A DNA stretch of 64,000 bases from an uncultured Lachnospiraceae bacterium (GTDB lineage Bacteria; Bacillota; Clostridia; Lachnospirales; Lachnospiraceae), in the NCBI GenBank assembly GCA_902780385.1, contig CACZFF010000016.1, positions 30,880 to 94,879 on the forward strand, written 5' to 3'. Shown in pieces: positions 1 through 64,000 of this stretch. The notes beneath the pieces are model-generated. The model saw only the letters and a program-made list of their open reading frames with translations, did not search any database and had not been told where the DNA came from. The first letter of the stretch is position 1, and every line of letters begins with the position of its first letter. Both the position numbers and the translations under genes were made by a program.

Positions 1-2
1 AG

Positions 3-575
3 CTCGGTCTCAAGCTCGTCATTGACGACATGGAGTTCGGCTCTGTCATCACTTCTGTCCAGAGCGGCAAGGCTGACATGGCTATGGCCGGTCTGACTGT
101 CACTGAAGATCGCAAGCAGAACGTTGATTTCACTGATTCCTATGCAACAGGTGTCCAGGTCGTCATCGTTCCCGAAGATTCCGACATCGCAACTGTTGAC
201 GATCTTGCAAAAGACAAGATGATCGGCGTTCAGGATGGCACCACCGGTTACATCTACTGCTCCGATACCGTTGAGAACGGCGGTTACGGCGAAGATCACG
301 TCACTTCCTACACCAACGGCGCTATGGCAATCGAAGCCCTCAAGGCCGGCAAGGTCGACGCAGTCGTCATCGACAACGAGCCCGCAAAGCAGTTCGTAGC
401 TGTTAACGAAGGTCTGAAGATCCTTGATACCGAGTACATCGTCGAGAACTATGCCATCGGCATCTCCAAGGACAACCCCGCTCTCTGCGCAGCAGTCAAC
501 AATGCTCTGAACGAGCTCATCGCTGACGGCACTGTCCAGCAGATCGTCGACAAGTACATCAACGCAGGTGAATAA
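3..575 (+). CDS. polar amino-acid ABC transporter substrate-binding protein, 3' part
   Basis: This is the C-terminal part of an extracellular solute-binding protein for amino acids; the frame is open to the left edge, so the signal or lipoprotein end is outside the window. About 190 residues remain. The segment KADMAMAGLTVTEDRK followed by VDFTDSY is the typical SBP_bac_3 signature for ligand contact, and the end IVDKYINAGE matches the usual C-terminus. It binds the ligand outside the membrane and delivers it to the permease encoded downstream. A terminator lies between it and the permease, a common way to make more binding protein than membrane components. The substrate cannot be told from this part. 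Confidence 0.93.
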   Translation, partial: LGLKLVIDDMEFGSVITSVQSGKADMAMAGLTVTEDRKQNVDFTDSYATGVQVVIVPEDSDIATVDDLAKDKMIGVQDGTTGYIYCSDTVENGGYGEDHVTSYTNGAMAIEALKAGKVDAVVIDNEPAKQFVAVNEGLKILDTEYIVENYAIGISKDNPALCAAVNNALNELIADGTVQQIVDKYINAGE

Positions 576-642
576 TCACCGGCAAAAACACATCTGCTCC
601 AGAGTTCTTTTCAGATACTCCGGCTGATGGAAAACAAGTAAT

Positions 643-690
643 AAACGGGGAAACCGGTGACGGAGCGCCTCCGGTTTTCCCGTTTTTTTT
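643..690 (+). terminator. rho-independent terminator after binding protein gene
   Basis: A GC-rich stem (AACGGGGAAACCGG pairing with CCGGTTTTCCCGTT) is followed by eight T residues. It probably lets only part of the transcripts continue into the permease and ATPase genes. The rest of the 304-base gap to the permease holds another imperfect inverted repeat (GATAGGAAA near 788 and TTTTCCTATC near 824) but no gene that I can support. Confidence 0.85.
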
Positions 691-879
691 ATGACACGGC
701 CTGCAAAAGGAACTTTTTGCCTGATGCGGACGCGGGCCGGTCGGGGCAGAGAGCAGCAGAACTGTCTCTACCCTCTTGTATCACAGATAGGAAAGTCATC
801 AAACTGGATTTCCTTGAGGATTTTCCTATCTATGCTACTGAATCATTTTTAAAGGACGCTCCGGAAATTGGAGGACATT

Positions 880-1599
880 GTGGGAACACTTTTTGAAGAT
901 CTGGGAGCCCAGTTTCACCAGAGTTTTATCGAAGCTGACAGATGGCAGCGCTACCTGGACGGCATCAAGATTTCGTTTCTGGTCACATTGGGTGCACTTT
1001 GCATCGGTATCATACTCGGAATCCTTGTTGCGATCATACGTACACTGCATGATCAGCAGAAGGGAAGTGAGAGAAACTTTCTGCTGAACCTGTTCAATTC
1101 CATTTGCAAGGCCTATACGACTATCATCCGCGGCACGCCTATGATGGTCCAGCTCCTGATCATGGGCTTTGTCGTCTTCAAGACCAGCCGCAATCTGGTC
1201 GGCGTAGCGATCCTGTCCCTGGGCATCAACTCCGGAGCCTACACAGCTGAGATCATCCGAAGCGGCATCATGTCCATCGATCCCGGACAGATGGAAGCCG
1301 GCCGAAGCCTCGGCATGGATTACATCACCGTCATGAAAGATATCATCATCCCTCAGGCGATCAAAAACATCCTGCCCGCCCTCGGAAACGAGCTGATCAC
1401 TCTGTTCAAGGATACTTCCCTTGTCACTGTCATCGGTCTGACCGACCTGACCAAGGCTGCCCAGCAGATCCAGGCCAAAACCTACCAGGCCTTCATGCCT
1501 TACATCGGTATTGCGATCATGTACCTGGTTGTTGTCATGATTCTGACAAAGCTTCTGGGTATTCTGGAAAAGCGCCTGCGCCAAAGCGACCGAAGGTAA
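880..1599 (+). CDS. amino-acid ABC transporter permease
   Basis: Membrane permease of the His/Glu/Gln/Arg/opine family, about 239 residues, with hydrophobic segments around the starts FLVTLGALCIGIILGI and IGIAIMYLVVVMILT. The EAA loop that docks on the ATPase is visible as EAGRSLGMDYITVMKDI, and GTPMMVQL is the usual conserved loop. I chose the GTG start at 880 because GGAGG sits five bases before it; a TTG at 868 is in frame but would place that ribosome site inside the gene. It works with the binding protein before it and the ATPase after it. The last codons and the stop are duplicated in tandem just downstream. Confidence 0.93.
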   Translation: MGTLFEDLGAQFHQSFIEADRWQRYLDGIKISFLVTLGALCIGIILGILVAIIRTLHDQQKGSERNFLLNLFNSICKAYTTIIRGTPMMVQLLIMGFVVFKTSRNLVGVAILSLGINSGAYTAEIIRSGIMSIDPGQMEAGRSLGMDYITVMKDIIIPQAIKNILPALGNELITLFKDTSLVTVIGLTDLTKAAQQIQAKTYQAFMPYIGIAIMYLVVVMILTKLLGILEKRLRQSDRR

Positions 1600-1630
1600 A
1601 TCTTCTGAAACCGAAGGTAAATCTTCTGAA
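1590..1630 (+). repeat. 21-bp tandem duplication spanning the permease stop codon
   Basis: Two copies of a 21-base unit beginning CCGAAGGTAAATCTTCTGAA lie head to tail and differ only in the last base. The first copy contains the permease stop codon (1597-1599); the second lies in the short gap before the ATPase gene. Confidence 0.9.
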
Positions 1631-1647
1631 TAGGAAAGGATCTCTAC

Positions 1648-2409
1648 ATGAGTACAAATACAGCCAATCCCTCGACCGGTGAAGTTCTGATCCGTGTTGA
1701 GAATCTCAAAAAATCATTCGGCGACAATCATGTCCTCAACGGCATCAGCCAGGACATTCACCGCGGCGAAAAGGTCGTTATCATCGGCCCCTCCGGCTCC
1801 GGTAAATCCACCTTCCTGCGCTGCCTCAATCTCCTTGAAGAGCCTACCGAAGGCCACATTTTCTTCGAGGGAACGGATATCACCGCAAAGGGAACAGATA
1901 TCAATGCCATCCGACGCAAGATGGGCATGGTCTTCCAGCACTTTAATCTCTTCCCCAATATGACCGTGCGCCGCAACATCACACTTGCTCCCGTCCGCAC
2001 CGGCTTCATGAAGCAGGAAGAAGCGGACAAGAGGGCGGATGAACTCCTTGCACGCGTAGGCCTTTCGGACAAGGCGGAAGCATATCCTGCCAGCCTGTCC
2101 GGCGGCCAGAAACAGCGTATCGCGATCGTGCGCGCCCTCGCCATGAACCCCGACGTCCTCCTCTTTGACGAACCCACTTCCGCCCTCGATCCCGAAATGG
2201 TCGGCGAAGTTCTCGAAGTTATGAAGGAGCTCGCGGAAGACGGCATGACCATGGCCGTTGTCACCCACGAAATGGGCTTTGCCCGCGAAGTCGGCACCCG
2301 TGTCCTCTTCATCGACGAGGGCATCGTCAAGGAAGAAAACGAGCCCCGGGAATTCTTTGCCAATCCCCAGAACCCCCGCCTGCAGGACTTCCTGTCCAAG
2401 GTACTGTAA
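1648..2409 (+). CDS. amino-acid ABC transporter ATP-binding protein (GlnQ-like)
   Basis: Cytoplasmic ATPase that powers the importer, 253 residues, the usual length for the family. Walker [11 protein letters not shown]-loop [10 protein letters not shown], signature [15 protein letters not shown], Walker [15 protein letters not shown] and the H-loop VVTHEMGF are all present, so it should be active. An AAAGGA ribosome site lies seven bases before the ATG. It is the last gene of the importer operon and is followed by a terminator shared with the convergent DUF362 gene. The family transports polar amino acids; the exact substrate is unknown. Confidence 0.96.
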
Positions 2410-2479
2410 GCAAAAGCAAATATTATAAACGAGTCATTCGAATTTGCATTCATTCGTATTTGCATTCGTAATTAAAAAA

Positions 2480-2533
2480 TCTAAAAAAGACTGCCGTCCG
2501 CAGCTGACCAGCCGCAGACAGCAGTCTTTTTTT
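2480..2533. terminator. bidirectional terminator between convergent genes
   Basis: The stem AAAAAGACTGC / GCAGTCTTTTT with T runs on both strands lies between the ATPase gene (plus) and the DUF362 gene (minus) and can end both. Just before it (about 2437-2472) the motif CATTCGTATTTG is repeated two to three times. Confidence 0.8.
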
Positions 2534-2576
2534 ATTTTAATAAGGTTCGATAAAATTCATTCGTGCAGGGAGATAA

Positions 2577-3599
2577 TTATTCCGCGACGAAAGGAACGAC
2601 GCCCTTGACAGCTTCCTTGGGGCAGATCAGGCAATCGTCATTGTCCACATCGATCAGGATATAGCGGTCATTGCCCATGCCCAGTTCCTTCATGTAGGAG
2701 AGCTGGCGCAGGCCGTGACGGCTGGTCATGCGCTTGACCAGATCCGCGTGATCTTCGTCATTGAGGGCAAAGACCAGATCGACGGATGCGGAGTCAGCTG
2801 CAAGGATATCTGTGGAAGCCACAATACCGATGTTGGGCGTTACAACGGGCTGTGCGGCAGTGCCTTCGCAGTCACAGGAGACGGACATATTACGCAGCAC
2901 GTTGACAAATGTGATCTTCTTTCCGAAGTGGTCGACCGTGCCCTTGGAGGACTCTGCCATGCGCTCCATCAGTTCTTCCTTGGCAATGTCCCAGTTATTG
3001 AATTTGCCGGTTTTGGTGTGGATCTGCGCCTTGCCGACATTTGCGTCCGCGCAGCCGATGCCGATGTTCTTGTTGGAGCCGCCGAAGCCGCCCATGACGT
3101 GGCCCTTGAAGTGGGTCAGGACAAACATGGAGTCATAGTTCAGCATGTGGCTTCCGACAGAGATCTCGGGGATCCACTTGGCGCCCTTTACGGGAAGCAT
3201 AGCTGTGCCTTCCTCATCCATGATATCAACCGGGCAGAAGGTCCAGCCGTTGTGGGCGATGGTCTCGCGGTGCTTCTCTGTCGAGTCGCGGTCACCGGGA
3301 TAGAATGTATTGGTGTCGACGATCACGGCGTCCTTGAGTTCAGGCTGGTTCTCGACCAGATATTTGACCCAGGGTCTGGGAATGATGTTGGGGCCGTCTT
3401 TTTCGCCGGTGTGAAGCTTGATTGCCACCTTGCCGTCGATATTGCCGTTTACCTTCTTGTAAATCTTCTGCAGGCCTTCCGGGGAAAGATCCCGTGTAAA
3501 ATAAACGATGGACTGGTTTCCGGTCCTCTCCTCCATAGGAATATACTTATTTCCGTCTGTTCCGGGTACTGCATTGGGAACCATTTTCATTTCTGCCAT
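2577..3599 (-). CDS. DUF362 domain-containing protein
   Basis: A 340-residue cytoplasmic protein of the DUF362 family, which is widespread in anaerobes and often linked with Fe-S proteins; its reaction is not established. Recognisable segments are VAIKLHTGEKDGPN, AVIVDTNTFYPGDR, LTHFKGHVMGGFGGSNKN and the C-terminal CLICPKEAVKG. Cysteines occur in SCDCEG and CLICP, too few for a classical ferredoxin domain. The start MAEMKMVPNAV is chosen because AGGAGG lies seven bases upstream; a longer reading of 18 more residues has no such site. It is transcribed alone and converges with the ABC operon. Confidence 0.88.
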   Translation of the reverse strand: MAEMKMVPNAVPGTDGNKYIPMEERTGNQSIVYFTRDLSPEGLQKIYKKVNGNIDGKVAIKLHTGEKDGPNIIPRPWVKYLVENQPELKDAVIVDTNTFYPGDRDSTEKHRETIAHNGWTFCPVDIMDEEGTAMLPVKGAKWIPEISVGSHMLNYDSMFVLTHFKGHVMGGFGGSNKNIGIGCADANVGKAQIHTKTGKFNNWDIAKEELMERMAESSKGTVDHFGKKITFVNVLRNMSVSCDCEGTAAQPVVTPNIGIVASTDILAADSASVDLVFALNDEDHADLVKRMTSRHGLRQLSYMKELGMGNDRYILIDVDNDDCLICPKEAVKGVVPFVAE

Positions 3600-3746
3600 A
3601 GAGGAACCTCCTGTAAATGTCAATGTAAAAACTGTTAATAAAAAGCGGTTCAAATTACCGCTAACAATATTTTATCATAAATCCCCCCCTGGGGGAAAGG
3701 TCTTTCGAATTATCCGGGATGGCTGCCTGGATACTGCCTGGATACG

Positions 3747-3792
3747 AAAAGGACTGCCGCATTCAGAGAAAGAACTCTAAAACGGCAGTCCC
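3747..3792 (-). terminator. terminator after dapF
   Basis: On the minus strand GGACTGCCG pairs with CGGCAGTCC and is followed by TTTT, about 27 bases after the dapF stop codon. Confidence 0.75.
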
Positions 3793-3818
3793 GCCATACA
3801 AAAAGCAGATTAAGCAGT

Positions 3819-4706
3819 TCAAATGGAAATCGTTCCCTCAAAGACGGTCGTCGCAGGGCCTGTCATCCAGACAAGGTTCTTCTCCCGGTCCCACTCGATG
3901 AGAAGTGCGCCGCCCAGAACCCGGACCTCCAGCCGGGGTTCTGTAAAGCCGTTGAGGACGCCCGCCACGCAGACTGCGCAGCAGCCGGTTCCGCAGGCCA
4001 GGGTCTCGCCCGAGCCGCGCTCCCAGACACGCATTTTCACATGCTCCCGGTCAATGATCTCGACGAATTCTGTATTTGTGCGGTTGGGGAAACGTTCGTG
4101 ATTTTCAAAAAGAGGCCCTATTTTCTCAATTTCCAGATCATCTGTGCTGTCAATATACACGACAGCGTGGGGATTGCCCATGGAGACACAGGTCATCTTA
4201 TAGTCCCCGCCGGATCCCTCGTGATCCCCGGTCTTCTGCAGCGGGATATGAATGGCTTCCGCCACGACAGGAGAAGATCCCGCTATGACCGGAACATCTT
4301 TTGCCTCGAGAATGGGCTCTCCCATGTTGACGCGGACTGAAGTGACCGCTTCTTTGCCGTCAGCTTCATCTGTATAGAGAGTCAGATATTTGACCTTGCC
4401 GAAGCTCTCGACAGTGATCTCCTTTTTATCTGTCATACCGCTGTCATAGACGAATTTTCCCACGCAGCGGATGCCGTTGCCGCACATCTCACCGCGCGTG
4501 CCGTCCGCGTTCCACATTTCCATCTCAAAATCCGCGATTTCGGAGGGGTTGATAAAGATCACGCCGTCGCCGCCGATGCCGAAATGGCGGTCACTGAGCT
4601 TCTGCACGATCTCCGGCTTCTTCTCCGGATCCAGCCTGAAGTCAAACCCGCTGATATAAACATAGTCGTTGCCGCATCCTTCCATCTTGGTAAAACGGAC
4701 ATCCAT
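3819..4706 (-). CDS. dapF: diaminopimelate epimerase
   Basis: Converts LL- to meso-diaminopimelate for lysine and peptidoglycan synthesis. Length (295 residues) is typical. Both catalytic cysteines are present: Cys75 in MCGNGIRC and Cys238 in ACGTGCC, together with the substrate-binding GCGND near the N-terminus and FGIGGDGV. An AGGGA site precedes the ATG. It is the last of a run of minus-strand genes (hydE, hisC, methyltransferase, dapF), spaced by 55 to 190 bases, so cotranscription is possible but not proven. A clear terminator follows. The C-terminal cysteine motif has one extra Cys (GTGCCAVC), which is unusual but does not affect the catalytic pair. Confidence 0.97.
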   Translation of the reverse strand: MDVRFTKMEGCGNDYVYISGFDFRLDPEKKPEIVQKLSDRHFGIGGDGVIFINPSEIADFEMEMWNADGTRGEMCGNGIRCVGKFVYDSGMTDKKEITVESFGKVKYLTLYTDEADGKEAVTSVRVNMGEPILEAKDVPVIAGSSPVVAEAIHIPLQKTGDHEGSGGDYKMTCVSMGNPHAVVYIDSTDDLEIEKIGPLFENHERFPNRTNTEFVEIIDREHVKMRVWERGSGETLACGTGCCAVCVAGVLNGFTEPRLEVRVLGGALLIEWDREKNLVWMTGPATTVFEGTISI

Positions 4707-4761
4707 TCCTCTTCCCTCTTCTTTCGTGGCTGTATTGCAGTAGTAAATGGTTTTCTATTTA

Positions 4762-5544
4762 TTAAAAAGGTTTCCGCACGGCCGCCATGGCTCTTTCCGT
4801 CTGACCGTCCACATCCTGTCCGGTCACGGTGTCCTGCATGGCAAGCCAGATAAGGCCGGCTTTCTCAGCCGCAGCGCGCAGCTGATCGGGGGTATATCCC
4901 CGCTGTTGATGCACTTCGTCAAACCTGCGGTACAGGCTGCCATCCGGACCTTCCTCCTGAACGAAAACGGCCAGGTCATATTCATTGATACAGGTCTCCG
5001 GGTCGTAATAATTGTCCCAGATAAAGGCACAATCACCCCGGTCCTCTGCAATCGTACTCTCTCCGATCACATCCCGGTAAAGGTGTATGGTCTTGAAATC
5101 GAAAACAAAGACGCCTCCGGGGAGAAGTCCGCGTTCCACGCATCTGAACATGGCCTCCAGGTCTCCGTCCCCGATCAGATAGTTGATGCTGTCACCTACG
5201 CTCACCATGGCGCCGGCAGCCCCGTAGAGCTCGAAATCACGCATGTCCTGTAGGGTGTAGAGAATGTCCCTGCCGGACTCGATCTTGCGCTCCTGGGCGA
5301 TGGAAAGCATATCCTCGGACAGGTCGATACCGATCATGTCATAGCCCCGGTCCGCCAGGATCTGGGTCAGCTTCCCTGTGCCGCATCCCAGATCTACAAC
5401 AATATTCTCCTCGCTCCCGCTCTTTTCCGAACGCGGAAGGCCGTATTCTGCCAGATAAGCACACACACGGTCCGCCCATTCGTCATAGGGTTCCTGGTCC
5501 ATGAATGTGTCGTAAACATAGGAAAAACTGGTGTAACTATCCAA
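4762..5544 (-). CDS. class I SAM-dependent methyltransferase
   Basis: A 260-residue Rossmann-fold methyltransferase. Motif I VVDLGCGTGKLTQIL and the acidic GIDLSEDML (motif II) bind S-adenosylmethionine; SVGDSINYL and VFDFKT follow as in the family found in many Firmicutes. The substrate is unknown. The start is a TTG, supported by AAGGAG ten bases upstream and by the family-typical beginning MDSYTSFSYVYDTFMD; an ATG in MDQEPYDEW would remove this conserved part. It lies between hisC and dapF on the same strand without an obvious functional link. Confidence 0.88.
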   Translation of the reverse strand: MDSYTSFSYVYDTFMDQEPYDEWADRVCAYLAEYGLPRSEKSGSEENIVVDLGCGTGKLTQILADRGYDMIGIDLSEDMLSIAQERKIESGRDILYTLQDMRDFELYGAAGAMVSVGDSINYLIGDGDLEAMFRCVERGLLPGGVFVFDFKTIHLYRDVIGESTIAEDRGDCAFIWDNYYDPETCINEYDLAVFVQEEGPDGSLYRRFDEVHQQRGYTPDQLRAAAEKAGLIWLAMQDTVTGQDVDGQTERAMAAVRKPF

Positions 5545-5664
5545 AATGCGCTGTCTCCTTAAGCTCCTTAGGCTTCTGTGTGTTCCAAAATATGCCGCCT
5601 CATGGGACCACCCTCATAGGACCAGGGCGGTTTCCGCAGTCATGCCGCCTGCAGGCGCTGCAGC

Positions 5665-5754
5665 TTATTTCCCGATAATCTCTTATTTCCCGAGAATCTC
5701 TTATTTTCCGAGAATCTCTTATTTCCCGAGAATCTCTTATTTCCCGAGGATCTC
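5665..5754 (-). repeat. five 18-bp tandem copies of the hisC 3' end
   Basis: Five head-to-tail copies of an 18-base unit, read on the minus strand as the codons EILGK plus stop. The copy at 5737-5754 is the true hisC end; four more copies follow downstream with one or two differences each. Because the unit is a multiple of three and holds the stop, each copy ends with an in-frame stop codon. Confidence 0.95.
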
Positions 5755-6822
5755 TTTGAGGGCCTCAACGACCTTTTCCATCTGTTGGTCGGTGCCTATT
5801 GTGATGCGCAGATAGTCGCAGATAGCAGGCTTGCTGAAGCGGCGGACGATGATTTTGCGGGCGCGGAGGGCTGCCTGCAGGTCGGCGCCGGAAAAGTCGG
5901 GGTGTTTTGCAAAAACAAAGTTGGATCTGGAATCAGGAAAGACAAAGCCGAGGGCTCTGAGATCTTCCTTGAAACGCTCGCGGGTCGCGACGATCCTGCC
6001 GGTCGTCTCCTTAAACCAGTCGACATCCTCCGCCGAGGCTGTGCCGATACGGATGGAAGGCAGGTTCATGGTGTAGGAATTGAAGGAGAACTTGACGTCC
6101 TTGAGGTAGCCGATCAGCTTTTTGCTGCCGATGGCAAAGCCCACACGGGCACCCGCCATTGCGCGGGATTTGGAGAAGGTCTGCACCACGAGCAGATTGT
6201 CATATTTTTCCAGAAGGGGCAGGGCCGACTGAGCGCCGAAATCAACGTAGGCCTCGTCCACGATCACGATGCTGTCGGGGTTGCCCGCTATGATCTTCTC
6301 CACATCCGCCTGCGGCAGCTCAAGACCTGTCGGCGCATTGGGATTGGGGAAAATAATACCGCAGTTTTTCTTTCCGGTCACCGCCGGCAGATAGTCTTCG
6401 GGATTGATGGAAAAGTCCTCCCGCAGCGGTACCTGGCGGAAAGGGATCCGGTAGAGATTTGCCCAGACATCGTAGAAGGAATAGGTGATGTCGGGGAAAA
6501 GCAGGGGCTCCTCCTCACTTCCGGCGGAAAAGAAGGTCAGAAAGCAGAGCGCCAGAACATCGTCGGAACCAACGCCGACGAAGATCTGATCGGGGTCCAC
6601 CTTGTACTGAGCCGCGAGGGCATTTACAAGAGGGGTCGCATCCATATCGGGATACAGGCGCAGAGCACTGCTGTCCCCGGCCAGTCTGCGGACTGCCTCT
6701 TCCACTCCCGGTGCCGGCGGGTAAGGGCATTCATTGGTGTTCAGCTTGATGATGTTTTTTTCCTTGGGCTGCTCGCCCGCCACATAGGGTTCCACCTTGC
6801 GGATTTTATCTTCCCAGGACAT
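5737..6822 (-). CDS. hisC: histidinol-phosphate aminotransferase
   Basis: PLP-dependent fold type I aminotransferase of 361 residues acting in histidine synthesis. The PLP lysine is in QTFSKSRAMAGARVGFA; NPNAPTG and IVDEAYVDFG are the conserved cofactor-contacting motifs, and IKLNTNECPYPP near the N-terminus is the family hallmark. GAGG lies eight bases before the ATG. No other his gene is in the window, so it is a dispersed gene; such stand-alone homologues can also accept aromatic amino acids. The 3' end is duplicated in tandem (five EILGK-stop units). Confidence 0.93.
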   Translation of the reverse strand: MSWEDKIRKVEPYVAGEQPKEKNIIKLNTNECPYPPAPGVEEAVRRLAGDSSALRLYPDMDATPLVNALAAQYKVDPDQIFVGVGSDDVLALCFLTFFSAGSEEEPLLFPDITYSFYDVWANLYRIPFRQVPLREDFSINPEDYLPAVTGKKNCGIIFPNPNAPTGLELPQADVEKIIAGNPDSIVIVDEAYVDFGAQSALPLLEKYDNLLVVQTFSKSRAMAGARVGFAIGSKKLIGYLKDVKFSFNSYTMNLPSIRIGTASAEDVDWFKETTGRIVATRERFKEDLRALGFVFPDSRSNFVFAKHPDFSGADLQAALRARKIIVRRFSKPAICDYLRITIGTDQQMEKVVEALKEILGK

Positions 6823-6902
6823 GTTTTTTTCCTCTTTTTTATGTATTTAAGCTTGTCTGTTCCATCGTGTATTTTTTCAATCGTGTGAAAATCTATCACG
6901 TA

Positions 6903-6972
6903 TTTTCTATCGCGCAAATTCAATTCACTAAGTGTCCGGCCTGTATTCTGTCGCGTAAATCCAATTCACCAG
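6903..6972. repeat. imperfect direct repeat downstream of hydE
   Basis: Two related segments about 41 bases apart (TCTATCGCGCAAATTCAATT and TCTGTCGCGTAAATCCAATT) fill most of the gap between hydE and hisC. It resembles the gene-end duplications seen elsewhere but is more diverged and does not clearly include the stop codon. Confidence 0.6.
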
Positions 6973-6993
6973 GCATAAAATCTCAGATGCATT

Positions 6994-8049
6994 CTACACC
7001 CTGGAGTCACCGCGTGCCTGAACAACGTGATAGCCGATCTTTTCCATTCGGAGCTCCATACAGCGCCTGCACTCCGCGGCTTCGTCGCCGGTGCAGATCT
7101 TGCCGTCGTATAGCATGTATTTGTCACGGACACCGGTCGGTGACAGATTGGGCATGACGACATTGGCGCCCGCCTGAATGCCCATCTCCCGCCCCAGCGG
7201 ATGGATGGTGCCGAGGGCAGTTGTTGCAGGCAGCAGGACGCGCGGGTTCATAAGCCGGATAATGGCCAGCAGATGGAGTGTGTCCTCCAGCGTGCCGCTC
7301 TCCCGGTCGCAGAAAGGTGTATCCCCATGAGGGATAAAGGGACCGATGCCGATCATATGAGGCTTGAATTCCGCCATAAAGTACAGGTCGTCCAGCAGAT
7401 AGTCCACAGTCTGATAAGGACTGCCCACCATCATGCCGCATCCCACCTGGAATCCGATCTCCCGCAGGTCCTTCAGGCATCGCACGCGGTTCTCGATCGT
7501 AAGCTCCCGGGGATGGAGCAGGCTGTAATGGACAGGATTGATGGTCTCGTGACGCAGAAGATACCGGTCAGCTCCCGCTGCAAAAAAAGCCTCGTAGCTC
7601 TCCCTGGGCCGCTCACCGATGGACAGCGTGACCGCACAGTCCGGATGCCTTTTTTTGATCTCGGACACGAGTGAGCAGATTTTTTCATCCGTGAAAAAAA
7701 GATCCTCGCCGCCCTGCAGGACAATCGTTCGAAATCCCAGCAAATATCCTTTGTCACTGCAGTCGAGGATCTCTTCTGTGGTCAGCCTGTAGCGCCGGGC
7801 ATTCCGGTTGGAACGCCGGATCCCGCAGTACAGGCAGTCATTTCTGCAATAATTGGTAAATTCGATCAGACCGCGCAGGTATACATCCGTGCCATAATGC
7901 TCTCTGCGCACCTCGTCGGCATTTTTGCAGAGCCAGGCTTCTTCCTCTTTTGTCAGCGTCGTAAGGAGAAGACGCATTTCCTCCCTGGGAAGCGTGCGGT
8001 CCTTGCGGAGCCGGTCGATCCGGCTGATATTCTCTGTTATTTTTTCCAT
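6994..8049 (-). CDS. hydE: [FeFe] hydrogenase H-cluster radical SAM maturase HydE
   Basis: Radical SAM enzyme that helps build the dithiomethylamine-bridged diiron subcluster of [FeFe] hydrogenase. The radical SAM cluster cysteines are Cys68, Cys72 and Cys75 in CRNDCLYCGIR; GYLLGFRTIVLQGGED and DRYLLRHETINP are typical of HydE. Length 351 is normal. The C-terminal CTGDEAAECRRCMELRMEKIGY carries three more cysteines in the region where an accessory cluster may sit in this family. No hydF, hydG or hydrogenase gene is in the window. The ribosome site before the ATG is weak (AGGTCG). Confidence 0.92.
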   Translation of the reverse strand: MEKITENISRIDRLRKDRTLPREEMRLLLTTLTKEEEAWLCKNADEVRREHYGTDVYLRGLIEFTNYCRNDCLYCGIRRSNRNARRYRLTTEEILDCSDKGYLLGFRTIVLQGGEDLFFTDEKICSLVSEIKKRHPDCAVTLSIGERPRESYEAFFAAGADRYLLRHETINPVHYSLLHPRELTIENRVRCLKDLREIGFQVGCGMMVGSPYQTVDYLLDDLYFMAEFKPHMIGIGPFIPHGDTPFCDRESGTLEDTLHLLAIIRLMNPRVLLPATTALGTIHPLGREMGIQAGANVVMPNLSPTGVRDKYMLYDGKICTGDEAAECRRCMELRMEKIGYHVVQARGDSRV

Positions 8050-8127
8050 ACAAAACGACCTGTGAAAAGTACTTAAACTCTATCCAACATGCCGCCCGCC
8101 TGAGCACATTCGGGCACAGGCACCGGC

Positions 8128-8487
8128 TTATCTCTTCTTTGCTTCAGCCTCGTCGATCGATTTCTGACTGAAAGTATGATAGCGGATGATCACTTCCGTA
8201 TCCGCAGGAACCTTGACACCGGAATCGTATTCAATATCACCCCCGACAGAGATCTGTTCCACTTCTCCGTTCCGAAAAGACCTGCCGAAAACCAGATCTT
8301 CAATGGTCTCTGTCCGGATATTGGTAAAACCCTTGTCTTCGAAATCTTCAATGACTTCCTTATAGTTCCTGCCGCGTTCCAGATGGATGCTGGCAGGTGT
8401 CTCCACCATCTCTGCGCTCCTGCCGCATGCAGTCAAAAAAACCGAGAGCATGATAATTGCAATGATCCGTCCTGCCTTTGTCAACAT
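8128..8487 (-). CDS. small lipoprotein, PASTA-like
   Basis: A 119-residue secreted protein. The N-terminus has a hydrophobic stretch and the lipobox FLTAC, so it should be lipid-anchored outside the membrane. The rest (RNYKEVIEDFEDKGFTNIRT and VPADTEVIIRYHTF) resembles small PASTA-like domains of Firmicutes that occur singly or in pairs; the function is unknown. GGAGGAAAGG precedes the ATG. It lies just upstream of hydE with a 78-base gap. Confidence 0.8.
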   Translation of the reverse strand: MLTKAGRIIAIIMLSVFLTACGRSAEMVETPASIHLERGRNYKEVIEDFEDKGFTNIRTETIEDLVFGRSFRNGEVEQISVGGDIEYDSGVKVPADTEVIIRYHTFSQKSIDEAEAKKR

Positions 8488-8708
8488 GACCTTTCCTCCA
8501 CATACCAGAGCCGCTGCGGGCAGTTCCCGCCGGGACCTCTTTCATATACTTAAGCAGTTGTTCCTTCAGCTGCCAATGCAGCAGTTCCTGAAGCGGACAG
8601 CTGCCTGTTTTCACAATAAAGACCATCGTAATACATTCAGGCCTTTGTGCTCGTAATCATGCAAAAATTCCTGAATCCCAAGGCATTCTGCACAGTAACC
8701 ATAATAGT

Positions 8709-9557
8709 CTATTTATTGAAAAAAGCAAGCGCGACGGCCCCGGGACCGGCATAGGTTCCCACGGTGGCACCGACCGGAATAACAGGAATGTCCCTGATCG
8801 CCTCTTTATATCTTGATGCATGGTCCTCAACATATTTCGTCAGAACTTCCCCGGAAAAACCGGTATAGCCGAGACAGTAGGGCATCTGATAGTCCACACC
8901 TCCGACACGTTCGATGAATTCCATCAGCATGTTGTTTGCCTTTTTGGATCCGCGTGCTTTGCCGATGACTTCCACAACACCATTATTGATCGTGATCACA
9001 GGTTTGATGGAGAGAATATTTCCTGCCATGGCAGCTGCTGCAGAGATCCTTCCGCCCAGCTTCAAGTATTCCAGTGTCGCAAACACCGAGATGACATGAA
9101 CCCGCTTTTTGGCTTCCTCAACTGCCGCGGCAGTTTCCTCCAGTGTCTTTCCGGCATCTCGCAGCTGACACGCATATACGACCAGGACATAAAGGGAAAT
9201 GCAGAACTGCCTGCTGTCGATCACGATGACCTTGTCCCCAAAGTCCGCAGCAGCCGCACAGGCACTTTGATAAGTGCCGGAAACGCCTGCAGACATGGTA
9301 ATGCACAGCACACTTTCGCCCCCGGATACCCATTTCTCAAATTCCTCTTCAAACTCAAAGGGCGTGATCTGGGATGTTCTGGGGATCTCATCGGTCTCTA
9401 CCAGCTTTTCAAAAAACTCCCTGGGCTTAAGCGTGACGCCGTCAAGATACTCTTCCTCACCAAAACGTGTGTGGATGGGCATCACGGTCACGCCCAGTTC
9501 TGCTGCAGTCTCCTGCGGCATATCACTCGCGGAATCCGTAATAATCCTAAATCCCAT
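8709..9557 (-). CDS. DegV family fatty-acid-binding protein
   Basis: A 282-residue DegV protein. The family binds a single fatty acid, and related FakB proteins present it to a fatty-acid kinase. Seen are the N-terminal RIITDSASDMPQE, the TSQITPFEFEEEFEKW segment, SAGVSGTYQSA and GRISAAAAMAG. GGAGAG lies eight bases before the ATG. No fakA-like kinase is encoded nearby. Whether it works as a FakB or has another role cannot be told from the sequence. Confidence 0.93.
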   Translation of the reverse strand: MGFRIITDSASDMPQETAAELGVTVMPIHTRFGEEEYLDGVTLKPREFFEKLVETDEIPRTSQITPFEFEEEFEKWVSGGESVLCITMSAGVSGTYQSACAAAADFGDKVIVIDSRQFCISLYVLVVYACQLRDAGKTLEETAAAVEEAKKRVHVISVFATLEYLKLGGRISAAAAMAGNILSIKPVITINNGVVEVIGKARGSKKANNMLMEFIERVGGVDYQMPYCLGYTGFSGEVLTKYVEDHASRYKEAIRDIPVIPVGATVGTYAGPGAVALAFFNK

Positions 9558-9748
9558 GGATAAATCTCTCCTGTTTGAATCAATAACGATCTTCTTGTCT
9601 GTTCGTCCGGACAGTAACGATCGTTCAGTTCTCTTTATATGATGCGATATGATGCGGCTTCAGAATAACATTTCATTTTGTCAGGCCTTTCCCGTCAAAG
9701 TGCCGTTTAAAACCTTCCGGCCTCAACACATTGTACCACACTGACACT

Positions 9749-12700
9749 TTACTCCGCCACAGCGCTCCGTATATTCATAACCAGCATCTGCAGGCGGTTC
9801 TCGACGTTGACAAAGCTGACGTCGGGATCATAGTCGAGGGGCAGCAGCTGTATATCCGGGAACATCTCTTTGAGGCGTCTGGAAATACCGCGGCCCACGA
9901 CATGGTTGGGGATGCAGCCGAAGGGCTGCAGGATGACGAAGGCGCGGCAGCCTTCGCGGGCACGCTCGATGATCTCGGCCGGGATCAGGATGCCCTCGCC
10001 GGAGTCATAGGCACGGGGAATGATCGGGTCACTGGCCTTGGCGACATCTGTCAGCTTGGCGGCCGGCTCAAACAGAGGATGCTGCTTTGCAACAGAGGCC
10101 ACAAAGTCGTGGGAAGTATTGAAGATCTGCTCGACCAGATCAAGATATCCTCTCTCTACAATGGATTTTTTGACGCCGTAATCCTTTGCCTGCTCGCGGC
10201 GCACAAAGTAGGTCTTCTGTATGACATCCGCCATCTTGGCCTCGATGATCTCAAAGCCGTTTTTCTCCAGATAGGCCTCTATATCGTGGTTTGCGCCCGG
10301 ATGGAAATTGAGCAGATACTCACCGACGATCAGGACAGTCGGCCTGGGATTGGACCGGTCATAGGGCACTTTCTTCATCAGGCGGATAGCCTTCTCAAAG
10401 CCCTTCTTCATCTTTCCGACACCGCCGTGCTCGATGGAATCCATCAGCACGTCCAGTGCTTTTTCGAAGGTTTTGTCAGCGATTCCCTCCACGGTCTCAT
10501 AGGGACGCATTTTGCGCAGGAGGTCCTCCAGCGCATCGATCATGGGAAGGGCAAAGGAAATCTTGATCATGGCCTGGAGATTGAGTTTGAATCCGGGATG
10601 AAGGTTGTGGTAGTCGACGTCATCGTTGGTGATGATCGGCACATCCGTGTGTCCCGCGTCGTCCAGGGCTTTGCGGAGCAGGGCCCCGTAATGGGTCAGC
10701 CGGCAGCAGCCGATATATTTGCCCATCATAACCGCTTTCTTCTTTCCCGCATATTTGGGATCCTCGATGGCCTGCAGGGCTTCGCCGATGACCACCTGGG
10801 CCGGGAAACAGATATCATTGTGGACATAGCGTTTTCCCAGCTCGATCGCCCGCTCACGCCCTATGGGAAGCGGAACAGTGTGAACCTTCTGGGCCGCGAA
10901 AACAGCTGCCATCAGACGGCTGAAGGCATGAGAAGTATTGGGCACAAAGACGACTGAATCTTCAATGTCTTCCTTCTGGAATTTCTGCGGATAGGGGTCT
11001 GTGAGGTCCCTGACCTCTCCGGGGCGGAAAGGCCTGGGGGCAGGCGCACCTTTTTTCAATTCGGAAATATCCTGCTTCTGCGCAGGGAATACAGGCACCT
11101 CATCCGGATTCTCCTTCTGCTTCGCGGCAGAGATCATCTGGATCTGCAGGGCTTTCCTGCGCTTCATCCTGACGGAGGAGTCAAAGGAGCGGATGCGGAT
11201 GGAAAGAGGTCCCCGGATATCACTCTCGTCAACCTTGAGGATCAGGGGAGTCTTGCCCGAGATCTCCTTCATCATTCGGATGATCTCATCGGAGAGATAG
11301 GCGTCATGTCCGCATCCGAAACTGACGACCTGGACATACTCCAGATTGGGGTGCTGAGCCGCGTAGATCGCGGAACCCAGCATCCTGGCGTGGTAATTGT
11401 TGACCACATCGAGGCGGCTCTTTGACAGATCGATCTTATCGAGTCCGGGAATGGAATCCGCTGTCAGCACGCTGATCCCCTGCTCGATAAACATCCCGGG
11501 AATATTGTGATTGACCAGGTCATCATTCTGGTAGGGCCGGGCGGCGAGGACCACTGCGCCGGGTTCTTCCGCAGGAGCGGTCCGGATCCCGTCAAGCACC
11601 TTCTGTCCCTGCTCGAGAAGCTTTTCGCGGTAGGTATCCTGGGCGGACTGACCCTCCCGGATCGCCTTGCGGACAGTCTTTGCAGGGATCCCGAAGGTGT
11701 CTTTCATGAATTTCGACAGCTGACGCTCCCGGTCTGTGTCCGTGTACCAGAAAAAGACAGGCACATCGTATTTGACGTCCCCGCGTTCCTCGGGATTATC
11801 GGAGTTTTTGATGACAAGAGGGAATCCTTTGACGATTCCGCACATGGAGACACTGGTGCTCTCCGTGTTCTCGGATTTTCTTGTTGAGATCGACGGGAAA
11901 AAGATCCTGTCCGCCCCGTTCTGTTCCAGCCAGCGTATATGTCCGTGCACCAGTTTTGCCGGGAAGCACTCGGTGTCAGACGTCACCGCGTGCAGACCTT
12001 TTTCATAGATCGGTCTTGTGCTCTCGGGAGATACCAGGACATCAAATCCCAGCGAGCTCCAGAAGGTCTTCCAGAAGGGAAGGGTCTCCCAGTATGCCAG
12101 AACGAGCGGAAGCCCGATCGTCACATCCTTCCTGCCGTCAACCCGGGTGAAAGGATAATCGCGCAGCAGGAAGGTCTTACGGACCTTGAAAAGGTCCGTT
12201 CCCCTCTTCTTTTTCTTCGGTGCGCTGCCGGCCGCAGATACGGCTGTATCCTTCCCGGCATCCTTTGTATCCTGTTCCAGAACCGACTTTTTGACGCCCG
12301 AGGCGGCTGCGGCCGTGTTTTTCACAACGGCTGTGACTCTGTCCGCAGCTGACGCAGCCGTGTCCTTGATGGGTGCAGGGACTTTGTCCGCGGCTGATGC
12401 GGCAGTCTCCTTCACCGTGGCAGTCACTTTATCCGCGGCCGAAACCGCAGTTTCTTTCACCGTGGCAGTCACTTTGTCCGCAGCCGATGCCGCGGTCTCC
12501 TTCACTGTGGCAGTCACTTTGTCGGCCGCCGAAACCGCAGTTTCTTTCACTGTGGCGGTCACTTTGTCTGCAGCCGATGCCGCGGTATCTGCCGCAGTGG
12601 CTGCTGTATCCACCACTTTGGTCGCAACGATAGCCGCTGCAGTTGCAGCTGTATCCGCCACTGCAGATGTAACTCTGTCTGCAGCAGTAGCTGCTGTATC

Positions 12701-14983
12701 CTTCACTGCAGATGTAACTCTGTCTGCAGCAGTAGCTGCTGTATCCTTCACTGCAAGAGTCACTTTGTCCAGAACAGAGTCGGATGTCTTATGATCTGTT
12801 TCCACCTTTTCCTGTCTCTGCGTAGAATCGGAAACTTCCGTTTTCACAGCATCGGATCTGTTCTCTTCATTTGCTGCACTTACTGCACTCTGTCTGGGGA
12901 TCGTTCTCTGAGCGGGAACAGTCCTCTGCGTGAGCTTTTCCTCCTGTGCCTGATCCTGAGAGGCAAGGAAAGTTTCGAGTTCACCCGGCTTGAGCATACT
13001 TCCGCGCTCGCACCTGTTCCCGGTGATCCAGGTATCGCCGGTAGAGAAAGTGACCACACTGCGGCGGCAGTGGTTCTGGCAGCCATTGCAGACCAGTCCG
13101 TTGACCTGGGTAAAAGTAAAATCATGCAGAGCTTCAAATCCGATGAAGGTGGTAGGCGCGCCGGACCTGCGGGCTTTCTCCATGGCTGTATGCGCGGCGC
13201 CGATTGCTCCCATAAGGCCCGGATAGGGCGCACGGACAACTTCCCTGCCTATATACTGTTCGATCGCGCAGAGTACCGCGTCATTGCAGAAAGTACCGCC
13301 CTGAACGACGATCCTGTCCCCCAGGGAATCCAGGCTGCTGATGCGGATGACCTTTGTAAAAACATTCTCAATGATGGAGCGGCAAAGTCCGGCCAGAATA
13401 TCGTTGACCTCCCGGCCGTTTTTCTGCTCGGTGATAATACGGCTGTTCATAAAGACCGTGCAGCGGCTTCCCAGCACAGCGGGGTGCTCCGCGGCAAAGG
13501 CGCGCTCCGCGATCTCCGTCGTGGCAACGCCCATGTTTTTGGCAAAATTTTCCAGGAAGGAACCGCAGCCTGCGGAGCAGGCCTCGTTGACCACGATGTC
13601 CGTTATGATGCCGTCGTCGATCCAGATCGCCTTCATGTCCTGGCCGCCGATATCCAGGATAAAAGTGGCATCCTCCAGATACTTGGCGCTGGACCGGGCG
13701 TGGGCAACCGTCTCAACAATGTGCGTATCGGCGCGGAAGGCCTTGGCTGCCAGCAGTTCGCCGTAGCCGGTCGTCGCCATACCTCTGACATGGAGCCTGA
13801 TGCCCTCTGCCGCGAACTTTTCCTCCATCTCGATCAGGCCCTTTCTCAGGACCGAAATGGGATCACCGCCGTTGTTGGCATAGAAGGAATACAAAATCCT
13901 CTCTTTTTCATCGAGAAGGACAAACTTGGTCGTTGTGGAACCGCAGTCGACACCGAGATAGCAGCCTGCATTTGTGCCCGTGTCAAGCTTGCGGAAAATA
14001 TGCTTGTCTTCGTACAGGGGATGACGCCTGAGGAAAGCCTGATAGTCCGCTTCCGTCGCAAAAAAGGGGCCGGATTTGGAAGTCTCCTCCTCAACATCCC
14101 TGCGCCCGATCAGGGCGCGGATCCTGTAAATGCACTTGTCGAGATCGAAGTGATCGGATGCACCTGCAGGAGTGCCCGCATAAAGGGAAGCGCCGAGCGC
14201 AACCATGAGCTCAGGCTGCTCAGGGATCAGAATATCCTCATCCTTCAGCTCCAGCTTTTCCCGGAAGGCCTGGACCAGGGTCGGATGGAAGCAGAGAGGG
14301 CCGCCCTCGAAAATAATAGGCGGCGCCATGATCAGACCCTGGGCAAGACCGCCTATGGTCTGTTTGGAAATGGCATGCAGCGCCGACAGGGCGATATCTT
14401 CTTTGCTCACGCCCTGGTTCAGCAGAGGCTGGATATCTGTTTTTGCATAGACGCCGCAGCGGCCTGAAATGTCATAGAGCTGTGTGCCGCGCTCCGCCAG
14501 AGACTCATACTCCTCCGGCTTCACCTGCAGCAGAGCCGCGATCTCGTCGATGAAGGCCCCCGTGCCGCCGGCACAGCTTCCGTTCATGCGCATGTCCGAG
14601 ACTTCCAGTCTTCCTGTCGTTTTGTTCCGGCGGAAAAAAATCACCTTTGCGTCCTGACCGCCCAGCTCAATGGCAGTCCTGGCAGACGGATAATATTTCA
14701 TGACAGCAAGAGAATTCGCCACGACCTCCTGCACAAAAGGTACGCCGGCTGCATCGGCCAGGGGCTTTGAGCCCGAACCTGTAAAAGCAATCTGCAGACT
14801 GCTGCCCGCAGGAATACGTTCCTTCCCGTGCTCCAGCAGGGTACAGACACTTCTTGCCAGCTCGGCGTGGTGCCTCGCGTATTCACTATAGACTATTTTT
14901 TCATCTGCTTTCCGTAAAACGACAATCTTTGTGGTCGTAGAACCCACATCTATGCCGATCAGATATTCCTGATTCTGATTCAT
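9749..14983 (-). CDS. giant two-headed 2-hydroxyacyl-CoA dehydratase activase-like protein with LEA-like linker
   Basis: A 1744-residue protein of the BcrAD/BadFG plus DUF2229 architecture. Order: first ASKHA ATPase domain (about 1-270; GIDVGSTTTKIVVL, NGSCAGGTGAFIDE), second ASKHA domain (about 340-610; GVDCGSTTTKFVLL, NEACSAGCGSFLENFA), a cysteine segment CNGCQNHCRR, an alanine-rich repeat linker (about 730-920), then DUF2229 and dehydratase-subunit-like parts (about 930-1740; FPAKLVHGHIRWLEQ, CFPAQVVIGEAL, GKYIGCCRLTHYG). Canonical activases use ATP to push an electron into a dehydratase; the role of these large fused versions is not established. The linker repeats are very unusual for the family. 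No dehydratase subunit genes are adjacent. Confidence 0.9.
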   Translation of the reverse strand: MNQNQEYLIGIDVGSTTTKIVVLRKADEKIVYSEYARHHAELARSVCTLLEHGKERIPAGSSLQIAFTGSGSKPLADAAGVPFVQEVVANSLAVMKYYPSARTAIELGGQDAKVIFFRRNKTTGRLEVSDMRMNGSCAGGTGAFIDEIAALLQVKPEEYESLAERGTQLYDISGRCGVYAKTDIQPLLNQGVSKEDIALSALHAISKQTIGGLAQGLIMAPPIIFEGGPLCFHPTLVQAFREKLELKDEDILIPEQPELMVALGASLYAGTPAGASDHFDLDKCIYRIRALIGRRDVEEETSKSGPFFATEADYQAFLRRHPLYEDKHIFRKLDTGTNAGCYLGVDCGSTTTKFVLLDEKERILYSFYANNGGDPISVLRKGLIEMEEKFAAEGIRLHVRGMATTGYGELLAAKAFRADTHIVETVAHARSSAKYLEDATFILDIGGQDMKAIWIDDGIITDIVVNEACSAGCGSFLENFAKNMGVATTEIAERAFAAEHPAVLGSRCTVFMNSRIITEQKNGREVNDILAGLCRSIIENVFTKVIRISSLDSLGDRIVVQGGTFCNDAVLCAIEQYIGREVVRAPYPGLMGAIGAAHTAMEKARRSGAPTTFIGFEALHDFTFTQVNGLVCNGCQNHCRRSVVTFSTGDTWITGNRCERGSMLKPGELETFLASQDQAQEEKLTQRTVPAQRTIPRQSAVSAANEENRSDAVKTEVSDSTQRQEKVETDHKTSDSVLDKVTLAVKDTAATAADRVTSAVKDTAATAADRVTSAVADTAATAAAIVATKVVDTAATAADTAASAADKVTATVKETAVSAADKVTATVKETAASAADKVTATVKETAVSAADKVTATVKETAASAADKVPAPIKDTAASAADRVTAVVKNTAAAASGVKKSVLEQDTKDAGKDTAVSAAGSAPKKKKRGTDLFKVRKTFLLRDYPFTRVDGRKDVTIGLPLVLAYWETLPFWKTFWSSLGFDVLVSPESTRPIYEKGLHAVTSDTECFPAKLVHGHIRWLEQNGADRIFFPSISTRKSENTESTSVSMCGIVKGFPLVIKNSDNPEERGDVKYDVPVFFWYTDTDRERQLSKFMKDTFGIPAKTVRKAIREGQSAQDTYREKLLEQGQKVLDGIRTAPAEEPGAVVLAARPYQNDDLVNHNIPGMFIEQGISVLTADSIPGLDKIDLSKSRLDVVNNYHARMLGSAIYAAQHPNLEYVQVVSFGCGHDAYLSDEIIRMMKEISGKTPLILKVDESDIRGPLSIRIRSFDSSVRMKRRKALQIQMISAAKQKENPDEVPVFPAQKQDISELKKGAPAPRPFRPGEVRDLTDPYPQKFQKEDIEDSVVFVPNTSHAFSRLMAAVFAAQKVHTVPLPIGRERAIELGKRYVHNDICFPAQVVIGEALQAIEDPKYAGKKKAVMMGKYIGCCRLTHYGALLRKALDDAGHTDVPIITNDDVDYHNLHPGFKLNLQAMIKISFALPMIDALEDLLRKMRPYETVEGIADKTFEKALDVLMDSIEHGGVGKMKKGFEKAIRLMKKVPYDRSNPRPTVLIVGEYLLNFHPGANHDIEAYLEKNGFEIIEAKMADVIQKTYFVRREQAKDYGVKKSIVERGYLDLVEQIFNTSHDFVASVAKQHPLFEPAAKLTDVAKASDPIIPRAYDSGEGILIPAEIIERAREGCRAFVILQPFGCIPNHVVGRGISRRLKEMFPDIQLLPLDYDPDVSFVNVENRLQMLVMNIRSAVAE
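12300..12790 (-). repeat. in-gene tandem repeats encoding LEA-like amphipathic helix
   Basis: About ten 15-residue units of the form DKVTATVKETAASAA are encoded in tandem (45-base period; several units share higher identity as alternating pairs ending AVSAA and AASAA). They are rich in Ala, Thr, Lys and Val and lack Gly and Pro, resembling late-embryogenesis-abundant group repeats. They sit between the ATPase half and the DUF2229 half of the activase-like protein. Confidence 0.85.
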
Positions 14984-15100
14984 AAGTGAATACCTTCCTG
15001 CCTGTCAGACACATTTCTATTCGCCAAAAACAGGAACCGCGGGCGGTCCCTGTCTGATAGTTTATCGATTACCAAAATGTAATGATATTGGGGTGATATT

Positions 15101-15249
15101 ATGATGTTGAGGTCAAAAGGTGGTTAAGGGAACACCGTCTCGTCAAGTTGCACAAACGCCTTGGGCACGCTCTCGCTCTACCCTCGCTGGCAGCTTGTGC
15201 AACTTGTCGAGACTCAGAGCCATTGGATACCTTTTGACCTTTACATCAT
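15101..15249. mobile_element. 149-bp foldback (MITE-like) element
   Basis: Outer arms 15101-15121 and 15229-15249 pair over 21 bases with two mismatches; inner arms 15137-15155 and 15195-15213 pair over 19 bases with one mismatch; about 39 bases form the loop. There is no coding region in it. It could be a miniature transposable element or encode a long hairpin RNA. It lies in the 455-base gap between the activase-like gene and the zinc-ribbon gene. Confidence 0.6.
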
Positions 15250-15346
15250 ATTATTATGACTGATTTGAAACAGATAGTCAAAAAAATTCTCAGCTTTTTG
15301 CGACAGACGCCCTTGGTTAGTATCACAGTCCCTTCGGGGGCGCAGC

Positions 15347-15411
15347 AAAGCTTCGCATTGCTAAAGCTTCGCATTGCTGAAGCTTCGCATTGCCAAAGCT
15401 TCGCAATGCTT
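15347..15411. repeat. four 16-17-bp tandem repeats
   Basis: Four near-identical units of AAAGCTTCGCATTGCTG, each partly self-complementary, lie 28 bases downstream of the zinc-ribbon gene stop. Confidence 0.85.
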
Positions 15412-15438
15412 TGAGGCCGCGCGCGGAGTCCCCGCATT

Positions 15439-16497
15439 TCAGGAGGACCCGGGCAGCGTGGAAACACTTTCTATATTCAGCGGTCTCTCGTACAGAAAAG
15501 CTGTTCCGCAGTAAGAGCAGCGTTTTGCCTGCAGATCGATACTTGCCCCGCAGAAGGGGCATTTTACCAGGTTCAGGCCCGCTTTCTGATGAAGTCCTGC
15601 GTGGCCGCTCTTTCTGAGCCGGATGCGCTTTACGGTCTCATCCGACCAGACCTTGTCCTTTTCTCCGCTGACAAGCCTGATCGATACATCTGTCGTGACA
15701 TAGACTTTTCCATCCTGAGCAGTCAGATTCTGGCCCCTGTAATCCAGCACATCAAAATCAATTATATTCCTGGTCTCATCAGTATCCGAACCGAAATAAT
15801 AGTCGCGCAGGCCCAGGTTGAGATTGTTGACGAACATGCCCATGCTCAGACCGTTTGCCTGAAGATCTCTCAGAAAACGTTCCATCACAATGTCCTGCTC
15901 GTGTTTCTTTTTCACCTCTTTCGAAGTCAGGGAAGCCCGATACTTCATCCCGCTGTAAATCAGATAGATGACTCCTCCTGCTATCCCGCCGATCAGAGCC
16001 CCCTTGCCGTAGTCGAACACTGTGGAAGTGCGTCCTGTAGTGACCGTTATGATCATTCCTGCCACTATACAGACCGCCATGATCAGCACCAGAGGGAGAA
16101 GAAGGCCCTTGCGCTCCTGCACCACATAGTCACTGTGATCCCGGCCGCCCGGCAGTTCCTTCTGATAATCCATGTTATAAAAAGCTCCGCAGTATGGACA
16201 GCCGTCCGAAAACAGGGCATCTTCACCTATGCCGCCGCAGTTGGGGCACTGGACGCGGCCGTCCTCAGTTGCCGGAAAGATAAAGGAATAGAGCATGCCG
16301 GGATTGAACTCCGTCTCCTGGTGCATCAGTTTCCCATGCATGTAATATTTTTTCGCCAGGATCACACCGGAGTTGACATCATCTGTTTTGGTGTGATCAC
16401 TTCTGCGGATCCTGACTGCCCCTCTGTCATAATAATCAGTTTCAATCAATGCGTCCTTCTTGTGAAGCCGCTGTTCATGGACCTTATCGCTGATCAT
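15439..16497 (-). CDS. zinc-ribbon membrane protein, possibly Tim44-like
   Basis: A 352-residue protein with two four-cysteine zinc ribbons: CPNCGG ... CPYCG (about 97-116) and CPFCGA ... CSYCG near the C-terminus. Two adjacent hydrophobic segments (LLLPLVLIMAVCIVAGMII and GALIGGIAGGVIYLIYS) anchor it in the membrane. The segment after them (FLRDLQANGLSMGMFV and KVYVTTDVSIRLVSG) could be a Tim44-like domain, but I am not sure. It is the last gene of a four-gene minus-strand unit with the asparagine-tailed protein, the radical SAM enzyme and the LRR protein, 21 bases after the asparagine-tailed gene. Confidence 0.75.
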   Translation of the reverse strand: MISDKVHEQRLHKKDALIETDYYDRGAVRIRRSDHTKTDDVNSGVILAKKYYMHGKLMHQETEFNPGMLYSFIFPATEDGRVQCPNCGGIGEDALFSDGCPYCGAFYNMDYQKELPGGRDHSDYVVQERKGLLLPLVLIMAVCIVAGMIITVTTGRTSTVFDYGKGALIGGIAGGVIYLIYSGMKYRASLTSKEVKKKHEQDIVMERFLRDLQANGLSMGMFVNNLNLGLRDYYFGSDTDETRNIIDFDVLDYRGQNLTAQDGKVYVTTDVSIRLVSGEKDKVWSDETVKRIRLRKSGHAGLHQKAGLNLVKCPFCGASIDLQAKRCSYCGTAFLYERPLNIESVSTLPGSS

Positions 16498-16518
16498 TTA
16501 CGCATGCGCCCCCTGCCG

Positions 16519-16881
16519 TCAGTTATTATTATTATTGTTGTTATTATTGTTATTACTGCCGGATCCGCCGGAGGAGGAGGATGCCGCCCTCTGGGCTGCC
16601 AGATAAGCTGCTGTGTATCGAATGGACATTCCTGTTGCCGTAACTGCCACAGCCTCCATAATATCGGGGACATGACTGTTTGTTTTGATCTCCTCTACCG
16701 TTCCGTTTGTCAGCTGATTGAGAATTGTTCCGTCAGGTTTTCCGACCACACTAAGACTTTTCTTCGTACGCATTGACTCGTACAGGGATTCCAGCTGATC
16801 ATCAGTCAGGTCAAAATATTGGCGGAATTGATCGATGCCGATCCAGACAAACATTTCATTATAGGTGGACGGATATACCAT
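16519..16881 (-). CDS. small protein with Gly/Ser linker and Asn11 tail; candidate radical SAM substrate
   Basis: A 120-residue protein that I do not recognise. The first two thirds are folded-looking (MVYPSTYNEMFVWIGIDQF, LTDDQLESLYESM) and are followed by an Ala-rich stretch, SSSSGGSGS and a tail of eleven asparagines up to the stop. The asparagine codons are mixed AAT and AAC, so this is not a simple mononucleotide-type slip. Its ATG directly follows the TAA of the radical SAM gene, and its GGAGG ribosome site lies within that gene, so translation is coupled. Size, leader-plus-repetitive-core shape and position suggest a peptide modified by the SPASM enzyme; this is inference. Confidence 0.8.
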   Translation of the reverse strand: MVYPSTYNEMFVWIGIDQFRQYFDLTDDQLESLYESMRTKKSLSVVGKPDGTILNQLTNGTVEEIKTNSHVPDIMEAVAVTATGMSIRYTAAYLAAQRAASSSSGGSGSNNNNNNNNNNN

Positions 16882-18615
16882 TTATTTTTCCTCCATTGTC
16901 ACATAGTAGAATTCGAGATTCTGAAAGGGCAGATCGACTGCCTGTATATGGTAAAACGCATTGTTTTTCTGCTTGGAATAATGATAATCCCGAAGCGCCG
17001 CAGTGGTAAAGAATATATTGTTTGCCTGCACAGCTGAAAGATATCTGCCGTATCGCCCCAAAAAATGTGTAAGGTCGACCCGCATGTAGCCTTTCCGGTC
17101 CGAACTGTCTGCCTCAGCCACCTGCTTATAGATCATTTCATTGGCGATATGCCTCTGCTTGGTCCGACCTTCATCCCCATAGACAATAGTATCTCCTGTC
17201 AAAAGCTGTATATATAAAGCATTGTTCTCAGGATAGGAGCTCAAAACCTCAAAAATCCCTTCCCGGACATAAAGGATCACTCTGCTCTGCGGGGTAATAA
17301 AGGTAAAGACACGATTCTGTTTAATGATCTGGGATTCGAGAGAAAAATCATTTCCGTCAATGTTCAGTATAAACAGATCGGGATCGTAGATATAATGCAG
17401 GTTGGTATCCTGACGGATCAGGCTCCTCAGATCGGTGATCTGCCCGGGAAGCTTTGCCAGCGCATACTCTCCTATCAGATCGGGATGCATTTGGCAGACA
17501 TAATCCAGTGCATCAGGTCTGGGGTAAGCATGTCCCGGAATATTCCAGAGTTCATACAGTTCTTTCTGCAGAAGGCAGGTGTAGCTCCGCGCGCGTTTCT
17601 GCTGCCGCTTCACGAAGGGACATCCTGTCCTGCACAGATACAGATATTGGCAGTTTCCGCAGGCTTCATCAAAGCCGCAGGATGCATGAACCTCCCGGAT
17701 CTTCTGCGCCCCGGTCTCCATGATGCTGCGCATACTGTCCTGGTAGATATTCCCGTAATAGAAATCGGGATTCTTCTGTCCCCGGACACAGGAATAGATA
17801 TCTCCGTTCCTCTCCAGAAGATAGAATTTCTCCCCGCAGTTGACACAGTTGGTACAGTAGTCCGGCCCGAACTCTCTAAACCAGGCGCCCTTCAGCCCTT
17901 CCTCCAGTTCAGTCCCCTCAAATGCATCCCGGATCCCGCGGAAAAACTGCAGCTGCTCCTCTTCTGTGAGAGCATGCAGAAGGCTGCTGCTGTTTTCAAA
18001 GCCGATCATGAAGTTGAAATCCAGCATATCCAGACAGGTATTGCGATGCAGATACCAGATATCTTCAATCACCTCATCGATCCGCTCGAGATGCTCCCGG
18101 AAGATCGTTGCGGAAACTTTTTTATGGCTGGGCAGATCAGCCAGAAGAGCCACATTGGAGAGGATCTGATCCAGCGTGTCCTTACCGTCCTTTCCGACCC
18201 TGTATTGTCTGTGCAGGGACAAAGGCAGATCAATGCTGCCGCTCACCGAGACCCCGTATTCACGGACAGCGTCCATATGCCGGTCCAGGGCCAGGAGATT
18301 TGTCTTTATGTGAGGCTGACCGACCCGAAAGCCTGCGCCGGTCAAAAGGCCTCTGTTTTTCTCATAATATTCTGAAATATATGCAATTATGTCCCTAAAG
18401 TCCCCGGCATCCAGACAGGTCACTTCGCCGCCGTGCAGAGAAATATTAAAAGGAATAATGTCCTCCTGCCTGCACTTGTCCACTGCATAGACGAGAGTTT
18501 CCAGGGCAGAGTGTCCGGTCCGCAGATCTTTTGTCTCATCCTCCAGATAGCAGTAGCTGCAGGCCATATTGCATGCCATGGTAGGAACATAAAGCAAATG
18601 TATATAAGTATTCAT
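16882..18615 (-). CDS. radical SAM/SPASM domain protein, putative peptide maturase
   Basis: A 577-residue radical SAM enzyme. The SAM cluster cysteines are Cys15, Cys19 and Cys22 in CNMACSYCYLE. A SPASM-type cysteine-rich part follows (CTNCVNCGEKFYLLERNGDI, then CGNCQYLYLCRTGCPF and a later Cys), as in enzymes that modify ribosomal peptides or sulfatases. The last about 200 residues (from LRSLIRQDTNLHYIYDP) do not match a domain I know and may bind the substrate. AGGGAT lies before the ATG. It starts 12 bases after the LRR gene and abuts the asparagine-tailed gene, so these are one transcript. Family membership is sure; the substrate is inferred. Confidence 0.9.
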   Translation of the reverse strand: MNTYIHLLYVPTMACNMACSYCYLEDETKDLRTGHSALETLVYAVDKCRQEDIIPFNISLHGGEVTCLDAGDFRDIIAYISEYYEKNRGLLTGAGFRVGQPHIKTNLLALDRHMDAVREYGVSVSGSIDLPLSLHRQYRVGKDGKDTLDQILSNVALLADLPSHKKVSATIFREHLERIDEVIEDIWYLHRNTCLDMLDFNFMIGFENSSSLLHALTEEEQLQFFRGIRDAFEGTELEEGLKGAWFREFGPDYCTNCVNCGEKFYLLERNGDIYSCVRGQKNPDFYYGNIYQDSMRSIMETGAQKIREVHASCGFDEACGNCQYLYLCRTGCPFVKRQQKRARSYTCLLQKELYELWNIPGHAYPRPDALDYVCQMHPDLIGEYALAKLPGQITDLRSLIRQDTNLHYIYDPDLFILNIDGNDFSLESQIIKQNRVFTFITPQSRVILYVREGIFEVLSSYPENNALYIQLLTGDTIVYGDEGRTKQRHIANEMIYKQVAEADSSDRKGYMRVDLTHFLGRYGRYLSAVQANNIFFTTAALRDYHYSKQKNNAFYHIQAVDLPFQNLEFYYVTMEEK

Positions 18616-18627
18616 GCTTTATCCCTA

Positions 18628-19545
18628 TCAATAAAAGACCACTTTTGTAGGGCTTTCCTTGAAGGCCTTTTCGTTTATCTGAGTACCTAAGCGTATTCTG
18701 ACTGTTCTCAAGCAGTAACACCGGCGGAAAGCAGAGCTTCCGATGGAATTGACTGTACTGGGAATCGTCACTTGCTGCAGACTTTCACAGTCACAGAAAG
18801 CATGTCCGCCGATTCTGTAGACGCCCTCAGGGATATCGATCTCCTCAAGGTTCCTGCATCTCTCAAACGTGGAGCCGCGGATCTCTGTGATCCCGGTAGG
18901 AAGGGTGATATGCTTAAGGCTGTTCATATCCATGAACACATTTCCGCGGATCGCGGTAACCGCCTGCCCCTTATATGTTTCGGGTATGACAACCGTATCA
19001 TCCGGAATAAGTGCCATGGTATAATAGCGGAGCGCATATCCCTGATCTGATGCCTTTTCAAAAATCATGTGCGGCCGCATAAACAGCAGACAGGAAACCA
19101 CTGCGACCGCCAGCAGGGGCGACACCGCAAACAGGAGATTTCTCAGTCCTTTTTTCGCTCCGCTCACCTGACTGATCAGAATATTATCCAGGTTATCGTC
19201 CGGCCGCTTAATGACCTCACGGACCAGATACCTCTGCAGATTCTGTCTGTGGAAAAAGATCAGATAGAACAGGATCTCTCCAGCAATTAAAATGAATATA
19301 TAGAAATTATGATAGAGGGCGAAAAATACGATCTCAAGGAAAGCAGCTGCCGCAAGTACAAAAGATGCAGCCAGTTTTCTTTTTGATATTTCACTGGTTT
19401 CATAACCCTGCAAATGATTCTTTGAGAGAAAGACCTCTACATACCGGGTGAGCAGCTTTAACCCTGTCGCATCAGCTCGTATATTTTCAAATATTTCCTG
19501 CTTCTCCTCCTCATCCAAAGGGGCTGCAAGTACTGGTTCATTCAT
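18628..19545 (-). CDS. membrane protein with BspA-type leucine-rich repeats
   Basis: About 305 residues. The first half has hydrophobic segments (KLAASFVLAAAAFLEIVFFA, FYIFILIAGEILFYLIFF, LLFAVSPLLAVAVVSCLLF); the second half is a short LRR_5 domain of three to four repeats such as LKHITLPTGITEIRGSTFER and LEEIDIPEGVYRIGGHAF, probably outside the cell. Such repeats bind proteins or surfaces. I prefer the ATG at 19545, nine bases after GGAGG; an ATG six bases earlier is too close. It is the first gene of the radical SAM unit. Whether it takes part in export or display of the modified product is only a guess. Confidence 0.82.
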   Translation of the reverse strand: MNEPVLAAPLDEEEKQEIFENIRADATGLKLLTRYVEVFLSKNHLQGYETSEISKRKLAASFVLAAAAFLEIVFFALYHNFYIFILIAGEILFYLIFFHRQNLQRYLVREVIKRPDDNLDNILISQVSGAKKGLRNLLFAVSPLLAVAVVSCLLFMRPHMIFEKASDQGYALRYYTMALIPDDTVVIPETYKGQAVTAIRGNVFMDMNSLKHITLPTGITEIRGSTFERCRNLEEIDIPEGVYRIGGHAFCDCESLQQVTIPSTVNSIGSSAFRRCYCLRTVRIRLGTQINEKAFKESPTKVVFY

Positions 19546-19681
19546 ATTCATTGTCCTCCGACCACTTTATATAATCTATAAAAATCCAAATATCCAGGGT
19601 AAAGCATTGATTATATGCCGCACCTGTTTCATCAATAACGACATTGTATCATAAAAATCAAAAAATATACAATTTCCAGCT

Positions 19682-19930
19682 CTGCATGCTCTACATGCTC
19701 TGCAAATTGCCACAATCTGCATGTTCTGCAAACCGTCCACACTCTGCATGCTCTGCAAACCGGCCATACCCTGCATGTTCTGCAAACCGGCCATCCCCTG
19801 CATGTTCTGCAAACCGTCCACACTCTGCATGCTCTGCAAACCGGCCACACCCTGCATGCTCTGCAAACCGGCCACACCCTGCATGCTCTGCAAACCAGCC
19901 ACACCCTGTATGCTCTCCAAACTCGGGAGC
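19682..19930. repeat. 27-bp minisatellite between divergent genes
   Basis: Eight copies of a 27-base unit (CTGCATGCTCTGCAAACCGG plus CCACACC) start at 19717, 19744, 19771, 19798, 19825, 19852, 19879 and 19906, preceded by shorter 9-base fragments. Several frames on both strands are open because the period is a multiple of three, but no frame has a ribosome site or a plausible protein. The array lies upstream of both the LRR gene (minus) and trpB (plus). Confidence 0.92.
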
Positions 19931-20011
19931 TGAAGAAGGCTTACCGGGCAGCTGATCAGCTGAAATGACCTTCTCAGCTAATGCAAAGGTTTCACATTAC
20001 ATACTCTTTCT

Positions 20012-20041
20012 TTGGGCAGAAACGGAAATCTGTGGTATAAT
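20012..20041 (+). promoter_or_regulatory. probable trpB promoter
   Basis: TATAAT at 20036-20041 with TTGGGC at 20012-20017, an 18-base spacer, 36 bases before the trpB ATG. No T-box or leader peptide was recognised. Confidence 0.55.
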
Positions 20042-20076
20042 TCTCAAAAAATATCCATTCAGAAAGGCAATACAAC

Positions 20077-21336
20077 ATGAACAAATATCGCGATTACGAC
20101 AACTATCTGAAGGAATATCCCTCTCAGGACGGATACTTTGGCAAATACGGCGGCAATTATCTTGACGACCCGGAACTGATCAAGGCTTTCAATGAGTATG
20201 CAGAGGCTTATAACACGATCGCCCAGTCCGCGCAGTTTATCGCGGAGCTCCGCCGCATCCGCAAAGATTTCCAGGGCCGTCCCACACCGGTCTACCACTG
20301 CCAGAATCTTTCCAACCTGCTAGGCAGAACTCAGATCTATCTTAAGCGTGAAGATCTCAACCACACGGGTGCCCATAAGCTCAACCACTGCATGGGCGAA
20401 GGTCTCCTTGCAAAATATATGGGCAAAAAGAAACTCATCGCCGAGACCGGGGCAGGCCAGCACGGCGTTGCACTTGCAACTGCAGCTGCCTATTTCGGAC
20501 TTGAGTGCGACATCTATATGGGCGAAGTCGATATCGCCAAACAGGCTCCCAATGTGACACGTATGAAGCTCCTCGGCGCAAACGTCGTTCCGGTCAGCTT
20601 CGGGCTCAAGACCCTCAAAGAGGCAGTTGACGCCGCATTCATGGCTTATTCCAAAGAATACAAAGACGCTGTCTACTGCATCGGCACTGCCGCAGGCCCC
20701 CACCCCTTCCCGCTGATGGTCCGCGACTTCCAGTACTGCATCGGAGAAGAAGCCAGGGCTCAGTTTATCGAACAGACCGGACATCTTCCGGACCAGGTGG
20801 CAGCCTGTGTCGGCGGCGGTTCCAACTCCATCGGTATGTTCACACCCTTCCTGGCAGATCCTGTCGAGCTCATCGGCGTTGAGCCTCTGGGCCGCGGCCC
20901 CAGGCTGGGCGACAATGCCGCTTCCATCACCTACGGCACAGAAGGCATCATGCACGGCTTCAAGAGCATCATGCTGGCCGATGAAAACGGCGATCCCGCC
21001 CCGGTCTATTCCAATGCCAGCGGCCTCGATTATCCCGCCGCAGGCCCCGAACACGCACTGCTGCACGAGATGGACCGCGTCAAATATACAACCGTCGATG
21101 ACGAGGACGCCATTGAGGCCCTCTTCCTTCTCTCAAGACACGAGGGAATCATCCCCGCGATCGAGAGCTCTCACGCCCTGGCCTACGCTATCCGTGTCGC
21201 CAGGACCGGTGTCACCGGTTCCGTTCTCGTCAACCTCTCCGGCCGAGGCGACAAAGACCTCGACTTCGTCGTTCAACAGTACGGCTACGGCAACGAATTC
21301 CTTGAGAAACTGGCTGCCAAACGCGCTGGGAAATAA
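20077..21336 (+). CDS. trpB: tryptophan synthase beta chain
   Basis: PLP enzyme that joins indole and serine to make tryptophan. 419 residues with the PLP lysine at Lys101 in HTGAHKLNH, the [10 protein letters not shown] motif, [11 protein letters not shown] phosphate loop, and the C-terminal [10 protein letters not shown]. No trpA or other trp gene is adjacent, so it is a stand-alone copy; such copies may work with a distant TrpA or salvage free indole. A possible link is the indolepyruvate oxidoreductase encoded 4 kb away, but this is speculation. The gene has its own promoter and terminator, and its 3' end including the stop is tandemly repeated. Confidence 0.97.
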
Positions 21337-21430
21337 ACGCATGGAAGCCGCAAAAGGAGACGGCAAACGTGCCGGGGATTAAACGCATAGAAGCCACAGA
21401 AGGAGACGGCAAACGTGCTGGGAAATAAAG
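21316..21430 (+). repeat. 46-bp tandem repeat spanning the trpB stop codon
   Basis: Copies start at 21316 (inside trpB), 21362 and 21408 (partial). Each begins GGCAAACGTGCTGGGAAATAA or a close variant, that is the last codons AKRAGK plus stop. The unit is not a multiple of three. Confidence 0.93.
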
Positions 21431-21475
21431 TATAAAAGCATGCTCCAGTGCTGTAGCCAAACCTGAGAAATATAA

Positions 21476-21520
21476 AGAAGCGCACACCCGATGAAACGCC
21501 AGGTATGCGCTTCTTTTTTT
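21476..21520 (+). terminator. trpB terminator
   Basis: AGAAGCGCA pairs with TGCGCTTCT (21506-21514) and is followed by a run of T. Confidence 0.85.
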
Positions 21521-21580
21521 CTGTCACAATAAAACGAGGCTGTTTCATTAATGCGTGACCTTGCACTTCCAGATCCGATA

Positions 21581-22260
21581 TGTCGCTTCGTTTTTTCGCG
21601 GCATGCGTGACCTTTTACTTGCCACCGCCTCCGGTCGCTTCACTCCCTCTGCCACAGTAGTGATCTTTTATTATTTCGACGCCAATGTCGCTTCGTTTTT
21701 TCGCGGCATGCGTGACCTTTTTCCTGCCACTGCATCCGGTCGCTTTGCTCCCTCTGCCACAGTAGTGATCTTTTATTATTTCGACGCCAATGTCGCTTCG
21801 TTTTTTCGCGGCATGCGTGACCTTTTTCCTGCCACCGCCTCCGGTCGCTTCACTCCCTCTGCCACAGTGGTGATCTTTTACTATCTCGACGCATATGTCG
21901 CTTCCTTTCTTCGCGGCATGCGTGACCTTTTTCTTGCCACCGCCTCCGGTCGCTTTGCTCCCTCTGCCACAGTAGTGATCTTTTATTATTTCGACTCCTC
22001 TGTCGCTTCAATTCTTCGCGGCATGCGTGACCTTTTTCCAACCACGGCCTCCGGTCGCTTTGCTCCCTCTGCCACAGTAGTGATCTTTTACCATTTCGAC
22101 TCCTATGTCGCTTCCTTTCTTCGCGGCACGCGTGACCTTTTTCTTGCCACCGCCTCAGGTCGCTTTGCTCCCTCTTCTACAGTGGTGATCTTTTACTATT
22201 TCGACGACTATGTCGCTTCAATTCTTCGCCGCATGCGTGACCTTGGGCTTCCGGATCTGG
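21581..22260. repeat. 105-bp tandem array, copy 1
   Basis: Six full 105-base units start at 21581, 21686, 21791, 21896, 22001 and 22106, and a shortened one at 22211. Each contains TGTCGCTTC, a GGCATGCGTGACC core, GGTCGCTTTGCTCCCTCTGC and AGTGATCTTTTA. A plus-strand frame of 280 codons stays open only because the period is a multiple of three. Read on the minus strand each unit ends LASK followed by two stops. The same unit recurs at about 39.3-39.9 kb. No gene is supported in 21337-22508. Confidence 0.95.
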
Positions 22261-22336
22261 AATATCGCCTCTCTTTCCACGGCATGCATGCAATCGAAAG
22301 CTATCTGTTAAGGTGCACACAAAATCCGAAAAAGAA

Positions 22337-22364
22337 CGGGATGACAGCATACGCTGTCATCCCG
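22337..22364. terminator. perfect 12-bp-arm hairpin at the end of array 1
   Basis: CGGGATGACAGC and GCTGTCATCCCG pair perfectly around ATAC. A related hairpin follows array 2 (39943-39972), with a shared tail similar to CATATTTTAAGGG. It may be a terminator or part of the repeat cassette. Confidence 0.6.
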
Positions 22365-22508
22365 CGCTCCAAAAACCATATTTTAAGGGGATACTGATCA
22401 GCAGACCTACCAGAAAATGCAGTATCTACATTTTTACATATATTTCATGTATATATGTTTCCATAAATATTCATTTGAACAAAATCTGAATAAGATTGGC
22501 AAAATAGA

Positions 22509-23378
22509 CTACAGTTCGCGCATCCATTCGGGACGGTAGCGGTGTCTGGCTTTGGCATCCTCGAGCTGCTCCAGCATCTCAGGAATATCATCATTGAAGA
22601 CGCCGGCCAGGGACACATAATTGGAGGCGTGATTGGAGCGGAAAATGGTGCCCGGGGAATCGATCGCGTTCAGGAAAATCTCTGTCTCCTCCACAGTCTG
22701 GTCCGCTGTCAGCAGCCTTCTCTCACCGCGCAGAACTTCCTGGGCCATGGGAGAATCCTCGCGCAACTGCAGGGAAAGGATCGCGGCATATTCCGGATTC
22801 ATCTCGTTGATCAGCTTAGCGCTCCCCAGGGCGTGCTTTTCCATGCCCTCGGGTCCGCCCAGGCCTGAGATCAGGGTCACGGATGTCTTGATCCCGCAGC
22901 GCTTGAGCTTGCGGCCTGCCTCGATCAGCTCCTCGGCGGTCTGCCCTTTCTTGATCTGGAGCAGGATCTCGTCATCACCGGACTCCGCGCCCAGATAGAC
23001 CATCTCCAGGCCCGCCTGCGCAAGCGCCTTCAGTTCCTCTTCAGACTTGCGGAGCACGTCCGAAGCAGTTCCATAGGCCGTCACGCGTTCCACATTGGGA
23101 AAATGGTCTTTCACATAAGCCAGAAGTTCCAAGAGAAGCGGTGTCTTTACGATCAGGGCATCTCCGTCCGCAAAAAAGACCCTGCGCACATATTTGCCGT
23201 ACTCAATGCTGCATTCCTCAAGATCCGCAAGGATCTCTTCTCTCTTTCTGATGCGGAACTGCTTGCCCGTATACATGTGGCAGAAAGTACATGTATTGTG
23301 CGAACACCCAATCGTAACCTGTATGATCAGACTCCTTGCCTCGCTTGGCGGTCTGTAAACATCTCCCTCGTACTGCAT
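22509..23378 (-). CDS. radical SAM protein of unknown function
   Basis: A 289-residue radical SAM protein. The cluster cysteines are Cys25, Cys30 and Cys33 in CSHNTCTFCHM, a CX4CX2C spacing rather than the usual CX3CX2C. VRRVFFADGDALIV and YLGAESGDDEILLQIKKG are typical of the Elp3/MiaB-like barrel (the latter contacts SAM). No TRAM or B12 domain is present, so it is the short form common in Firmicutes and anaerobes. The substrate is unknown. It lies downstream of paaK on the same strand with a 175-base structured gap, so an operon link is uncertain. Confidence 0.88.
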   Translation of the reverse strand: MQYEGDVYRPPSEARSLIIQVTIGCSHNTCTFCHMYTGKQFRIRKREEILADLEECSIEYGKYVRRVFFADGDALIVKTPLLLELLAYVKDHFPNVERVTAYGTASDVLRKSEEELKALAQAGLEMVYLGAESGDDEILLQIKKGQTAEELIEAGRKLKRCGIKTSVTLISGLGGPEGMEKHALGSAKLINEMNPEYAAILSLQLREDSPMAQEVLRGERRLLTADQTVEETEIFLNAIDSPGTIFRSNHASNYVSLAGVFNDDIPEMLEQLEDAKARHRYRPEWMREL

Positions 23379-23444
23379 TCTCTAGTCACTTCCTCTTTCT
23401 GAGATTTATTCTGAAAAACGATTTATGGTTTGTTTACGGACGCA

Positions 23445-23531
23445 GCAGACCGCAAGCGGTCTGCATCAAATGTCCGCAAATGTCCGCAAATGCCCGGGCG
23501 GGCCCGGTATTTGATGAACTGCTTCGCAGTT
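23445..23531. other. cluster of three hairpins between paaK and the radical SAM gene
   Basis: Three consecutive inverted repeats: GCAGACCGC/GCGGTCTGC (23445-23464), CATCAAAT/ATTTGATG (23464-23516) enclosing GTCCGCAAAT repeats, and AACTGC/GCAGTT (23517-23531). It may be a terminator cluster, a structured RNA or a REP-like element. Confidence 0.5.
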
Positions 23532-23553
23532 TATTGCCGCTTTGACTCACTGT

Positions 23554-24789
23554 TTATTCGTACCTCTCGTCGATGACGCGTTTGGTCTTCTTTTCACTTC
23601 TGGGCAGGACGCCGATCTCAACGACCTTGACGAGCGGTGTGAAGCCAATCACGGATTTGACCTTCCTGGCGATGCTGTCCGCGAGCTTGAGGAACTCTAC
23701 GTCGCCGGTGGTCTCGACGTAGATACGCATGGTATCCTTGCCGTCCAGATGAGAGATACGGATCTGGTATTCGCTGGAGACCTCGGGGAACTGGTGGAGC
23801 ACTTCCTCGATCTGGGCAGGGAATACATTGACGCCCTTGATCTTCATCATGTCATCGGTGCGGCCCTTGATGATATCGATGCGGGGCCAGCAGCGTCCGC
23901 AGGTGCACTTCTCGGGAATGATCCTGGAGAGGTCATGAGTCCTGTAACGGATCAGGGGAGCGCCCTCCTTGACCAGGGTCGTGATGACGATCTCGCCCCA
24001 CTCTCCGTCCGGAAGCGGCTTGAGGGTAACGGGATCAATGATCTCCAGATAGAGATAATCATCCCAGTAGTGCATGTACTCGCTCTCGCTGCAGTTGATG
24101 CCGATGCCGGGGCCGTAAATTTCGGTCAGACCATAGATATCATAGAGCTCGATTCCCAGGATACTGCTGATACGTTCGCGCATGGCCTTGCCCCAGCGCT
24201 CGGATCCGATGACGCCCTTTTTGAGCATGATCTTGTCCCTGATACCGCGCTTTTCAATCTCCTCTGCCAGAAGAAGGGCATAGGAGGATGTGGAGCAGAG
24301 GACGGTGGACTTCATGTCCTGCATCATCTGGATCTGCTTGTTGGTATTTCCGGGGCCCATAGGGATGGCCATGGCGCCCAGCTTCTCACAGCCGTTCTGG
24401 AAGCCGATGCCGGCAGTCCACAGACCATAGCCGGGCGTGATCTGGATGCGGTCTTTGTTGGTGATGCCCGCCACTTCGTAGCAGCGCTTGAACATCTCAC
24501 CCCAGTCGTCGACGTCCTTGGCGGTGTAAGGAATAATGACGGGAAGGCCTGTTGTTCCTGATGAAGAGTGGATCCTGACGATCTCCTCCTCGGGCGCTGT
24601 CATCAGTCCCAGCGGGTAAGCATCGCGCAGGTCGCTTTTTTCGGAAAAAGGAAGATTCTCAAACTCTTCCGCTGAATGGACGCTGGTAATGTTCTTTTCC
24701 ATCAGCTTTTTGCCGTAAAAGCTTCCTGCGTTTACGAGCGCATTGATCCTGTCGTTTACCTGAGCCAACTGTTTTTCATTAATTTTCAT
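23554..24789 (-). CDS. paaK: phenylacetate-CoA ligase family protein
   Basis: AMP-forming aryl-CoA ligase, 411 residues, slightly shorter than aerobic PaaK (about 435). The ATP loop is IHSSSGTTGLPVIIPYT; IYGLTEIYGPGIG and the C-terminal KGRTDDMMKIKGVNVFPAQIEEVL are conserved. A CTCGRCWPR segment is typical of the anaerobic and archaeal type. It follows iorA-iorB on the same strand after 293 bases. Homologues next to iorAB are common in anaerobes that handle aryl acids; it would activate phenylacetate or indoleacetate, or work in reverse on the CoA ester made by IorAB. A GAGGGG site precedes the ATG. Confidence 0.9.
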   Translation of the reverse strand: MKINEKQLAQVNDRINALVNAGSFYGKKLMEKNITSVHSAEEFENLPFSEKSDLRDAYPLGLMTAPEEEIVRIHSSSGTTGLPVIIPYTAKDVDDWGEMFKRCYEVAGITNKDRIQITPGYGLWTAGIGFQNGCEKLGAMAIPMGPGNTNKQIQMMQDMKSTVLCSTSSYALLLAEEIEKRGIRDKIMLKKGVIGSERWGKAMRERISSILGIELYDIYGLTEIYGPGIGINCSESEYMHYWDDYLYLEIIDPVTLKPLPDGEWGEIVITTLVKEGAPLIRYRTHDLSRIIPEKCTCGRCWPRIDIIKGRTDDMMKIKGVNVFPAQIEEVLHQFPEVSSEYQIRISHLDGKDTMRIYVETTGDVEFLKLADSIARKVKSVIGFTPLVKVVEIGVLPRSEKKTKRVIDERYE

Positions 24790-25082
24790 ACATAATCCCC
24801 TCTACAGCACGGGAAAACATTCAAAAACGCATTTTGAAATACATTTGGAAATACATTCGAAAATGCTTTCCTCCGCTGTCAGAAAAATAAATCCGGCTCA
24901 GCCTGTCTCAGTTCAGTTATTTACTAAAAAAGAAAAATACAGCAGGTGAAACTTAAATAAATGATGGACCGGCCATAAGCCATAGCTGTAAGTCAAAGCA
25001 GTAAATCAAAGCTGTAAGCAGTGAATCCTCTGACTGATCTGCAGATTGATCTACTGACTGATCTACTGACTGATCTGCAGCC
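24790..25082. repeat. intergenic region with short degenerate repeats
   Basis: No gene seen. Repeats of CTGACTGATCTA (25028-25080) start right after the iorB stop, and repeats of AAGTCAAAGCAGTAAATCAA lie before them; near 24808-24865 ACATTTGGAAATACATTCG-like words recur. These could be decayed gene-end duplications. Confidence 0.6.
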
Positions 25083-25679
25083 TTACCGGGCCTGATAAAA
25101 GCCGAAGGCCTTCAGATTCATTTCCATGAAGGCCGGTTTGATCAGGCGGTCCATGGCTTTTTTGATGTCGTCTTCCGTAAGTCCGATCTCTCCTGTGCGG
25201 ATGGCAGCTCCCAGAAGGACCATGTTCAGGATCCTGGGGGAGCCAAGCTCGTCGATAGCGGCTTGTCCGTCGACAACAAGGAGCTTTTCAGGGGCAAGGT
25301 TTTCCCTGAGGTAGGCGATCATTTCAGTCCCGTCGTAGGAGGAGCCGGTCAGGGTCGCGGTAGTGGGTTTGACCGGCCTGCAGTTTGTGATCACAGTTCC
25401 GCCGGGCTTGAGGTAGTGCAGCATGCGGACGGTCTCGCCGGGCTCAAAGCCCAGGATCACATCTGCCTGCCCGCTGCGCAGCAGGGGCGCGTGCATGGAA
25501 TCTCCGATCCGCAGATTACTGAAAACGTTTCCGCCGCGCTGAGCCATGCCGATGGTCTCGGCACTCATGACACGCAGGCCTTTTTCCATGGCAGCCGCCG
25601 CGATCAGCTTGGAGGCGAGGACGGTACCCTGTCCGCCGACGCCGCAGAGAACGATATTTTTATTGATAGAATTACTCAT
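25083..25679 (-). CDS. iorB: indolepyruvate ferredoxin oxidoreductase, beta subunit
   Basis: The gamma-domain type subunit (198 residues) of the aryl-pyruvate:ferredoxin oxidoreductase. VLCGVGGQGTVLASKLIA at the N-terminus is the family hallmark, with SAETIGMAQRGGNVFSNLRIG after it. Its ATG overlaps the iorA stop (ATGA), so the two subunits are translationally coupled. Together they convert indolepyruvate, phenylpyruvate or hydroxyphenylpyruvate to the arylacetyl-CoA, passing electrons to ferredoxin in the cytoplasm. Confidence 0.95.
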   Translation of the reverse strand: MSNSINKNIVLCGVGGQGTVLASKLIAAAAMEKGLRVMSAETIGMAQRGGNVFSNLRIGDSMHAPLLRSGQADVILGFEPGETVRMLHYLKPGGTVITNCRPVKPTTATLTGSSYDGTEMIAYLRENLAPEKLLVVDGQAAIDELGSPRILNMVLLGAAIRTGEIGLTEDDIKKAMDRLIKPAFMEMNLKAFGFYQAR

Positions 25680-27517
25680 TTGCCGTCACCTCCCATCGCG
25701 CCGATGGCCTTGACCGGACAGAGCTGGGCACAGAGACCGCAGCCGGTGCAGAGACCGGGGTCGATGCAGACTTTGCCGTCGTTGATCACGATGCCGGGGC
25801 AGCCAATCTCCCTGATGCAGCGCTTGCAGCCGATGCACTTGTCCTGATCGATCGTGAGCGCCTTGTCAGGCTTTACGATGGCAATACAGGGTGACTTGAA
25901 GATGACAGCCTTGACACCCTTCTGCTCAGAAGCCCGCTTCACTGTGTCGACAGCTTTTTCCAGGTCCAGAGGGTTGACAGTCTCGACAAATTCCAGGCCG
26001 ATCCCCTTGAGGATCGCCTCGATGGAGACCTTGCTGACCACCTCTCCCATCATGGTCCGGCCCGTGCCGGGATGGGGCTGATGACCGGTCATAGCCGTTG
26101 TGGAATTGTCCAGGATAACAACGGTCATCTCCGCCTGGTTGTAGACTGCATTCACGATGCCCGTGATGGCGGAGGCGAAAAAGGTGGAATCACCGACAAA
26201 AGCGAAGGCACTGGTATCCGGCTCGGTGCGGAAAACACCCTGAGCGATGTTGATGCCGGCTCCCATGCAGAGGCAGGTGTCGCACATATCCAGAGGCATG
26301 GCATTGCCCAGCGTATAGCAGCCGATATCGCCGCAGAAAATGGTCTTTTTGCCCTTCATGGCCGTCTTGACTGCATAGAAGGAGGCTCTGTGGGGACATC
26401 CCGCGCACAGGACCGGAGGCCTGACAGGAATGGGAGGCGGCGCAGGCAGATCTGCTTTTCCGGCCGGTGTCCTTGCCAGGAACCTGTCCAGATATCCCGC
26501 CACCAGGTTGGGAGAATTTTCACCCGCAGTCTCTGTGTCGCCTGTCATCTTGCCCTTGACTGTGACATTCAGATGATACTTGCCCGCGACGTAGACCAAC
26601 TCTTTTTCAATGACAGGATCCAGTTCCTCGATGACCAGGACCTCATCCAGGCCCTCCAGGAAACGGACAGCCAGCTGCTCGGGGAAGGGGTGAGGCGTCG
26701 CTACTTTCAGGATCCGGGGAGTGTCGGCAGCGTCGCTGAGGTTGTCCAGGGTCAGCGCCAGGCTGATGCCGCCAGCCGCGATGCCCTTCTTAACGTCCTG
26801 GTCCTCTTTGGCAAAACTGCCCTTTTCCGCAATCACAGCGTTCCTGCTGTATTCGGAAAAAACACCGGACAGTTCGACATTTCTGGCCTCGATCTTTTTA
26901 TGATTGGCATAAGACAGACGGGGGAAAATGACCCAGCGGGAGGTATCTTTTATAAATCCGTCTGCCCTGTGATGAACATATTCGTCCTCATCTTTGACCT
27001 CGATCGATGCATAGGCATGGCAGATCCTGGTCGTGGGACGGAAAAATACAGGAGTGCCGTACTTTTCGGAAAAGTCAAAAGCCTCCTGGATCATTTCGTA
27101 GGCTTCCTGGACAGAGGAAGGATCAAAACAGGGGAGCTTGCTGAAATAGGAATAGTGACGGGTATCCTGTTCTGTCTGTGAAGAAATCGGACCGGGGTCG
27201 TCGGCGACCAGGATGACCATTCCGCCTTTGACGCCCACATATTCAAGGCTCATCAGCGGATCCGAGGCGACATTGAGGCCCACCTGTTTCATGGTGACGA
27301 GGGCTCTGGCTCCCGAATAGGCTGCGCCGGCCGCCACTTCCATGGCAGATTTCTCATTGACGGACCACTCGACATAAGTATCCTGCGTGCGGTACCTGGC
27401 GACAGTCTCCAGCGCCTCTGTGGATGGCGTACCGGGATAGCCGGCAACCAGGTTCACACCTGCCGCGATGGCACCGCGGGCGATTGCCGCATTTCCCATG
27501 AGGAACTCTGTGTGCAT
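25676..27517 (-). CDS. iorA: indolepyruvate ferredoxin oxidoreductase, alpha subunit
   Basis: Large TPP and Fe-S subunit of about 613 residues. Order: pyrimidine-binding domain (AGYPGTPSTEALETVA), transketolase C-like part, TPP domain (CGDIGCYTLGNAMP, GDSTFFASAITGIVNAVYN), then two [4Fe-4S] motifs at the C-terminus (CIGCKRCIREIGCP and CTGCGLCAQLCP). The start MHTEFLMGNAA is preferred because AGGAAG lies before it; ten more residues upstream are open but without a ribosome site. It is the first gene of iorA-iorB, probably with paaK, and oxidises aromatic 2-oxo acids from amino-acid fermentation. Confidence 0.95.
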   Translation of the reverse strand: MHTEFLMGNAAIARGAIAAGVNLVAGYPGTPSTEALETVARYRTQDTYVEWSVNEKSAMEVAAGAAYSGARALVTMKQVGLNVASDPLMSLEYVGVKGGMVILVADDPGPISSQTEQDTRHYSYFSKLPCFDPSSVQEAYEMIQEAFDFSEKYGTPVFFRPTTRICHAYASIEVKDEDEYVHHRADGFIKDTSRWVIFPRLSYANHKKIEARNVELSGVFSEYSRNAVIAEKGSFAKEDQDVKKGIAAGGISLALTLDNLSDAADTPRILKVATPHPFPEQLAVRFLEGLDEVLVIEELDPVIEKELVYVAGKYHLNVTVKGKMTGDTETAGENSPNLVAGYLDRFLARTPAGKADLPAPPPIPVRPPVLCAGCPHRASFYAVKTAMKGKKTIFCGDIGCYTLGNAMPLDMCDTCLCMGAGINIAQGVFRTEPDTSAFAFVGDSTFFASAITGIVNAVYNQAEMTVVILDNSTTAMTGHQPHPGTGRTMMGEVVSKVSIEAILKGIGLEFVETVNPLDLEKAVDTVKRASEQKGVKAVIFKSPCIAIVKPDKALTIDQDKCIGCKRCIREIGCPGIVINDGKVCIDPGLCTGCGLCAQLCPVKAIGAMGGDGK

Positions 27518-27762
27518 GTTTACTTCCTTTCCCGGCCCCGGCAGCACAAAAAAAGAACTGCTGTCCGGAGCAAAACCATTGATTATAGACTCAAATACAG
27601 ATAGTCTCTGCTGCCGGATCGGTTATTGAGGCCGATCTGTATTTTACTTTCATGTGCGATATCAGGTTATTAAACAAGACTTGATGCATTTTTAGAGAAG
27701 ATAAACACTTTATCGCAGAAAAGCATAGGCTTAGTATACTCCCTTGTCATAAGCCATGCAAT

Positions 27763-27796
27763 CAAAAAAGGCATATCGCGGAAATGCGATATGCCC
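27763..27796 (-). terminator. terminator downstream of the preA-like gene
   Basis: On the minus strand GGCATATCGC pairs perfectly with GCGATATGCC around ATTTCC and is followed by TTTTTTT. The 489-base region 27518-28006 otherwise holds only the tandem repeats described next and no supported gene. Confidence 0.85.
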
Positions 27797-27894
27797 GAAA
27801 GTTGATGTTCCAAAATAATGATAAACGTTCCTGACTCTAAACCTGCTCTCATTAATGAAAACAATAATCCAGTCATTAATGAAAACAATCATCC

Positions 27895-28029
27895 GGCAGA
27901 TTTCTCTGATCCTGATTTTTCGGCAGATTTATCTGATCCTGATCTTTCGGCAGATTTATCTGATATTGATCTTTCGGCAGATTTATCTGATCCCGGTCTT
28001 TCGGCCTTATTTCCTGCTGATCCTCTTCC
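27895..28029 (-). repeat. 27-bp tandem repeats just downstream of the preA-like gene
   Basis: Four close copies start at 27895, 27922, 27949 and 27976 (GGCAGATTTATCTGATCCTG on the plus strand); a fifth, diverged copy in register at 28003 covers the stop codon of the gene (28007-28009). A separate direct repeat of CATTAATGAAAACAAT lies at about 27850-27893. Confidence 0.85.
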
Positions 28030-29503
28030 GGCTGGAAGTGATCGCGCGCTGAGGACATACGAGGACGCAGAGGTGGCAGCCGACGCACTTTCTGCCGTCC
28101 AGAAGGGGTCTCCGATCCTCTCCCATGGTGATTGCCTGGTGTCCGCCGTCCGCGCAGGATATGGAGCATCTGCCGCAGCCAATACATTTGTCGCGGTGGA
28201 ACTTGGGGAAAACCACTGAATCACGCTCCAGCACATCCGTCGTGTTGCTGACGTAATCCAGGGCAAGGCCTCTGACCTGGCTGACACTGTCCAGGCCTTT
28301 TTCTGCCAGATAATAGTTCAGGCCGGCTTTCAGATCATCAATGATCCGGTAGCCGAACTGCATGACCGCCGTCGTGACCTGCACGGTCCCGGCACCCAGC
28401 ATGATGTATTCCAGGGCATCAGACCAGTTTTCAATGCCGCCCATAGCGCTGATCTGCATAGCGGACAGGATAGGGTTCTGTCCCAGCTCGGCGATGAAAC
28501 GAAGCGCGATCGGCTTGACCGCGTTGCCGCTGTAGCCGCCGACCGCGGACATTCCGTGTACGGCAGGTGCTGAGATATAGGTATGGCGGTTGATATCAAT
28601 GATGCTCTTGATCGTATTGATGGCGGCAATACCGTTGGCACCGCCCCTCATGGCGGCTTCCGCCGCAGGACTCATTTTATCTACATTGGGTGTGAGCTTG
28701 GCAAGAATCGGAATCTTGGTCCCCCGCCTGGCGGCGGCTGTAAAGCGCTGCACAAAGTCCGGATTCTGTCCAATATCAGATCCCAGTCCTTTCTCCATCA
28801 TGTTGGGGCAGGAGAAATTGAGCTCGATTGCATCTGCTCCGTTCTCCTCACACTGGCGCGCCAGACTTTCCCATTCGTAATCATTCTTTCCCATGATGGA
28901 AGCCAGAATGAACTTTGAGGGATAATTCTTTTTCAGCTTTCGGAAAATTTCCATATCCTCAGCCACACTGTGGTCAGAGAGCTGCTCAATATTTTTAAAT
29001 CCGATGATATTTCCCTCGGCACCCGTTATTGCGGAATAGCGCGGAGATGCCTCATGGATGTCCAGGGAACATACTGTCTTGAAGGAAACACCTGCCCAGC
29101 CCGCCTCAAAAGCCCTGGCGCACATATCATAAGTGCTTGAAACTACCGAGGACGAAATCAAAAAAGGATTCTCCAGAGGGATTCCGCAGAATTCGGTGCG
29201 GAGACGCTCTTCATCTGCCGGCACGGAAATCTCCAGCTCCTGCTTTACTTCTTCATGCAGCCTGGTAATCAAAGCCCTGATCGGAACCTCATGCGCGCGG
29301 ACGCAGGCCGACTCACAGGGCGCGGGACATTGTCCGCAGGGATTCTGTGCCGGCAGGCTGTCTGCAGCACAAAGTTCATTATCAAACCAGATGCTTCTCA
29401 GAAGCCTGGCCGGATCAATTTTCCCGCATGCTTTTGTACAGGGGGCATCTTTACATAAGACACATCGCACCATATCTGATCGAAAGAGTTTTTTCTCAAA
29501 CAT
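28007..29503 (-). CDS. PreA-like dihydropyrimidine dehydrogenase with extra N-terminal Fe-S domain
   Basis: A 498-residue flavin and Fe-S enzyme. An N-terminal cysteine-rich part (CVLCKDAPCTKAC, CGQCPAPCESAC) resembles the alpha-helical Fe-S domain of the PreT or GltD type; a dihydroorotate dehydrogenase-like FMN barrel follows (NPFLISSSVVSST, ELNFSCPNMMEKG, AVGGYSGNAVKPIALR), then two C-terminal [4Fe-4S] motifs (CIGCGRCSISCADGG, CVGCHLCVLVCP). The family reduces uracil and thymine to dihydropyrimidines. Usually the N-terminal Fe-S domain is on the NAD-binding partner PreT, which is absent here, so the electron donor may be ferredoxin. AAGGAGG precedes the ATG. Confidence 0.88.
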   Translation of the reverse strand: MFEKKLFRSDMVRCVLCKDAPCTKACGKIDPARLLRSIWFDNELCAADSLPAQNPCGQCPAPCESACVRAHEVPIRALITRLHEEVKQELEISVPADEERLRTEFCGIPLENPFLISSSVVSSTYDMCARAFEAGWAGVSFKTVCSLDIHEASPRYSAITGAEGNIIGFKNIEQLSDHSVAEDMEIFRKLKKNYPSKFILASIMGKNDYEWESLARQCEENGADAIELNFSCPNMMEKGLGSDIGQNPDFVQRFTAAARRGTKIPILAKLTPNVDKMSPAAEAAMRGGANGIAAINTIKSIIDINRHTYISAPAVHGMSAVGGYSGNAVKPIALRFIAELGQNPILSAMQISAMGGIENWSDALEYIMLGAGTVQVTTAVMQFGYRIIDDLKAGLNYYLAEKGLDSVSQVRGLALDYVSNTTDVLERDSVVFPKFHRDKCIGCGRCSISCADGGHQAITMGEDRRPLLDGRKCVGCHLCVLVCPQRAITSSRKRISRK

Positions 29504-29593
29504 ATTTCCCTCCTTCTTCCAAAAATGAATAAGCTTATATCATGAATACCGGGGATAGTTTCCGGATATCTCAATGGTGTCCCATTCATGCTG

Positions 29594-31243
29594 TTACATC
29601 AGAGGCGCTGCGAGGCGCAGGAGCATCTGGCCGAAGCGCATGAAGGCGCCGCGGCCTGTCACGTAATAGTCGGTCACTTCCCTGCACTGTGCAAATGTTT
29701 CTTCAAAGTCGTGTTTGATGTCCATGACGGCATCGCAGTCCGCAAGCAGGCATCCGTTTTCAAAGTGATGGTAGAGGCTGCGGTAGTCCATGTTGATGGT
29801 GCCGCAGGTGGCAACCAGGTCGTCAGAGACGGACATCTTGGCGTGGCAGAAGCCGGGTGTGAATTCAAAGATGCGCACGCCGTGGCGGGCGAGACCGTTG
29901 TAGTAGGATCGTGTCAGGCTGTAGACCATCTTTTTGTCCGGAATGCCGGGAGTGATGATCCTGACATCGACCCCGCGCATGGCTGCCAGGGACAGGACAT
30001 GGTTCATTTCATCCGTGATGATCAGGTAAGGCGTAATGTACCATGCGTATTCCGTCGCGCCCTCCGCGATGCTCATGTACACATCTTCACCGACAGCGAT
30101 ACCATCCATGGGGGAATCCGCATAGGGCTGGACAAAGCCCTTTCCCTCCGGCGAGGGAGGGGAGGTAAGAAACTGTCTGAAGTCCTTATCATCCACATCA
30201 TATTTGCTGATGGCGTTCCACATCTCCAGGAAAATGACCGTCAGACTCTGTACCGCATCGCCTTCAAGCTTCACGCCCGTATCCTTCCAGAAGCCGTAGG
30301 GTTCTGTCCTGTGGAAATATTCGTTGGCCAGATTGTAGCCGCCTGTGAATCCGACCCTGCCGTCAATGACCGTGATCTTGCGGTGGTCGCGGTTATTGAG
30401 GAAAAAATTAAAGCCGGGAGCAAAGGGATTAAAGACACGGCACTTGAGGCCGAGGGACTCCATCTTCTTCACAAAGTTCGTGTTGATAAAGCCGATACTG
30501 CCCATGTCATCATAAAAGATACGGACTTCCACGCCTGCCTTTGCGCGCTCAACGAGGACCTTCTGGATCTCGTGCCAGCTCTCGGCGTCCTCAATGGCAT
30601 GGTATTCCATGAAAATAAAGCGCTCTGCCTTTGCCAGTTCCTCCAGCTGGGCATTCAGACCCTTCAGCCCATCGTCATAATAGGTGACCTTAGTATTCTC
30701 ATAGACGGGAAAACCGGCATTTTTTTTGAGATAAGCAGAGATGCCTGAAAGCCTTCCCGACTTCTCCCTGACATGTCGGCTCACTTCTTCATTGGGAGGA
30801 AGAAGGGGCAGAAGGATCTTGTCCAGTTCCGAATAGCGTTTACGCATCTGCAGTGTGTGCCAGTTCAGACCGATGATCAGAAACAGCACTGTGCCCACGA
30901 TCGGCACCAGCATGATCAACATGATCCAGGTCATCCTGACGGAAGCGGTCTTATGACTTCCGTAGATCACAAGGACCAGAATGATCGACAGGATATGAAG
31001 GACGGAATAGACCCAGCCCGCCTTAGATCCCAAATAGTGGAGCAGCAGGAAGATCACGACAACTTCCAGCAGAATCGACAGAAGGACCAGGACCATACGG
31101 ACGATGCCGTTTTTTACTGCGGACTTTTTCTCCACTGTTTTTTCTGACGAATCACTGTTATTATTGTCAGCTTTTCCCACTTCCTGTGCCGGATCCAGCA
31201 TCTCTTCCCCGGCCTTCTTTTTTTCTCTGGTATCTTTTGCCAT
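29594..31243 (-). CDS. cls: cardiolipin synthase
   Basis: Membrane phospholipase-D-family enzyme making cardiolipin from two phosphatidylglycerols. 549 residues: a charged N-terminal tail, hydrophobic segments (ILLEVVVIFLLLHYLG, LHILSIILVLVIYG, IMLIMLVPIVGTVLFLIIGL), then two HKD motifs, DHRKITVIDGRVGFTGGYN and CHAKMSVSDDLVATCGTINM, both complete. GGAGGG lies before the ATG. The charged N-terminal tail of about 40 residues is longer than usual. It is the most upstream member of no obvious operon. Confidence 0.95.
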   Translation of the reverse strand: MAKDTREKKKAGEEMLDPAQEVGKADNNNSDSSEKTVEKKSAVKNGIVRMVLVLLSILLEVVVIFLLLHYLGSKAGWVYSVLHILSIILVLVIYGSHKTASVRMTWIMLIMLVPIVGTVLFLIIGLNWHTLQMRKRYSELDKILLPLLPPNEEVSRHVREKSGRLSGISAYLKKNAGFPVYENTKVTYYDDGLKGLNAQLEELAKAERFIFMEYHAIEDAESWHEIQKVLVERAKAGVEVRIFYDDMGSIGFINTNFVKKMESLGLKCRVFNPFAPGFNFFLNNRDHRKITVIDGRVGFTGGYNLANEYFHRTEPYGFWKDTGVKLEGDAVQSLTVIFLEMWNAISKYDVDDKDFRQFLTSPPSPEGKGFVQPYADSPMDGIAVGEDVYMSIAEGATEYAWYITPYLIITDEMNHVLSLAAMRGVDVRIITPGIPDKKMVYSLTRSYYNGLARHGVRIFEFTPGFCHAKMSVSDDLVATCGTINMDYRSLYHHFENGCLLADCDAVMDIKHDFEETFAQCREVTDYYVTGRGAFMRFGQMLLRLAAPLM

Positions 31244-31314
31244 CTGCCACCCTCCCTCTCAGGACCTGCCTTAGTTTGAGAATTTACAAGTTTCCTTTTT
31301 TACCGGGTCAGCCG

Positions 31315-31821
31315 TCAAAATTTGTGGAATACCATTTCTTTTGTGGCGATATACTTGTCCGCCATACACACAAGGGCCGCTTCTTTGGAGCGGGGCGGCG
31401 TCCGCAGTGTCAAAGGCCACATATGAGACCGTATAATGTTCTCCTCCTTCTGGGTCAGACCGAAATCCTCTTCCGCCTTCTGTGCGGCGATTGCGGGATG
31501 TCTGGTTCCGTGTCTGTAGGGAGTGAGCCCTTCTTTCTTGATCTCATACTGGTAATAATCATGCAGAATCGCGCCCCTGGCCAGTTCCTTCTCATCAATA
31601 TCCCAGCCAAGACGCTCTGCAAGGTCAAAACTCGTCTTCGCGACTCTGATCACATGCCTGAGTGTCGTGGTCCCGTTGTGCTGGGAAAAATTGTTGAGGT
31701 TCCGCACTCTCTGGTCTGCCAGCAGCCTGTCCAGTTCCTCATAAAAAGCTTTTTTATCGTTTTTCGCCATGGTCAAAACGCTCCGGTTCATCTGATTGGT
31801 CAGGTATTTACCCAAATACAT
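31315..31821 (-). CDS. HD domain phosphohydrolase
   Basis: A protein of up to 168 residues with an HD fold: H in LRHVIRVAKT, the HD pair in GAILHDYYQYE, then ENIIRSHMWPL. It probably hydrolyses a phosphoester; the substrate is unknown. The start is uncertain: MYLGKYLTNQMNRS lies in a region of repeats and lacks a ribosome site; an internal ATG at MAKNDKKAFYEEL has GGAG at 11 bases and fits the family better. It follows the HAD gene closely on the same strand. Confidence 0.82.
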   Translation of the reverse strand: MYLGKYLTNQMNRSVLTMAKNDKKAFYEELDRLLADQRVRNLNNFSQHNGTTTLRHVIRVAKTSFDLAERLGWDIDEKELARGAILHDYYQYEIKKEGLTPYRHGTRHPAIAAQKAEEDFGLTQKEENIIRSHMWPLTLRTPPRSKEAALVCMADKYIATKEMVFHKF

Positions 31822-31897
31822 CAGAAATTAATTCTGCTTCGTCAGATATTTATCCAAATCCATCAGGTATTTATTCTGATCGGTCAGGTATTTATAA
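31800..31897 (-). repeat. degenerate repeats joining the HAD 3' end and the HD 5' end
   Basis: On the minus strand the HAD stop region (AAATACCTGA) recurs two to three times (ATAAATACCTGATGG, ATAAATATCTGACGA, GTAAATACCTGACCA), so that MDLDKYLTKQN-stop and MYLGKYLTNQ are encoded one after another just before the HD gene. This looks like a gene-end duplication that now supplies an alternative start to the next gene. Confidence 0.65.
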
Positions 31898-32681
31898 TAC
31901 GCCTGAGTTCCTTCAAAACACCCAGCTCGCTGTAGGATGCCGCGATCAGGTCCGCCTTTTCCTTTACTTCCTGGCGGGCATTGGCAACCGTGGCGGCGAT
32001 ACCGGCCACGGCAAAAGCGGGCAGGTCGTTCATGTTGTCGCCAAAGTACATTGTCTCCTCTTTGGTGACCCCAAGATAGTCCTGTAAAAAAGCGAGAGCT
32101 GCTCCCTTCCCCGCATCAGGCGAGCAGATATCGATCCACTGTGTCCCCGACGCAGCCATCTTCAGCTCCCTGCCCCAGTGGGACCCCATGAAGTCTGCAC
32201 AGACCACTTCGGCATTCTCGCAGTAGATCGTGACTTTCAAAACATTCTCGTGAGGCAGTGCCATAAGATCAGGGACATTTTCGATCGCGTACCGGTAGCT
32301 GTCCCGCAAAAATGTAAAAGCCCTGCTTTCCTCACCGCTTTCCACATAGGAGACTTCGGGGAAAGAGACAACAGCGGATGCTCCTTCAATGGCACGTATG
32401 TCCTCCAGGAGGGGGATATACTGGTCGGGATCAACCGCCCAGCGATGCAGGATCCTGTCTTTTGTCCGGACCAGTGTCCCGTTTTCAGTAATGAAAAAAA
32501 TATCATCTGTGACCGGCGCAAGAAGCTGCTCCATACTGTGAAACTGGCGGCCGCTGCAGGCGCAGAAGGTGATGCCTTTTTTCTTTAATTCCCGGACTGC
32601 GTCATAATACCCGGGATGAATATAGTCAGAGCTGTCCGGAACCATCGTGCCGTCAATATCACTGGCAATCAATCTGATCAT
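31884..32681 (-). CDS. HAD superfamily hydrolase (Cof type)
   Basis: A 265-residue Cof-type HAD phosphatase. Motif I is IASDIDGTMVPDS with both aspartates, motif II CSGRQ, motif IV GDNMNDLPAFAVAGIAA. Such enzymes dephosphorylate sugar phosphates or flavin precursors; the substrate is unknown. The ATG at MIRLIASDIDGT is preferred over a GTG seven codons upstream that overlaps the preceding gene. It lies right behind the secreted-protein gene (18 bases), so the two are likely cotranscribed. Confidence 0.9.
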   Translation of the reverse strand: MIRLIASDIDGTMVPDSSDYIHPGYYDAVRELKKKGITFCACSGRQFHSMEQLLAPVTDDIFFITENGTLVRTKDRILHRWAVDPDQYIPLLEDIRAIEGASAVVSFPEVSYVESGEESRAFTFLRDSYRYAIENVPDLMALPHENVLKVTIYCENAEVVCADFMGSHWGRELKMAASGTQWIDICSPDAGKGAALAFLQDYLGVTKEETMYFGDNMNDLPAFAVAGIAATVANARQEVKEKADLIAASYSELGVLKELRRIINT

Positions 32682-32698
32682 ATAACCTGTCTTTCCAT

Positions 32699-33790
32699 TC
32701 ACTTAGTTAAGGTCTGTTTCTCCGTATCCAGGGTGCGGTTGATGACAGCATTTCCTTTGTCATCCAGTTCTCTCTCGATATATTCATGCAGAAAGGCCAG
32801 CCTGGTCATCGAGCCGGTGACCGGCGCATAGCAGTCCATGGCAGAAATCGCGCTGAACCGAGCATCCAATACCGCCAGTTCCTCTTCGCTCATGGATGAA
32901 ATATCATTTTGATCCATGATATCCTGACGGGTCTGCTGAACCTTAAATCCAAGCGCCTGCACCCCTTCATCTCTTGCCTTCAGAAATTTCTCATCCTTTT
33001 CATCGTCCGTACTCACCACATCTGTCCAGAATGTTTCCTCTGAGGGGAACATGTTTGACAGATAGTTCAGTGCGTCTGCCGAAAGCGGTTTCATACACCG
33101 GACACCCTTTTCGGAATACCAGTAACCGAAACGGATTCCGTCTTCATTCGTGAACTTGTTTCCATTGTAACGAAGGCGTACCATTGCTGTATCCGAAGGA
33201 TGATCCTGCTGACTGATAAATGTCTCTGCAAAAATATCTGTAAACTGATCTGTCTCATGCAGAAAAACAGTGATGCTCTTGAAATTGATGGACCAGTTGA
33301 GGACATCGTAGACACAGATAGAATGACTTGCGGAAAGCTTAGGTTTGTTGTCCGCCAATTCGTACATCTCAAAAATATACTTGTACATGTCCGACTCAAA
33401 CGATGTGCCCTCCTCCATCAGACTTCCTGTATCCCTGATCCTGCGCAGGGTCAGGAGCTCCTGGGCCCCGTCGAGATCATAGTCGCGGATATCTGAAAAT
33501 ATCATTCCGCCGTCTTTAGCTGCATCAAAAGGCGGCTTCATGTCGGAATAGAATTCCCCGGCATCTGCCTTTATCTGCTGTGTCCCCGCCTGCATGACAC
33601 CGTATTTCCTGACCAGCTGATCCGACTCTTTACGGAAAAGTGCAGCTGCATCCGTCCCGGATATCGAAGACTCTGCCTTTGCTTTGTCATTCTGCTGCGC
33701 TTTCTGCGCCCCGAAAACTGCGGCCTGCATAGTACATGCGACCAGCATCATGACCAGCAAAAAACTGCACGTTCCTTTTACCCTTTTCAT
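32699..33790 (-). CDS. secreted protein of unknown function
   Basis: A 363-residue protein that I do not recognise. The N-terminus MKRVKGTCSFLLVMMLVACT begins a signal peptide; cleavage after the AVFGA stretch is most likely, though VACT could be a weak lipobox. SDIRDYDLDGAQELLTLR resembles the calcium-binding DxDxDG segments seen in extracellular proteins of Clostridia. The rest is mixed alpha/beta without cysteines arranged in a motif. GGGGGG lies before the ATG. It is followed directly by the Cof-type phosphatase gene. Confidence 0.78.
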   Translation of the reverse strand: MKRVKGTCSFLLVMMLVACTMQAAVFGAQKAQQNDKAKAESSISGTDAAALFRKESDQLVRKYGVMQAGTQQIKADAGEFYSDMKPPFDAAKDGGMIFSDIRDYDLDGAQELLTLRRIRDTGSLMEEGTSFESDMYKYIFEMYELADNKPKLSASHSICVYDVLNWSINFKSITVFLHETDQFTDIFAETFISQQDHPSDTAMVRLRYNGNKFTNEDGIRFGYWYSEKGVRCMKPLSADALNYLSNMFPSEETFWTDVVSTDDEKDEKFLKARDEGVQALGFKVQQTRQDIMDQNDISSMSEEELAVLDARFSAISAMDCYAPVTGSMTRLAFLHEYIERELDDKGNAVINRTLDTEKQTLTK

Positions 33791-33924
33791 TTTTCAAATC
33801 CCCCTGTAAACAGTCCGCTTCAGCTTTCGCGGACATAAGTTTCTGACATAAACTCAGCAGAACAGGCACTGCCCGCCTCTCTGTTTATATATCTAATAAT
33901 GCACTAATTACGTACTCTTTTCAA

Positions 33925-33962
33925 CAAAAAACCGGGCCTGCCGTCAAAGCACGGCAGGACCG
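33925..33962 (-). terminator. terminator after the VanX-like gene
   Basis: On the minus strand CCTGCCGT pairs with ACGGCAGG around GCTTTG and is followed, after CCCGG, by TTTTTTG. Confidence 0.75.
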
Positions 33963-34013
33963 TATTACAGTCCCGATTTTCGCCTGGAACTCAGCTGAAA
34001 CTCTTTCTCTGGA

Positions 34014-34040
34014 GGAGACACAGAACCGTCCCCTGTCTCC
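34014..34040. repeat. small inverted repeat with GGGGACGGTTCTG core
   Basis: GGAGACA and TGTCTCC flank a core that reads GGGGACGGTTCTG on the minus strand; a further GGGGAGGAGACA word follows. The same core forms the arms of the 54-bp palindrome at 36207-36260, so both belong to one REP-like family. Confidence 0.65.
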
Positions 34041-34056
34041 TCCCCTGTCTCCTCTT

Positions 34057-34716
34057 TTAGCGCTTCAGGTATTGTGACGACACCGGGAAATCAAAATAAA
34101 CATCCGGGTAGGGCTCGTCTTTCAGGGTAAAATGCCACCACTCGCAGTCGATCGGAACAAAGCCGTTCCTTACCATGACATTCTGAAGTAACATCCGGTT
34201 CTCATACTGTTCCTCTGTGATCCCCCTGTAATCCGGGTGTGATGTTTCGCTGAAGTAATCAAAGGGACTTCCCATATCAAGTTCTTTGCCTGTCCTCATG
34301 TCAAGCAGAGTCAGGTCGACGGTGCTGCCCCGGCTGTGGCTTGACTGGCTTGCGATATATCCTTTGGCAAAGAGCTCCTGCTTCTCCAGTTCCGGATAAA
34401 AATAAGGCTTCATACGCAGATCCAGGTCTTCAATTCCCCAGAAAACAAAGTGTTTGACCGCCCTGGCCGGCCGGTAGGTATCATAGATTTTCAGACGATA
34501 TCCCTGCACATTCATCTCGTTGCTCACGCTCTTCAGTGCACGGGCCGCCTCCCTGGTCAAAAGCGCGCAGGGCTCCTCATAGCCGTCGATCCTGTCACCT
34601 ACGAAATTATAAGTCGTGTAATACCTGATCTCCTGAATGATCCCTGGCACATAGTCTGCCAGCAGCACAAAATCAGACGAATCCATGACCACTTTCTGTT
34701 CATACTCAGATCTCAT
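34057..34716 (-). CDS. D-alanyl-D-alanine dipeptidase, VanX-like (M15D)
   Basis: Zinc dipeptidase of 219 residues. The metal motif SSHSRGSTVDLTLLD (His and Asp) and the C-terminal CEWWHFTL (catalytic Glu and third zinc His) are complete. There is no signal peptide, so it acts in the cytoplasm, splitting D-Ala-D-Ala. No vanH, vanA or vanS/R genes are near, so this is more likely a peptidoglycan recycling or starvation enzyme than a vancomycin-resistance determinant. GGAGAA lies before the ATG; a terminator follows. Confidence 0.93.
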   Translation of the reverse strand: MRSEYEQKVVMDSSDFVLLADYVPGIIQEIRYYTTYNFVGDRIDGYEEPCALLTREAARALKSVSNEMNVQGYRLKIYDTYRPARAVKHFVFWGIEDLDLRMKPYFYPELEKQELFAKGYIASQSSHSRGSTVDLTLLDMRTGKELDMGSPFDYFSETSHPDYRGITEEQYENRMLLQNVMVRNGFVPIDCEWWHFTLKDEPYPDVYFDFPVSSQYLKR

Positions 34717-34873
34717 TTCAATTCTCCACTTTACTGTTACTTTTATAAGCTGCCGGAATGAGAAGACTGTTTTGTCATGCCTGCCTTATACCTGTCTCGT
34801 GCCTGTCTCAGGCCGGTCTCATTTTGGTTCAACGCACATGGTATTTACGGTATTTACGGGATACCCCGGAGAT

Positions 34874-35590
34874 TTATGCCTGCAGGAGTTCACTGATGTA
34901 GACCTGCAGCTCATCGAAGCTTCCGTTGGGGTACCTGGAAATATCCTCACCGCTTTTGTTGATCAGGCAGTCCGTGAGAAGGAAGACCTTCATCCCCAGC
35001 TGTGCGGCCACCATATCCTCTCCCACATCGTTGCCGACCATGAGGCAGTCCTCTCCTTTCAGCCCTGTCCTTCGCAGTACTTCCCGGTAGTAATCAAGAT
35101 TGGGTTTGCACCAGCCGATATTTTCGTAAGTAGTAAAGAACTCAAACTCCTCCGGTTCCAGTCCTGTCCATCGGATGCGGGTCTGAGTTGCGACCGTTGG
35201 AAAGAGGGGGTTGGTTGCCAGCGTAGTACGAAGCCCCTTGTCCTTGATCCAGCGCACCGTTTCCGCCGCCTTTGGATTATATCCGCAGAACTGCTTCGCA
35301 TCCTGGAATTCATTTGCGTAGAATTCGTCGAAGATCCATTTATCCTTTTTGGCCTGCTCTCCGAAGGTCGCCACAAAATCCTCCCAGAAGGCATCCTCAT
35401 TTTTGCAGTGTCCATCATTTTTGACCATGTGCGCCACACCGTGCCAGATTGCCTTGACCAGCGATTTCAATTCATATCCGCAGGGCGCGGCTTTTGCTGC
35501 CAGCATTTTAAAATATCCGCTTGTGAACTCATCCATGTCCATGGGGAGCAGCGTTCCGTCCAGATCAAACATTACCATTTTTATTGACAT
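34874..35590 (-). CDS. HAD family hydrolase
   Basis: A 238-residue HAD phosphatase with motif I MFDLDGTLLPMD, a helical cap, motif II LATNP, and motifs III/IV CKPNLDYYREVL and GNDVGEDMVAAQLG. It resembles phosphoglycolate-phosphatase-like proteins; the substrate is unknown. GGAG lies before the ATG. It is a single-gene unit between the VanX-like and HxlR genes. Confidence 0.92.
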   Translation of the reverse strand: MSIKMVMFDLDGTLLPMDMDEFTSGYFKMLAAKAAPCGYELKSLVKAIWHGVAHMVKNDGHCKNEDAFWEDFVATFGEQAKKDKWIFDEFYANEFQDAKQFCGYNPKAAETVRWIKDKGLRTTLATNPLFPTVATQTRIRWTGLEPEEFEFFTTYENIGWCKPNLDYYREVLRRTGLKGEDCLMVGNDVGEDMVAAQLGMKVFLLTDCLINKSGEDISRYPNGSFDELQVYISELLQA

Positions 35591-35727
35591 AATAAACTCC
35601 TGTCAAATTAGTTGATAAAACCTTTATCTATCTTCCGTTTATCAAAATATCTTGAAATAACAGGTGCAATAGCAGGTGCAATAAATGCCGGGTATTACTC
35701 GAACGGCATTTCCCCTTTCTCATTTTC

Positions 35728-36078
35728 CTATTTTTTCATCTGCTCATCCGCCCACTGATAAACCGATTCCAGTGCAGGGATCAGGGTCCTGCCCCTCTCC
35801 GCAAGGGAGTACTCCACTGTCGGGGGAATCGTACTGTACTGCTTCCGGGTGATGAACCGGTCCTGCTCCAGTTCCCGAAGACATTTGGTCAGCATAGTCG
35901 CGGTGATACCTACGACCTTTCTCTCAAGTTCCTTGTAACGGAGCGTCTGATTTTCCGCATCCGCAATGTACCACAGGATCGGAAGCTTCCATTTCTGGCC
36001 GATCAGGTTCATTGCATACAGGATCGGACACTCTGTCTCATAGATATTCTCTTCTTTCGGCAGCGCTTTTACAGCCAT
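35728..36078 (-). CDS. HxlR family transcriptional regulator
   Basis: A 116-residue winged-helix regulator. CPILYAMNLIGQKWKLPILW is the HxlR N-terminal signature (with the conserved Cys), followed by LRYKELERKVVGITATMLTKCL (recognition helix) and PPTVEYSLAERG (wing). The family responds to electrophiles or oxidants. The ATG at 36078 with GGAGG six bases upstream is the start; a TTG just before it is also open. The divergent tautomerase gene 250 bases away is a plausible target, since HxlR regulators often control neighbouring detoxification genes. Confidence 0.92.
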   Translation of the reverse strand: MAVKALPKEENIYETECPILYAMNLIGQKWKLPILWYIADAENQTLRYKELERKVVGITATMLTKCLRELEQDRFITRKQYSTIPPTVEYSLAERGRTLIPALESVYQWADEQMKK

Positions 36079-36206
36079 CAAAAACCTCCGTGACTATCCA
36101 TTACTATATTTTTTATAGTGGCAAAGAATAATCTTGCTTCTTGTTTTTTCTTTTCTGCTCATTATAATTGGGCATACCTGATTTGTAAAGGTGTGGATGA
36201 GTCGCA

Positions 36207-36260
36207 GGGGACGGTTCTGATTGACTCATTGCGCGCAATGAGTCAATCAGAACCGTCCCC
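36207..36260. repeat. perfect 54-bp palindrome
   Basis: Two 27-base arms, beginning GGGGACGGTTCTGATTGACT, are exact reverse complements with no loop. It lies between the HxlR gene and the divergent tautomerase gene. The GGGGACGGTTCTG core recurs at 34014-34040. Confidence 0.95.
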
Positions 36261-36334
36261 GAAAACACTCAGATGAAAAATCAGAAAGTGGCCGATGATA
36301 TCCTTCACCAGTTGCAGGAATGGAGGTCTGCCTG

Positions 36335-36697
36335 ATGCCTTTTATCAAAGTAAAAACAAGCTGCCCCATTACTGAGAAACAGGAAGCCGCCATAAAGTCC
36401 CGCATTGGAAAAGCGATCGAACTTGTGCCCGGAAAGAGCGAAGCATATCTGCTTCTGGAATTTGAGGACAACTGCCGTCTCTGGCTTCGAGGACACAATG
36501 ATGAACCAATCGCCTACATCGAAGCAGCAGTCTTCGCGAGTGAATCCCACTGCGGTCATAACGCTTTAACATCTGAACTGACAAAAATATTCGAAGAAAT
36601 ACTGAATTTACAGAAGGACCATATATACATCAAATATGAAGACATCATTGCCTGGGGGGTACAGGGCATGTTAATTGACAGAAATCAATATTGGTGA
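36335..36697 (+). CDS. tautomerase superfamily (MIF-like) protein
   Basis: A 120-residue MIF-type tautomerase. The mature protein would start with the catalytic Pro1 (MPFIKVKTS); YLLLEFEDNCRLWLRG and IYIKYEDIIAWG fit the beta-alpha-beta fold. I chose the ATG at 36335 because GGAGG is eight bases before it and it exposes Pro1; an upstream ATG would add MEVCL and block it. The substrate is unknown; MIF-like proteins catalyse phenylpyruvate keto-enol tautomerisation in vitro. Confidence 0.88.
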   Translation: MPFIKVKTSCPITEKQEAAIKSRIGKAIELVPGKSEAYLLLEFEDNCRLWLRGHNDEPIAYIEAAVFASESHCGHNALTSELTKIFEEILNLQKDHIYIKYEDIIAWGVQGMLIDRNQYW

Positions 36698-36711
36698 TTC
36701 ATTCCCGTTTT

Positions 36712-36742
36712 TTTACCCTCCTGCAAAAATATGCATTATAAT
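36712..36742 (+). promoter_or_regulatory. possible promoter of the serine hydrolase gene
   Basis: TATAAT at 36737-36742 with a TTTACC-like -35 word at 36712 and a long 18-19-base spacer, 55 bases before the ATG. Confidence 0.35.
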
Positions 36743-36796
36743 ATGATGATATGATAATAACCGGCAATCATCTTTACAGGAGGTTCATATACAATC

Positions 36797-39082
36797 ATGT
36801 TCAAACGCTATCAAAGAGCTGTTTCCACAGCTCTGGTCTGTATCCTGCTATGCATGTCAGCTTCAGGATGTACAGGAAAAAATGTTAACCCTTCAGCCGA
36901 TCAGGCAGCTGATTCGCAAACCGGTCTGCAAACAAATCCTCAGTCAGATCTGCAAGCCGGGAATAAAGCGGAAAAGGGCGTGAAAGTCGCTGTTCAGGAA
37001 ATTCAGCCCTCAACAGGCCAGTCCGCAGCGGAGGGAGAAACCGGCATGGAAAATGCCTCAGAATACGATACAAAATCCGGTGCGGAGGCAGCCGGCCTGG
37101 GAAAAACATTCGCAGCGGAGGCGGCCGGCCTGGGAGAAACATCTGCAGCAGAGACGCAGCCGCCTGCAGCAAATGAGACAACAGAGGAACAGTGGCAGGG
37201 GAAAGTCACTTTCCCGGACTGGAAGGGATATACGGACGATACTCTCGCCATGAATCATATGTACAGCTTTTACGGCTATCACGGGCAGGGTTCGCTCCGC
37301 ATCTGTCCTGCCGCAAAAGTCACAGGATTCAACCTGTATGTCAACGATGTGCTTGTCGATACCTCAGAACTGACCGGTGGCAGACAATACGATCTGGACA
37401 TCTCCTCACTGACCATAGACGGAATGAACACCATCCAGATCTCGGAAATCGACCCCTATGATCTGGCTGAGGCCGTGACCGTCTGCGTTCCCTATCCGGA
37501 GATCCTGCCCGGCTCAGCACAAGACGAGGGCATCTCTGCCCAGGCGCTGGAAATGATCTCGGACCTGATCAGCACGGACATCAGCCACGGCTTCACCAGC
37601 GCCCAGCTGGCTGTCATCAAAAACGGCAGACTGGTCTATGAGAATGCCTGGGGAAAGACCAACTCCTATCTTCCTGACGGCAAGGTCAACGAATCCAGCC
37701 CGCAAGTGACGACAGACACGCTCTATGATCTGGCTTCCCTGACCAAGATGTTTTCCGTCAACTATGCACTGCAGAAACTTGTGACGGACGATCAGATCAG
37801 TCTGGACGCCAGGATCGTGGATTATCTGGGTAAAGGCTTTGCCGAGGACACGATTATCGTACCCAACGAAAAAGGGGAAACTCCGGAAGCGGATCTGGAC
37901 CAAATAAAGGAGTGGAAAGCGGAAGTGACGATCAGAGATCTGCTGCGTCACCAGGGCGGATTCCCCGCGGATCCCAAATACAGTGCACCCTACCTTTACA
38001 AAGATGAGCTGGAAGAAGGAGAAGACTACCCGGAAAACCTGCTTTTCGCGGGCAACACCCCCGGCGAAAAGACCAGAAAGGCAACGATCGACATGATCTG
38101 CAAAACTCCTCTCTGGTACGAGCCCGGAACAAAGACCGTCTATTCCGATGCGGACTACATGATCCTCGGCCTCGTGGTTGAACAGGTCACCGGGGAAGAC
38201 CTGAACTCCTGGCTCCGCAAGACCTTTTGGGAGCCTATGGGCCTGACACATATCACCTACAATACACTGAAAAACGGCTTTACCAAAGAAGACTGTGCAG
38301 CAACCGAGCTGAACGGAAACACCCGGGACAATCTGCTGGAATTCCCCGGCTACAGAACTTATACCCTGCAGGGAGAAGTCCATGACGAAAAGGCATTTTA
38401 CAGCATGGACGGGATATCCGGTCATGCCGGCCTGTTCGGCAACGCTTCTGATGTGGCGAAGCTTGCTTCCGTCATGTTCTGCGGAGGATACGGCAGTCAC
38501 CGCTTTTTCTCACAGAACGTGATCGATATCTTCACAGCCCCTAAGATGGAGAACGCCGCCAACTGGGCACTTGGCTGGTGGCGCCAGGGGGACGGCCAGA
38601 GAATATGGTATTTCGGCTCTCAGGCCGGCTCGGACACGATCGGACACCAGGGCTGGACCGGCACCCTGGTCATGGCAGATCCCCAGCGAAATCTGGTGAT
38701 CGCTTACCTGACCAATAAGATCAACAGCCGCGTCACAAATGTCAAAAAAAATGCCAACTCCTTTGACGGAGGCTGGTATACCTCTTCCACCCTGGGCTTC
38801 GTGCCCCAGATCCTCTCCATAGGAATGGATTCGGACGCAGACATCAGCGGACAGCTCCTGGACCTCTCAGCAGAAATGGCCCTGGACAGCCTTAAGCTGA
38901 TCCCGGAAGACCTGGATGCGAAAGCGCGGCAGGCCGGCAGGCATCCCGCCGTCAGGAACGCACAGAGCAAATTCGAACTGTTTGAACATATGGCCGGCAA
39001 GTGCGACGACCAGGCAGCTGTTGCCTCCCTCAGTGAAAGGCTCCGGACCGCCTTTGAGAAAGCACACATAGTGCTTCCGTAA
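36797..39082 (+). CDS. beta-lactamase-fold serine hydrolase lipoprotein
   Basis: A 761-residue secreted serine hydrolase of the class C beta-lactamase/PBP4* family. The lipobox SASGC follows the signal sequence. Residues about 30-135 are a low-complexity linker with a 12-residue duplication (EAAGLGKTFAA / EAAGLGETSAA). The catalytic SxxK is SLTK at about residue 313; YSDADYMILG supplies the tyrosine motif. The long region between 135 and 245 is beta-rich. It probably acts on peptidoglycan or D-amino-acid peptides, but esterase activity is possible. GGAGG lies 13 bases before the ATG. Confidence 0.9.
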   Translation: MFKRYQRAVSTALVCILLCMSASGCTGKNVNPSADQAADSQTGLQTNPQSDLQAGNKAEKGVKVAVQEIQPSTGQSAAEGETGMENASEYDTKSGAEAAGLGKTFAAEAAGLGETSAAETQPPAANETTEEQWQGKVTFPDWKGYTDDTLAMNHMYSFYGYHGQGSLRICPAAKVTGFNLYVNDVLVDTSELTGGRQYDLDISSLTIDGMNTIQISEIDPYDLAEAVTVCVPYPEILPGSAQDEGISAQALEMISDLISTDISHGFTSAQLAVIKNGRLVYENAWGKTNSYLPDGKVNESSPQVTTDTLYDLASLTKMFSVNYALQKLVTDDQISLDARIVDYLGKGFAEDTIIVPNEKGETPEADLDQIKEWKAEVTIRDLLRHQGGFPADPKYSAPYLYKDELEEGEDYPENLLFAGNTPGEKTRKATIDMICKTPLWYEPGTKTVYSDADYMILGLVVEQVTGEDLNSWLRKTFWEPMGLTHITYNTLKNGFTKEDCAATELNGNTRDNLLEFPGYRTYTLQGEVHDEKAFYSMDGISGHAGLFGNASDVAKLASVMFCGGYGSHRFFSQNVIDIFTAPKMENAANWALGWWRQGDGQRIWYFGSQAGSDTIGHQGWTGTLVMADPQRNLVIAYLTNKINSRVTNVKKNANSFDGGWYTSSTLGFVPQILSIGMDSDADISGQLLDLSAEMALDSLKLIPEDLDAKARQAGRHPAVRNAQSKFELFEHMAGKCDDQAAVASLSERLRTAFEKAHIVLP

Positions 39083-39267
39083 TTACTTCCATCAATTTCT
39101 CCCATCATTTCACATACCTCTTCCAGCAATGTCGAGAGGCGTCAAATACGACTATATCTCTTTTCACGCTTTTCATAAACGTTTTAATAATCCGGCTTCG
39201 GCCGGATTATTTTAATTATAAAGCTCCAAACTTCCAGGTGGGTGACCTCGGGATCAAGACTCTAAAA

Positions 39268-39860
39268 TGTCGCTTTACTCTTTCGTGGCATGCGTGACTT
39301 TTCTTTTTTTCGACGGCTCTGTCGCTTTATTTTTTCGCATCATGCGTGACCTTTTGCCCGACAAGGCCTCCGGTCGCTTCGCCCCCTCTGCTGCAGTAGT
39401 GATCTTTTACTATTTCGACATCTCTGTCGCTTCGCTTTTTCAAGACATGCGTGACCTTTTGTCCGCCAACGCCTCCGGTCGCTTTGCTCCCTCTGCCTTA
39501 GTAGTGATCTTTTACTTTTTTGACGTCCCCGTCGCTTCGCTTTTTCAAGACATGCGTGACCTTTTGCCCGAAACGGGCTCCGGTCGCTTTGCTCCCTCTG
39601 CCGCAGTAGTGATCTTTTACTATTTCGACGTCCCCGTGCCTTCATTTTTTCGCAGCATGCGTGACCTTTCTCTTTTTCGACGGCTCTGTCGCTTCACTTT
39701 TTCAAGGCATGCGTGACCTTTCTCTTTTTCGGCATCTCTGTCGCTTCGCTTTTTCAAGACATGCGTGACCTTTTGCCCGACAAGGCCTCCGGTCGCTTCG
39801 CCCCCTCTGCCACAGTAGTGATCTTTTTCTATTTCGACATCTCTGTCGCTTCGCTTTTTA
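39268..39860. repeat. 105-bp tandem array, copy 2, with shortened units
   Basis: Same unit as the array at 21.6 kb. Unit starts at about 39268, 39320, 39425, 39530, 39635, 39687, 39739 and 39844; three of the intervals are 52 instead of 105 bases because the middle of the unit is missing. A plus-strand frame stays open for most of it but has no ribosome site. Nothing else is seen in 39083-40224 apart from the hairpin at 39943. Confidence 0.93.
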
Positions 39861-39942
39861 ATGGTATGGTGCAGTCAAAAACCAGGGTTGTCTTAAAAGC
39901 GAAAAAAAATCAAACGATAGCCTCACTACAAGCATTTAAAAA

Positions 39943-39972
39943 GCGGGATGTCAGCATTTGCCGGCATCCCGC
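39943..39972. terminator. hairpin after array 2
   Basis: GCGGGATG and CATCCCGC form the outer stem, with further pairing inside, followed by CATGTTTTAAGGG. It corresponds to the hairpin after array 1. Confidence 0.6.
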
Positions 39973-40224
39973 ACCTCAAAAGTCATGTTTTAAGGGCTTT
40001 GATTAGCTAAATGAACTGACAGCTAACGCAACAGTCCTGTCTATGAAGGTATTCCATAAATATCATGGCACTTCAGGAAGTAAAATGTCTCCATTCTTGT
40101 TGACGATGATGTCACGGCTGCCTGAATTATTGCCTTGCTATTGCCTTGCGGTAAATCGGTTCTGTCTGAGGATCCCTGCCGGCTGCCCCAATACTGCCCC
40201 AATACTGTCCCAAAACTGTCCCCA

Positions 40225-40536
40225 TCAAAACACCCGCTGGACCAGGACCATGTAAATGATGGTGCCGCCCAGAATGCTGACCAGAGAATTCCGTCTCCAG
40301 ACCTGCAATGCGATGACACAGACGGTCGAAATCAGCTCCGGAAGGCCGAAAGGCGCTGCTGCAGGATTCACATCCTTCAGGCAGTAGATCACAAGCATTC
40401 CTATGATTGCCGGCGGCAGGACTCTTCCCAGATAAGCGATATAGGGGGGAGTTTCTTTTCGTATTGCCAGAAAGGGCAGAAAGCGCAGAAGGATGGTCAC
40501 AACTGCCATTACTGCAACCAGAACAGCCTCTCTCAT
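40225..40536 (-). CDS. azlD: branched-chain amino-acid exporter small subunit AzlD
   Basis: A 103-residue, very hydrophobic protein with four membrane segments (LVAVMAVVTILLRFLPF, VLPPAIIGMLVIYCL, LISTVCVIALQVW, LVSILGGTIIYMVLV). LRFLPFL and LPPAIIGMLVIY are typical of AzlD. Its ATG overlaps the azlC stop (ATGA), so both subunits are made together and export branched-chain or related amino acids. Confidence 0.92.
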   Translation of the reverse strand: MREAVLVAVMAVVTILLRFLPFLAIRKETPPYIAYLGRVLPPAIIGMLVIYCLKDVNPAAAPFGLPELISTVCVIALQVWRRNSLVSILGGTIIYMVLVQRVF

Positions 40537-41387
40537 ACTGCCTCCTTTCTGCCGCGAAGCAGCGTGAGTATCAGCGTAATCAGCAGCATAGCCGGGATCA
40601 GAAAACGTCCCGGGCCGAAAATAACCAGACAGACGAGTGTGCTCAAAAGTCCCGTCAAAGCGGGGATATGATCGTCTGAAGTCAGCCACTGCCCGGTAAA
40701 TGAAGCAATGAAGAGCGCCGTCATGGAAAACTCGATTCCTTCCGTGGAAAAAGGCAGAACTGTACCCAGCAGGCTCCCCAGTACACTCCCGCTCACCCAA
40801 TAGCTCTGATTGAAAGCAGTCACCAGAAGCCGGTAGAGATTGGGATCTGAGCCCTCCGGTGTTTTCCCGTCACAGAGAAGAGAATAGGTCTCATCTGTAA
40901 GGCCGAAGATCATATAAGGTTTGCCTTTTCCTGCATCCTTGTAGCGGTCCACCATGGAAATACTATAAAACAGGTGTCTGGCATTGACCATGAATGTCGT
41001 TACGGCCGTGGTGATGACCGAGGCTCCTCCCGAAAGGAGACTTACGCCGACATACTGCATAGATCCGGCATAGATAAAGAGGCTCATGGAAAAAGCCCAC
41101 AGGACCCCGTATCCCGCATTTCGCATCAGGATCCCGAATCCCATTCCGAGAACAACATAGCCTGCCATCACCGGCAGTGTGTTAAAAAACGCCTGTTTTA
41201 CTGTGTTTTGATGATTCTTTTGCTGGTTCTTTTGCTGATTCTTTTGCTGGTTCTTTTGCTGATTCTTTTGCTGATTCTTTTGCTGGTTCTTTTGCTGATT
41301 CTTTTGCTGGTTCTTTTGCTGGTTCTTTTGCTGGTTCTTTTGCTGGTTCTTTTGCTGGTTCTTTTGCTGATTCTTTTGCTGGTTCAT
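40533..41387 (-). CDS. azlC: branched-chain amino-acid exporter AzlC with NQQK-repeat N-terminus
   Basis: Large subunit of the AzlCD exporter. From about residue 60 it is normal: VKQAFFNTLPVMAGYVVLGM, GFGILMRNAGYGVLWAFSMS, NARHLFYSISMVDRYK and later membrane helices. Before that, about 14 copies of Asn-Gln-Gln-Lys form a hydrophilic extension not usual in AzlC. No alternative start is found between the repeats and the first helix, so the extension is probably translated. The ATG at 41387 lacks a close ribosome site; a GTG at 41399 is also possible. It would face the cytoplasm. Confidence 0.88.
   Translation of the reverse strand: MNQQKNQQKNQQKNQQKNQQKNQQKNQQKNQQKNQQKNQQKNQQKNQQKNQQKNQQKNHQNTVKQAFFNTLPVMAGYVVLGMGFGILMRNAGYGVLWAFSMSLFIYAGSMQYVGVSLLSGGASVITTAVTTFMVNARHLFYSISMVDRYKDAGKGKPYMIFGLTDETYSLLCDGKTPEGSDPNLYRLLVTAFNQSYWVSGSVLGSLLGTVLPFSTEGIEFSMTALFIASFTGQWLTSDDHIPALTGLLSTLVCLVIFGPGRFLIPAMLLITLILTLLRGRKEAV
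41218..41386 (-). repeat. 12-bp tandem repeats at the azlC 5' end
   Basis: About 14 units of AACCAGCAAAAG, with C/T variation in the Asn codon, encode NQQK repeats. The period of twelve keeps the frame when copies are gained or lost. Confidence 0.93.
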
Positions 41388-41531
41388 ATCAGTGAACACT
41401 ACCTCATTTTTACAAATAACTTATCTTCCTCGCATGCAGGACCGATACCCGGTTCCATTTCATATATAGCTGCCTTGATCCTTTTTTGCGGGCTCATTCA
41501 CTGCTTGTTTTCATAAGTGTGACGATGCGTC

Positions 41532-41885
41532 TCAAAGCATCTTCTCTGCCCATTCCTCTTCTTTGAAGCCGGTCAATACAAATCCGTCACCGACCACCAG
41601 GGGCCGCTTTACCAGCATACCATCCGTCGCCAGAAGCGCAAGCTGCTCATCCTCACTCATCAACGGCAGCTTTTTCGAGAGGCCCTTCTCGCGATAGGGA
41701 ATCCCGCTGGTATTGAAAAAGCGCTTGAGCGGAAGACCGCTCATGGCAAAGTATTTTCGCAAAGTCTCCTCGTCGGGATGATCTGCCTTGATATCAATAA
41801 CCTCATGCTCAATTCCCTTTTCATCCAGCCATTTCAGGGCTTTTTTGCAAGTAGAGCATCTGCTGTAGCAATAAACCTTCATCAT
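41532..41885 (-). CDS. ArsC/Spx family protein
   Basis: A 117-residue thioredoxin-fold protein of the arsenate reductase-like family. CSTCKKALKWLDEKG carries the CXXC-like motif, and LPLKRFFNTSGIPYRE and VKRPLVV follow as in the YffB/Spx group. No ars operon is near, so arsenate reduction is unlikely; redox or thiol-related function is more probable. The ATG at 41885 has AGGAGG six bases before it, which rules out the longer reading. Confidence 0.92.
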   Translation of the reverse strand: MMKVYCYSRCSTCKKALKWLDEKGIEHEVIDIKADHPDEETLRKYFAMSGLPLKRFFNTSGIPYREKGLSKKLPLMSEDEQLALLATDGMLVKRPLVVGDGFVLTGFKEEEWAEKML

Positions 41886-41933
41886 CTTCTTCCTCCTGCA
41901 TTGATACATTATCTGTTAGGGGATCAAAAACTT

Positions 41934-43607
41934 TTACTTTTGCAATAGTCCAAAGAAGAAACGTTTCAGCTTGTCGTCTGTGATCACATGAACGGGCTTG
42001 ATCTGATTAGGGGAAGCTCCGCCCATTACTTTAAAGTCCCTGTAAAGGGCATAGGTCTGGGGCTGGACGAACTTTACTTCCAGGGGAAGCATCGTCTTCT
42101 GCTGAATCTTTTTTCCATAGGATTCGTGGGCCTCGCACAGCCTGCGGTTGAGGATTTCTGAATAGCGGTCCCATGACTCAGGCCCGATCTCCCTGTCGCT
42201 TTCCATCAACACAACGTAATGGCCCGGGTCGGTCCCGGTATCCGCGTATACACTGTATTCGAGGATCATGGTGCCGGATTCCGCCTCCATGGCCTTGACC
42301 GCTGTATGCAGAGCGGTCTCCGTCACCTTTTCGCCGTACATGCTGATCAGCTGCTTTTTACGATAGGAAAAAATGATAATCGGGCACTTGTTGTGATAGC
42401 CGGTGACCCGGACCACATCTCCCAGGCGATAGCGATAGAAGCCGGAAAGATTGGTGATGATCAGTTCATACTCCCTGCCCGCCTCCAGCTGGTCCATGAG
42501 CAGGGGTGTATCCGGCATACCGTCCTCCATAGGAATGAACTCATAGAAGCCGCCGAATGGCAGCATCATATATTCGTGCGCTCCTTCGTGCAGCGGTGCC
42601 CCGATGACAGCCTCCGAGCAGACATATCCCAGGCAGTCCACGGCAATTTCAGACCCCATCGACGTGCGTATTTTGTCTATATACGGTGCAAAGGCAGCAG
42701 TGCCGACAGTGGCAATCCGCTTCATATCGGGCCAGAGGAGGGGAATAAAAGCGCCGTCAGCATTGTCTGACATGATATTCCGGATTTCCATTGCCCTCTC
42801 CGGATCGGGAGACAGCTTTGCTTCCAGCGTTTTCCGCAGCTGCGGATCTACGATAATCTCAGAGTTGATCGTCCCGGCTTCAATGTCGTCACACAGGATC
42901 CGCCAATGTCTGTGCAGATAGGTGATCATGTCATACATGGTCGACGAAAAGGTAGACATCATGTAGCTGAGATGCCGCTGGCGCAGCGCAAACAGCATTT
43001 TCACATGCCGCCGGTCAAACTCCGCTTCCGGATATATTAATTCCTCAGGCAGTGCATTATAAAAAGAACTGTCCCCGGCGCGGTTCAGTGTCTCGGAAAT
43101 AGCGCCATGGGGAACCCCGCAGGGAGTCCTGCCGATCCGGGATTCCATGAGATTGATCCCCATACAGGCCGGCATGCCCTCACCGGTGCTTCTCCTGCAG
43201 CTCTCCTCATACTGACCGAAGACCCGCTCAAACACCGTACCGAACAGGATATCAAGAGTCCGTCTGGTACATGGGATCATCTTTGAAGCACCTGTAGTGC
43301 CGGATGTATGAGCATAATACACAACCTCATCGGCTGTAATCAGGTTCTTCTGGCCGTATCTGAGCATTCTGTCGATGTAGGGCTCATAATCCTCATAAGA
43401 GGAAAACGGCACCTTTGCAGCATAATCGGCATAGGAATGAATCTCCCGAAAGCCATATTTCCGTCCGTATTCGGTATCCTGATTGTCCCGGATCAGGCGC
43501 ATCAGCAGTTCCTGGCTGATCTCGTTTCCGCGCCTGCTGCTTTCCGCCATGTGCTCCAGAGCCCGGATCCCTTCAGCTATATACCTTTGTATAACATCGT
43601 TGCTCAT
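41934..43607 (-). CDS. GH3 family acyl-adenylating enzyme
   Basis: A 557-residue member of the GH3 superfamily, known in plants for joining amino acids to auxin or jasmonate through an acyl-AMP. YYAHTSGTTGASKMIPCTRR is the nucleotide-binding loop; YEDYEPYIDRM and YRYRLGDVVRVTGYHNKCP are typical GH3 segments. In bacteria the substrates are mostly unknown. It follows the NRPS gene on the same strand after 72 bases, most of which are a duplication of the NRPS 3' end, so the two probably work in one pathway. Confidence 0.9.
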   Translation of the reverse strand: MSNDVIQRYIAEGIRALEHMAESSRRGNEISQELLMRLIRDNQDTEYGRKYGFREIHSYADYAAKVPFSSYEDYEPYIDRMLRYGQKNLITADEVVYYAHTSGTTGASKMIPCTRRTLDILFGTVFERVFGQYEESCRRSTGEGMPACMGINLMESRIGRTPCGVPHGAISETLNRAGDSSFYNALPEELIYPEAEFDRRHVKMLFALRQRHLSYMMSTFSSTMYDMITYLHRHWRILCDDIEAGTINSEIIVDPQLRKTLEAKLSPDPERAMEIRNIMSDNADGAFIPLLWPDMKRIATVGTAAFAPYIDKIRTSMGSEIAVDCLGYVCSEAVIGAPLHEGAHEYMMLPFGGFYEFIPMEDGMPDTPLLMDQLEAGREYELIITNLSGFYRYRLGDVVRVTGYHNKCPIIIFSYRKKQLISMYGEKVTETALHTAVKAMEAESGTMILEYSVYADTGTDPGHYVVLMESDREIGPESWDRYSEILNRRLCEAHESYGKKIQQKTMLPLEVKFVQPQTYALYRDFKVMGGASPNQIKPVHVITDDKLKRFFFGLLQK

Positions 43608-43612
43608 TTCAT

Positions 43613-43730
43613 CTCACCAGAAATCATTCACTCCACAGCTTCGCTACAGTATTCGTATTCTCTCCAGAGATCATCCTCATCATGGCTTTGCTCCAGTATT
43701 CGAATCCTCACTGGAAATCATCCACTCCAC
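43613..43730 (-). repeat. 47-bp tandem repeat spanning the NRPS stop codon
   Basis: Copy A 43684-43730 lies in the coding end, copy B 43637-43683 holds the stop and copy C 43613-43636 is partial. Shared words are ATACGAATACTG, GTGGAGTG and AATGATTTC. Confidence 0.85.
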
Positions 43731-46616
43731 GGCTTCGTTGTAGTAATCGCAGAAACGCCCGACAATGGCCGGGGAATACAGTTCAGAGTCGTAATTAATG
43801 TAAAAAGGGATTGCGGCATCCTGATCGGAGCCGGAAAAAATGATGATCTGGAACCGTGTGAACACACCGTTCAGTTTGTCATAGGCATATGTAATTTCCG
43901 TTCCAGGGGGAAGGAAGGTGTTTATGTCGAAGCCGGATTCGTAGACCACGATCAGTCTGTCCCGCTCCCCCGGTGTCACTCCGTTGTTGCCCAGGGACAG
44001 ATCCGCATACCGCATTCCAAGGGCGTTCTGCTCGTCGATCACCTGAAGGATATCCCGCGGGGAATTGATGTCCGCCATATCTGCCGCAACAGGCACGGAG
44101 GCAATCGTCATACCGATCAAATCTTTTTTCCAATTCTCGTCCCGGCCGTTAAAAGTCCATTCCACGGTGACTTTCTGCTGTCCGCTCAATTTACTCAGAG
44201 CAGACAGCGCGGCGGCCACAAACAGCTTGTTCAGGCTTGTCTTCAAGGCCTCGCAGCCCTTTCGGAGCTCTCCCGAGGTACAGGTCGTCCGGCTCATGAA
44301 CCGTCCGTTTCCGGTGTGCCGGGAGACCAGATCAGGCCGGGGATTGCACAAATATTCCTCCCGGCTGAACCGCTTCATCAGCAGCATGGCATCCGCATCG
44401 TGTTCCAGTTCCTTCTGCCGCCGATGCTGATTATCAAGATACCAGTAATAGTGATCCTGCCTGAGAGCCTCGCCCTGGTAAGCCGCAAACAGTTCCGACA
44501 TAAAATTAGCCATGCCCGAACCATCGCTGATCAGATGGTGACTGTCCAGATCCAAAAATACATACTCCCGGGTCACATAGATCGTACATCGGTATAATAA
44601 CTCGTCATTCAGACGGTAAGGCTGGATCATCTGTGTCAGCATGTCATCCGTGTGTTCATCGACCTCACGGATCTCGGGGTGGACAATCCTGCCGGGAATG
44701 CGGCGCATCACAGGCACACCTTCGTCGTCATGGGAAAGCACGGTACTGAAGACGGCATAGTTTAAAAATACGGCTTCCAGAGCTTCCTTGAGGCGGACAG
44801 GCTCCACCGCTTCCCCGGGGAAGCGGAAGCTGATGGGATTGTTCAGGTTGGTCTGCATGGGGGAATACAGGGCTGCATCGTAGAAATAGGTCTGGTAGGG
44901 CGTCAGGTACTGATCCCGCTCCATGGCCGCACGATTCAGGGCATCCAGATCCCTGATACTTTTTTCAGAAATCCGGCCAGCGATCTCCCCCGGTGTCTTC
45001 CATGTATAAATGTCCCTGTAGTCTATCCTGAATTCTTCCAGTTCTGCTGCTGCCAGCGCAGTGGAGATCGAATCCCCTCCCAGCTCAAAGAAGTCGTCAT
45101 TTACACCGACCCGGTCCACTTGCAGGACTTTTTCAAAGGTCCTGCAGATTGCCTCCTCCAGCGGTGTCCGGGGCACGGCATAGGGTCGAACGAGAGCGCT
45201 GACGTCCGGCTCCGGCAGGGCAAAACGGTCCACCTTGCCGTTTTTATTCAGGGGAATTTCCTCCAGCCTGGTAAAAAAAGCCGGGATCATATAATGGGGC
45301 AGGCTTTTTTTCAAATGCCTGCGGATGGTCTCTCCGTCCAGGTCACCCCCTGCAACATAGTAAGCGCACAGGAATACCTGCTTGCGTCCGCCCACAAAGT
45401 CCCGGACGGCTGCATTAAGAATTCCCGGGATCCGCCGCATCGCCGCCTCGATCTCGCCGGGCTCTACCCGGTTGCCGTTGATCTTCACCATCGTGTTCAG
45501 ACGGCCGGTCACCGCGATATTTCCATCCGGCAGCCTTCTGCCCATGTCACCTGAATGAAAGATGCCGTCCCTGAGCACCCTGCCGGTCTCCTCCGGCATA
45601 TTTATATATCCCCGGAAAAAAGGATTGTCGAAGCAGATTTCCCCTTCCTGTCCGTCGGGCACCTCCAGCCCCGACTCATCCAAAAGCCGTATGCAGATGT
45701 CCCCGAACACCGGCTTTCCAATCGGAGTGATATCGTACCTCTTGTCTATCTCAAACTGGGCCACATGGAATCCCGCCTCGCTCATACCATAGTTGTTGAT
45801 GAGCCGGACACCCTCAAACCAGATGCCGTTGGCAGACTCACTGCCGGTGACCAATGTTTTCAGGCTGGAGGCCAGGCCATCGGACACGACGCGAAGGATA
45901 GAGGGTGACAGGAAAGCAAGGTTTACCCCGTATCGATAGAACTGCTCCTTCAGCCTCATAGGACTGCTCACAGTTTCCGACGTCAGAATCACCAGATGCA
46001 TGCCTGAATACAGGGCGTTTAGAAATATCTTCACCGCCGCGATGAAATTGAGGGGCGCCGCCTGAGCCATGCAGGTGTTTTCATCGATCAGGTCTCCGGG
46101 CACACGCTCCAGTGAAGCCTGGTTCAGTTTGATCTTTCCATATTCCTGCAGCACACCCTTGGGCGTCCCGGTACTTCCGGAGGTATAAATTGCAAAACAG
46201 GCGTCGTGGTCGTCCGCCTGCCGGAAGCCCTGCAATGGTTCCGCAGCCATAATCTCCTGCCACGCTGCTTCGTCGATCACCAATTGGCAGCCGCAGTCTT
46301 TCCGGATAGCCTCAATTCGCTCCGGAGCGTAGTTGTCCTCCACAATCGTAAAAGCCGCGCCCGCCTTCCAAACGCCCAACATGGAAATGAAGGGCCGGGC
46401 GTCTCTGGGGAACCGGATCAGCACAAAATCCTCCGGACCGATCCCCTTGCTCGAAAGCCATCCGTAGACACGGGACGACAGGACGTCTGCCTGCTGCCGT
46501 GAATAGCTGCTGCCGGACACCTCTTCTGTCAAAAAAACCGCATCCGGATCCTTTGCAGACACCTCTGCCCACCGCTGGCACACGTAGGGAATCTTGTTAA
46601 GAAAGTCCAGTTTCAT
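43680..46616 (-). CDS. nonribosomal peptide synthetase, A-PCP-C
   Basis: A 978-residue enzyme. Adenylation domain (about 1-490): A3 YTSGSTGTPKGV, A5 NNYGMSEAG, A7 HSGDMGRRLPDG, A8 KINGNRVEPGEIE, A10 NKNGKVDR. Carrier domain: FFELGGDSIS with the phosphopantetheine serine. C-terminal condensation-type domain: SHHLISDGSG (HHxxxDG). At the A4 position the usual Phe-Asp is NFIAA, so the Asp that binds an alpha-amino group is missing, hinting at a non-amino acid or a beta-amino acid. There is no thioesterase. The ATG nine bases after GGAG is chosen; one three codons earlier is too close. The product is unknown; GH3 follows. Confidence 0.92.
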   Translation of the reverse strand: MKLDFLNKIPYVCQRWAEVSAKDPDAVFLTEEVSGSSYSRQQADVLSSRVYGWLSSKGIGPEDFVLIRFPRDARPFISMLGVWKAGAAFTIVEDNYAPERIEAIRKDCGCQLVIDEAAWQEIMAAEPLQGFRQADDHDACFAIYTSGSTGTPKGVLQEYGKIKLNQASLERVPGDLIDENTCMAQAAPLNFIAAVKIFLNALYSGMHLVILTSETVSSPMRLKEQFYRYGVNLAFLSPSILRVVSDGLASSLKTLVTGSESANGIWFEGVRLINNYGMSEAGFHVAQFEIDKRYDITPIGKPVFGDICIRLLDESGLEVPDGQEGEICFDNPFFRGYINMPEETGRVLRDGIFHSGDMGRRLPDGNIAVTGRLNTMVKINGNRVEPGEIEAAMRRIPGILNAAVRDFVGGRKQVFLCAYYVAGGDLDGETIRRHLKKSLPHYMIPAFFTRLEEIPLNKNGKVDRFALPEPDVSALVRPYAVPRTPLEEAICRTFEKVLQVDRVGVNDDFFELGGDSISTALAAAELEEFRIDYRDIYTWKTPGEIAGRISEKSIRDLDALNRAAMERDQYLTPYQTYFYDAALYSPMQTNLNNPISFRFPGEAVEPVRLKEALEAVFLNYAVFSTVLSHDDEGVPVMRRIPGRIVHPEIREVDEHTDDMLTQMIQPYRLNDELLYRCTIYVTREYVFLDLDSHHLISDGSGMANFMSELFAAYQGEALRQDHYYWYLDNQHRRQKELEHDADAMLLMKRFSREEYLCNPRPDLVSRHTGNGRFMSRTTCTSGELRKGCEALKTSLNKLFVAAALSALSKLSGQQKVTVEWTFNGRDENWKKDLIGMTIASVPVAADMADINSPRDILQVIDEQNALGMRYADLSLGNNGVTPGERDRLIVVYESGFDINTFLPPGTEITYAYDKLNGVFTRFQIIIFSGSDQDAAIPFYINYDSELYSPAIVGRFCDYYNEAVEWMISSEDSNTGAKP

Positions 46617-46775
46617 GCCAATCATCTCCGTAATCTATCTCTGATTTTCTTTTTCTCGCACTGCCGATACTGATTCTCACCCTGCCAATACCGGTCCATA
46701 CCCGGGATAATACTTTTTGCATTTAACATGTTTATATTTATCATGTTTTTCATGTGTGATTATCATGATTGTATA

Positions 46776-47201
46776 TCACGCGTGATTACCGGTCTCCCAA
46801 CACCAGTCCGCTATCTCCGCAATCAGTTCCAGCGGAAGTTGATCAGAGTATGGAATCTGAATGGATCCTTTACTGTATTTAAGACCCGCCTGATCCAGTT
46901 TATCAGAAAAAAACTCTACAGCCTCCGGCCCGGGATACAGACCGATATGCTTTTTCTGCGCCGCAAAATGAATGATATTGTGATCTTTCCAATATGTCGG
47001 CATTGACCACGAGATCTTTTCTTTTGCGTCCGGCAGTCTGCTGACAAGAACCGTCTGCACCTGCCGGAGCTGGCCGCGGATTCCTTCATCCTGCGCGAGA
47101 ATATATTCCTCAACCGTTTCCGGAGCCTTTCCGCAGTAATGGCTTTGATTCTCATTCTTGAATGTGCGTCCGCACTTAGGGCACTTCCACATCTTTTCCA
47201 C
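46776..47201 (-). CDS. DUF1801 family protein with N-terminal zinc ribbon
   Basis: A protein of about 141 residues. An N-terminal CPKCGRTFKNENQSHYCG forms a C2HC-like zinc motif, followed by a YdhG-like DUF1801 domain (KISWSMPTYW, IIHFAAQKKHIGLYPGPEAV, IPYSDQLPLELI). Function is unknown; the domain is related to frataxin-like folds and often acts in iron or stress responses. The GTG at 47201 has AGGA at six bases; an ATG three codons later is also possible. It is a single-gene unit. Confidence 0.85.
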   Translation of the reverse strand: MEKMWKCPKCGRTFKNENQSHYCGKAPETVEEYILAQDEGIRGQLRQVQTVLVSRLPDAKEKISWSMPTYWKDHNIIHFAAQKKHIGLYPGPEAVEFFSDKLDQAGLKYSKGSIQIPYSDQLPLELIAEIADWCWETGNHA

Positions 47202-47365
47202 GCATTCCTTTCCGAATCATAAAAGTGTTCACCGGCTCATCATATCATGTTTCGTGTGACATTTGTATGATGTTTTGCCTGCTATACTCTTCATGTACAA
47301 AACAAACAAGGAAAAAATAAAACTTCTGAAGAGATTATTGCCGTTCCGGTTTGATCCCGGTTTGA

Positions 47366-47692
47366 TCACGCCTTGCTCATCACGGCAACTGCGCAGGGGA
47401 TCCGCCCGTCTGCCATGGGAATCTCTAATTCTGATCTGAAATAAGATTCATACTGTGCATAATCATCGCTTCGCTTCGATTCCCTTCCCGGAAGGAAAGA
47501 AAGATCAGTATGATTCATATCAGTCTTTTTATTATCAGTATTATCAGAGTGTGATTCCGACAGGTAATAGCAGTTCTCTTTTTTCAGTGTGCAGCCAACC
47601 TTCCGGTTCTTCCAGAAATAGCAGCCTCTGCAGCTTCGTGGGCGGTCTGCATAGTAGCGGATACCTTCGATCACAATCGTTTCTTTGTTCAT
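47366..47692 (-). CDS. small cysteine-containing protein of unknown function
   Basis: A 108-residue protein that I do not recognise. The first 45 residues have CRGCYFWKNRKVGCTL and ENCYYL, four cysteines that could bind one metal; the second half is polar and low in structure (DNTDNKKTDMNHTD). Similar short CRGCYF...GCTL...CYYL segments occur in small proteins of gut Firmicutes. It lies downstream of the sirtuin gene on the same strand, 105 bases away. Confidence 0.65.
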   Translation of the reverse strand: MNKETIVIEGIRYYADRPRSCRGCYFWKNRKVGCTLKKENCYYLSESHSDNTDNKKTDMNHTDLSFLPGRESKRSDDYAQYESYFRSELEIPMADGRIPCAVAVMSKA

Positions 47693-47797
47693 GGTTTATC
47701 CTCCGTTTCATAGATCGTTCTGCAAAGTCTGTACAACGAAAAAAGCCCGGTCACGATTTCGTATCGCAACAGGGCTATGTAACCAGAGGATTCAGTT

Positions 47798-48790
47798 TTA
47801 TTTGAGCTGGGAGAGAATCTCCCCGATATCACCGTTGATACAGATGGATTTTGACTTGATCTCATCAGGAGCATAAGCCTGGCCGTAGTTCAGGCAGGCA
47901 TAGGTAGCATCCTTCCACTCGTTCGTCATTTGCCAGAAGCTGTACTTCACTATGCCCGGCGTGTTAAAGCCGACGGCTGCTTCCAGAAAAAGAGTTTTCA
48001 TGTTTTGATGTCTGCGGAGGAAGTCTGAATACCGTCCGGCTGCCATATGCCAGCCTTCGTCCTCGACAAAGCTGTCATCTGCCCGGAGATTCATGCTCAT
48101 AGGTTCACCACAGACAGGACAGCGAGGAACCAGTTCGGATGGGATTGTCATCCTGAGTTCCGTCCCTTCCGGAATCTCCAGCGTGCTATCGTCTCCGATG
48201 GCAAACCACTGGGCCAGGACCATCTTACGAACAGTCTCCTCATTACTGTATGTCTTCTTATGGCATGGCTTACTGCACTGCCACAGGCCATAATCTCCCT
48301 GTGTGTAGAAAAGCCTGTGCTTATCGAATCCTGCCTTTTGGAAGCAGTGATCAACATTTGTGGTCAGAACGAAATAGTCCTTATCCTTCACAAGCTCCAG
48401 AAGCTCCTCATAAACAGGTTTCGGAGGATCCATATAACGGTTGATGTAGATATAGCGGCTCCAGTATGCCCAGCTTTCTTCCGGGCTGTGATTCATAACA
48501 TAAAACCCGCCGGAGTACATGTCCCGGATACCGAAGCGTTCCTTGAAATCGAAGAAATACCGGTCGAACCGCTCCCCGCTGTAGGTGAAGCCTGCAGCAG
48601 TGGAAAGGCCGGCACCCGCGCCGATCACAATAACGTCGGCCCTTCCAAGCTCATCCTTTAATCGAAGGATGTTCTCCTCCCGGCTGCCTGTATCATCGGT
48701 AAGTCCGCCGCGAAGCCCGCGTACATAGGAGATTCCTTTCTGTAATGTCTTCGTATAATCTGCTTTCTGTTTATTTGAAAAGATTCTCAT
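47798..48790 (-). CDS. Sir2 family protein, class M-like (SirTM)
   Basis: A 330-residue NAD-dependent sirtuin-fold protein. VIVIGAGAGLSTAAGFTYSG binds NAD; TTNVDHCFQKAGFD and FYTQGDYGLWQCS replace the TQNID and HG segments of deacetylating sirtuins, as in the SirTM group that ADP-ribosylates a lipoylated GcvH-like protein. CPVCGEPMS could be half of a zinc site, with CSKPC the other. SirTM genes are usually beside a macrodomain gene that reverses the mark; a broken macrodomain fragment lies 0.8 kb upstream (49596-49856). No gcvH or lplA-like gene is in the window, so its target is unclear. Confidence 0.82.
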   Translation of the reverse strand: MRIFSNKQKADYTKTLQKGISYVRGLRGGLTDDTGSREENILRLKDELGRADVIVIGAGAGLSTAAGFTYSGERFDRYFFDFKERFGIRDMYSGGFYVMNHSPEESWAYWSRYIYINRYMDPPKPVYEELLELVKDKDYFVLTTNVDHCFQKAGFDKHRLFYTQGDYGLWQCSKPCHKKTYSNEETVRKMVLAQWFAIGDDSTLEIPEGTELRMTIPSELVPRCPVCGEPMSMNLRADDSFVEDEGWHMAAGRYSDFLRRHQNMKTLFLEAAVGFNTPGIVKYSFWQMTNEWKDATYACLNYGQAYAPDEIKSKSICINGDIGEILSQLK

Positions 48791-48876
48791 AGATAGCTAT
48801 GTCCTTGAAGGTATGACTTTGATCACGTTTCCAGATCCCTGTAATCCCACTCGTTTTATATGATATCCTGCGGTTC

Positions 48877-49281
48877 TCAGTCGTTGCCGAACTCCGCGAT
48901 CTCCCAGAAGATGTCGGCGGAGGAAAGCCGGGTCATGACGCAGATATAGTCATCATAGGTGTGTTTGGGCTCCAGGCCGTTCCCGTGATCCTCGCCGTCA
49001 GTCTCAAAGACGGTGGTCAGCACGATGACCTGCTCGGGGGCAAGGCCTTGGGCATCCGCCTCTGCCTTCACGGCCTGATCGCCGGCGTATCCGACCTTTT
49101 TCAAGGTGCAGCCCTCAAAGCCGGCCATGCTCTCAAATTCGGCCATGAACTGCTGGACGGCCTCGTTGTAATCATCACTGTCGATGTACTTGGACGAGAA
49201 CCCGCCAACCGAAACACCGCCGCAGCCGACGAGACCCAGCAGTAAAATCAGGAATACGGTTAATGCAATGAATCTTTTCAT
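48877..49281 (-). CDS. small lipoprotein of unknown function
   Basis: A 134-residue protein with a signal sequence and lipobox LVGC, then a soluble domain with FMAEFESMAGFEGCTLKKVGY and QVIVLTTVFETDG. No known family is recognised. A clear AAGGAGG site precedes the ATG. It lies between the sirtuin gene and the broken macrodomain gene, interrupting what is normally an adjacent pair. Confidence 0.75.
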   Translation of the reverse strand: MKRFIALTVFLILLLGLVGCGGVSVGGFSSKYIDSDDYNEAVQQFMAEFESMAGFEGCTLKKVGYAGDQAVKAEADAQGLAPEQVIVLTTVFETDGEDHGNGLEPKHTYDDYICVMTRLSSADIFWEIAEFGND

Positions 49282-49399
49282 GATGTGATCCTCCTTGATG
49301 TTTGAAAAAATAGATGTTAACAGGTACCCGACGGAAGCCGGGTCAAGCTGTTGTATCCGTTCTCTATTCTGTGAATGCGTTTATTTTGGAATATTCCTT

Positions 49400-49557
49400 T
49401 CAGACCAGTCTGGCGTTGCCCTTCATTTTTGGATGGTACTTGATGCGGACCCGCTGGCCCTCTTCGAGGTCCGACCGGGGATTTGAGAGGATCGCTTCGG
49501 CTTCAAGCTCTGTTTCCTGCTCAGCGAACCACGCCGCTGTTTCTGCTGGAAATAGGG
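49400..49557 (-). pseudogene. remnant of an unidentified gene, C-terminal part
   Basis: A minus-strand frame without a start encodes about 50 residues ending LEEGQRVRIKYHPKMKGNAR before the stop, in a clearly protein-like composition (AAWFAEQETELEAEAI). The ending resembles DUF3592-like domains, but this is only a guess. A stop lies right upstream in the same frame, so it is a fragment. It sits next to the macrodomain fragment in a decayed region 49295-49860. Confidence 0.5.
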
Positions 49558-49595
49558 ATCAAACAGTCAATAATATCGTGGTCGTACAAACCACC

Positions 49596-49856
49596 TCATG
49601 TGCAAAGTTCGGAATATATTTTCAGATCCAAATCCTTATATACATTGAAAATCACTTTCATACCGCATCCGGTCTCATCCAGCCAGTTCCGAACCGTCTC
49701 CACGGCAATCTCCGCTGCCCTTTGATTCGGGAACATGAAAACGCCTGTAGAGATACAACAGAACGCCAGGCTCTTTAAGCCGTTCTCCGCCGCCAGATTG
49801 AGGCAGGAGGTGTAGCAGGAGGCCAGATATCCACTCCTCTCAGCGCAGAAAACTCT
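49596..49856 (-). pseudogene. macrodomain ADP-ribosyl hydrolase, C-terminal fragment
   Basis: A minus-strand frame of 86 codons without a start reads like the last half of the SirTM-linked zinc macrodomain: LASCYTSCLNLAAENGLKSL, AFCCISTGVFMFPNQRAAEI, AVETVRNWL, VIFNVYKDLDLKIYSEL. The first half, with the ADP-ribose-binding and most zinc-binding residues, is missing; a stop codon and the methyltransferase gene lie upstream. It is therefore a remnant of the reversal enzyme that normally accompanies SirTM. Confidence 0.78.
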
Positions 49857-49869
49857 TTATTCTATAGCT

Positions 49870-50550
49870 TCACCAGACAAAGGGTATCATCTTATATCTG
49901 ACCCGCTGTTTATACTCCCTGTATCCCTCCAGCCCTTCTTCGAGTACCTGCTCTTCATTGCGGATGCGCCTGGAGATGATCGGAATATAGGCCAGCATAA
50001 TGGCAAATGAAATAACCGATCCGAGTACCAGAGGCATGGCCAGAAACAGAAGCAAAGTGCTCATATACATGGGATGCCGGACGATGCCGTAAAGCCCGGT
50101 ATCAATAACCTTCTGGTTTTCCTGCACCTCAACTGTCCGTGACAGATATGCATTTTCCCGCATCACTTCTGCATACAGAACATAGGCGAGAAGGAAAACA
50201 ATTGCAGCCGCAAAGGACACCGCGCCGGGCAGTGCGATCCAGCCAAATCGAAAATTCAATCCCGCCGCAATAAATGCTACCAGAAACATAAGTCCGCTCA
50301 GCAGGATGACTGTTTTCTGTTCTGTCTGCTCTTCTTTCGCATTCAGTCTTTTTCGCAGCAGATCAGGACTTTTTTTCATCAAAATCAGTCCCGCAATGAA
50401 CATGGGGACAAAAAGAATAAAGATCAGCAGCCATGCCTGCCAGAAGGCAAATGTCCCTGCAGGAAGGAAAAGCAATAATCCGACAATCAACAGCCCTGCC
50501 AGGAATCTGGTGACTGCCTGCACAAACAGTTTGGTATTCACAGCATTCAT
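49870..50550 (-). CDS. isoprenylcysteine carboxyl methyltransferase-like membrane protein
   Basis: A 226-residue membrane protein with about five hydrophobic segments (LLIVGLLLFLPAGTFAF, WLLIFILFVPMFIAGLIL, ILLSGLMFLVAFIAAGL, VSFAAAIVFLLAYVLYA, LLLFLAMPLVLGSVISFAI). The C-terminal DTGLYGIVRHPMYMS and NEEQVLEEGLEGYREYKQRV are the SAM-binding motifs of the ICMT/phospholipid methyltransferase superfamily. The substrate in bacteria is unknown, possibly a lipid. Its 3' neighbour is the broken macrodomain gene. Confidence 0.88.
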   Translation of the reverse strand: MNAVNTKLFVQAVTRFLAGLLIVGLLLFLPAGTFAFWQAWLLIFILFVPMFIAGLILMKKSPDLLRKRLNAKEEQTEQKTVILLSGLMFLVAFIAAGLNFRFGWIALPGAVSFAAAIVFLLAYVLYAEVMRENAYLSRTVEVQENQKVIDTGLYGIVRHPMYMSTLLLFLAMPLVLGSVISFAIMLAYIPIISRRIRNEEQVLEEGLEGYREYKQRVRYKMIPFVW

Positions 50551-50632
50551 AACTCCATCATTTCCCGATCATGTTAAAGGCAGAAACAGGCAGAAATATC
50601 CGGAAGCTGTCGGAATCATCCGGGCAGACGGT

Positions 50633-53600
50633 TTATTTTGTCCGTCTGCGGAGCAGGAGCAGGACAGTCAGACCTGCCGCGCTGATCACTGCCAGACTGA
50701 TCCAGACCATGACAGAACTTTCATCTCCTGTGCGGGGAGAGGATGCTCTGCTGCCGGATTTGGAAGAGCCGCCGGATTTGGAAGAGCTGCCATGTCTAGC
50801 AGAACTGCCAGAGTCCGAAGGGGATCCTTCCTCACTCTTTTCCGGCTTCTCCTGTTCTTTCAGTTTTTCCGTGCTGCGGGTCTGTTTCTCGCCGCAGCGG
50901 CTGCAGGTATGTTCTTCCGTGCCTTCCTTGGTCAGTGTGGCCTTCTTCGTGACAGTCCAGGGGCCCCAGTCGTGTCCAAGAGGAGCAGGGGCTTGCACAA
51001 CCTTCTCCTGCTGGGAGAAAGCTTCATTGCTGAACACGGCAGTATATTTCGTTTCGCCTGCGGCCTCACAGGAAGCAGGCTTTGTGACTTCGGAGCTGGT
51101 CGAAACAGTCTCGGTCTCCGTCTCTCCGCAGTCCGCGCAGGTGCGGGAGGCAGTCACAGATGAGAGGTCATCCGCCCAGGTATAGACGGGAGTACCCCAG
51201 GTGTGGACATGCTCTTTTTCCGCGGGAAGGGCGTGGAAGATGATGGTCTTCTCATTGCCGTAGACGTCCCGGACCAGGCAGGTATAGTCGGTTTTCTCCG
51301 TGATCGTATCCTGCAGACGGGAGGAGTTCTCTTCGATCGAAAGACCGGGGGTTTCATCCACGGCAGGTCCGTAGTACCACAGATAGCGAATCCCGGCGGT
51401 GTTGGCTGCTTCGGTGGTGACCTCCAGGTCCACATGCCCGTTTTCATCAGCCCGGACTGTGGTCTCTGTGGTGTTTTCACTGGTTCCCGCCGGATATGCC
51501 TTCAGATGATTGTTGATCCGGACCAGGAAGAACAGATTGATCTGGTTTCCATAGGGATCATAGACCATACAGCGCCACTGGGTGTTGGAGGTGCAGTTTT
51601 CTAAAGTAACGAAGGAATCGTATTCGGTCTTGTCATAGAAGTAGGAGCCGCTGCGGCCGTCATACCAGCGGTAGCCGATCTCATCAGGTGTATCAGAGTC
51701 AGCGGTCACGCGCAGGACAGCGTCTTCTCCGGCCTCGACGTAGACGACGGTGAATATGCCGTCCTCCTCATGTCCCTCGGCTCTGGCTGTAAGGTGGTTG
51801 CTTGAGACTTTGAAATAGACATATGTCTCGTTTCCGTAGGTATCTGAGACCAGGCAGCTGTAGGATGTGGGGCGTGTGATGTTCCCGGTCGTCAGTGAAT
51901 CACTGACCTCGCCTTCGATGGTATCATATTCTGAATCGATCCAGACATAGCTGATTCCCTCCGGGTCATCAGCAGAGACATGGACCTTGAGCTGTGCCGG
52001 CTCTCCGTAGGCGACGGATACATCAGCCGTGTCGCTGCCTTCCTTTGCTCCTTCAGGCCAGGCCTTCAGATGGTTGGTGTAGACCAGAAAGTAACAGGAT
52101 TCTGTGTTGCCATAGCTGTCGCTGACCTCACAGGTGTATGTGGAATTGGTCTTAATGGCAGGAGTGCGGAAGGAGGGACCGTCGGCGCCCGGGATCTCTT
52201 CATAATCGTTGTCCAGCCACCGATAGGTCAGAGGGCCTGTCTCCTTAGGGGACACCTTTGCCGCAAGGGTCAGGGACTCACCGGCTTTCACATTATATTC
52301 GATGGACCAGTCTCCGGGCTGTCCGCCTTCCGGCCAGACCTGGAGATCCTGGAAAGTGATATAGAAATAGCAGAAGCCCGAATTCCCATAGGGATCCGTG
52401 ACAATACAGACGATCCCTTCTGCTTCCGTGACCTTCGGAATGGTCCAGGAGCTTTTGTCTGCTCCCTCGATCAGGGTCTCATCAGAAGGGTACTGGCGGT
52501 ACCAGCGGTAGACCAGGCCTTCCTTGCTGTCCGCGTCGACGGCGACTGACAGGCGGGCAGGATCATCTTTTTTCACGATGAGTGTCCGGGAGGTCTCTGA
52601 TTTGCGGCAGCCCTCGGGATATACCCGCAGATGGTTGATCCTGGTATTGAAAACAACGGTCCTTTCTCCGCCGTAAGGATCGCTCACGGCGCAGTAATAG
52701 TACGAGCTGGGAGATCCTGCAGGAACTGTATAGGTATCTGAGTCAGCTCCTTCGATCGGCTCGTCGCCGTCATCAGTCATCCGATACCACTGGAAGGACA
52801 GCTGATCTGTCTCGACAGCGGATACCATGGTCCTGAGTGAGATATCCTTGCCCGGACCTGTGATGATCGTCCGGTTGGGATCATCCTCGTTGTTCCCCTC
52901 TGGCCAGGCTTTGAGCTTGTTGTCGATCGAGATCAGGAAGGTGCAGTTATCCCACAGAGACGGATCTTCCTTGTCGATGACTGTGCAGTGCAGGACTCCC
53001 GTTCGCTCCACCTTGAAGGTGAATGTCTCCGAATCGGCCCCGGGGATCCCGTCCTGCACACTGCGTGCATAGCTGTCCCAGGTCCAAACATAGGTAAAGG
53101 GGGAGTCGGAGTGGGCACTGACAGAGAGGGAGGCCTCTGCGCCGGGTGTGAAAGTGCGATTGCGGTCGCCGACGCGGTAGACCTGCGGCCTGCTGGACTC
53201 TTCCTTACTGACACTGACGGTGAAGGAGTCCGGTCCATAGTTGTACTGACGGGCGCGCAGGTAATAATCCCTGCCCGCCTGACAGGGGTATACAATGCCG
53301 AAATTGCGGTTGTCTCCTTCAACGATGTCATCACACTCAGCCAGGAGAACTGCTTTGTCGTCATAGAGCTCGCCGTAGGCATCTCCCGTGGTGCCGTCTG
53401 TGTAGAAGTAGTACATCCCGGAAGTCTCCGGCCTGAAGCGGAAATAGCGGCAGGGATTGCTGATCGAGATATTGACCGGAATCTGATCCCCTACGTGGAG
53501 AGTAATCGCATTCTCAAAATCCGAGGTGGTGACAGCCCTGAGCATGGCAGGAGTCTGTACAGCTTCAGAAGCGGGAGGTGCACTTATCAGGTCGGTCTGA

Positions 53601-54394
53601 CCGGATCCGGCTGTGCCGGCGCCTGCGGTCTCTGCAGGGGGTTCTTTGGCAGGAGCGGCCTTCCAGCCTTGCTCAGCCGCCTTGCCGCTGTCTTTTTCAG
53701 GACCCGCACTGCTACTGCTGTCTCCCGTATTAGCGGAGGATTCTTTGTCGGCTGTATCGCTGCTTTCTGTATTGCCGGCGGATTCTTTGTCGGCTGTATC
53801 GCTGCCTTCTGTTTTGCCGGCGGATCCTTTGTCGGCTGCATTGCTGTCTTCCGCATTGCCGGCGGATCCTTTGTCGGCTGTATCACTGCCTTCTATATTG
53901 CCGGCGGATTCCTTGTCGGCTGTATCGCTGCCTTCTGTTTTGCCGGCGGATTCCTTGTCGGCTGTTTCGCTGCCTTCTGTTTTGCCGGCGGATTCCGTTT
54001 CAGCAGTATTACTGCCTTTAGAAGCGGGGGCTGCTTTGTCCCCGTCTGCAGCTTCAGTCTCCTTCTGATCCCGGCTGTCTGCCGGAGTCTGCGCAGCGTG
54101 GGTGGCAGCCCCGGTATCTGATCCTGATGATTCTGACTTCGGGGAATCAGTGTTTTTAGAATCTGTCCCGGCAGAAGAAGCCTCTGCGGAGTCTGTCTCA
54201 GCGGGAGAAGTCTCTTTGGACATTTTTGCCGTGGAGGCTGCCGACGTCTCTGTGCGGCCAGGCTCTGCGGCGGCAGCAGGGAATGCCGCCTGTGCACTGA
54301 GGAGGATCAGGCAAAGAATAAATGCCGTGAGCCGTTTTGCAAGGGCTTTTCCGTTAGAGAATGTGATTCTGTTCATCTGGCTGTGATCATCCAT
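50633..54394 (-). CDS. large cell-wall-anchored protein with Ig-like repeats
   Basis: A 1253-residue surface protein. Signal peptide to about residue 43 (FILCLILLSAQAAFPAAAA). Residues about 45-290 are a Ser/Ala/Glu/Thr-rich stalk with seven 14-residue repeats of the type ESAGKTEGSDTADK. Next a PPC-like domain (YFRFRPETSGMYYFYTDG), then about seven Ig-like modules of 95 residues, each starting like LKAWPEG and ending like CLVSDTYGN. Near the end are GHDWGPWTVTKKATLTKEGT and CSRCGEKQTR, common in Lachnospiraceae surface proteins, then a Ser-rich linker and a sortase-like SPRTGD, a membrane helix and RRRTK. It probably works as an adhesin. No sortase gene is in the window. Confidence 0.9.
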   Translation of the reverse strand: MDDHSQMNRITFSNGKALAKRLTAFILCLILLSAQAAFPAAAAEPGRTETSAASTAKMSKETSPAETDSAEASSAGTDSKNTDSPKSESSGSDTGAATHAAQTPADSRDQKETEAADGDKAAPASKGSNTAETESAGKTEGSETADKESAGKTEGSDTADKESAGNIEGSDTADKGSAGNAEDSNAADKGSAGKTEGSDTADKESAGNTESSDTADKESSANTGDSSSSAGPEKDSGKAAEQGWKAAPAKEPPAETAGAGTAGSGQTDLISAPPASEAVQTPAMLRAVTTSDFENAITLHVGDQIPVNISISNPCRYFRFRPETSGMYYFYTDGTTGDAYGELYDDKAVLLAECDDIVEGDNRNFGIVYPCQAGRDYYLRARQYNYGPDSFTVSVSKEESSRPQVYRVGDRNRTFTPGAEASLSVSAHSDSPFTYVWTWDSYARSVQDGIPGADSETFTFKVERTGVLHCTVIDKEDPSLWDNCTFLISIDNKLKAWPEGNNEDDPNRTIITGPGKDISLRTMVSAVETDQLSFQWYRMTDDGDEPIEGADSDTYTVPAGSPSSYYYCAVSDPYGGERTVVFNTRINHLRVYPEGCRKSETSRTLIVKKDDPARLSVAVDADSKEGLVYRWYRQYPSDETLIEGADKSSWTIPKVTEAEGIVCIVTDPYGNSGFCYFYITFQDLQVWPEGGQPGDWSIEYNVKAGESLTLAAKVSPKETGPLTYRWLDNDYEEIPGADGPSFRTPAIKTNSTYTCEVSDSYGNTESCYFLVYTNHLKAWPEGAKEGSDTADVSVAYGEPAQLKVHVSADDPEGISYVWIDSEYDTIEGEVSDSLTTGNITRPTSYSCLVSDTYGNETYVYFKVSSNHLTARAEGHEEDGIFTVVYVEAGEDAVLRVTADSDTPDEIGYRWYDGRSGSYFYDKTEYDSFVTLENCTSNTQWRCMVYDPYGNQINLFFLVRINNHLKAYPAGTSENTTETTVRADENGHVDLEVTTEAANTAGIRYLWYYGPAVDETPGLSIEENSSRLQDTITEKTDYTCLVRDVYGNEKTIIFHALPAEKEHVHTWGTPVYTWADDLSSVTASRTCADCGETETETVSTSSEVTKPASCEAAGETKYTAVFSNEAFSQQEKVVQAPAPLGHDWGPWTVTKKATLTKEGTEEHTCSRCGEKQTRSTEKLKEQEKPEKSEEGSPSDSGSSARHGSSSKSGGSSKSGSRASSPRTGDESSVMVWISLAVISAAGLTVLLLLRRRTK

Positions 54395-54584
54395 TGGAAA
54401 TTCTTTCTGCGTGTTTCTGTGAAAGTTGACAGTTACATAGATGTATCATCTTAGGGTATGGATCGTCCCGACAAAGAGTACATGATGAAAACAATGCTCC
54501 GGAGATACTGCGCATCTGCGCGCTTTGCTCTTGCTTCTTGTTTTCATCATTTCCATGTTACTATTTTTTGGGGGAAATGCAAAT

Positions 54585-54938
54585 TCAGGAAAACTCATCT
54601 GCAGGCATCGGTTCCAGATACCGCACAGCTTTCCCTGTCGCCAGGGCATACTCAATTTCCGACCGGGTACTGGAACCGATATAGCCGCCGACATTGATCA
54701 CAAATATCTCGTCGGCCAAGTCTATCTTCCGTTTGTGCATGTCATCCAGCATTTCCTTGGTCTTTGTAAGGGTGTCCTCGGACATGCCCTCCCAGACCTC
54801 TGTGTCACCGGAATGCCCGAACAGGCCGACACTGATCACAATATTGCCCTCCAGGGTCAGCCGCTTCTGTGCCTCTATAAAAGCCTCTTTAAAACGGGTA
54901 CTGCCGCAGAGGGTGATCACCTTGTATTTTCCTACCAT
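54585..54938 (-). CDS. nucleoside 2-deoxyribosyltransferase-like protein (DUF4406-like)
   Basis: A 117-residue protein with the start YKVITLCGSTRFKEAFIEAQ, then HKRKIDLADEIFVINVGGYI and GSSTRSEIEYALATGKAVRY, which match the small nucleoside deoxyribosyltransferase-like fold. It may move or hydrolyse deoxyribose groups on nucleosides or act on related nucleotides; the exact reaction is unknown. AGGGAAA precedes the ATG. It is next to the MazG-like gene, another nucleotide-related protein, on the same strand. Confidence 0.88.
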   Translation of the reverse strand: MVGKYKVITLCGSTRFKEAFIEAQKRLTLEGNIVISVGLFGHSGDTEVWEGMSEDTLTKTKEMLDDMHKRKIDLADEIFVINVGGYIGSSTRSEIEYALATGKAVRYLEPMPADEFS

Positions 54939-55077
54939 GGTAGCTTTCCCTTATCATTACCATTATTACCTGAAATATCCATTAAGTTCACTGAATCAAC
55001 CACTGAAAGCACTGAAAATGCCCCAACTTACAGTTCGGTACTTGCTCCGCTATACGACAGTAAACAGTTCTTACAGG

Positions 55078-55398
55078 TTAAAGGCTGTCGTATTTGGCCG
55101 CAATGCCGCGTGCTTTCTCAACCGGATATTTTTCCTCATTCTGATCCATCTTGCGGTTGACAATCTCGTCCTCATCCAGTCCGAGTTTATCAAGCATATT
55201 CCGGCAGTAGACGAGCACATCCGCCAGCTCTTCACTGACGTGGCCAATGTCATACTCCGTATCAGACCATTGAAAGCATTCCAGAAGCTCACATGCCTCA
55301 ATAGCAATGGATTTTGCAAGATTTGCAGGCGTGTGGAACTGGTCCCAGTCACGGTCTTCGGTGAATTTTCTGATTCGCTCAAGGGTTTGCTGCGTCAT
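55078..55398 (-). CDS. MazG-like nucleotide pyrophosphohydrolase
   Basis: A 106-residue all-alpha NTP pyrophosphatase of the dCTPase/MazG-like group. The metal-binding ExxE...ExxD motifs are IEACELLECFQW and SEELADVLVYCR; VEKARGIAAKYD is the usual C-terminus. Members clear dCTP or modified dNTPs. It lies 155 bases downstream of the restriction island and 139 bases before the deoxyribosyltransferase-like gene. Confidence 0.92.
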   Translation of the reverse strand: MTQQTLERIRKFTEDRDWDQFHTPANLAKSIAIEACELLECFQWSDTEYDIGHVSEELADVLVYCRNMLDKLGLDEDEIVNRKMDQNEEKYPVEKARGIAAKYDSL

Positions 55399-55552
55399 TC
55401 AAGTGCCTTTCTATTGTTTATGCCCAATTCTGAATATTTTTATTCAGGACTATTTCGCCCCTACACTTTTTTAACAGCGTCAATGTTCAACATATATCAG
55501 TTCTTTAACAATCTTGTCCGTCAACTTATGCTTTGTAGCAAAGCTAGTTACT

Positions 55553-58500
55553 CTAAGCTGCCAGCGCATTGGCATTGACCTGTTCTATCACCCGACGGAT
55601 TCCCATCCATACAGAAATATCTGTGAACACTTCGATAATATTTCCCTGATCTGTAAATGGCGGTCCCTGTAAAACAGATAAGTCTTTCATCATGCCGTTT
55701 TGTACAATATACTCTATTATCTGGTTGACAAAATAAATCTGCCTGCTGTCGAGATTTGTCTCGTTCAGATATTCTGAAAATGCCTCTTTCGCTGCATTCA
55801 TATCCAAACCGACAATCTCTCGAACGAACTCGCCAAGAGGTTTTTCACCATATTCCGCTTCGTATTCCTGCTTTGTACCGACCTCACTCCACAGAATATT
55901 CTCCAAAACTTCCACATCCTCACTGGTGAGCGGTTTATTGTGTTTCAGCTTCGAAATCACAATATTATCCTGATGTTGACGCACGTAGTATTCAGCCTTG
56001 GCTTTATAGTTTTTCAGATCATCGCTCTCGAGCTCCGACTCTTTCCAATCCATGGACAGAATCTCGTCATCGAAGTTTGTTTCAAATATACGGCTTATAT
56101 CAGGAATATACTTGATAAGATCTCTGAGTCTTTCCCTGATGAGTTCGAATTCTTCGATACCGGCATTGTCCAGATAATCCGTATGAAGGATTTTATCTAT
56201 AAACTCTGCCTGTGCTGAGATCGCCGGAATATTACCAACACTTGCAATCGCAGATACTTTCTTCAGCAGATCATTCTTTCCGCGGCTGTATTTCTTGCCG
56301 CTGAGGTAGGCAAGTTCTATACCATACATCAATGCGTCAAAACGCAGCGCCTTGGCATCATCATTTTCCGGTTCAATCAAAGGCGCAAGTTCTTTACGTA
56401 CATTGATCGTGTCTTCATATGTAAGGACCTGATAATTCTTCTTCTCGGAAAACTGTTCCACATACTTTAGATGCTGATGTACAGCAAAATTATCCCTGTT
56501 CAGCTCAAGGACTTTTCCTGACATCTGGTCAATCAGTGCATTCCGGTAAGCAATCAGCCGTTCAGTTTGGAATTGAAGATCCTGAAGCTTAAACGTGATT
56601 TCAAACTGTAAGCCGAAAATAGCCCCCTGCAATGCAATCATTGTAGGAGTAGGCTTACCCGGGTTCATACGGAAGAATTCGAAATTGCCGCAAAAGTCAA
56701 AGATATAGAACTTTTGCTTATCCATTCCGTCAAGCAGTCCCGGGCAAAGGCGTGTCCCCCTGCCAATCATCTGCCAGAATTTCGCCTTGCTCATGACTTT
56801 TTTGAAGAACACAAGGTTCAGTACCTGCGGCACATCAATTCCTGTATCAAGCATATCTACCGAAATTGCAATCTGAGGCAGTTTCCGGGGATCCGAAAAT
56901 TCATCAATGGCACTCTGCGCATAGTTGATATAATTATCAATAACCTTTGCGTAATCCTTTAAATGGGGATATTCTTTCCCGAATATTTCATATATTTTCT
57001 CGGCGTGTTTATGGTTTTTGGCAAATATTATCGTCTTGCCAATCTTATTGCCGTAATCAATCTTCAGTCCGTTCGTCATGAGGATATTCAAGACCTCCCG
57101 GATTGTATCCTCATTAAAAAGCCATTCATTCAGTGCAGATGAAGCTATGCTCTCTGGAAGATCGCCGTCCTCATCTTTAAATGTATCCTCATATGCCTGC
57201 TTGTCTTCTTCAGATAACTCATCATAAACAATGCCCTGCTGGATAAACTTCAGGACAGTCTCTACTGACATATAATCTACAAGATAGCCATCCTGTACTG
57301 CCTGTGCAAGATCGTACCCGTATGTCGGAACACCGTTTTCCAATTCAAAAACGGAGTAAGTATTTTTGTCGATCTCATCCTTGGGAGTTGCAGTCAAACC
57401 GACCAGAGGAGCATCGAAGTAATTAAAAATATCTCTGTATTTGTTATAAATCGACCTGTGCGCCTCATCACAGATCACCAGATCAAAATGCCCGCAGGAG
57501 AACAGCTTTCCTTCCTCATCCTGCACGGAATCAATGCAATTCATCATTGTCTGGTAAGTGGAAAAAACACCGTGCGCCTGGAAGTTATCCTTCTCCTCAC
57601 AAAGATTTGTGACAGAGAAATCCGGAAGCAGATTTACAAAACTTCGCTTTGCCTGTGTTACAAGAGAATTACGGTCGGCAAGAAACAGAATATTTTTTAT
57701 CCATCCATGCTCCAGTAGTACTTTCGTCAAAGCAATAACTGTACGGGTCTTACCGGATCCGGTAGCCATTACCAGCAATGCTTTACGTCTGTTCTTATTG
57801 CCAAAGCTGTCGCATACTGCTTTGATAGCAGCTTCCTGATAATATCGGCCTGCTATTGTTTTATCTACAGCAATATAATTCAGTTTGCTGCGCATTCTCT
57901 GTAGATTAAACAGCTTCTCCAGATCACGCTTGGAATAGATGGTAGATATTTTCCTCTCCGGATACTGATTATCTACAATACGCGTATCAAATCCATTGGT
58001 AAGAAATACAACCGGCCTTGCAGCCTGTTTATTCTGAATCAAATCAGCATAAAGCTTTGCCTGCTGCCTTCCCTTGGAGACATCCACGCAGGTCCGTTTC
58101 GCTTCAATCACTGCCAGAACACGGCCGTCATCTCCCATCAGGGCATAATCAGCATATCCCTGTTCCGATTTGTTTGGCATGCCGGGAATATGGTATTCAT
58201 TGATCCAGTTCTTGCCCTCAACCCATCCGGCATCATCCAGCATAGCGTCTATATAGAGCTTTCTGGTCTCATATTCTGAGATATCTAAAGGCTTTGGAGT
58301 GTATGTCTGCTGTTGTTCTTCTCTTCTGGATGTCAACTGCTCACGTAGAGCAGCGTTTTCTTTCATGAGTTCAGACAGCTTCAACTCAGCTTCAGCCACT
58401 TTCGCTTCATCAGCAACCTGCTGCGGTTTTTCCGTCTGCTCCAGAAGTCCGGGATCAAATTTTCCTTCAACATAGTGGTCTGCATAGCAATAAGCCACAA

Positions 58501-58858
58501 AATCCATAAAGTAATACAGATTTTCCAGGCTTAAAACCACCTGTTCTCTGGTTATCTTTTTCCCTGAATGAGCTGCCTTGTTCCCGAGCTTTCGAATATA
58601 ATCCATTCGCAGAAGCAGATCCGCGTCGACAATGCCCCTGAACTCATCTGTATTCATCAGACTTACCAGCTTATCATCCCAGGGCATCACAAGAGAACTA
58701 TCAACGGAATACATCCATTTGATAGCAAACTCCATAGCACGACGGCAGGTGAGCGCAGATGATGCATAATCAATCGGCATGATCTTTTCTGCCGAAACAG
58801 CGATGTCTGAGAACGCATCGAATTTAGGTTCTGATTTTATGAAGTCAAAATTGGTCAT
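55553..58858 (-). CDS. hsdR: Type I restriction enzyme, R subunit
   Basis: The 1101-residue translocase and nuclease subunit. N-terminal DUF4145 domain (1-140), a coiled coil, the nuclease site with VLAVIEAKRT, helicase motifs MATGSGKTRTVIALT (Walker A), VICDEAHRSIYNKYRD (DEAH), VGLTATP and MIGRGTRLCPG, and a C-terminal EcoEI-type R domain. All catalytic motifs are present. It cuts unmodified foreign DNA together with HsdM and HsdS. It is the last gene of the island, 53 bases after an hsdS. hsdM is not in the window. Confidence 0.95.
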   Translation of the reverse strand: MTNFDFIKSEPKFDAFSDIAVSAEKIMPIDYASSALTCRRAMEFAIKWMYSVDSSLVMPWDDKLVSLMNTDEFRGIVDADLLLRMDYIRKLGNKAAHSGKKITREQVVLSLENLYYFMDFVAYCYADHYVEGKFDPGLLEQTEKPQQVADEAKVAEAELKLSELMKENAALREQLTSRREEQQQTYTPKPLDISEYETRKLYIDAMLDDAGWVEGKNWINEYHIPGMPNKSEQGYADYALMGDDGRVLAVIEAKRTCVDVSKGRQQAKLYADLIQNKQAARPVVFLTNGFDTRIVDNQYPERKISTIYSKRDLEKLFNLQRMRSKLNYIAVDKTIAGRYYQEAAIKAVCDSFGNKNRRKALLVMATGSGKTRTVIALTKVLLEHGWIKNILFLADRNSLVTQAKRSFVNLLPDFSVTNLCEEKDNFQAHGVFSTYQTMMNCIDSVQDEEGKLFSCGHFDLVICDEAHRSIYNKYRDIFNYFDAPLVGLTATPKDEIDKNTYSVFELENGVPTYGYDLAQAVQDGYLVDYMSVETVLKFIQQGIVYDELSEEDKQAYEDTFKDEDGDLPESIASSALNEWLFNEDTIREVLNILMTNGLKIDYGNKIGKTIIFAKNHKHAEKIYEIFGKEYPHLKDYAKVIDNYINYAQSAIDEFSDPRKLPQIAISVDMLDTGIDVPQVLNLVFFKKVMSKAKFWQMIGRGTRLCPGLLDGMDKQKFYIFDFCGNFEFFRMNPGKPTPTMIALQGAIFGLQFEITFKLQDLQFQTERLIAYRNALIDQMSGKVLELNRDNFAVHQHLKYVEQFSEKKNYQVLTYEDTINVRKELAPLIEPENDDAKALRFDALMYGIELAYLSGKKYSRGKNDLLKKVSAIASVGNIPAISAQAEFIDKILHTDYLDNAGIEEFELIRERLRDLIKYIPDISRIFETNFDDEILSMDWKESELESDDLKNYKAKAEYYVRQHQDNIVISKLKHNKPLTSEDVEVLENILWSEVGTKQEYEAEYGEKPLGEFVREIVGLDMNAAKEAFSEYLNETNLDSRQIYFVNQIIEYIVQNGMMKDLSVLQGPPFTDQGNIIEVFTDISVWMGIRRVIEQVNANALAA

Positions 58859-58911
58859 GAAACATCACACCTTTCGCTTCTGCTTAAGTATTTTGTTATC
58901 AAGAAAAGTCA

Positions 58912-59970
58912 TTAGGATGCTAACCTATGCATCGTTTTATAGTTCAACTCTCTACGTGATTTGGATTTGTCGACCTGAGCGATGAAATCAACGAACGCCT
59001 TCTGAAGGCTCATAGGCGGAAGCATCAGCCGAAGCTTATTATATTTCCCAACATTGAAGTGTTGTTGAGCCGCACCGCCAGTTCCTTCTTCTATCTGTCG
59101 TTTACCATGCGGCATATTTGTGTATGTACACAAATAATACGGATTTATTTGCTTGGTATTGGGTCTTGCAATGATAATATCTATAGCATTACAACCTTCA
59201 TACTGTTTTGGTACAACACACGCTGTTCCTGGCGCACCAGAACGGACTATAAGCAGGTCATTCTCTTTTAGTTGGGATTTTGCGTTCTTATCATTTCCTT
59301 CATTAGAGAAGTACACCCAATCACCGTCTTTGATAGTCATCGGACCAATGTTAAGTGATCGGAAAGCTTTTATCCCATGCTCAGCATCTGTATAGTACTG
59401 AGCCGGCTTGATGACAACTCCAACAGACACATTAGCAACATCCTCAACACTAATAACAGGCCATTGATACGGGTTTGATTCATCACCAAACATCTCTACA
59501 AATCGGGCTTTGATAAGGTTCTCTAACAACCTAAGTTGGTTGTTCCGTAAAGAAATGATTTGCTCAATCTTCCCAAGTCTGTCAACTATAGTAGTTTGAG
59601 TATCAATTTTAGGAATATCAATATCGATTTTGAGTAAATCTGTTTTGGTTAGACTAGGAATTGTTACAGCTTTATTTAAACGTTCAAAATCATAACGTAG
59701 ACAAAAATAGTAGAGATATCTCGGAAGAAGTAGCTCTTTCTTAGCTTCAAGTCCAAACGCTGTATCAACATTCCAAAATGGCACATCAACAAAAATTGGC
59801 TTGTTAATGTTCCCCTTTCTGCCAATAATTACAGTGTTTGCATTGCAAATATAATTATCGGCATACCCCATTATGCCTCCACTTCCATAAATGGGATACT
59901 TTCCGTTTGGATTCTCTACTGCACGTTGGTTTTTTCCATTCTTGATTTCAAGAACATCCTCAAATGTCAT
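58912..59970 (-). CDS. hsdS: Type I restriction specificity subunit, copy 1
   Basis: A 352-residue HsdS with two target recognition domains. TRD1 (about 1-135: MTFEDVLEIKNGKNQ), the central helix IEQIISLRNNQLRLLENLIKA ending RFVEMFGD, TRD2 (175-325: NVSVGVVIKPAQYYTDAEHG) and a short end with FIAQVDKSKSRRELN. The end is shorter than the helix of copy 2 (which has ETQLLFNSLMQEYF), so it may be a rearranged C-terminus. Motif QVDKSK is shared by both copies. The ribosome region TGTGGGGATGAA is the same as upstream of copy 2, suggesting duplication. A recombinase gene lies just upstream. Confidence 0.9.
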   Translation of the reverse strand: MTFEDVLEIKNGKNQRAVENPNGKYPIYGSGGIMGYADNYICNANTVIIGRKGNINKPIFVDVPFWNVDTAFGLEAKKELLLPRYLYYFCLRYDFERLNKAVTIPSLTKTDLLKIDIDIPKIDTQTTIVDRLGKIEQIISLRNNQLRLLENLIKARFVEMFGDESNPYQWPVISVEDVANVSVGVVIKPAQYYTDAEHGIKAFRSLNIGPMTIKDGDWVYFSNEGNDKNAKSQLKENDLLIVRSGAPGTACVVPKQYEGCNAIDIIIARPNTKQINPYYLCTYTNMPHGKRQIEEGTGGAAQQHFNVGKYNKLRLMLPPMSLQKAFVDFIAQVDKSKSRRELNYKTMHRLAS

Positions 59971-59989
59971 CTTTCATCCCCACAAAAAC

Positions 59990-60016
59990 TATTTGTCGAC
60001 CAGTAATCGACAAATA
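59990..60016. other. 27-bp inverted repeat, candidate recombinase site
   Basis: TATTTGTCGA and TCGACAAATA are perfect 10-base arms around a 7-base spacer, the layout of tyrosine recombinase core sites. The half-site GTCGACAAAT also occurs in both hsdS genes in the codons for QVDKS. It lies between the recombinase stop and the hsdS start. Confidence 0.5.
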
Positions 60017-60031
60017 ACAAGATGCAATTTT

Positions 60032-61003
60032 TCAGGCAATGAATTTCCTGTGGGATGCTTTCACATTATTCTGATTTACAATGGCATAGTGCATGGTTGT
60101 ATCAATTTGTGAGTGTCCAAGTATTCTCTGTACCTGTTCAATCGGCATACCTTTGTCAATTGCTCTTGTAGCCATTGTTCGACGGAACTTATGGGGATGA
60201 ATTTTAATCATATTAAGTTTTCTGCCGAGTTTTCTTAGTCGAATCTCCACGCCGCTAATTTTTAGGCGGTCATGGGGTTCATCGAGAGTAACGAACAGAG
60301 CAGGATTATTATCTGTTCTGGTTGATAAATAATCTTGAAGATGAAGTTTTGCTTTAGCATCAAAATATACTCGGCGCTCTTTTTCTCCTTTTCCATATAC
60401 AATACATTCTCGTTCATCAAAATTGATGTCTGAGATATCGAGATTGACCAGTTCTCCGACGCGCATTCCAGTTGAATACAGAAGATCAATTATCGCAATA
60501 TCACGAACAACATCACAATTGTCACGGAGCTTTTCAATATCCTCATCAGAGATTGTTTCTTTTACTGTGGTTTTCGTTTTAATTTTGTGGATTCTTTTCA
60601 TCGGACTTTTAAGAATGTGATCCTCTTCTTCCAACCATGAAAAGAAACTGGAAAGATTTCTTCGGATGTTGTCCACGGTTGATTTACCACAATTGTTGAT
60701 TTTCTGATAATCTGTGAGATATTTCCTTAACTGATCTGTATTCATTTTTCTGACCGGCAGATTCTGATGTGAAAACAAATGCTCGATTGTTGTCCTATAA
60801 TATTTTAATGTTCTCGGAGAACATCCCTCAATTCGTTTGGCATTGATGAACATTTCCAGATACTCTTCATTTTTAGCAGGATTTGGTTGTTTCTCCTCCT
60901 CATCAAAACGCTTTAATAGTACTTCCTGCAGCTTTTTTAACTGGAAAACAGTAAGCTCTTCAGCCATATCGTTCAGTATCTCAAATATAATAATGTTCTT
61001 CAT
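60032..61003 (-). CDS. tyrosine recombinase/integrase
   Basis: A 323-residue XerC/D-like recombinase. N-terminal core-binding domain (EYLEMFINAKRIEGCSPRTL), catalytic domain with the first Arg in STGMRVGELV, HPHKFRRTMATRA (His-x-x-Arg) and LGHSQIDTTMHYA with the tyrosine nucleophile. The ATG with GGAGG eight bases upstream is chosen; the longer reading has no such site. Recombinases beside hsdS genes often shuffle or invert their recognition domains and so switch the specificity of the Type I enzyme; it could also be a leftover integrase. It lies between the two hsdS copies. Confidence 0.93.
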   Translation of the reverse strand: MKNIIIFEILNDMAEELTVFQLKKLQEVLLKRFDEEEKQPNPAKNEEYLEMFINAKRIEGCSPRTLKYYRTTIEHLFSHQNLPVRKMNTDQLRKYLTDYQKINNCGKSTVDNIRRNLSSFFSWLEEEDHILKSPMKRIHKIKTKTTVKETISDEDIEKLRDNCDVVRDIAIIDLLYSTGMRVGELVNLDISDINFDERECIVYGKGEKERRVYFDAKAKLHLQDYLSTRTDNNPALFVTLDEPHDRLKISGVEIRLRKLGRKLNMIKIHPHKFRRTMATRAIDKGMPIEQVQRILGHSQIDTTMHYAIVNQNNVKASHRKFIA

Positions 61004-61059
61004 TCCAGCTTCCTCCGTTTTTAACCGAGTATAGCAGGAAAAAGCACTCTTCACGATCT

Positions 61060-61470
61060 TTAACCACTCTGACAGGAAGCTTTTTCCCATGCATTTCCAA
61101 GGGATGTTTCATGTAAAGGAGAGTAATGAGTGTATAGCCATTCAGGAGACACAACATCCAGTATTTCCCGGAAAGAAAGACCCTTTTCATATCGGACAAA
61201 TACATATAATTCTGCCATCCAGTGCATGATTATATGATCCACATCATTTTCGGTCTCTTTAAGATTATTTTCTCGAACAATATCATTGAACACATTAATC
61301 GGCTGTTTCAGAACATGATATTCAGAGCCTTCATCTGCACGAATACGGCTGTATGTCCTGCTATAAGCTTCAATCATGTCGAAAGGATCAAATTTTGAAT
61401 CCGCGAATAAATCAAACAACTGGATCACATGTCTGCGATCCACTTCTCTAATCAGATCATCGTCTCTCAT
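61060..61470 (-). CDS. small protein overlapping the DUF3990 gene, possible antitoxin partner
   Basis: A 136-residue protein that I do not recognise. It is acidic and helical (REVDRRHVIQLFDLFADSKF, DVDHIIMHWMAELYVFVRY), without a DNA-binding motif that I can see. Its ATG lies inside the end of the DUF3990 gene, overlapping it by 14 bases, so the two are translated together. Pairing of DUF3990 with a small partner is known for toxin-antitoxin-like loci, so this may be the neutraliser; this is inference. A longer reading upstream is less likely. Confidence 0.7.
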   Translation of the reverse strand: MRDDDLIREVDRRHVIQLFDLFADSKFDPFDMIEAYSRTYSRIRADEGSEYHVLKQPINVFNDIVRENNLKETENDVDHIIMHWMAELYVFVRYEKGLSFREILDVVSPEWLYTHYSPLHETSLGNAWEKASCQSG

Positions 61471-62164
61471 AGTATCCCAACTCTCTGTTATAGGAATATG
61501 TATTTGTATTAGCATCAATAACACTAATCTCCGGAACCTGATATCTTTTCGCAATCTGGAGTCGACGCTGTTGTAGGAAATGGAGTACTTCTTTTCTTGC
61601 TGCGCTTATCTCTATGCCCGTTTGTTCAGAAGGTTCAGGAGTAAAAGCATCAATGAACTTTATTCGAGCAAATGCTTTCTTGCTTTTCAAAAAATATTGC
61701 TCTCCCAGTTCTCCCCTGTAGAAGAGTCTTTGAACCTCTTCGACAGTTATCTCACCTGACATAAATGCCTCAATTACATCCCCGTAGCTATCATCAGCTC
61801 TGTACCCTACAATCAAATCCGCATCTGAAGTATTGATTTTGTATCTGTCGACAAATTCCCCAGAAAACTCGCGAGCAATAGCTGAAGTAACACCACGGTT
61901 TGAAATAACCTCTGCAACCCAAGCCATAGTGCCATAGGAGTCAAGTTCAATTACATTTAAGTCAGAAATATCTATTTGATAATGGCTCACTCTGGTTGCT
62001 TTCGTTCCATACAAAAGTGCCCATTCTGAAGCTCTGTGAATAATACGTGTTGTATAAAATCCGCTGCCATAGTCATTATCTGGCTTTCCTATGCCAAAAG
62101 TCGGCAACTCCACGATATGATCTGACCCATGATATAAATCAATAATATTTTGATCGGCAGACAT
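61457..62164 (-). CDS. DUF3990 protein, putative ADP-ribosyltransferase-fold toxin
   Basis: A 235-residue protein starting IDLYHGSDHIVELPTFGIGK, then NDYGSGFYTTRIIHRASEWA. The LYHGS and GxGFYTT motifs define DUF3990, proposed to have an ADP-ribosyltransferase-like fold; the HxS and later YRADDSYGDVIEAF region fit an active NAD-binding site. GGAGG lies four bases before the ATG. It sits inside the restriction island between hsdS copy 2 and the recombinase and shares a transcript with the overlapping small gene. Toxin activity is inferred from the family, not seen here. Confidence 0.82.
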   Translation of the reverse strand: MSADQNIIDLYHGSDHIVELPTFGIGKPDNDYGSGFYTTRIIHRASEWALLYGTKATRVSHYQIDISDLNVIELDSYGTMAWVAEVISNRGVTSAIAREFSGEFVDRYKINTSDADLIVGYRADDSYGDVIEAFMSGEITVEEVQRLFYRGELGEQYFLKSKKAFARIKFIDAFTPEPSEQTGIEISAARKEVLHFLQQRRLQIAKRYQVPEISVIDANTNTYSYNRELGYYERR

Positions 62165-62220
62165 ATAACCTCCTGTTGGCGTTATGAAAAAAACGGATTA
62201 CCACATATTACGTATAAATA

Positions 62221-63333
62221 TTAACCAAAGTATTCCTGCATTAAACTGTTGAAGAGCAATTGAGTTTCATCAAGTGCTTTTTGTACCTGCGCTTTGGATT
62301 TGTCGACTTGAGCAACAAAGGCGGCAAACTCATCTTGCAGGCCTTTCGGCGGTAAATAAACAAATATCTGCTTCAATTTTGTAACATTAATACCTGCCAT
62401 AATCGCTCCTGAGCTCACAATATCAATCTGATGTTGAACATCTCTACTATAATGTAGTTGCCGCATCATAAACTCAGGAACAACCCTCCTATCATCAACT
62501 CTAATCCTCAATACATCTGAATGAATGATTCCTTCTTCAAATGTTTCTGGAAATACAGCACATCTCCCCACGTTTCCTTTACGAGACATAGCGATATCTC
62601 CTGGCTTAATCGAATAAGCGCTGAGTTCTGCTGCCTTTTCTGTAGTCAAATAATGTGTCGGGGATGTTTTGAATTCCGAATTAATCTGTGGTATTTCCCA
62701 TACAGCAATCCCTGACGCTGTATATTCATCTTTGCCAAGCTGAGTTCCGAAAGGGCCACATTTTATATCATCTGGGTCAGCACATGATTCAACTAATTTA
62801 CATTTATCCCATGTACATGCAGGGTTTGCCAGATCCCCGAAGAGCTCCACAAATCGGGCTTTGATGAGGTCGTCATAGGCGTAGAGCTGCTGCTGACGCT
62901 TTCCTATTACTTCCATTACCCCATCCAAGATTCTAACGGTTTCTGCTTGTCGCTCAGCAGCTGGGTAATTAATCTGAGTTTCTTTCAACCATTTAAAATG
63001 CCGATTGTAGCCAGTATTTGGGATTCTGGTGCTTTTCAGCGCATAATATAAATATCTGTAGTTTGCGTTCTCAAATCTACACCTCAAAACCTTCACTCCG
63101 TCAGCGCCGAGAAAAAATGGAGCATCAACATATTTAATAACTCGCGTATGGTCACCAAAAACAATTGCTGGAACATCTACAAACAGGCCATCTTCGCGAT
63201 TGGTATAACCTGCAATCTGCCCTTGTCCTTGATCAACTATTATATGTGTGCCAGAAAAGCAATACTCATCTGTCTTTACTTTTGTTCCGTATTTGGTCTG
63301 ATCCTCAAATACTTCCTCAAAGGATTTTTTCAT
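62221..63333 (-). CDS. hsdS: Type I restriction specificity subunit, copy 2
   Basis: A 370-residue HsdS with two recognition domains and complete conserved helices: TRD1 to about 130, the central helix ending YDDLIKARFVELFGD, TRD2 (from CKLVESCADPDDIKCGPFG), and a C-terminal helix QVDKSKAQVQKALDE. The central DNA CACAAATCGGGCTTTGAT is nearly identical to copy 1, while the recognition domains differ, so the two would recognise different sequences. Both copies are on the minus strand. It follows the broken rhuM gene directly. Confidence 0.93.
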   Translation of the reverse strand: MKKSFEEVFEDQTKYGTKVKTDEYCFSGTHIIVDQGQGQIAGYTNREDGLFVDVPAIVFGDHTRVIKYVDAPFFLGADGVKVLRCRFENANYRYLYYALKSTRIPNTGYNRHFKWLKETQINYPAAERQAETVRILDGVMEVIGKRQQQLYAYDDLIKARFVELFGDLANPACTWDKCKLVESCADPDDIKCGPFGTQLGKDEYTASGIAVWEIPQINSEFKTSPTHYLTTEKAAELSAYSIKPGDIAMSRKGNVGRCAVFPETFEEGIIHSDVLRIRVDDRRVVPEFMMRQLHYSRDVQHQIDIVSSGAIMAGINVTKLKQIFVYLPPKGLQDEFAAFVAQVDKSKAQVQKALDETQLLFNSLMQEYFG

Positions 63334-63337
63334 CCCT

Positions 63338-63707
63338 TCATCCCCACAAATAACAATTATTTAAAGATTTCATCACAGGCAAAACCTGTTTGCTGTCCAG
63401 GAAATCCTGTGCGCATTCCATAAGCCGGACAACAGCCTCGAGTTGCTTCAGACAGGTTTCGTTTATTGCATTACCCTGAATCAGATAGTCTTTTAAAATC
63501 TTATTTGCCCATACATCTGTCGAAAAATTCGACAGATGTATCTTTTTCTAGTTCTTCAAATATTCTTGAAATATGCTAGGCAATAAAAGATCATGCAGTA
63601 TCGAACAACTCACTAATACACTCTTGCGTCAGCCTTACAGTTTCTTTATCAAGAGTGACCAGCACTCTCAGAGTAAAATCACCGCTAGTGAAGAATGATA
63701 ATTCCAT
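63338..63707 (-). pseudogene. broken RhuM family gene
   Basis: Minus-strand remains of a RhuM-like gene, often found inside Type I restriction operons. A start with GGGGGT upstream (63707) opens MELSFFTSGDFTLRVLV and VRLTQECISELFDTA, then a TGA (63591-63593) and a TAG (63576-63578) interrupt the same frame, which goes on HISRIFEELEKDTSVEFF. After that the frame shifts at a perfect 14-base-arm inverted repeat (63511-63541) into WANKILKDYLIQGNAINE and a normal end. About 50 middle residues are missing. It cannot make an intact protein. Confidence 0.78.
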
Positions 63708-63764
63708 AAGGATACCCCCGGAGCTCTCAGATATAATCACTACACAAACAACCTGTATTCGCCG

Positions 63765-63792
63765 ATTATAGAATACTTATCCAAGTTCTAAA
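63765..63792 (-). promoter_or_regulatory. possible promoter of the restriction island segment
   Basis: On the minus strand TATAAT (63765-63770) and TTTAGA (63787-63792) are 16 bases apart, 58 bases before the broken rhuM start. The rest of 63793-64000 shows direct repeats of AGAATAGGAAAA (near 63836-63872) and no gene. Confidence 0.35.
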
Positions 63793-64000
63793 GACTCACC
63801 TACATACTTCTCGTTGTCTCGGCAAAAAGCACTTTTCCTATTCTGGAAAATATCATTTTTCCTATTCTTGACATTATTTTACTGTATGCTATACTTATTA
63901 TCTCAAACTTCCCACAAGGCTTTCTAATGAAAAGCCTTATAAACAGTGACTATGTCAGCAGTATAATGTTGACATATACAGGTCTTGACAAAACATATGA

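Follow-up and report, generated by a model that had tools for sequence, protein, structure and literature searches.

A four-gene unit of an uncultured Lachnospiraceae bacterium pairs a radical SAM/SPASM enzyme with a small protein whose C-terminus is a run of asparagines, and the same association is found in phages, where relatives of the enzyme stand beside asparagine-tailed fibre genes. We read the unit as a dedicated system modifying C-terminal asparagine tails, with both bacterial and phage partners, at a probability of roughly 0.6. We infer that the tail is modified, that asparagines are the residues changed and that the product could have a role at the surface.

Organization of the four-gene unit

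The window analysed here, a stretch of 64,000 nucleotides from contig CACZFF010000016.1, carries four genes in tight order on the minus strand. They encode an LRR membrane protein (18628..19551, 307 aa; Pfam LRR_5, E 3e-25), the radical SAM/SPASM enzyme (16882..18615, 577 aa; Radical_SAM, E 4.9e-9, and TIGR04085 above its cut-off), the small protein proposed as substrate (16519..16881, 120 aa; 27 complete homologues) and a zinc-ribbon membrane protein (15439..16497, 352 aa). The initial annotation had given these genes in this order and with these domains, and coordinates and domain matches agree with it. That annotation started the LRR gene at its second ATG, at 19545; the open reading frame used here extends to 19551.

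The stop codon of the enzyme gene (TAA, 16884-16882) abuts the ATG of the small gene (16881-16879), whose ribosome-binding site, GGAGG at 16894-16890, lies within the enzyme gene, again as first annotated. The two genes overlap or abut in 22 of 24 loci.

Hydropathy predicts three spans in the LRR protein (residues 60-78, 83-101 and 139-157), followed by a BspA-type LRR domain predicted to lie outside the cell. The other membrane protein consists of a zinc ribbon, one or more membrane spans and a cytosolic part with a second zinc ribbon; one span passes the hydropathy threshold in the window protein and two do so in homologues. Its cysteines C84/C87/C100/C103 and C313/C316/C327/C330 are invariant in all 16 aligned homologues, while the Pfam zinc-ribbon matches of the window protein (E 2.6e-5 and weaker) stay below curated cut-offs. 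A Tim44-like domain, also considered, is absent from the best 25 of 83 Pfam families for this protein.

A radical SAM/SPASM enzyme with its own C-terminal domain

The enzyme contains both a CX3CX2C motif and the cysteine motif of SPASM domains, CX9-15GX4C...CX2CX5CX3C...C, which places it among radical SAM/SPASM proteins; its score against the SPASM model TIGR04085 is 40.1 bits for a cut-off of 27. Residues Cys15/19/22 and Cys254/260/276/319/322/328/332/347 are unchanged throughout the 24 bacterial and two phage enzymes aligned, and Gly271, between Cys260 and Cys276, is invariant in 20 of 20. All cysteines expected for three FeS clusters are present. An extra cysteine, Cys257, occurs in all 24 bacterial enzymes, its place being taken by Ser in locus L010 and by Val in a phage relative without an Asn tail. 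In radical SAM peptide epimerases, a cysteine serves as hydrogen-atom donor.

Against curated NCBIfam and Pfam cut-offs, the enzyme reaches only the SPASM and radical SAM domain models. Among the best 25 of 49 NCBIfam models, the SPASM domain model alone attains its cut-off, and the top full-length model of those listed, DynA, gives 85 of 450 bits. These domain models excepted, neither the enzyme nor the small protein reaches any curated cut-off, in keeping with the initial view of a candidate undescribed system. A reading as a defence system was dropped, the matches to viperin and LmuB being weak.

For the C-terminal domain (residues 395-577; 16885..17433, minus strand) no known family was found. 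It bears the motifs YGDExRxK and FFTTxxxRxYHYxK; 18 members searched against Pfam gave no match better than E 0.05, and PDB returned two weak partial matches, the best with E 0.0058. From position 370 on, 29 residues are invariant across 11 bacterial and two phage enzymes.

The small protein and its asparagine tail

The small protein is built of an N-terminal part of about 100 residues, a Ser/Gly linker and an asparagine run. In the window its linker is SSSSGGSGS (residues 101-109; 16555..16581), directly followed by 11 Asn codons of mixed AAT/AAC type (residues 110-120; 16522..16554, both on the minus strand), which matches the tail first described. All 27 complete homologues close with an uninterrupted run of 5-16 asparagines and at most one further residue, and a Ser/Gly-rich stretch precedes the run in each of them. 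The initial annotation had envisaged homologues with different but repetitive tails; on the contrary, all 27 are pure asparagine runs, and the run is the conserved part of the protein. The N-terminal parts diverge, with a median pairwise identity of 28% over 24 loci versus 63% for the enzymes.

Asparagine runs exceed chance. In 443,820 bases, that is, the window and 31 fetched loci, both strands together hold 26 runs of at least eight Asn codons, all within the small gene. The 347 codons of the 27 runs divide into 198 AAT and 149 AAC, and comparison of five close pairs shows differences at 5-8 of 11-15 third bases, the amino acids being unchanged. Repeat slippage was rejected as the origin of the run, since neighbouring codons alternate more than in shuffles: identical neighbours number 139, versus a shuffle mean of 161, and 73 of 20000 shuffles were as low.

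In Pfam, the window protein has no match above cut-off. Nine of 17 homologues match the Polycomb EED insert model (best E 1.8e-4), which, judged by PDB search, covers the linker and the asparagine run. A cyclophane formed with an aromatic residue of the linker was also considered and discarded, as the 9 residues preceding the run include none in the window protein, L009 or L011. A literature search over titles and the openings of abstracts brought up no paper describing poly-Asn as the substrate of a radical SAM enzyme.

Distribution and pairing among genomes

The conserved unit was found in 32 genomes, many being MAGs from rumen or gut, and all 32 genomes with the enzyme also encode the small protein. 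Of 288 genomes sampled from a single order, 15 have the enzyme and the same 15 have the small protein, so that the two go together as first proposed; a second sample (4 and the same 4 of 95 genomes) is from the same order, all its listed genomes except G801 being already in the first, and is not a replicate. Enzymes regularly lacking the small gene, which would have spoken against the pairing, were sought and not seen in the bacterial unit.

All 31 loci whose sequence covers the stretch upstream of the enzyme have an LRR gene immediately before it; three further loci, which start within the enzyme gene, are left out of this count. Directly downstream of the small gene, the zinc-ribbon gene is found in 23 of 32 genomes; it is on another contig in five, and a full-length match is absent in four. 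Its absence from three related bacterial genomes, as MAGs perhaps incomplete, counts against our explanation.

The small-protein profile includes the asparagine run and could miss homologues that have none. Used as a single query against 397 genomes of its family, the small protein matched only itself; we judge such a query too weak, because the profile recovers homologues in two of these genomes. Searching plasmids with the small protein gave no match. Fourteen loci (L028-L041), whose matches of 20-30% identity cover only the radical SAM half, were set aside; ten of them, inspected up to 2.5 kb from the match, hold no open reading frame with six consecutive asparagines.

Relatives in Campylobacter-type prophages

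The weightiest evidence comes from beyond the window: an enzyme related over its full length (32.5% identity over 99%) occurs in Campylobacter-type Mu-like prophages. It was reached through a plasmid record containing a prophage; viral contigs searched with the bacterial enzyme profile gave no match. The enzyme of Campylobacter phage CAM-P21 belongs to PHROG family phrog_1802, a phage 'radical SAM domain-containing protein', and the profile of this family aligns with residues 10-569 of the window enzyme (profile 49-549 of 556, E 6.4e-37), C-terminal part included. The same profile also matches the first two thirds only of other radical SAM proteins, both in the window's own genome and in 14 of 14 control genomes; with partial matches so widespread, only the full-length match is informative.

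As in the bacterial unit, the phage enzyme has an asparagine-tailed partner, but the setting differs: the small gene is absent, as are LRR and zinc-ribbon genes, and an unrelated protein, a tail fibre, bears the tail instead. In 12 of 12 contigs the fibre gene beside the enzyme ends in NNNNY, GNNF, GNNS or NNNNN, whereas an Asn fibre end is found in none of 19 relatives that have the same tail genes and another gene in the position of the enzyme cassette. Among 388 distinct open reading frames of at least 100 aa in the examined loci, 14 end in NN or in NN followed by Y, F, S or N, every one of them with the end sequence of a fibre tail. CJIE1 is called a Mu-like phage in an excerpt of PMC8743553, and that excerpt reports no Asn-tail/radical SAM system of this kind.

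Two unrelated proteins thus carry asparagine tails in the company of one enzyme family, which makes it very probable that the tail is the enzyme's target or its docking site. Several observations count against the preferred reading: of the 12 enzyme genes in phages, two appear disrupted, the run is 2-5 residues long in phages versus 5-16 in bacteria, and the residue after it is not constant (Y, F, S, R, H, G or none). A distant full-length phage relative, L144, has no open reading frame with four consecutive asparagines within the 12.6 kb examined; asparagine tails are therefore not universal in the wider enzyme family.

Target, handle or precursor

If the tail were a docking handle, the enzyme would modify the Ser/Gly linker, the N-terminal part or another protein altogether. 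Binding tags can be homopolymeric and variable in length, as this tail is; the linker, too, is conserved (27 of 27), and the open reading frame of 210-220 aa that lies between fibre and enzyme in all 12 phage contigs could be the real partner. Comparing the small protein with the 211-aa protein of the phages revealed no common recognition motif (hhalign E 0.12). What the small protein and the fibres share is the asparagine run, mostly with Ser, Thr or Gly before it, and not an N-terminal part. We therefore regard a mere handle as unlikely.

In the initial annotation the unit was RiPP-like. One part of that proposal stands, namely the dedicated pairing: in every contig that extends past the enzyme gene the small gene comes next, as precursor genes adjoin dedicated enzymes in RiPP systems. 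SPASM RiPP maturases (DynA, GrrM/OscB, PapB, DarE, AmcB and YhhB in NCBIfam) are among the best-scoring models of the enzyme and likewise adjoin a small substrate-like gene, yet the enzyme falls far below all their cut-offs, and here the tail is pure asparagine with no conserved aromatic or cysteine partner. A secreted product is not supported. A precursor whose asparagine core is modified, cut off and exported would agree with a rapidly diverging N-terminal part in the manner of a leader, with a precursor-like gene touching a SPASM gene, and with genes for ABC-type ATPases close to 4 of 28 loci and for M16 peptidases close to 3. However, no protease or transporter family is regular near the unit, nor does any further gene family occur in more than 4 of 28 loci; the supposed core is constant in kind, and the phage counterpart is a part of the virion. 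Such a peptide appears improbable.

Still less credit is due to formylglycine formation at a linker serine, the reaction of anaerobic sulfatase-maturating enzymes. These proteins (TIGR03942; PDB 4k36) resemble the window enzyme in the radical SAM and SPASM region, with residues 12-342 aligned; the whole-enzyme profile matches nothing in PDB but 4k36 and 4k37 (E 4e-5), and all 27 bacterial tails have a serine near the run. Nonetheless, the family model is missed by far (84.2 bits, cut-off 349.45), our family adds a C-terminal domain of about 200 aa, and the conserved unit has no sulfatase gene. In the sulfatase maturases, the Asp after the second SPASM Cys is catalytic; at that position, after Cys276, all 24 bacterial enzymes have Val and two phage enzymes His. 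Phage tails, moreover, present Thr, Ser, Gly or Cys beside the run.

An unmodified spacer or aggregation-prone tail is scarcely credible: poly-Asn does serve in linkers of maltose-binding-protein fusions (PDB matches of the small-protein profile) and is discussed, in excerpts of the literature, for prion-like domains, but the pairing of one enzyme family with two unrelated Asn-tailed proteins, the purity of the runs and a codon use that argues against slippage speak otherwise.

Proposed mechanism and significance

In our preferred reading, that of a tail-modifying system, the radical SAM/SPASM enzyme with its conserved C-terminal domain would recognise the asparagine run at the C-terminus of its partner and modify it repeatedly. 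The role of partner would fall to the co-translated protein of 120 residues in Lachnospiraceae and Bacilli MAGs, and to the tip of the tail fibre in Mu-like prophages of the Campylobacter type. The bacterial unit probably employs its two membrane proteins, with the LRR outside and the zinc ribbons inside, to keep the modified protein at the membrane or to put it to use there. We place the chemistry at asparagine because the run is the only constant feature. The most likely change, by inference only, would be an iterative one: epimerisation at C-alpha, or else functionalisation or cross-linking at C-beta. Radical SAM epimerases of the PoyD and EpeE type act on repetitive substrates, that of PoyD being Asn-rich; to the present enzyme they offer a chemical analogy only. 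We hold it to be an even bet that a radical SAM family chemically alters C-terminal asparagine homopolymers, giving for example tails that contain D-Asn or are cross-linked, both on a dedicated small protein located at the bacterial membrane and on phage fibre tips.

Altogether, these data suggest a previously undescribed chemistry acting on asparagine tails. If the reading is right, radical SAM chemistry would gain a new class of target, the C-terminal asparagine homopolymer on a folded protein, and an asparagine run next to this enzyme would be a simple signature for finding more such systems. A bacterial system would then be linked to the maturation of phage fibres, with radical SAM modification at the receptor-binding end of a virion, and the enzymatic modification of phage receptor-binding tips would become testable.

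Conservation of the enzyme and its Asn-tailed partner

The four-gene layout described in the initial annotation was borne out in the window: an LRR membrane protein, a radical SAM/SPASM enzyme, an Asn-tailed small protein and a zinc-ribbon membrane protein. The enzyme combines a radical SAM domain with a complete SPASM domain. Among the 25 NCBIfam matches listed for it, the SPASM domain model alone reaches its cut-off, and the highest full-length scores are those of DynA (85/450 bits) and a sulfatase maturase (84/349 bits). For the enzyme's C-terminal domain, some 200 residues long, Pfam yielded no match stronger than E 0.05, and PDB two weakly matching chains. The small protein has nothing above cut-off in NCBIfam or Pfam; 9 of 17 homologues match the Polycomb EED insert model (best E 1.8e-4), consistent with their Ser/Asn-rich end. 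Three spans are predicted for the LRR protein, whose LRR part the positive-inside rule puts on the outside, and the predicted topology of the zinc-ribbon protein would place its span(s) between two zinc ribbons.

Scanning genome contigs revealed 19 loci of 54-83% identity (L009-L027). Two more genomes were added from the 397 searched in the window's family, and ten from the 288 searched in the order of G799, which is the genome of locus L018 and is titled a Bacilli bacterium. The enzyme and the small protein are both encoded in all 32 genomes, window included. Wherever the stretch before the enzyme gene is present (31 loci, again including the window), an LRR gene immediately precedes the enzyme; in L017 it is split into two ORFs. 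Three further loci start within the enzyme gene.

In 23 of the 32 genomes, the window's among them, the zinc-ribbon gene comes next after the small gene. We searched for it in the other nine and in G071, which belongs to the 23. In three of the nine it begins close to a contig end (at 32, 51 and 55 bases), which is what a break of the assembly within the Asn repeat would produce; in two, both Bacteroidales MAGs, it is on a separate contig. It was not found in three related genomes searched (G957, G971 and G1013), and G791 gave weak partial matches only. MAG contigs stop within the Asn-codon run itself at L013, L024, L090 and L096; assembly can thereby truncate the small gene.

Beyond the unit, no gene family is common to more than four of the 28 loci compared. 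Of those found in three or four loci, seven were checked: ABC-type ATPases (four loci), M16 peptidases (3 of 28: L016, L022 and L023), an AbgT-type transporter, YchF, SSB, LemA and one family without a Pfam match. In L023, the M16 peptidase-family gene stands directly after the small gene.

Twenty-seven small proteins are complete, five being cut at contig ends (L010, L013, L024, L090 and L096). In every one of the 27, a Ser/Gly-rich stretch leads into an unbroken run of Asn, 5 residues long in L023 and 9-16 in the remaining 26; after the run comes R (13), nothing (7), H (6) or G (1). Together the runs are written with 198 AAT and 149 AAC codons, neighbouring codons alternating more than in shuffles; in five close pairs, 5-8 of 11-15 third bases differ while the amino acids are unchanged. 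Across 24 loci, median pairwise identity is 28% for the N-terminal parts against 63% for the enzymes. The two proteins' identity matrices correlate (r 0.875, 0 of 5000 permutations), an agreement that shared descent of linked genes would give equally.

In the order of G799, the enzyme profile matches 15 of 288 genomes and the small-protein profile the identical 15. The chance of this, 1/C(288,15) = 2.4e-25, is a guide only, since the first scan had already found 5 of the 15 and the genomes are relatives of one another; moreover, the small-protein profile contains the Asn run, and a homologue without it could escape the count. The system is rare elsewhere: 3 of 397 genomes in the window's family and 2 of 398 in its phylum, the window's own in both. 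In the tree, L007, from the window's family, and one Bacteroidales MAG fall among Bacilli sequences, which suggests transfer, although the MAG could be mis-binned. Titles of the 19 loci L009-L027 name rumen, abomasum or cecum in five cases and Lapin (rabbit) in two; five belong to the RUG/RUI series, which we take to be rumen, and seven are uninformative.

The window holds further repeats. Directly upstream of the LRR gene is a 27-bp tandem repeat of 8.5 copies (19694-19922). Similar 105-bp repeats form two far-apart arrays (21579-22244 and 39308-39859), and a 12-bp repeat, TTTTGCTGGTTC, has 15 copies at 41206-41385. A 1744-residue protein (9749-14983), presumably a fused 2-hydroxyacyl-CoA dehydratase activator, has a repetitive insert, with DNA repeats at 12329-12755.

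A second setting in phages

A plasmid search with the enzyme as query returned 24 records, of which one is full-length (32.5% over 99%, E 5e-89): a Campylobacter coli record containing a Mu-like prophage. An identical protein occurs in CAM-P21, a phage whose record names chicken in Japan as the source. The C. coli prophage order is fibre, 211-residue protein, enzyme, DUF1353, 334-residue protein and tail sheath, and the fibres of both phages end SGSTNNNNY.

IMG/VR scans added 12 enzyme-bearing contigs, classed as Campylobacter-type by similarity. Their enzymes were 63-100% identical in one scan; the least alike are those of L132, at 69%, and L140, at 55% in the C-terminal domain. Two of the 12 enzyme genes appear disrupted: L130 towards the 3' end, and L140/L157, one contig, in two pieces. 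All 12 contigs have an Asn-ended fibre (NNNNY in 7, GNNF in 3, GNNS in 1, NNNNN in 1). In a set of 12 fibres (L120 and L122-L132), the 51 residues preceding the last nine form five blastp groups (E 1e-3), and four when 61 residues are taken; the fibre tips thus vary, and the Asn end is kept.

As a control, we searched with the neighbouring tail protein I and obtained 32 loci, of which 27 remain without L146 and L149 (ending before the fibre) and L174-L176 (distant). The enzyme is present in 8, and the fibre ends in Asn in 8 of 8. In the other 19 the fibre is followed by a different gene, of 164-170 residues, without a blastp match to the 211-residue protein at 1e-5, and no fibre ends in Asn; DUF1353 is directly next in 17, and the contig ends soon after in L153 and L162. 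The contrast of 8/8 with 0/19 has a probability of 4.5e-7 if contigs are independent, though many are close relatives; 12/12 against 0/19 gives 7e-9, but the enzyme itself led to four of the 12, and close relatives are again numerous among the contigs. In Campylobacter-type Mu-like prophages (L145-L173), one locus holds either of two alternative fibre-tip cassettes: Asn tip, 211-residue protein and radical SAM enzyme, or another tip and the 164-170-residue gene.

The exception is L144, a 96.7-kb viral contig whose full-length enzyme relative (38% to the Campylobacter enzyme) adjoins fibre-like genes, with no ORF containing four consecutive Asn within the 12.6 kb examined. Asn tails are therefore a mark of only part of a larger enzyme family associated with phages. 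The position of Cys257 is Val in L144, Ser in L010 and Cys in the other enzymes. At L144:2128-7436 the enzyme relative stands beside a fibre-like protein and a 172-residue protein whose C-terminal part is Cys-rich; here the enzyme family may have another target.

Proposed role of the Asn run

Bacterial and phage settings share the enzyme, with its radical SAM, SPASM and C-terminal domains, and a C-terminal Asn run; 29 residues from enzyme position 370 on are invariant in the 11 bacterial and 2 phage enzymes compared. Judged from these sequences, the simplest reading is that the Asn run is the enzyme's substrate. Formylglycine formation is unlikely, because Cys276 is followed by Val or His rather than by the Asp of sulfatase maturase, where we take the Asp after the second SPASM Cys to be catalytic. 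A cyclophane with an aromatic linker partner is also unlikely, since the window's linker has no aromatic residue. Iterative epimerisation or C-beta chemistry would fit a homopolymer.

A literature search, with most subscription papers outside its reach, found no description of this enzyme-partner pair. The RiPP label first given to the system is premature. By comparative sequence evidence, enzyme and partner are a real, conserved pair, and phages provide another setting for it. As tail fibres generally do, those of the phages would touch the receptor with their tip; for the bacterial unit, the LRR and zinc-ribbon proteins suggest that the product may be held at the membrane.
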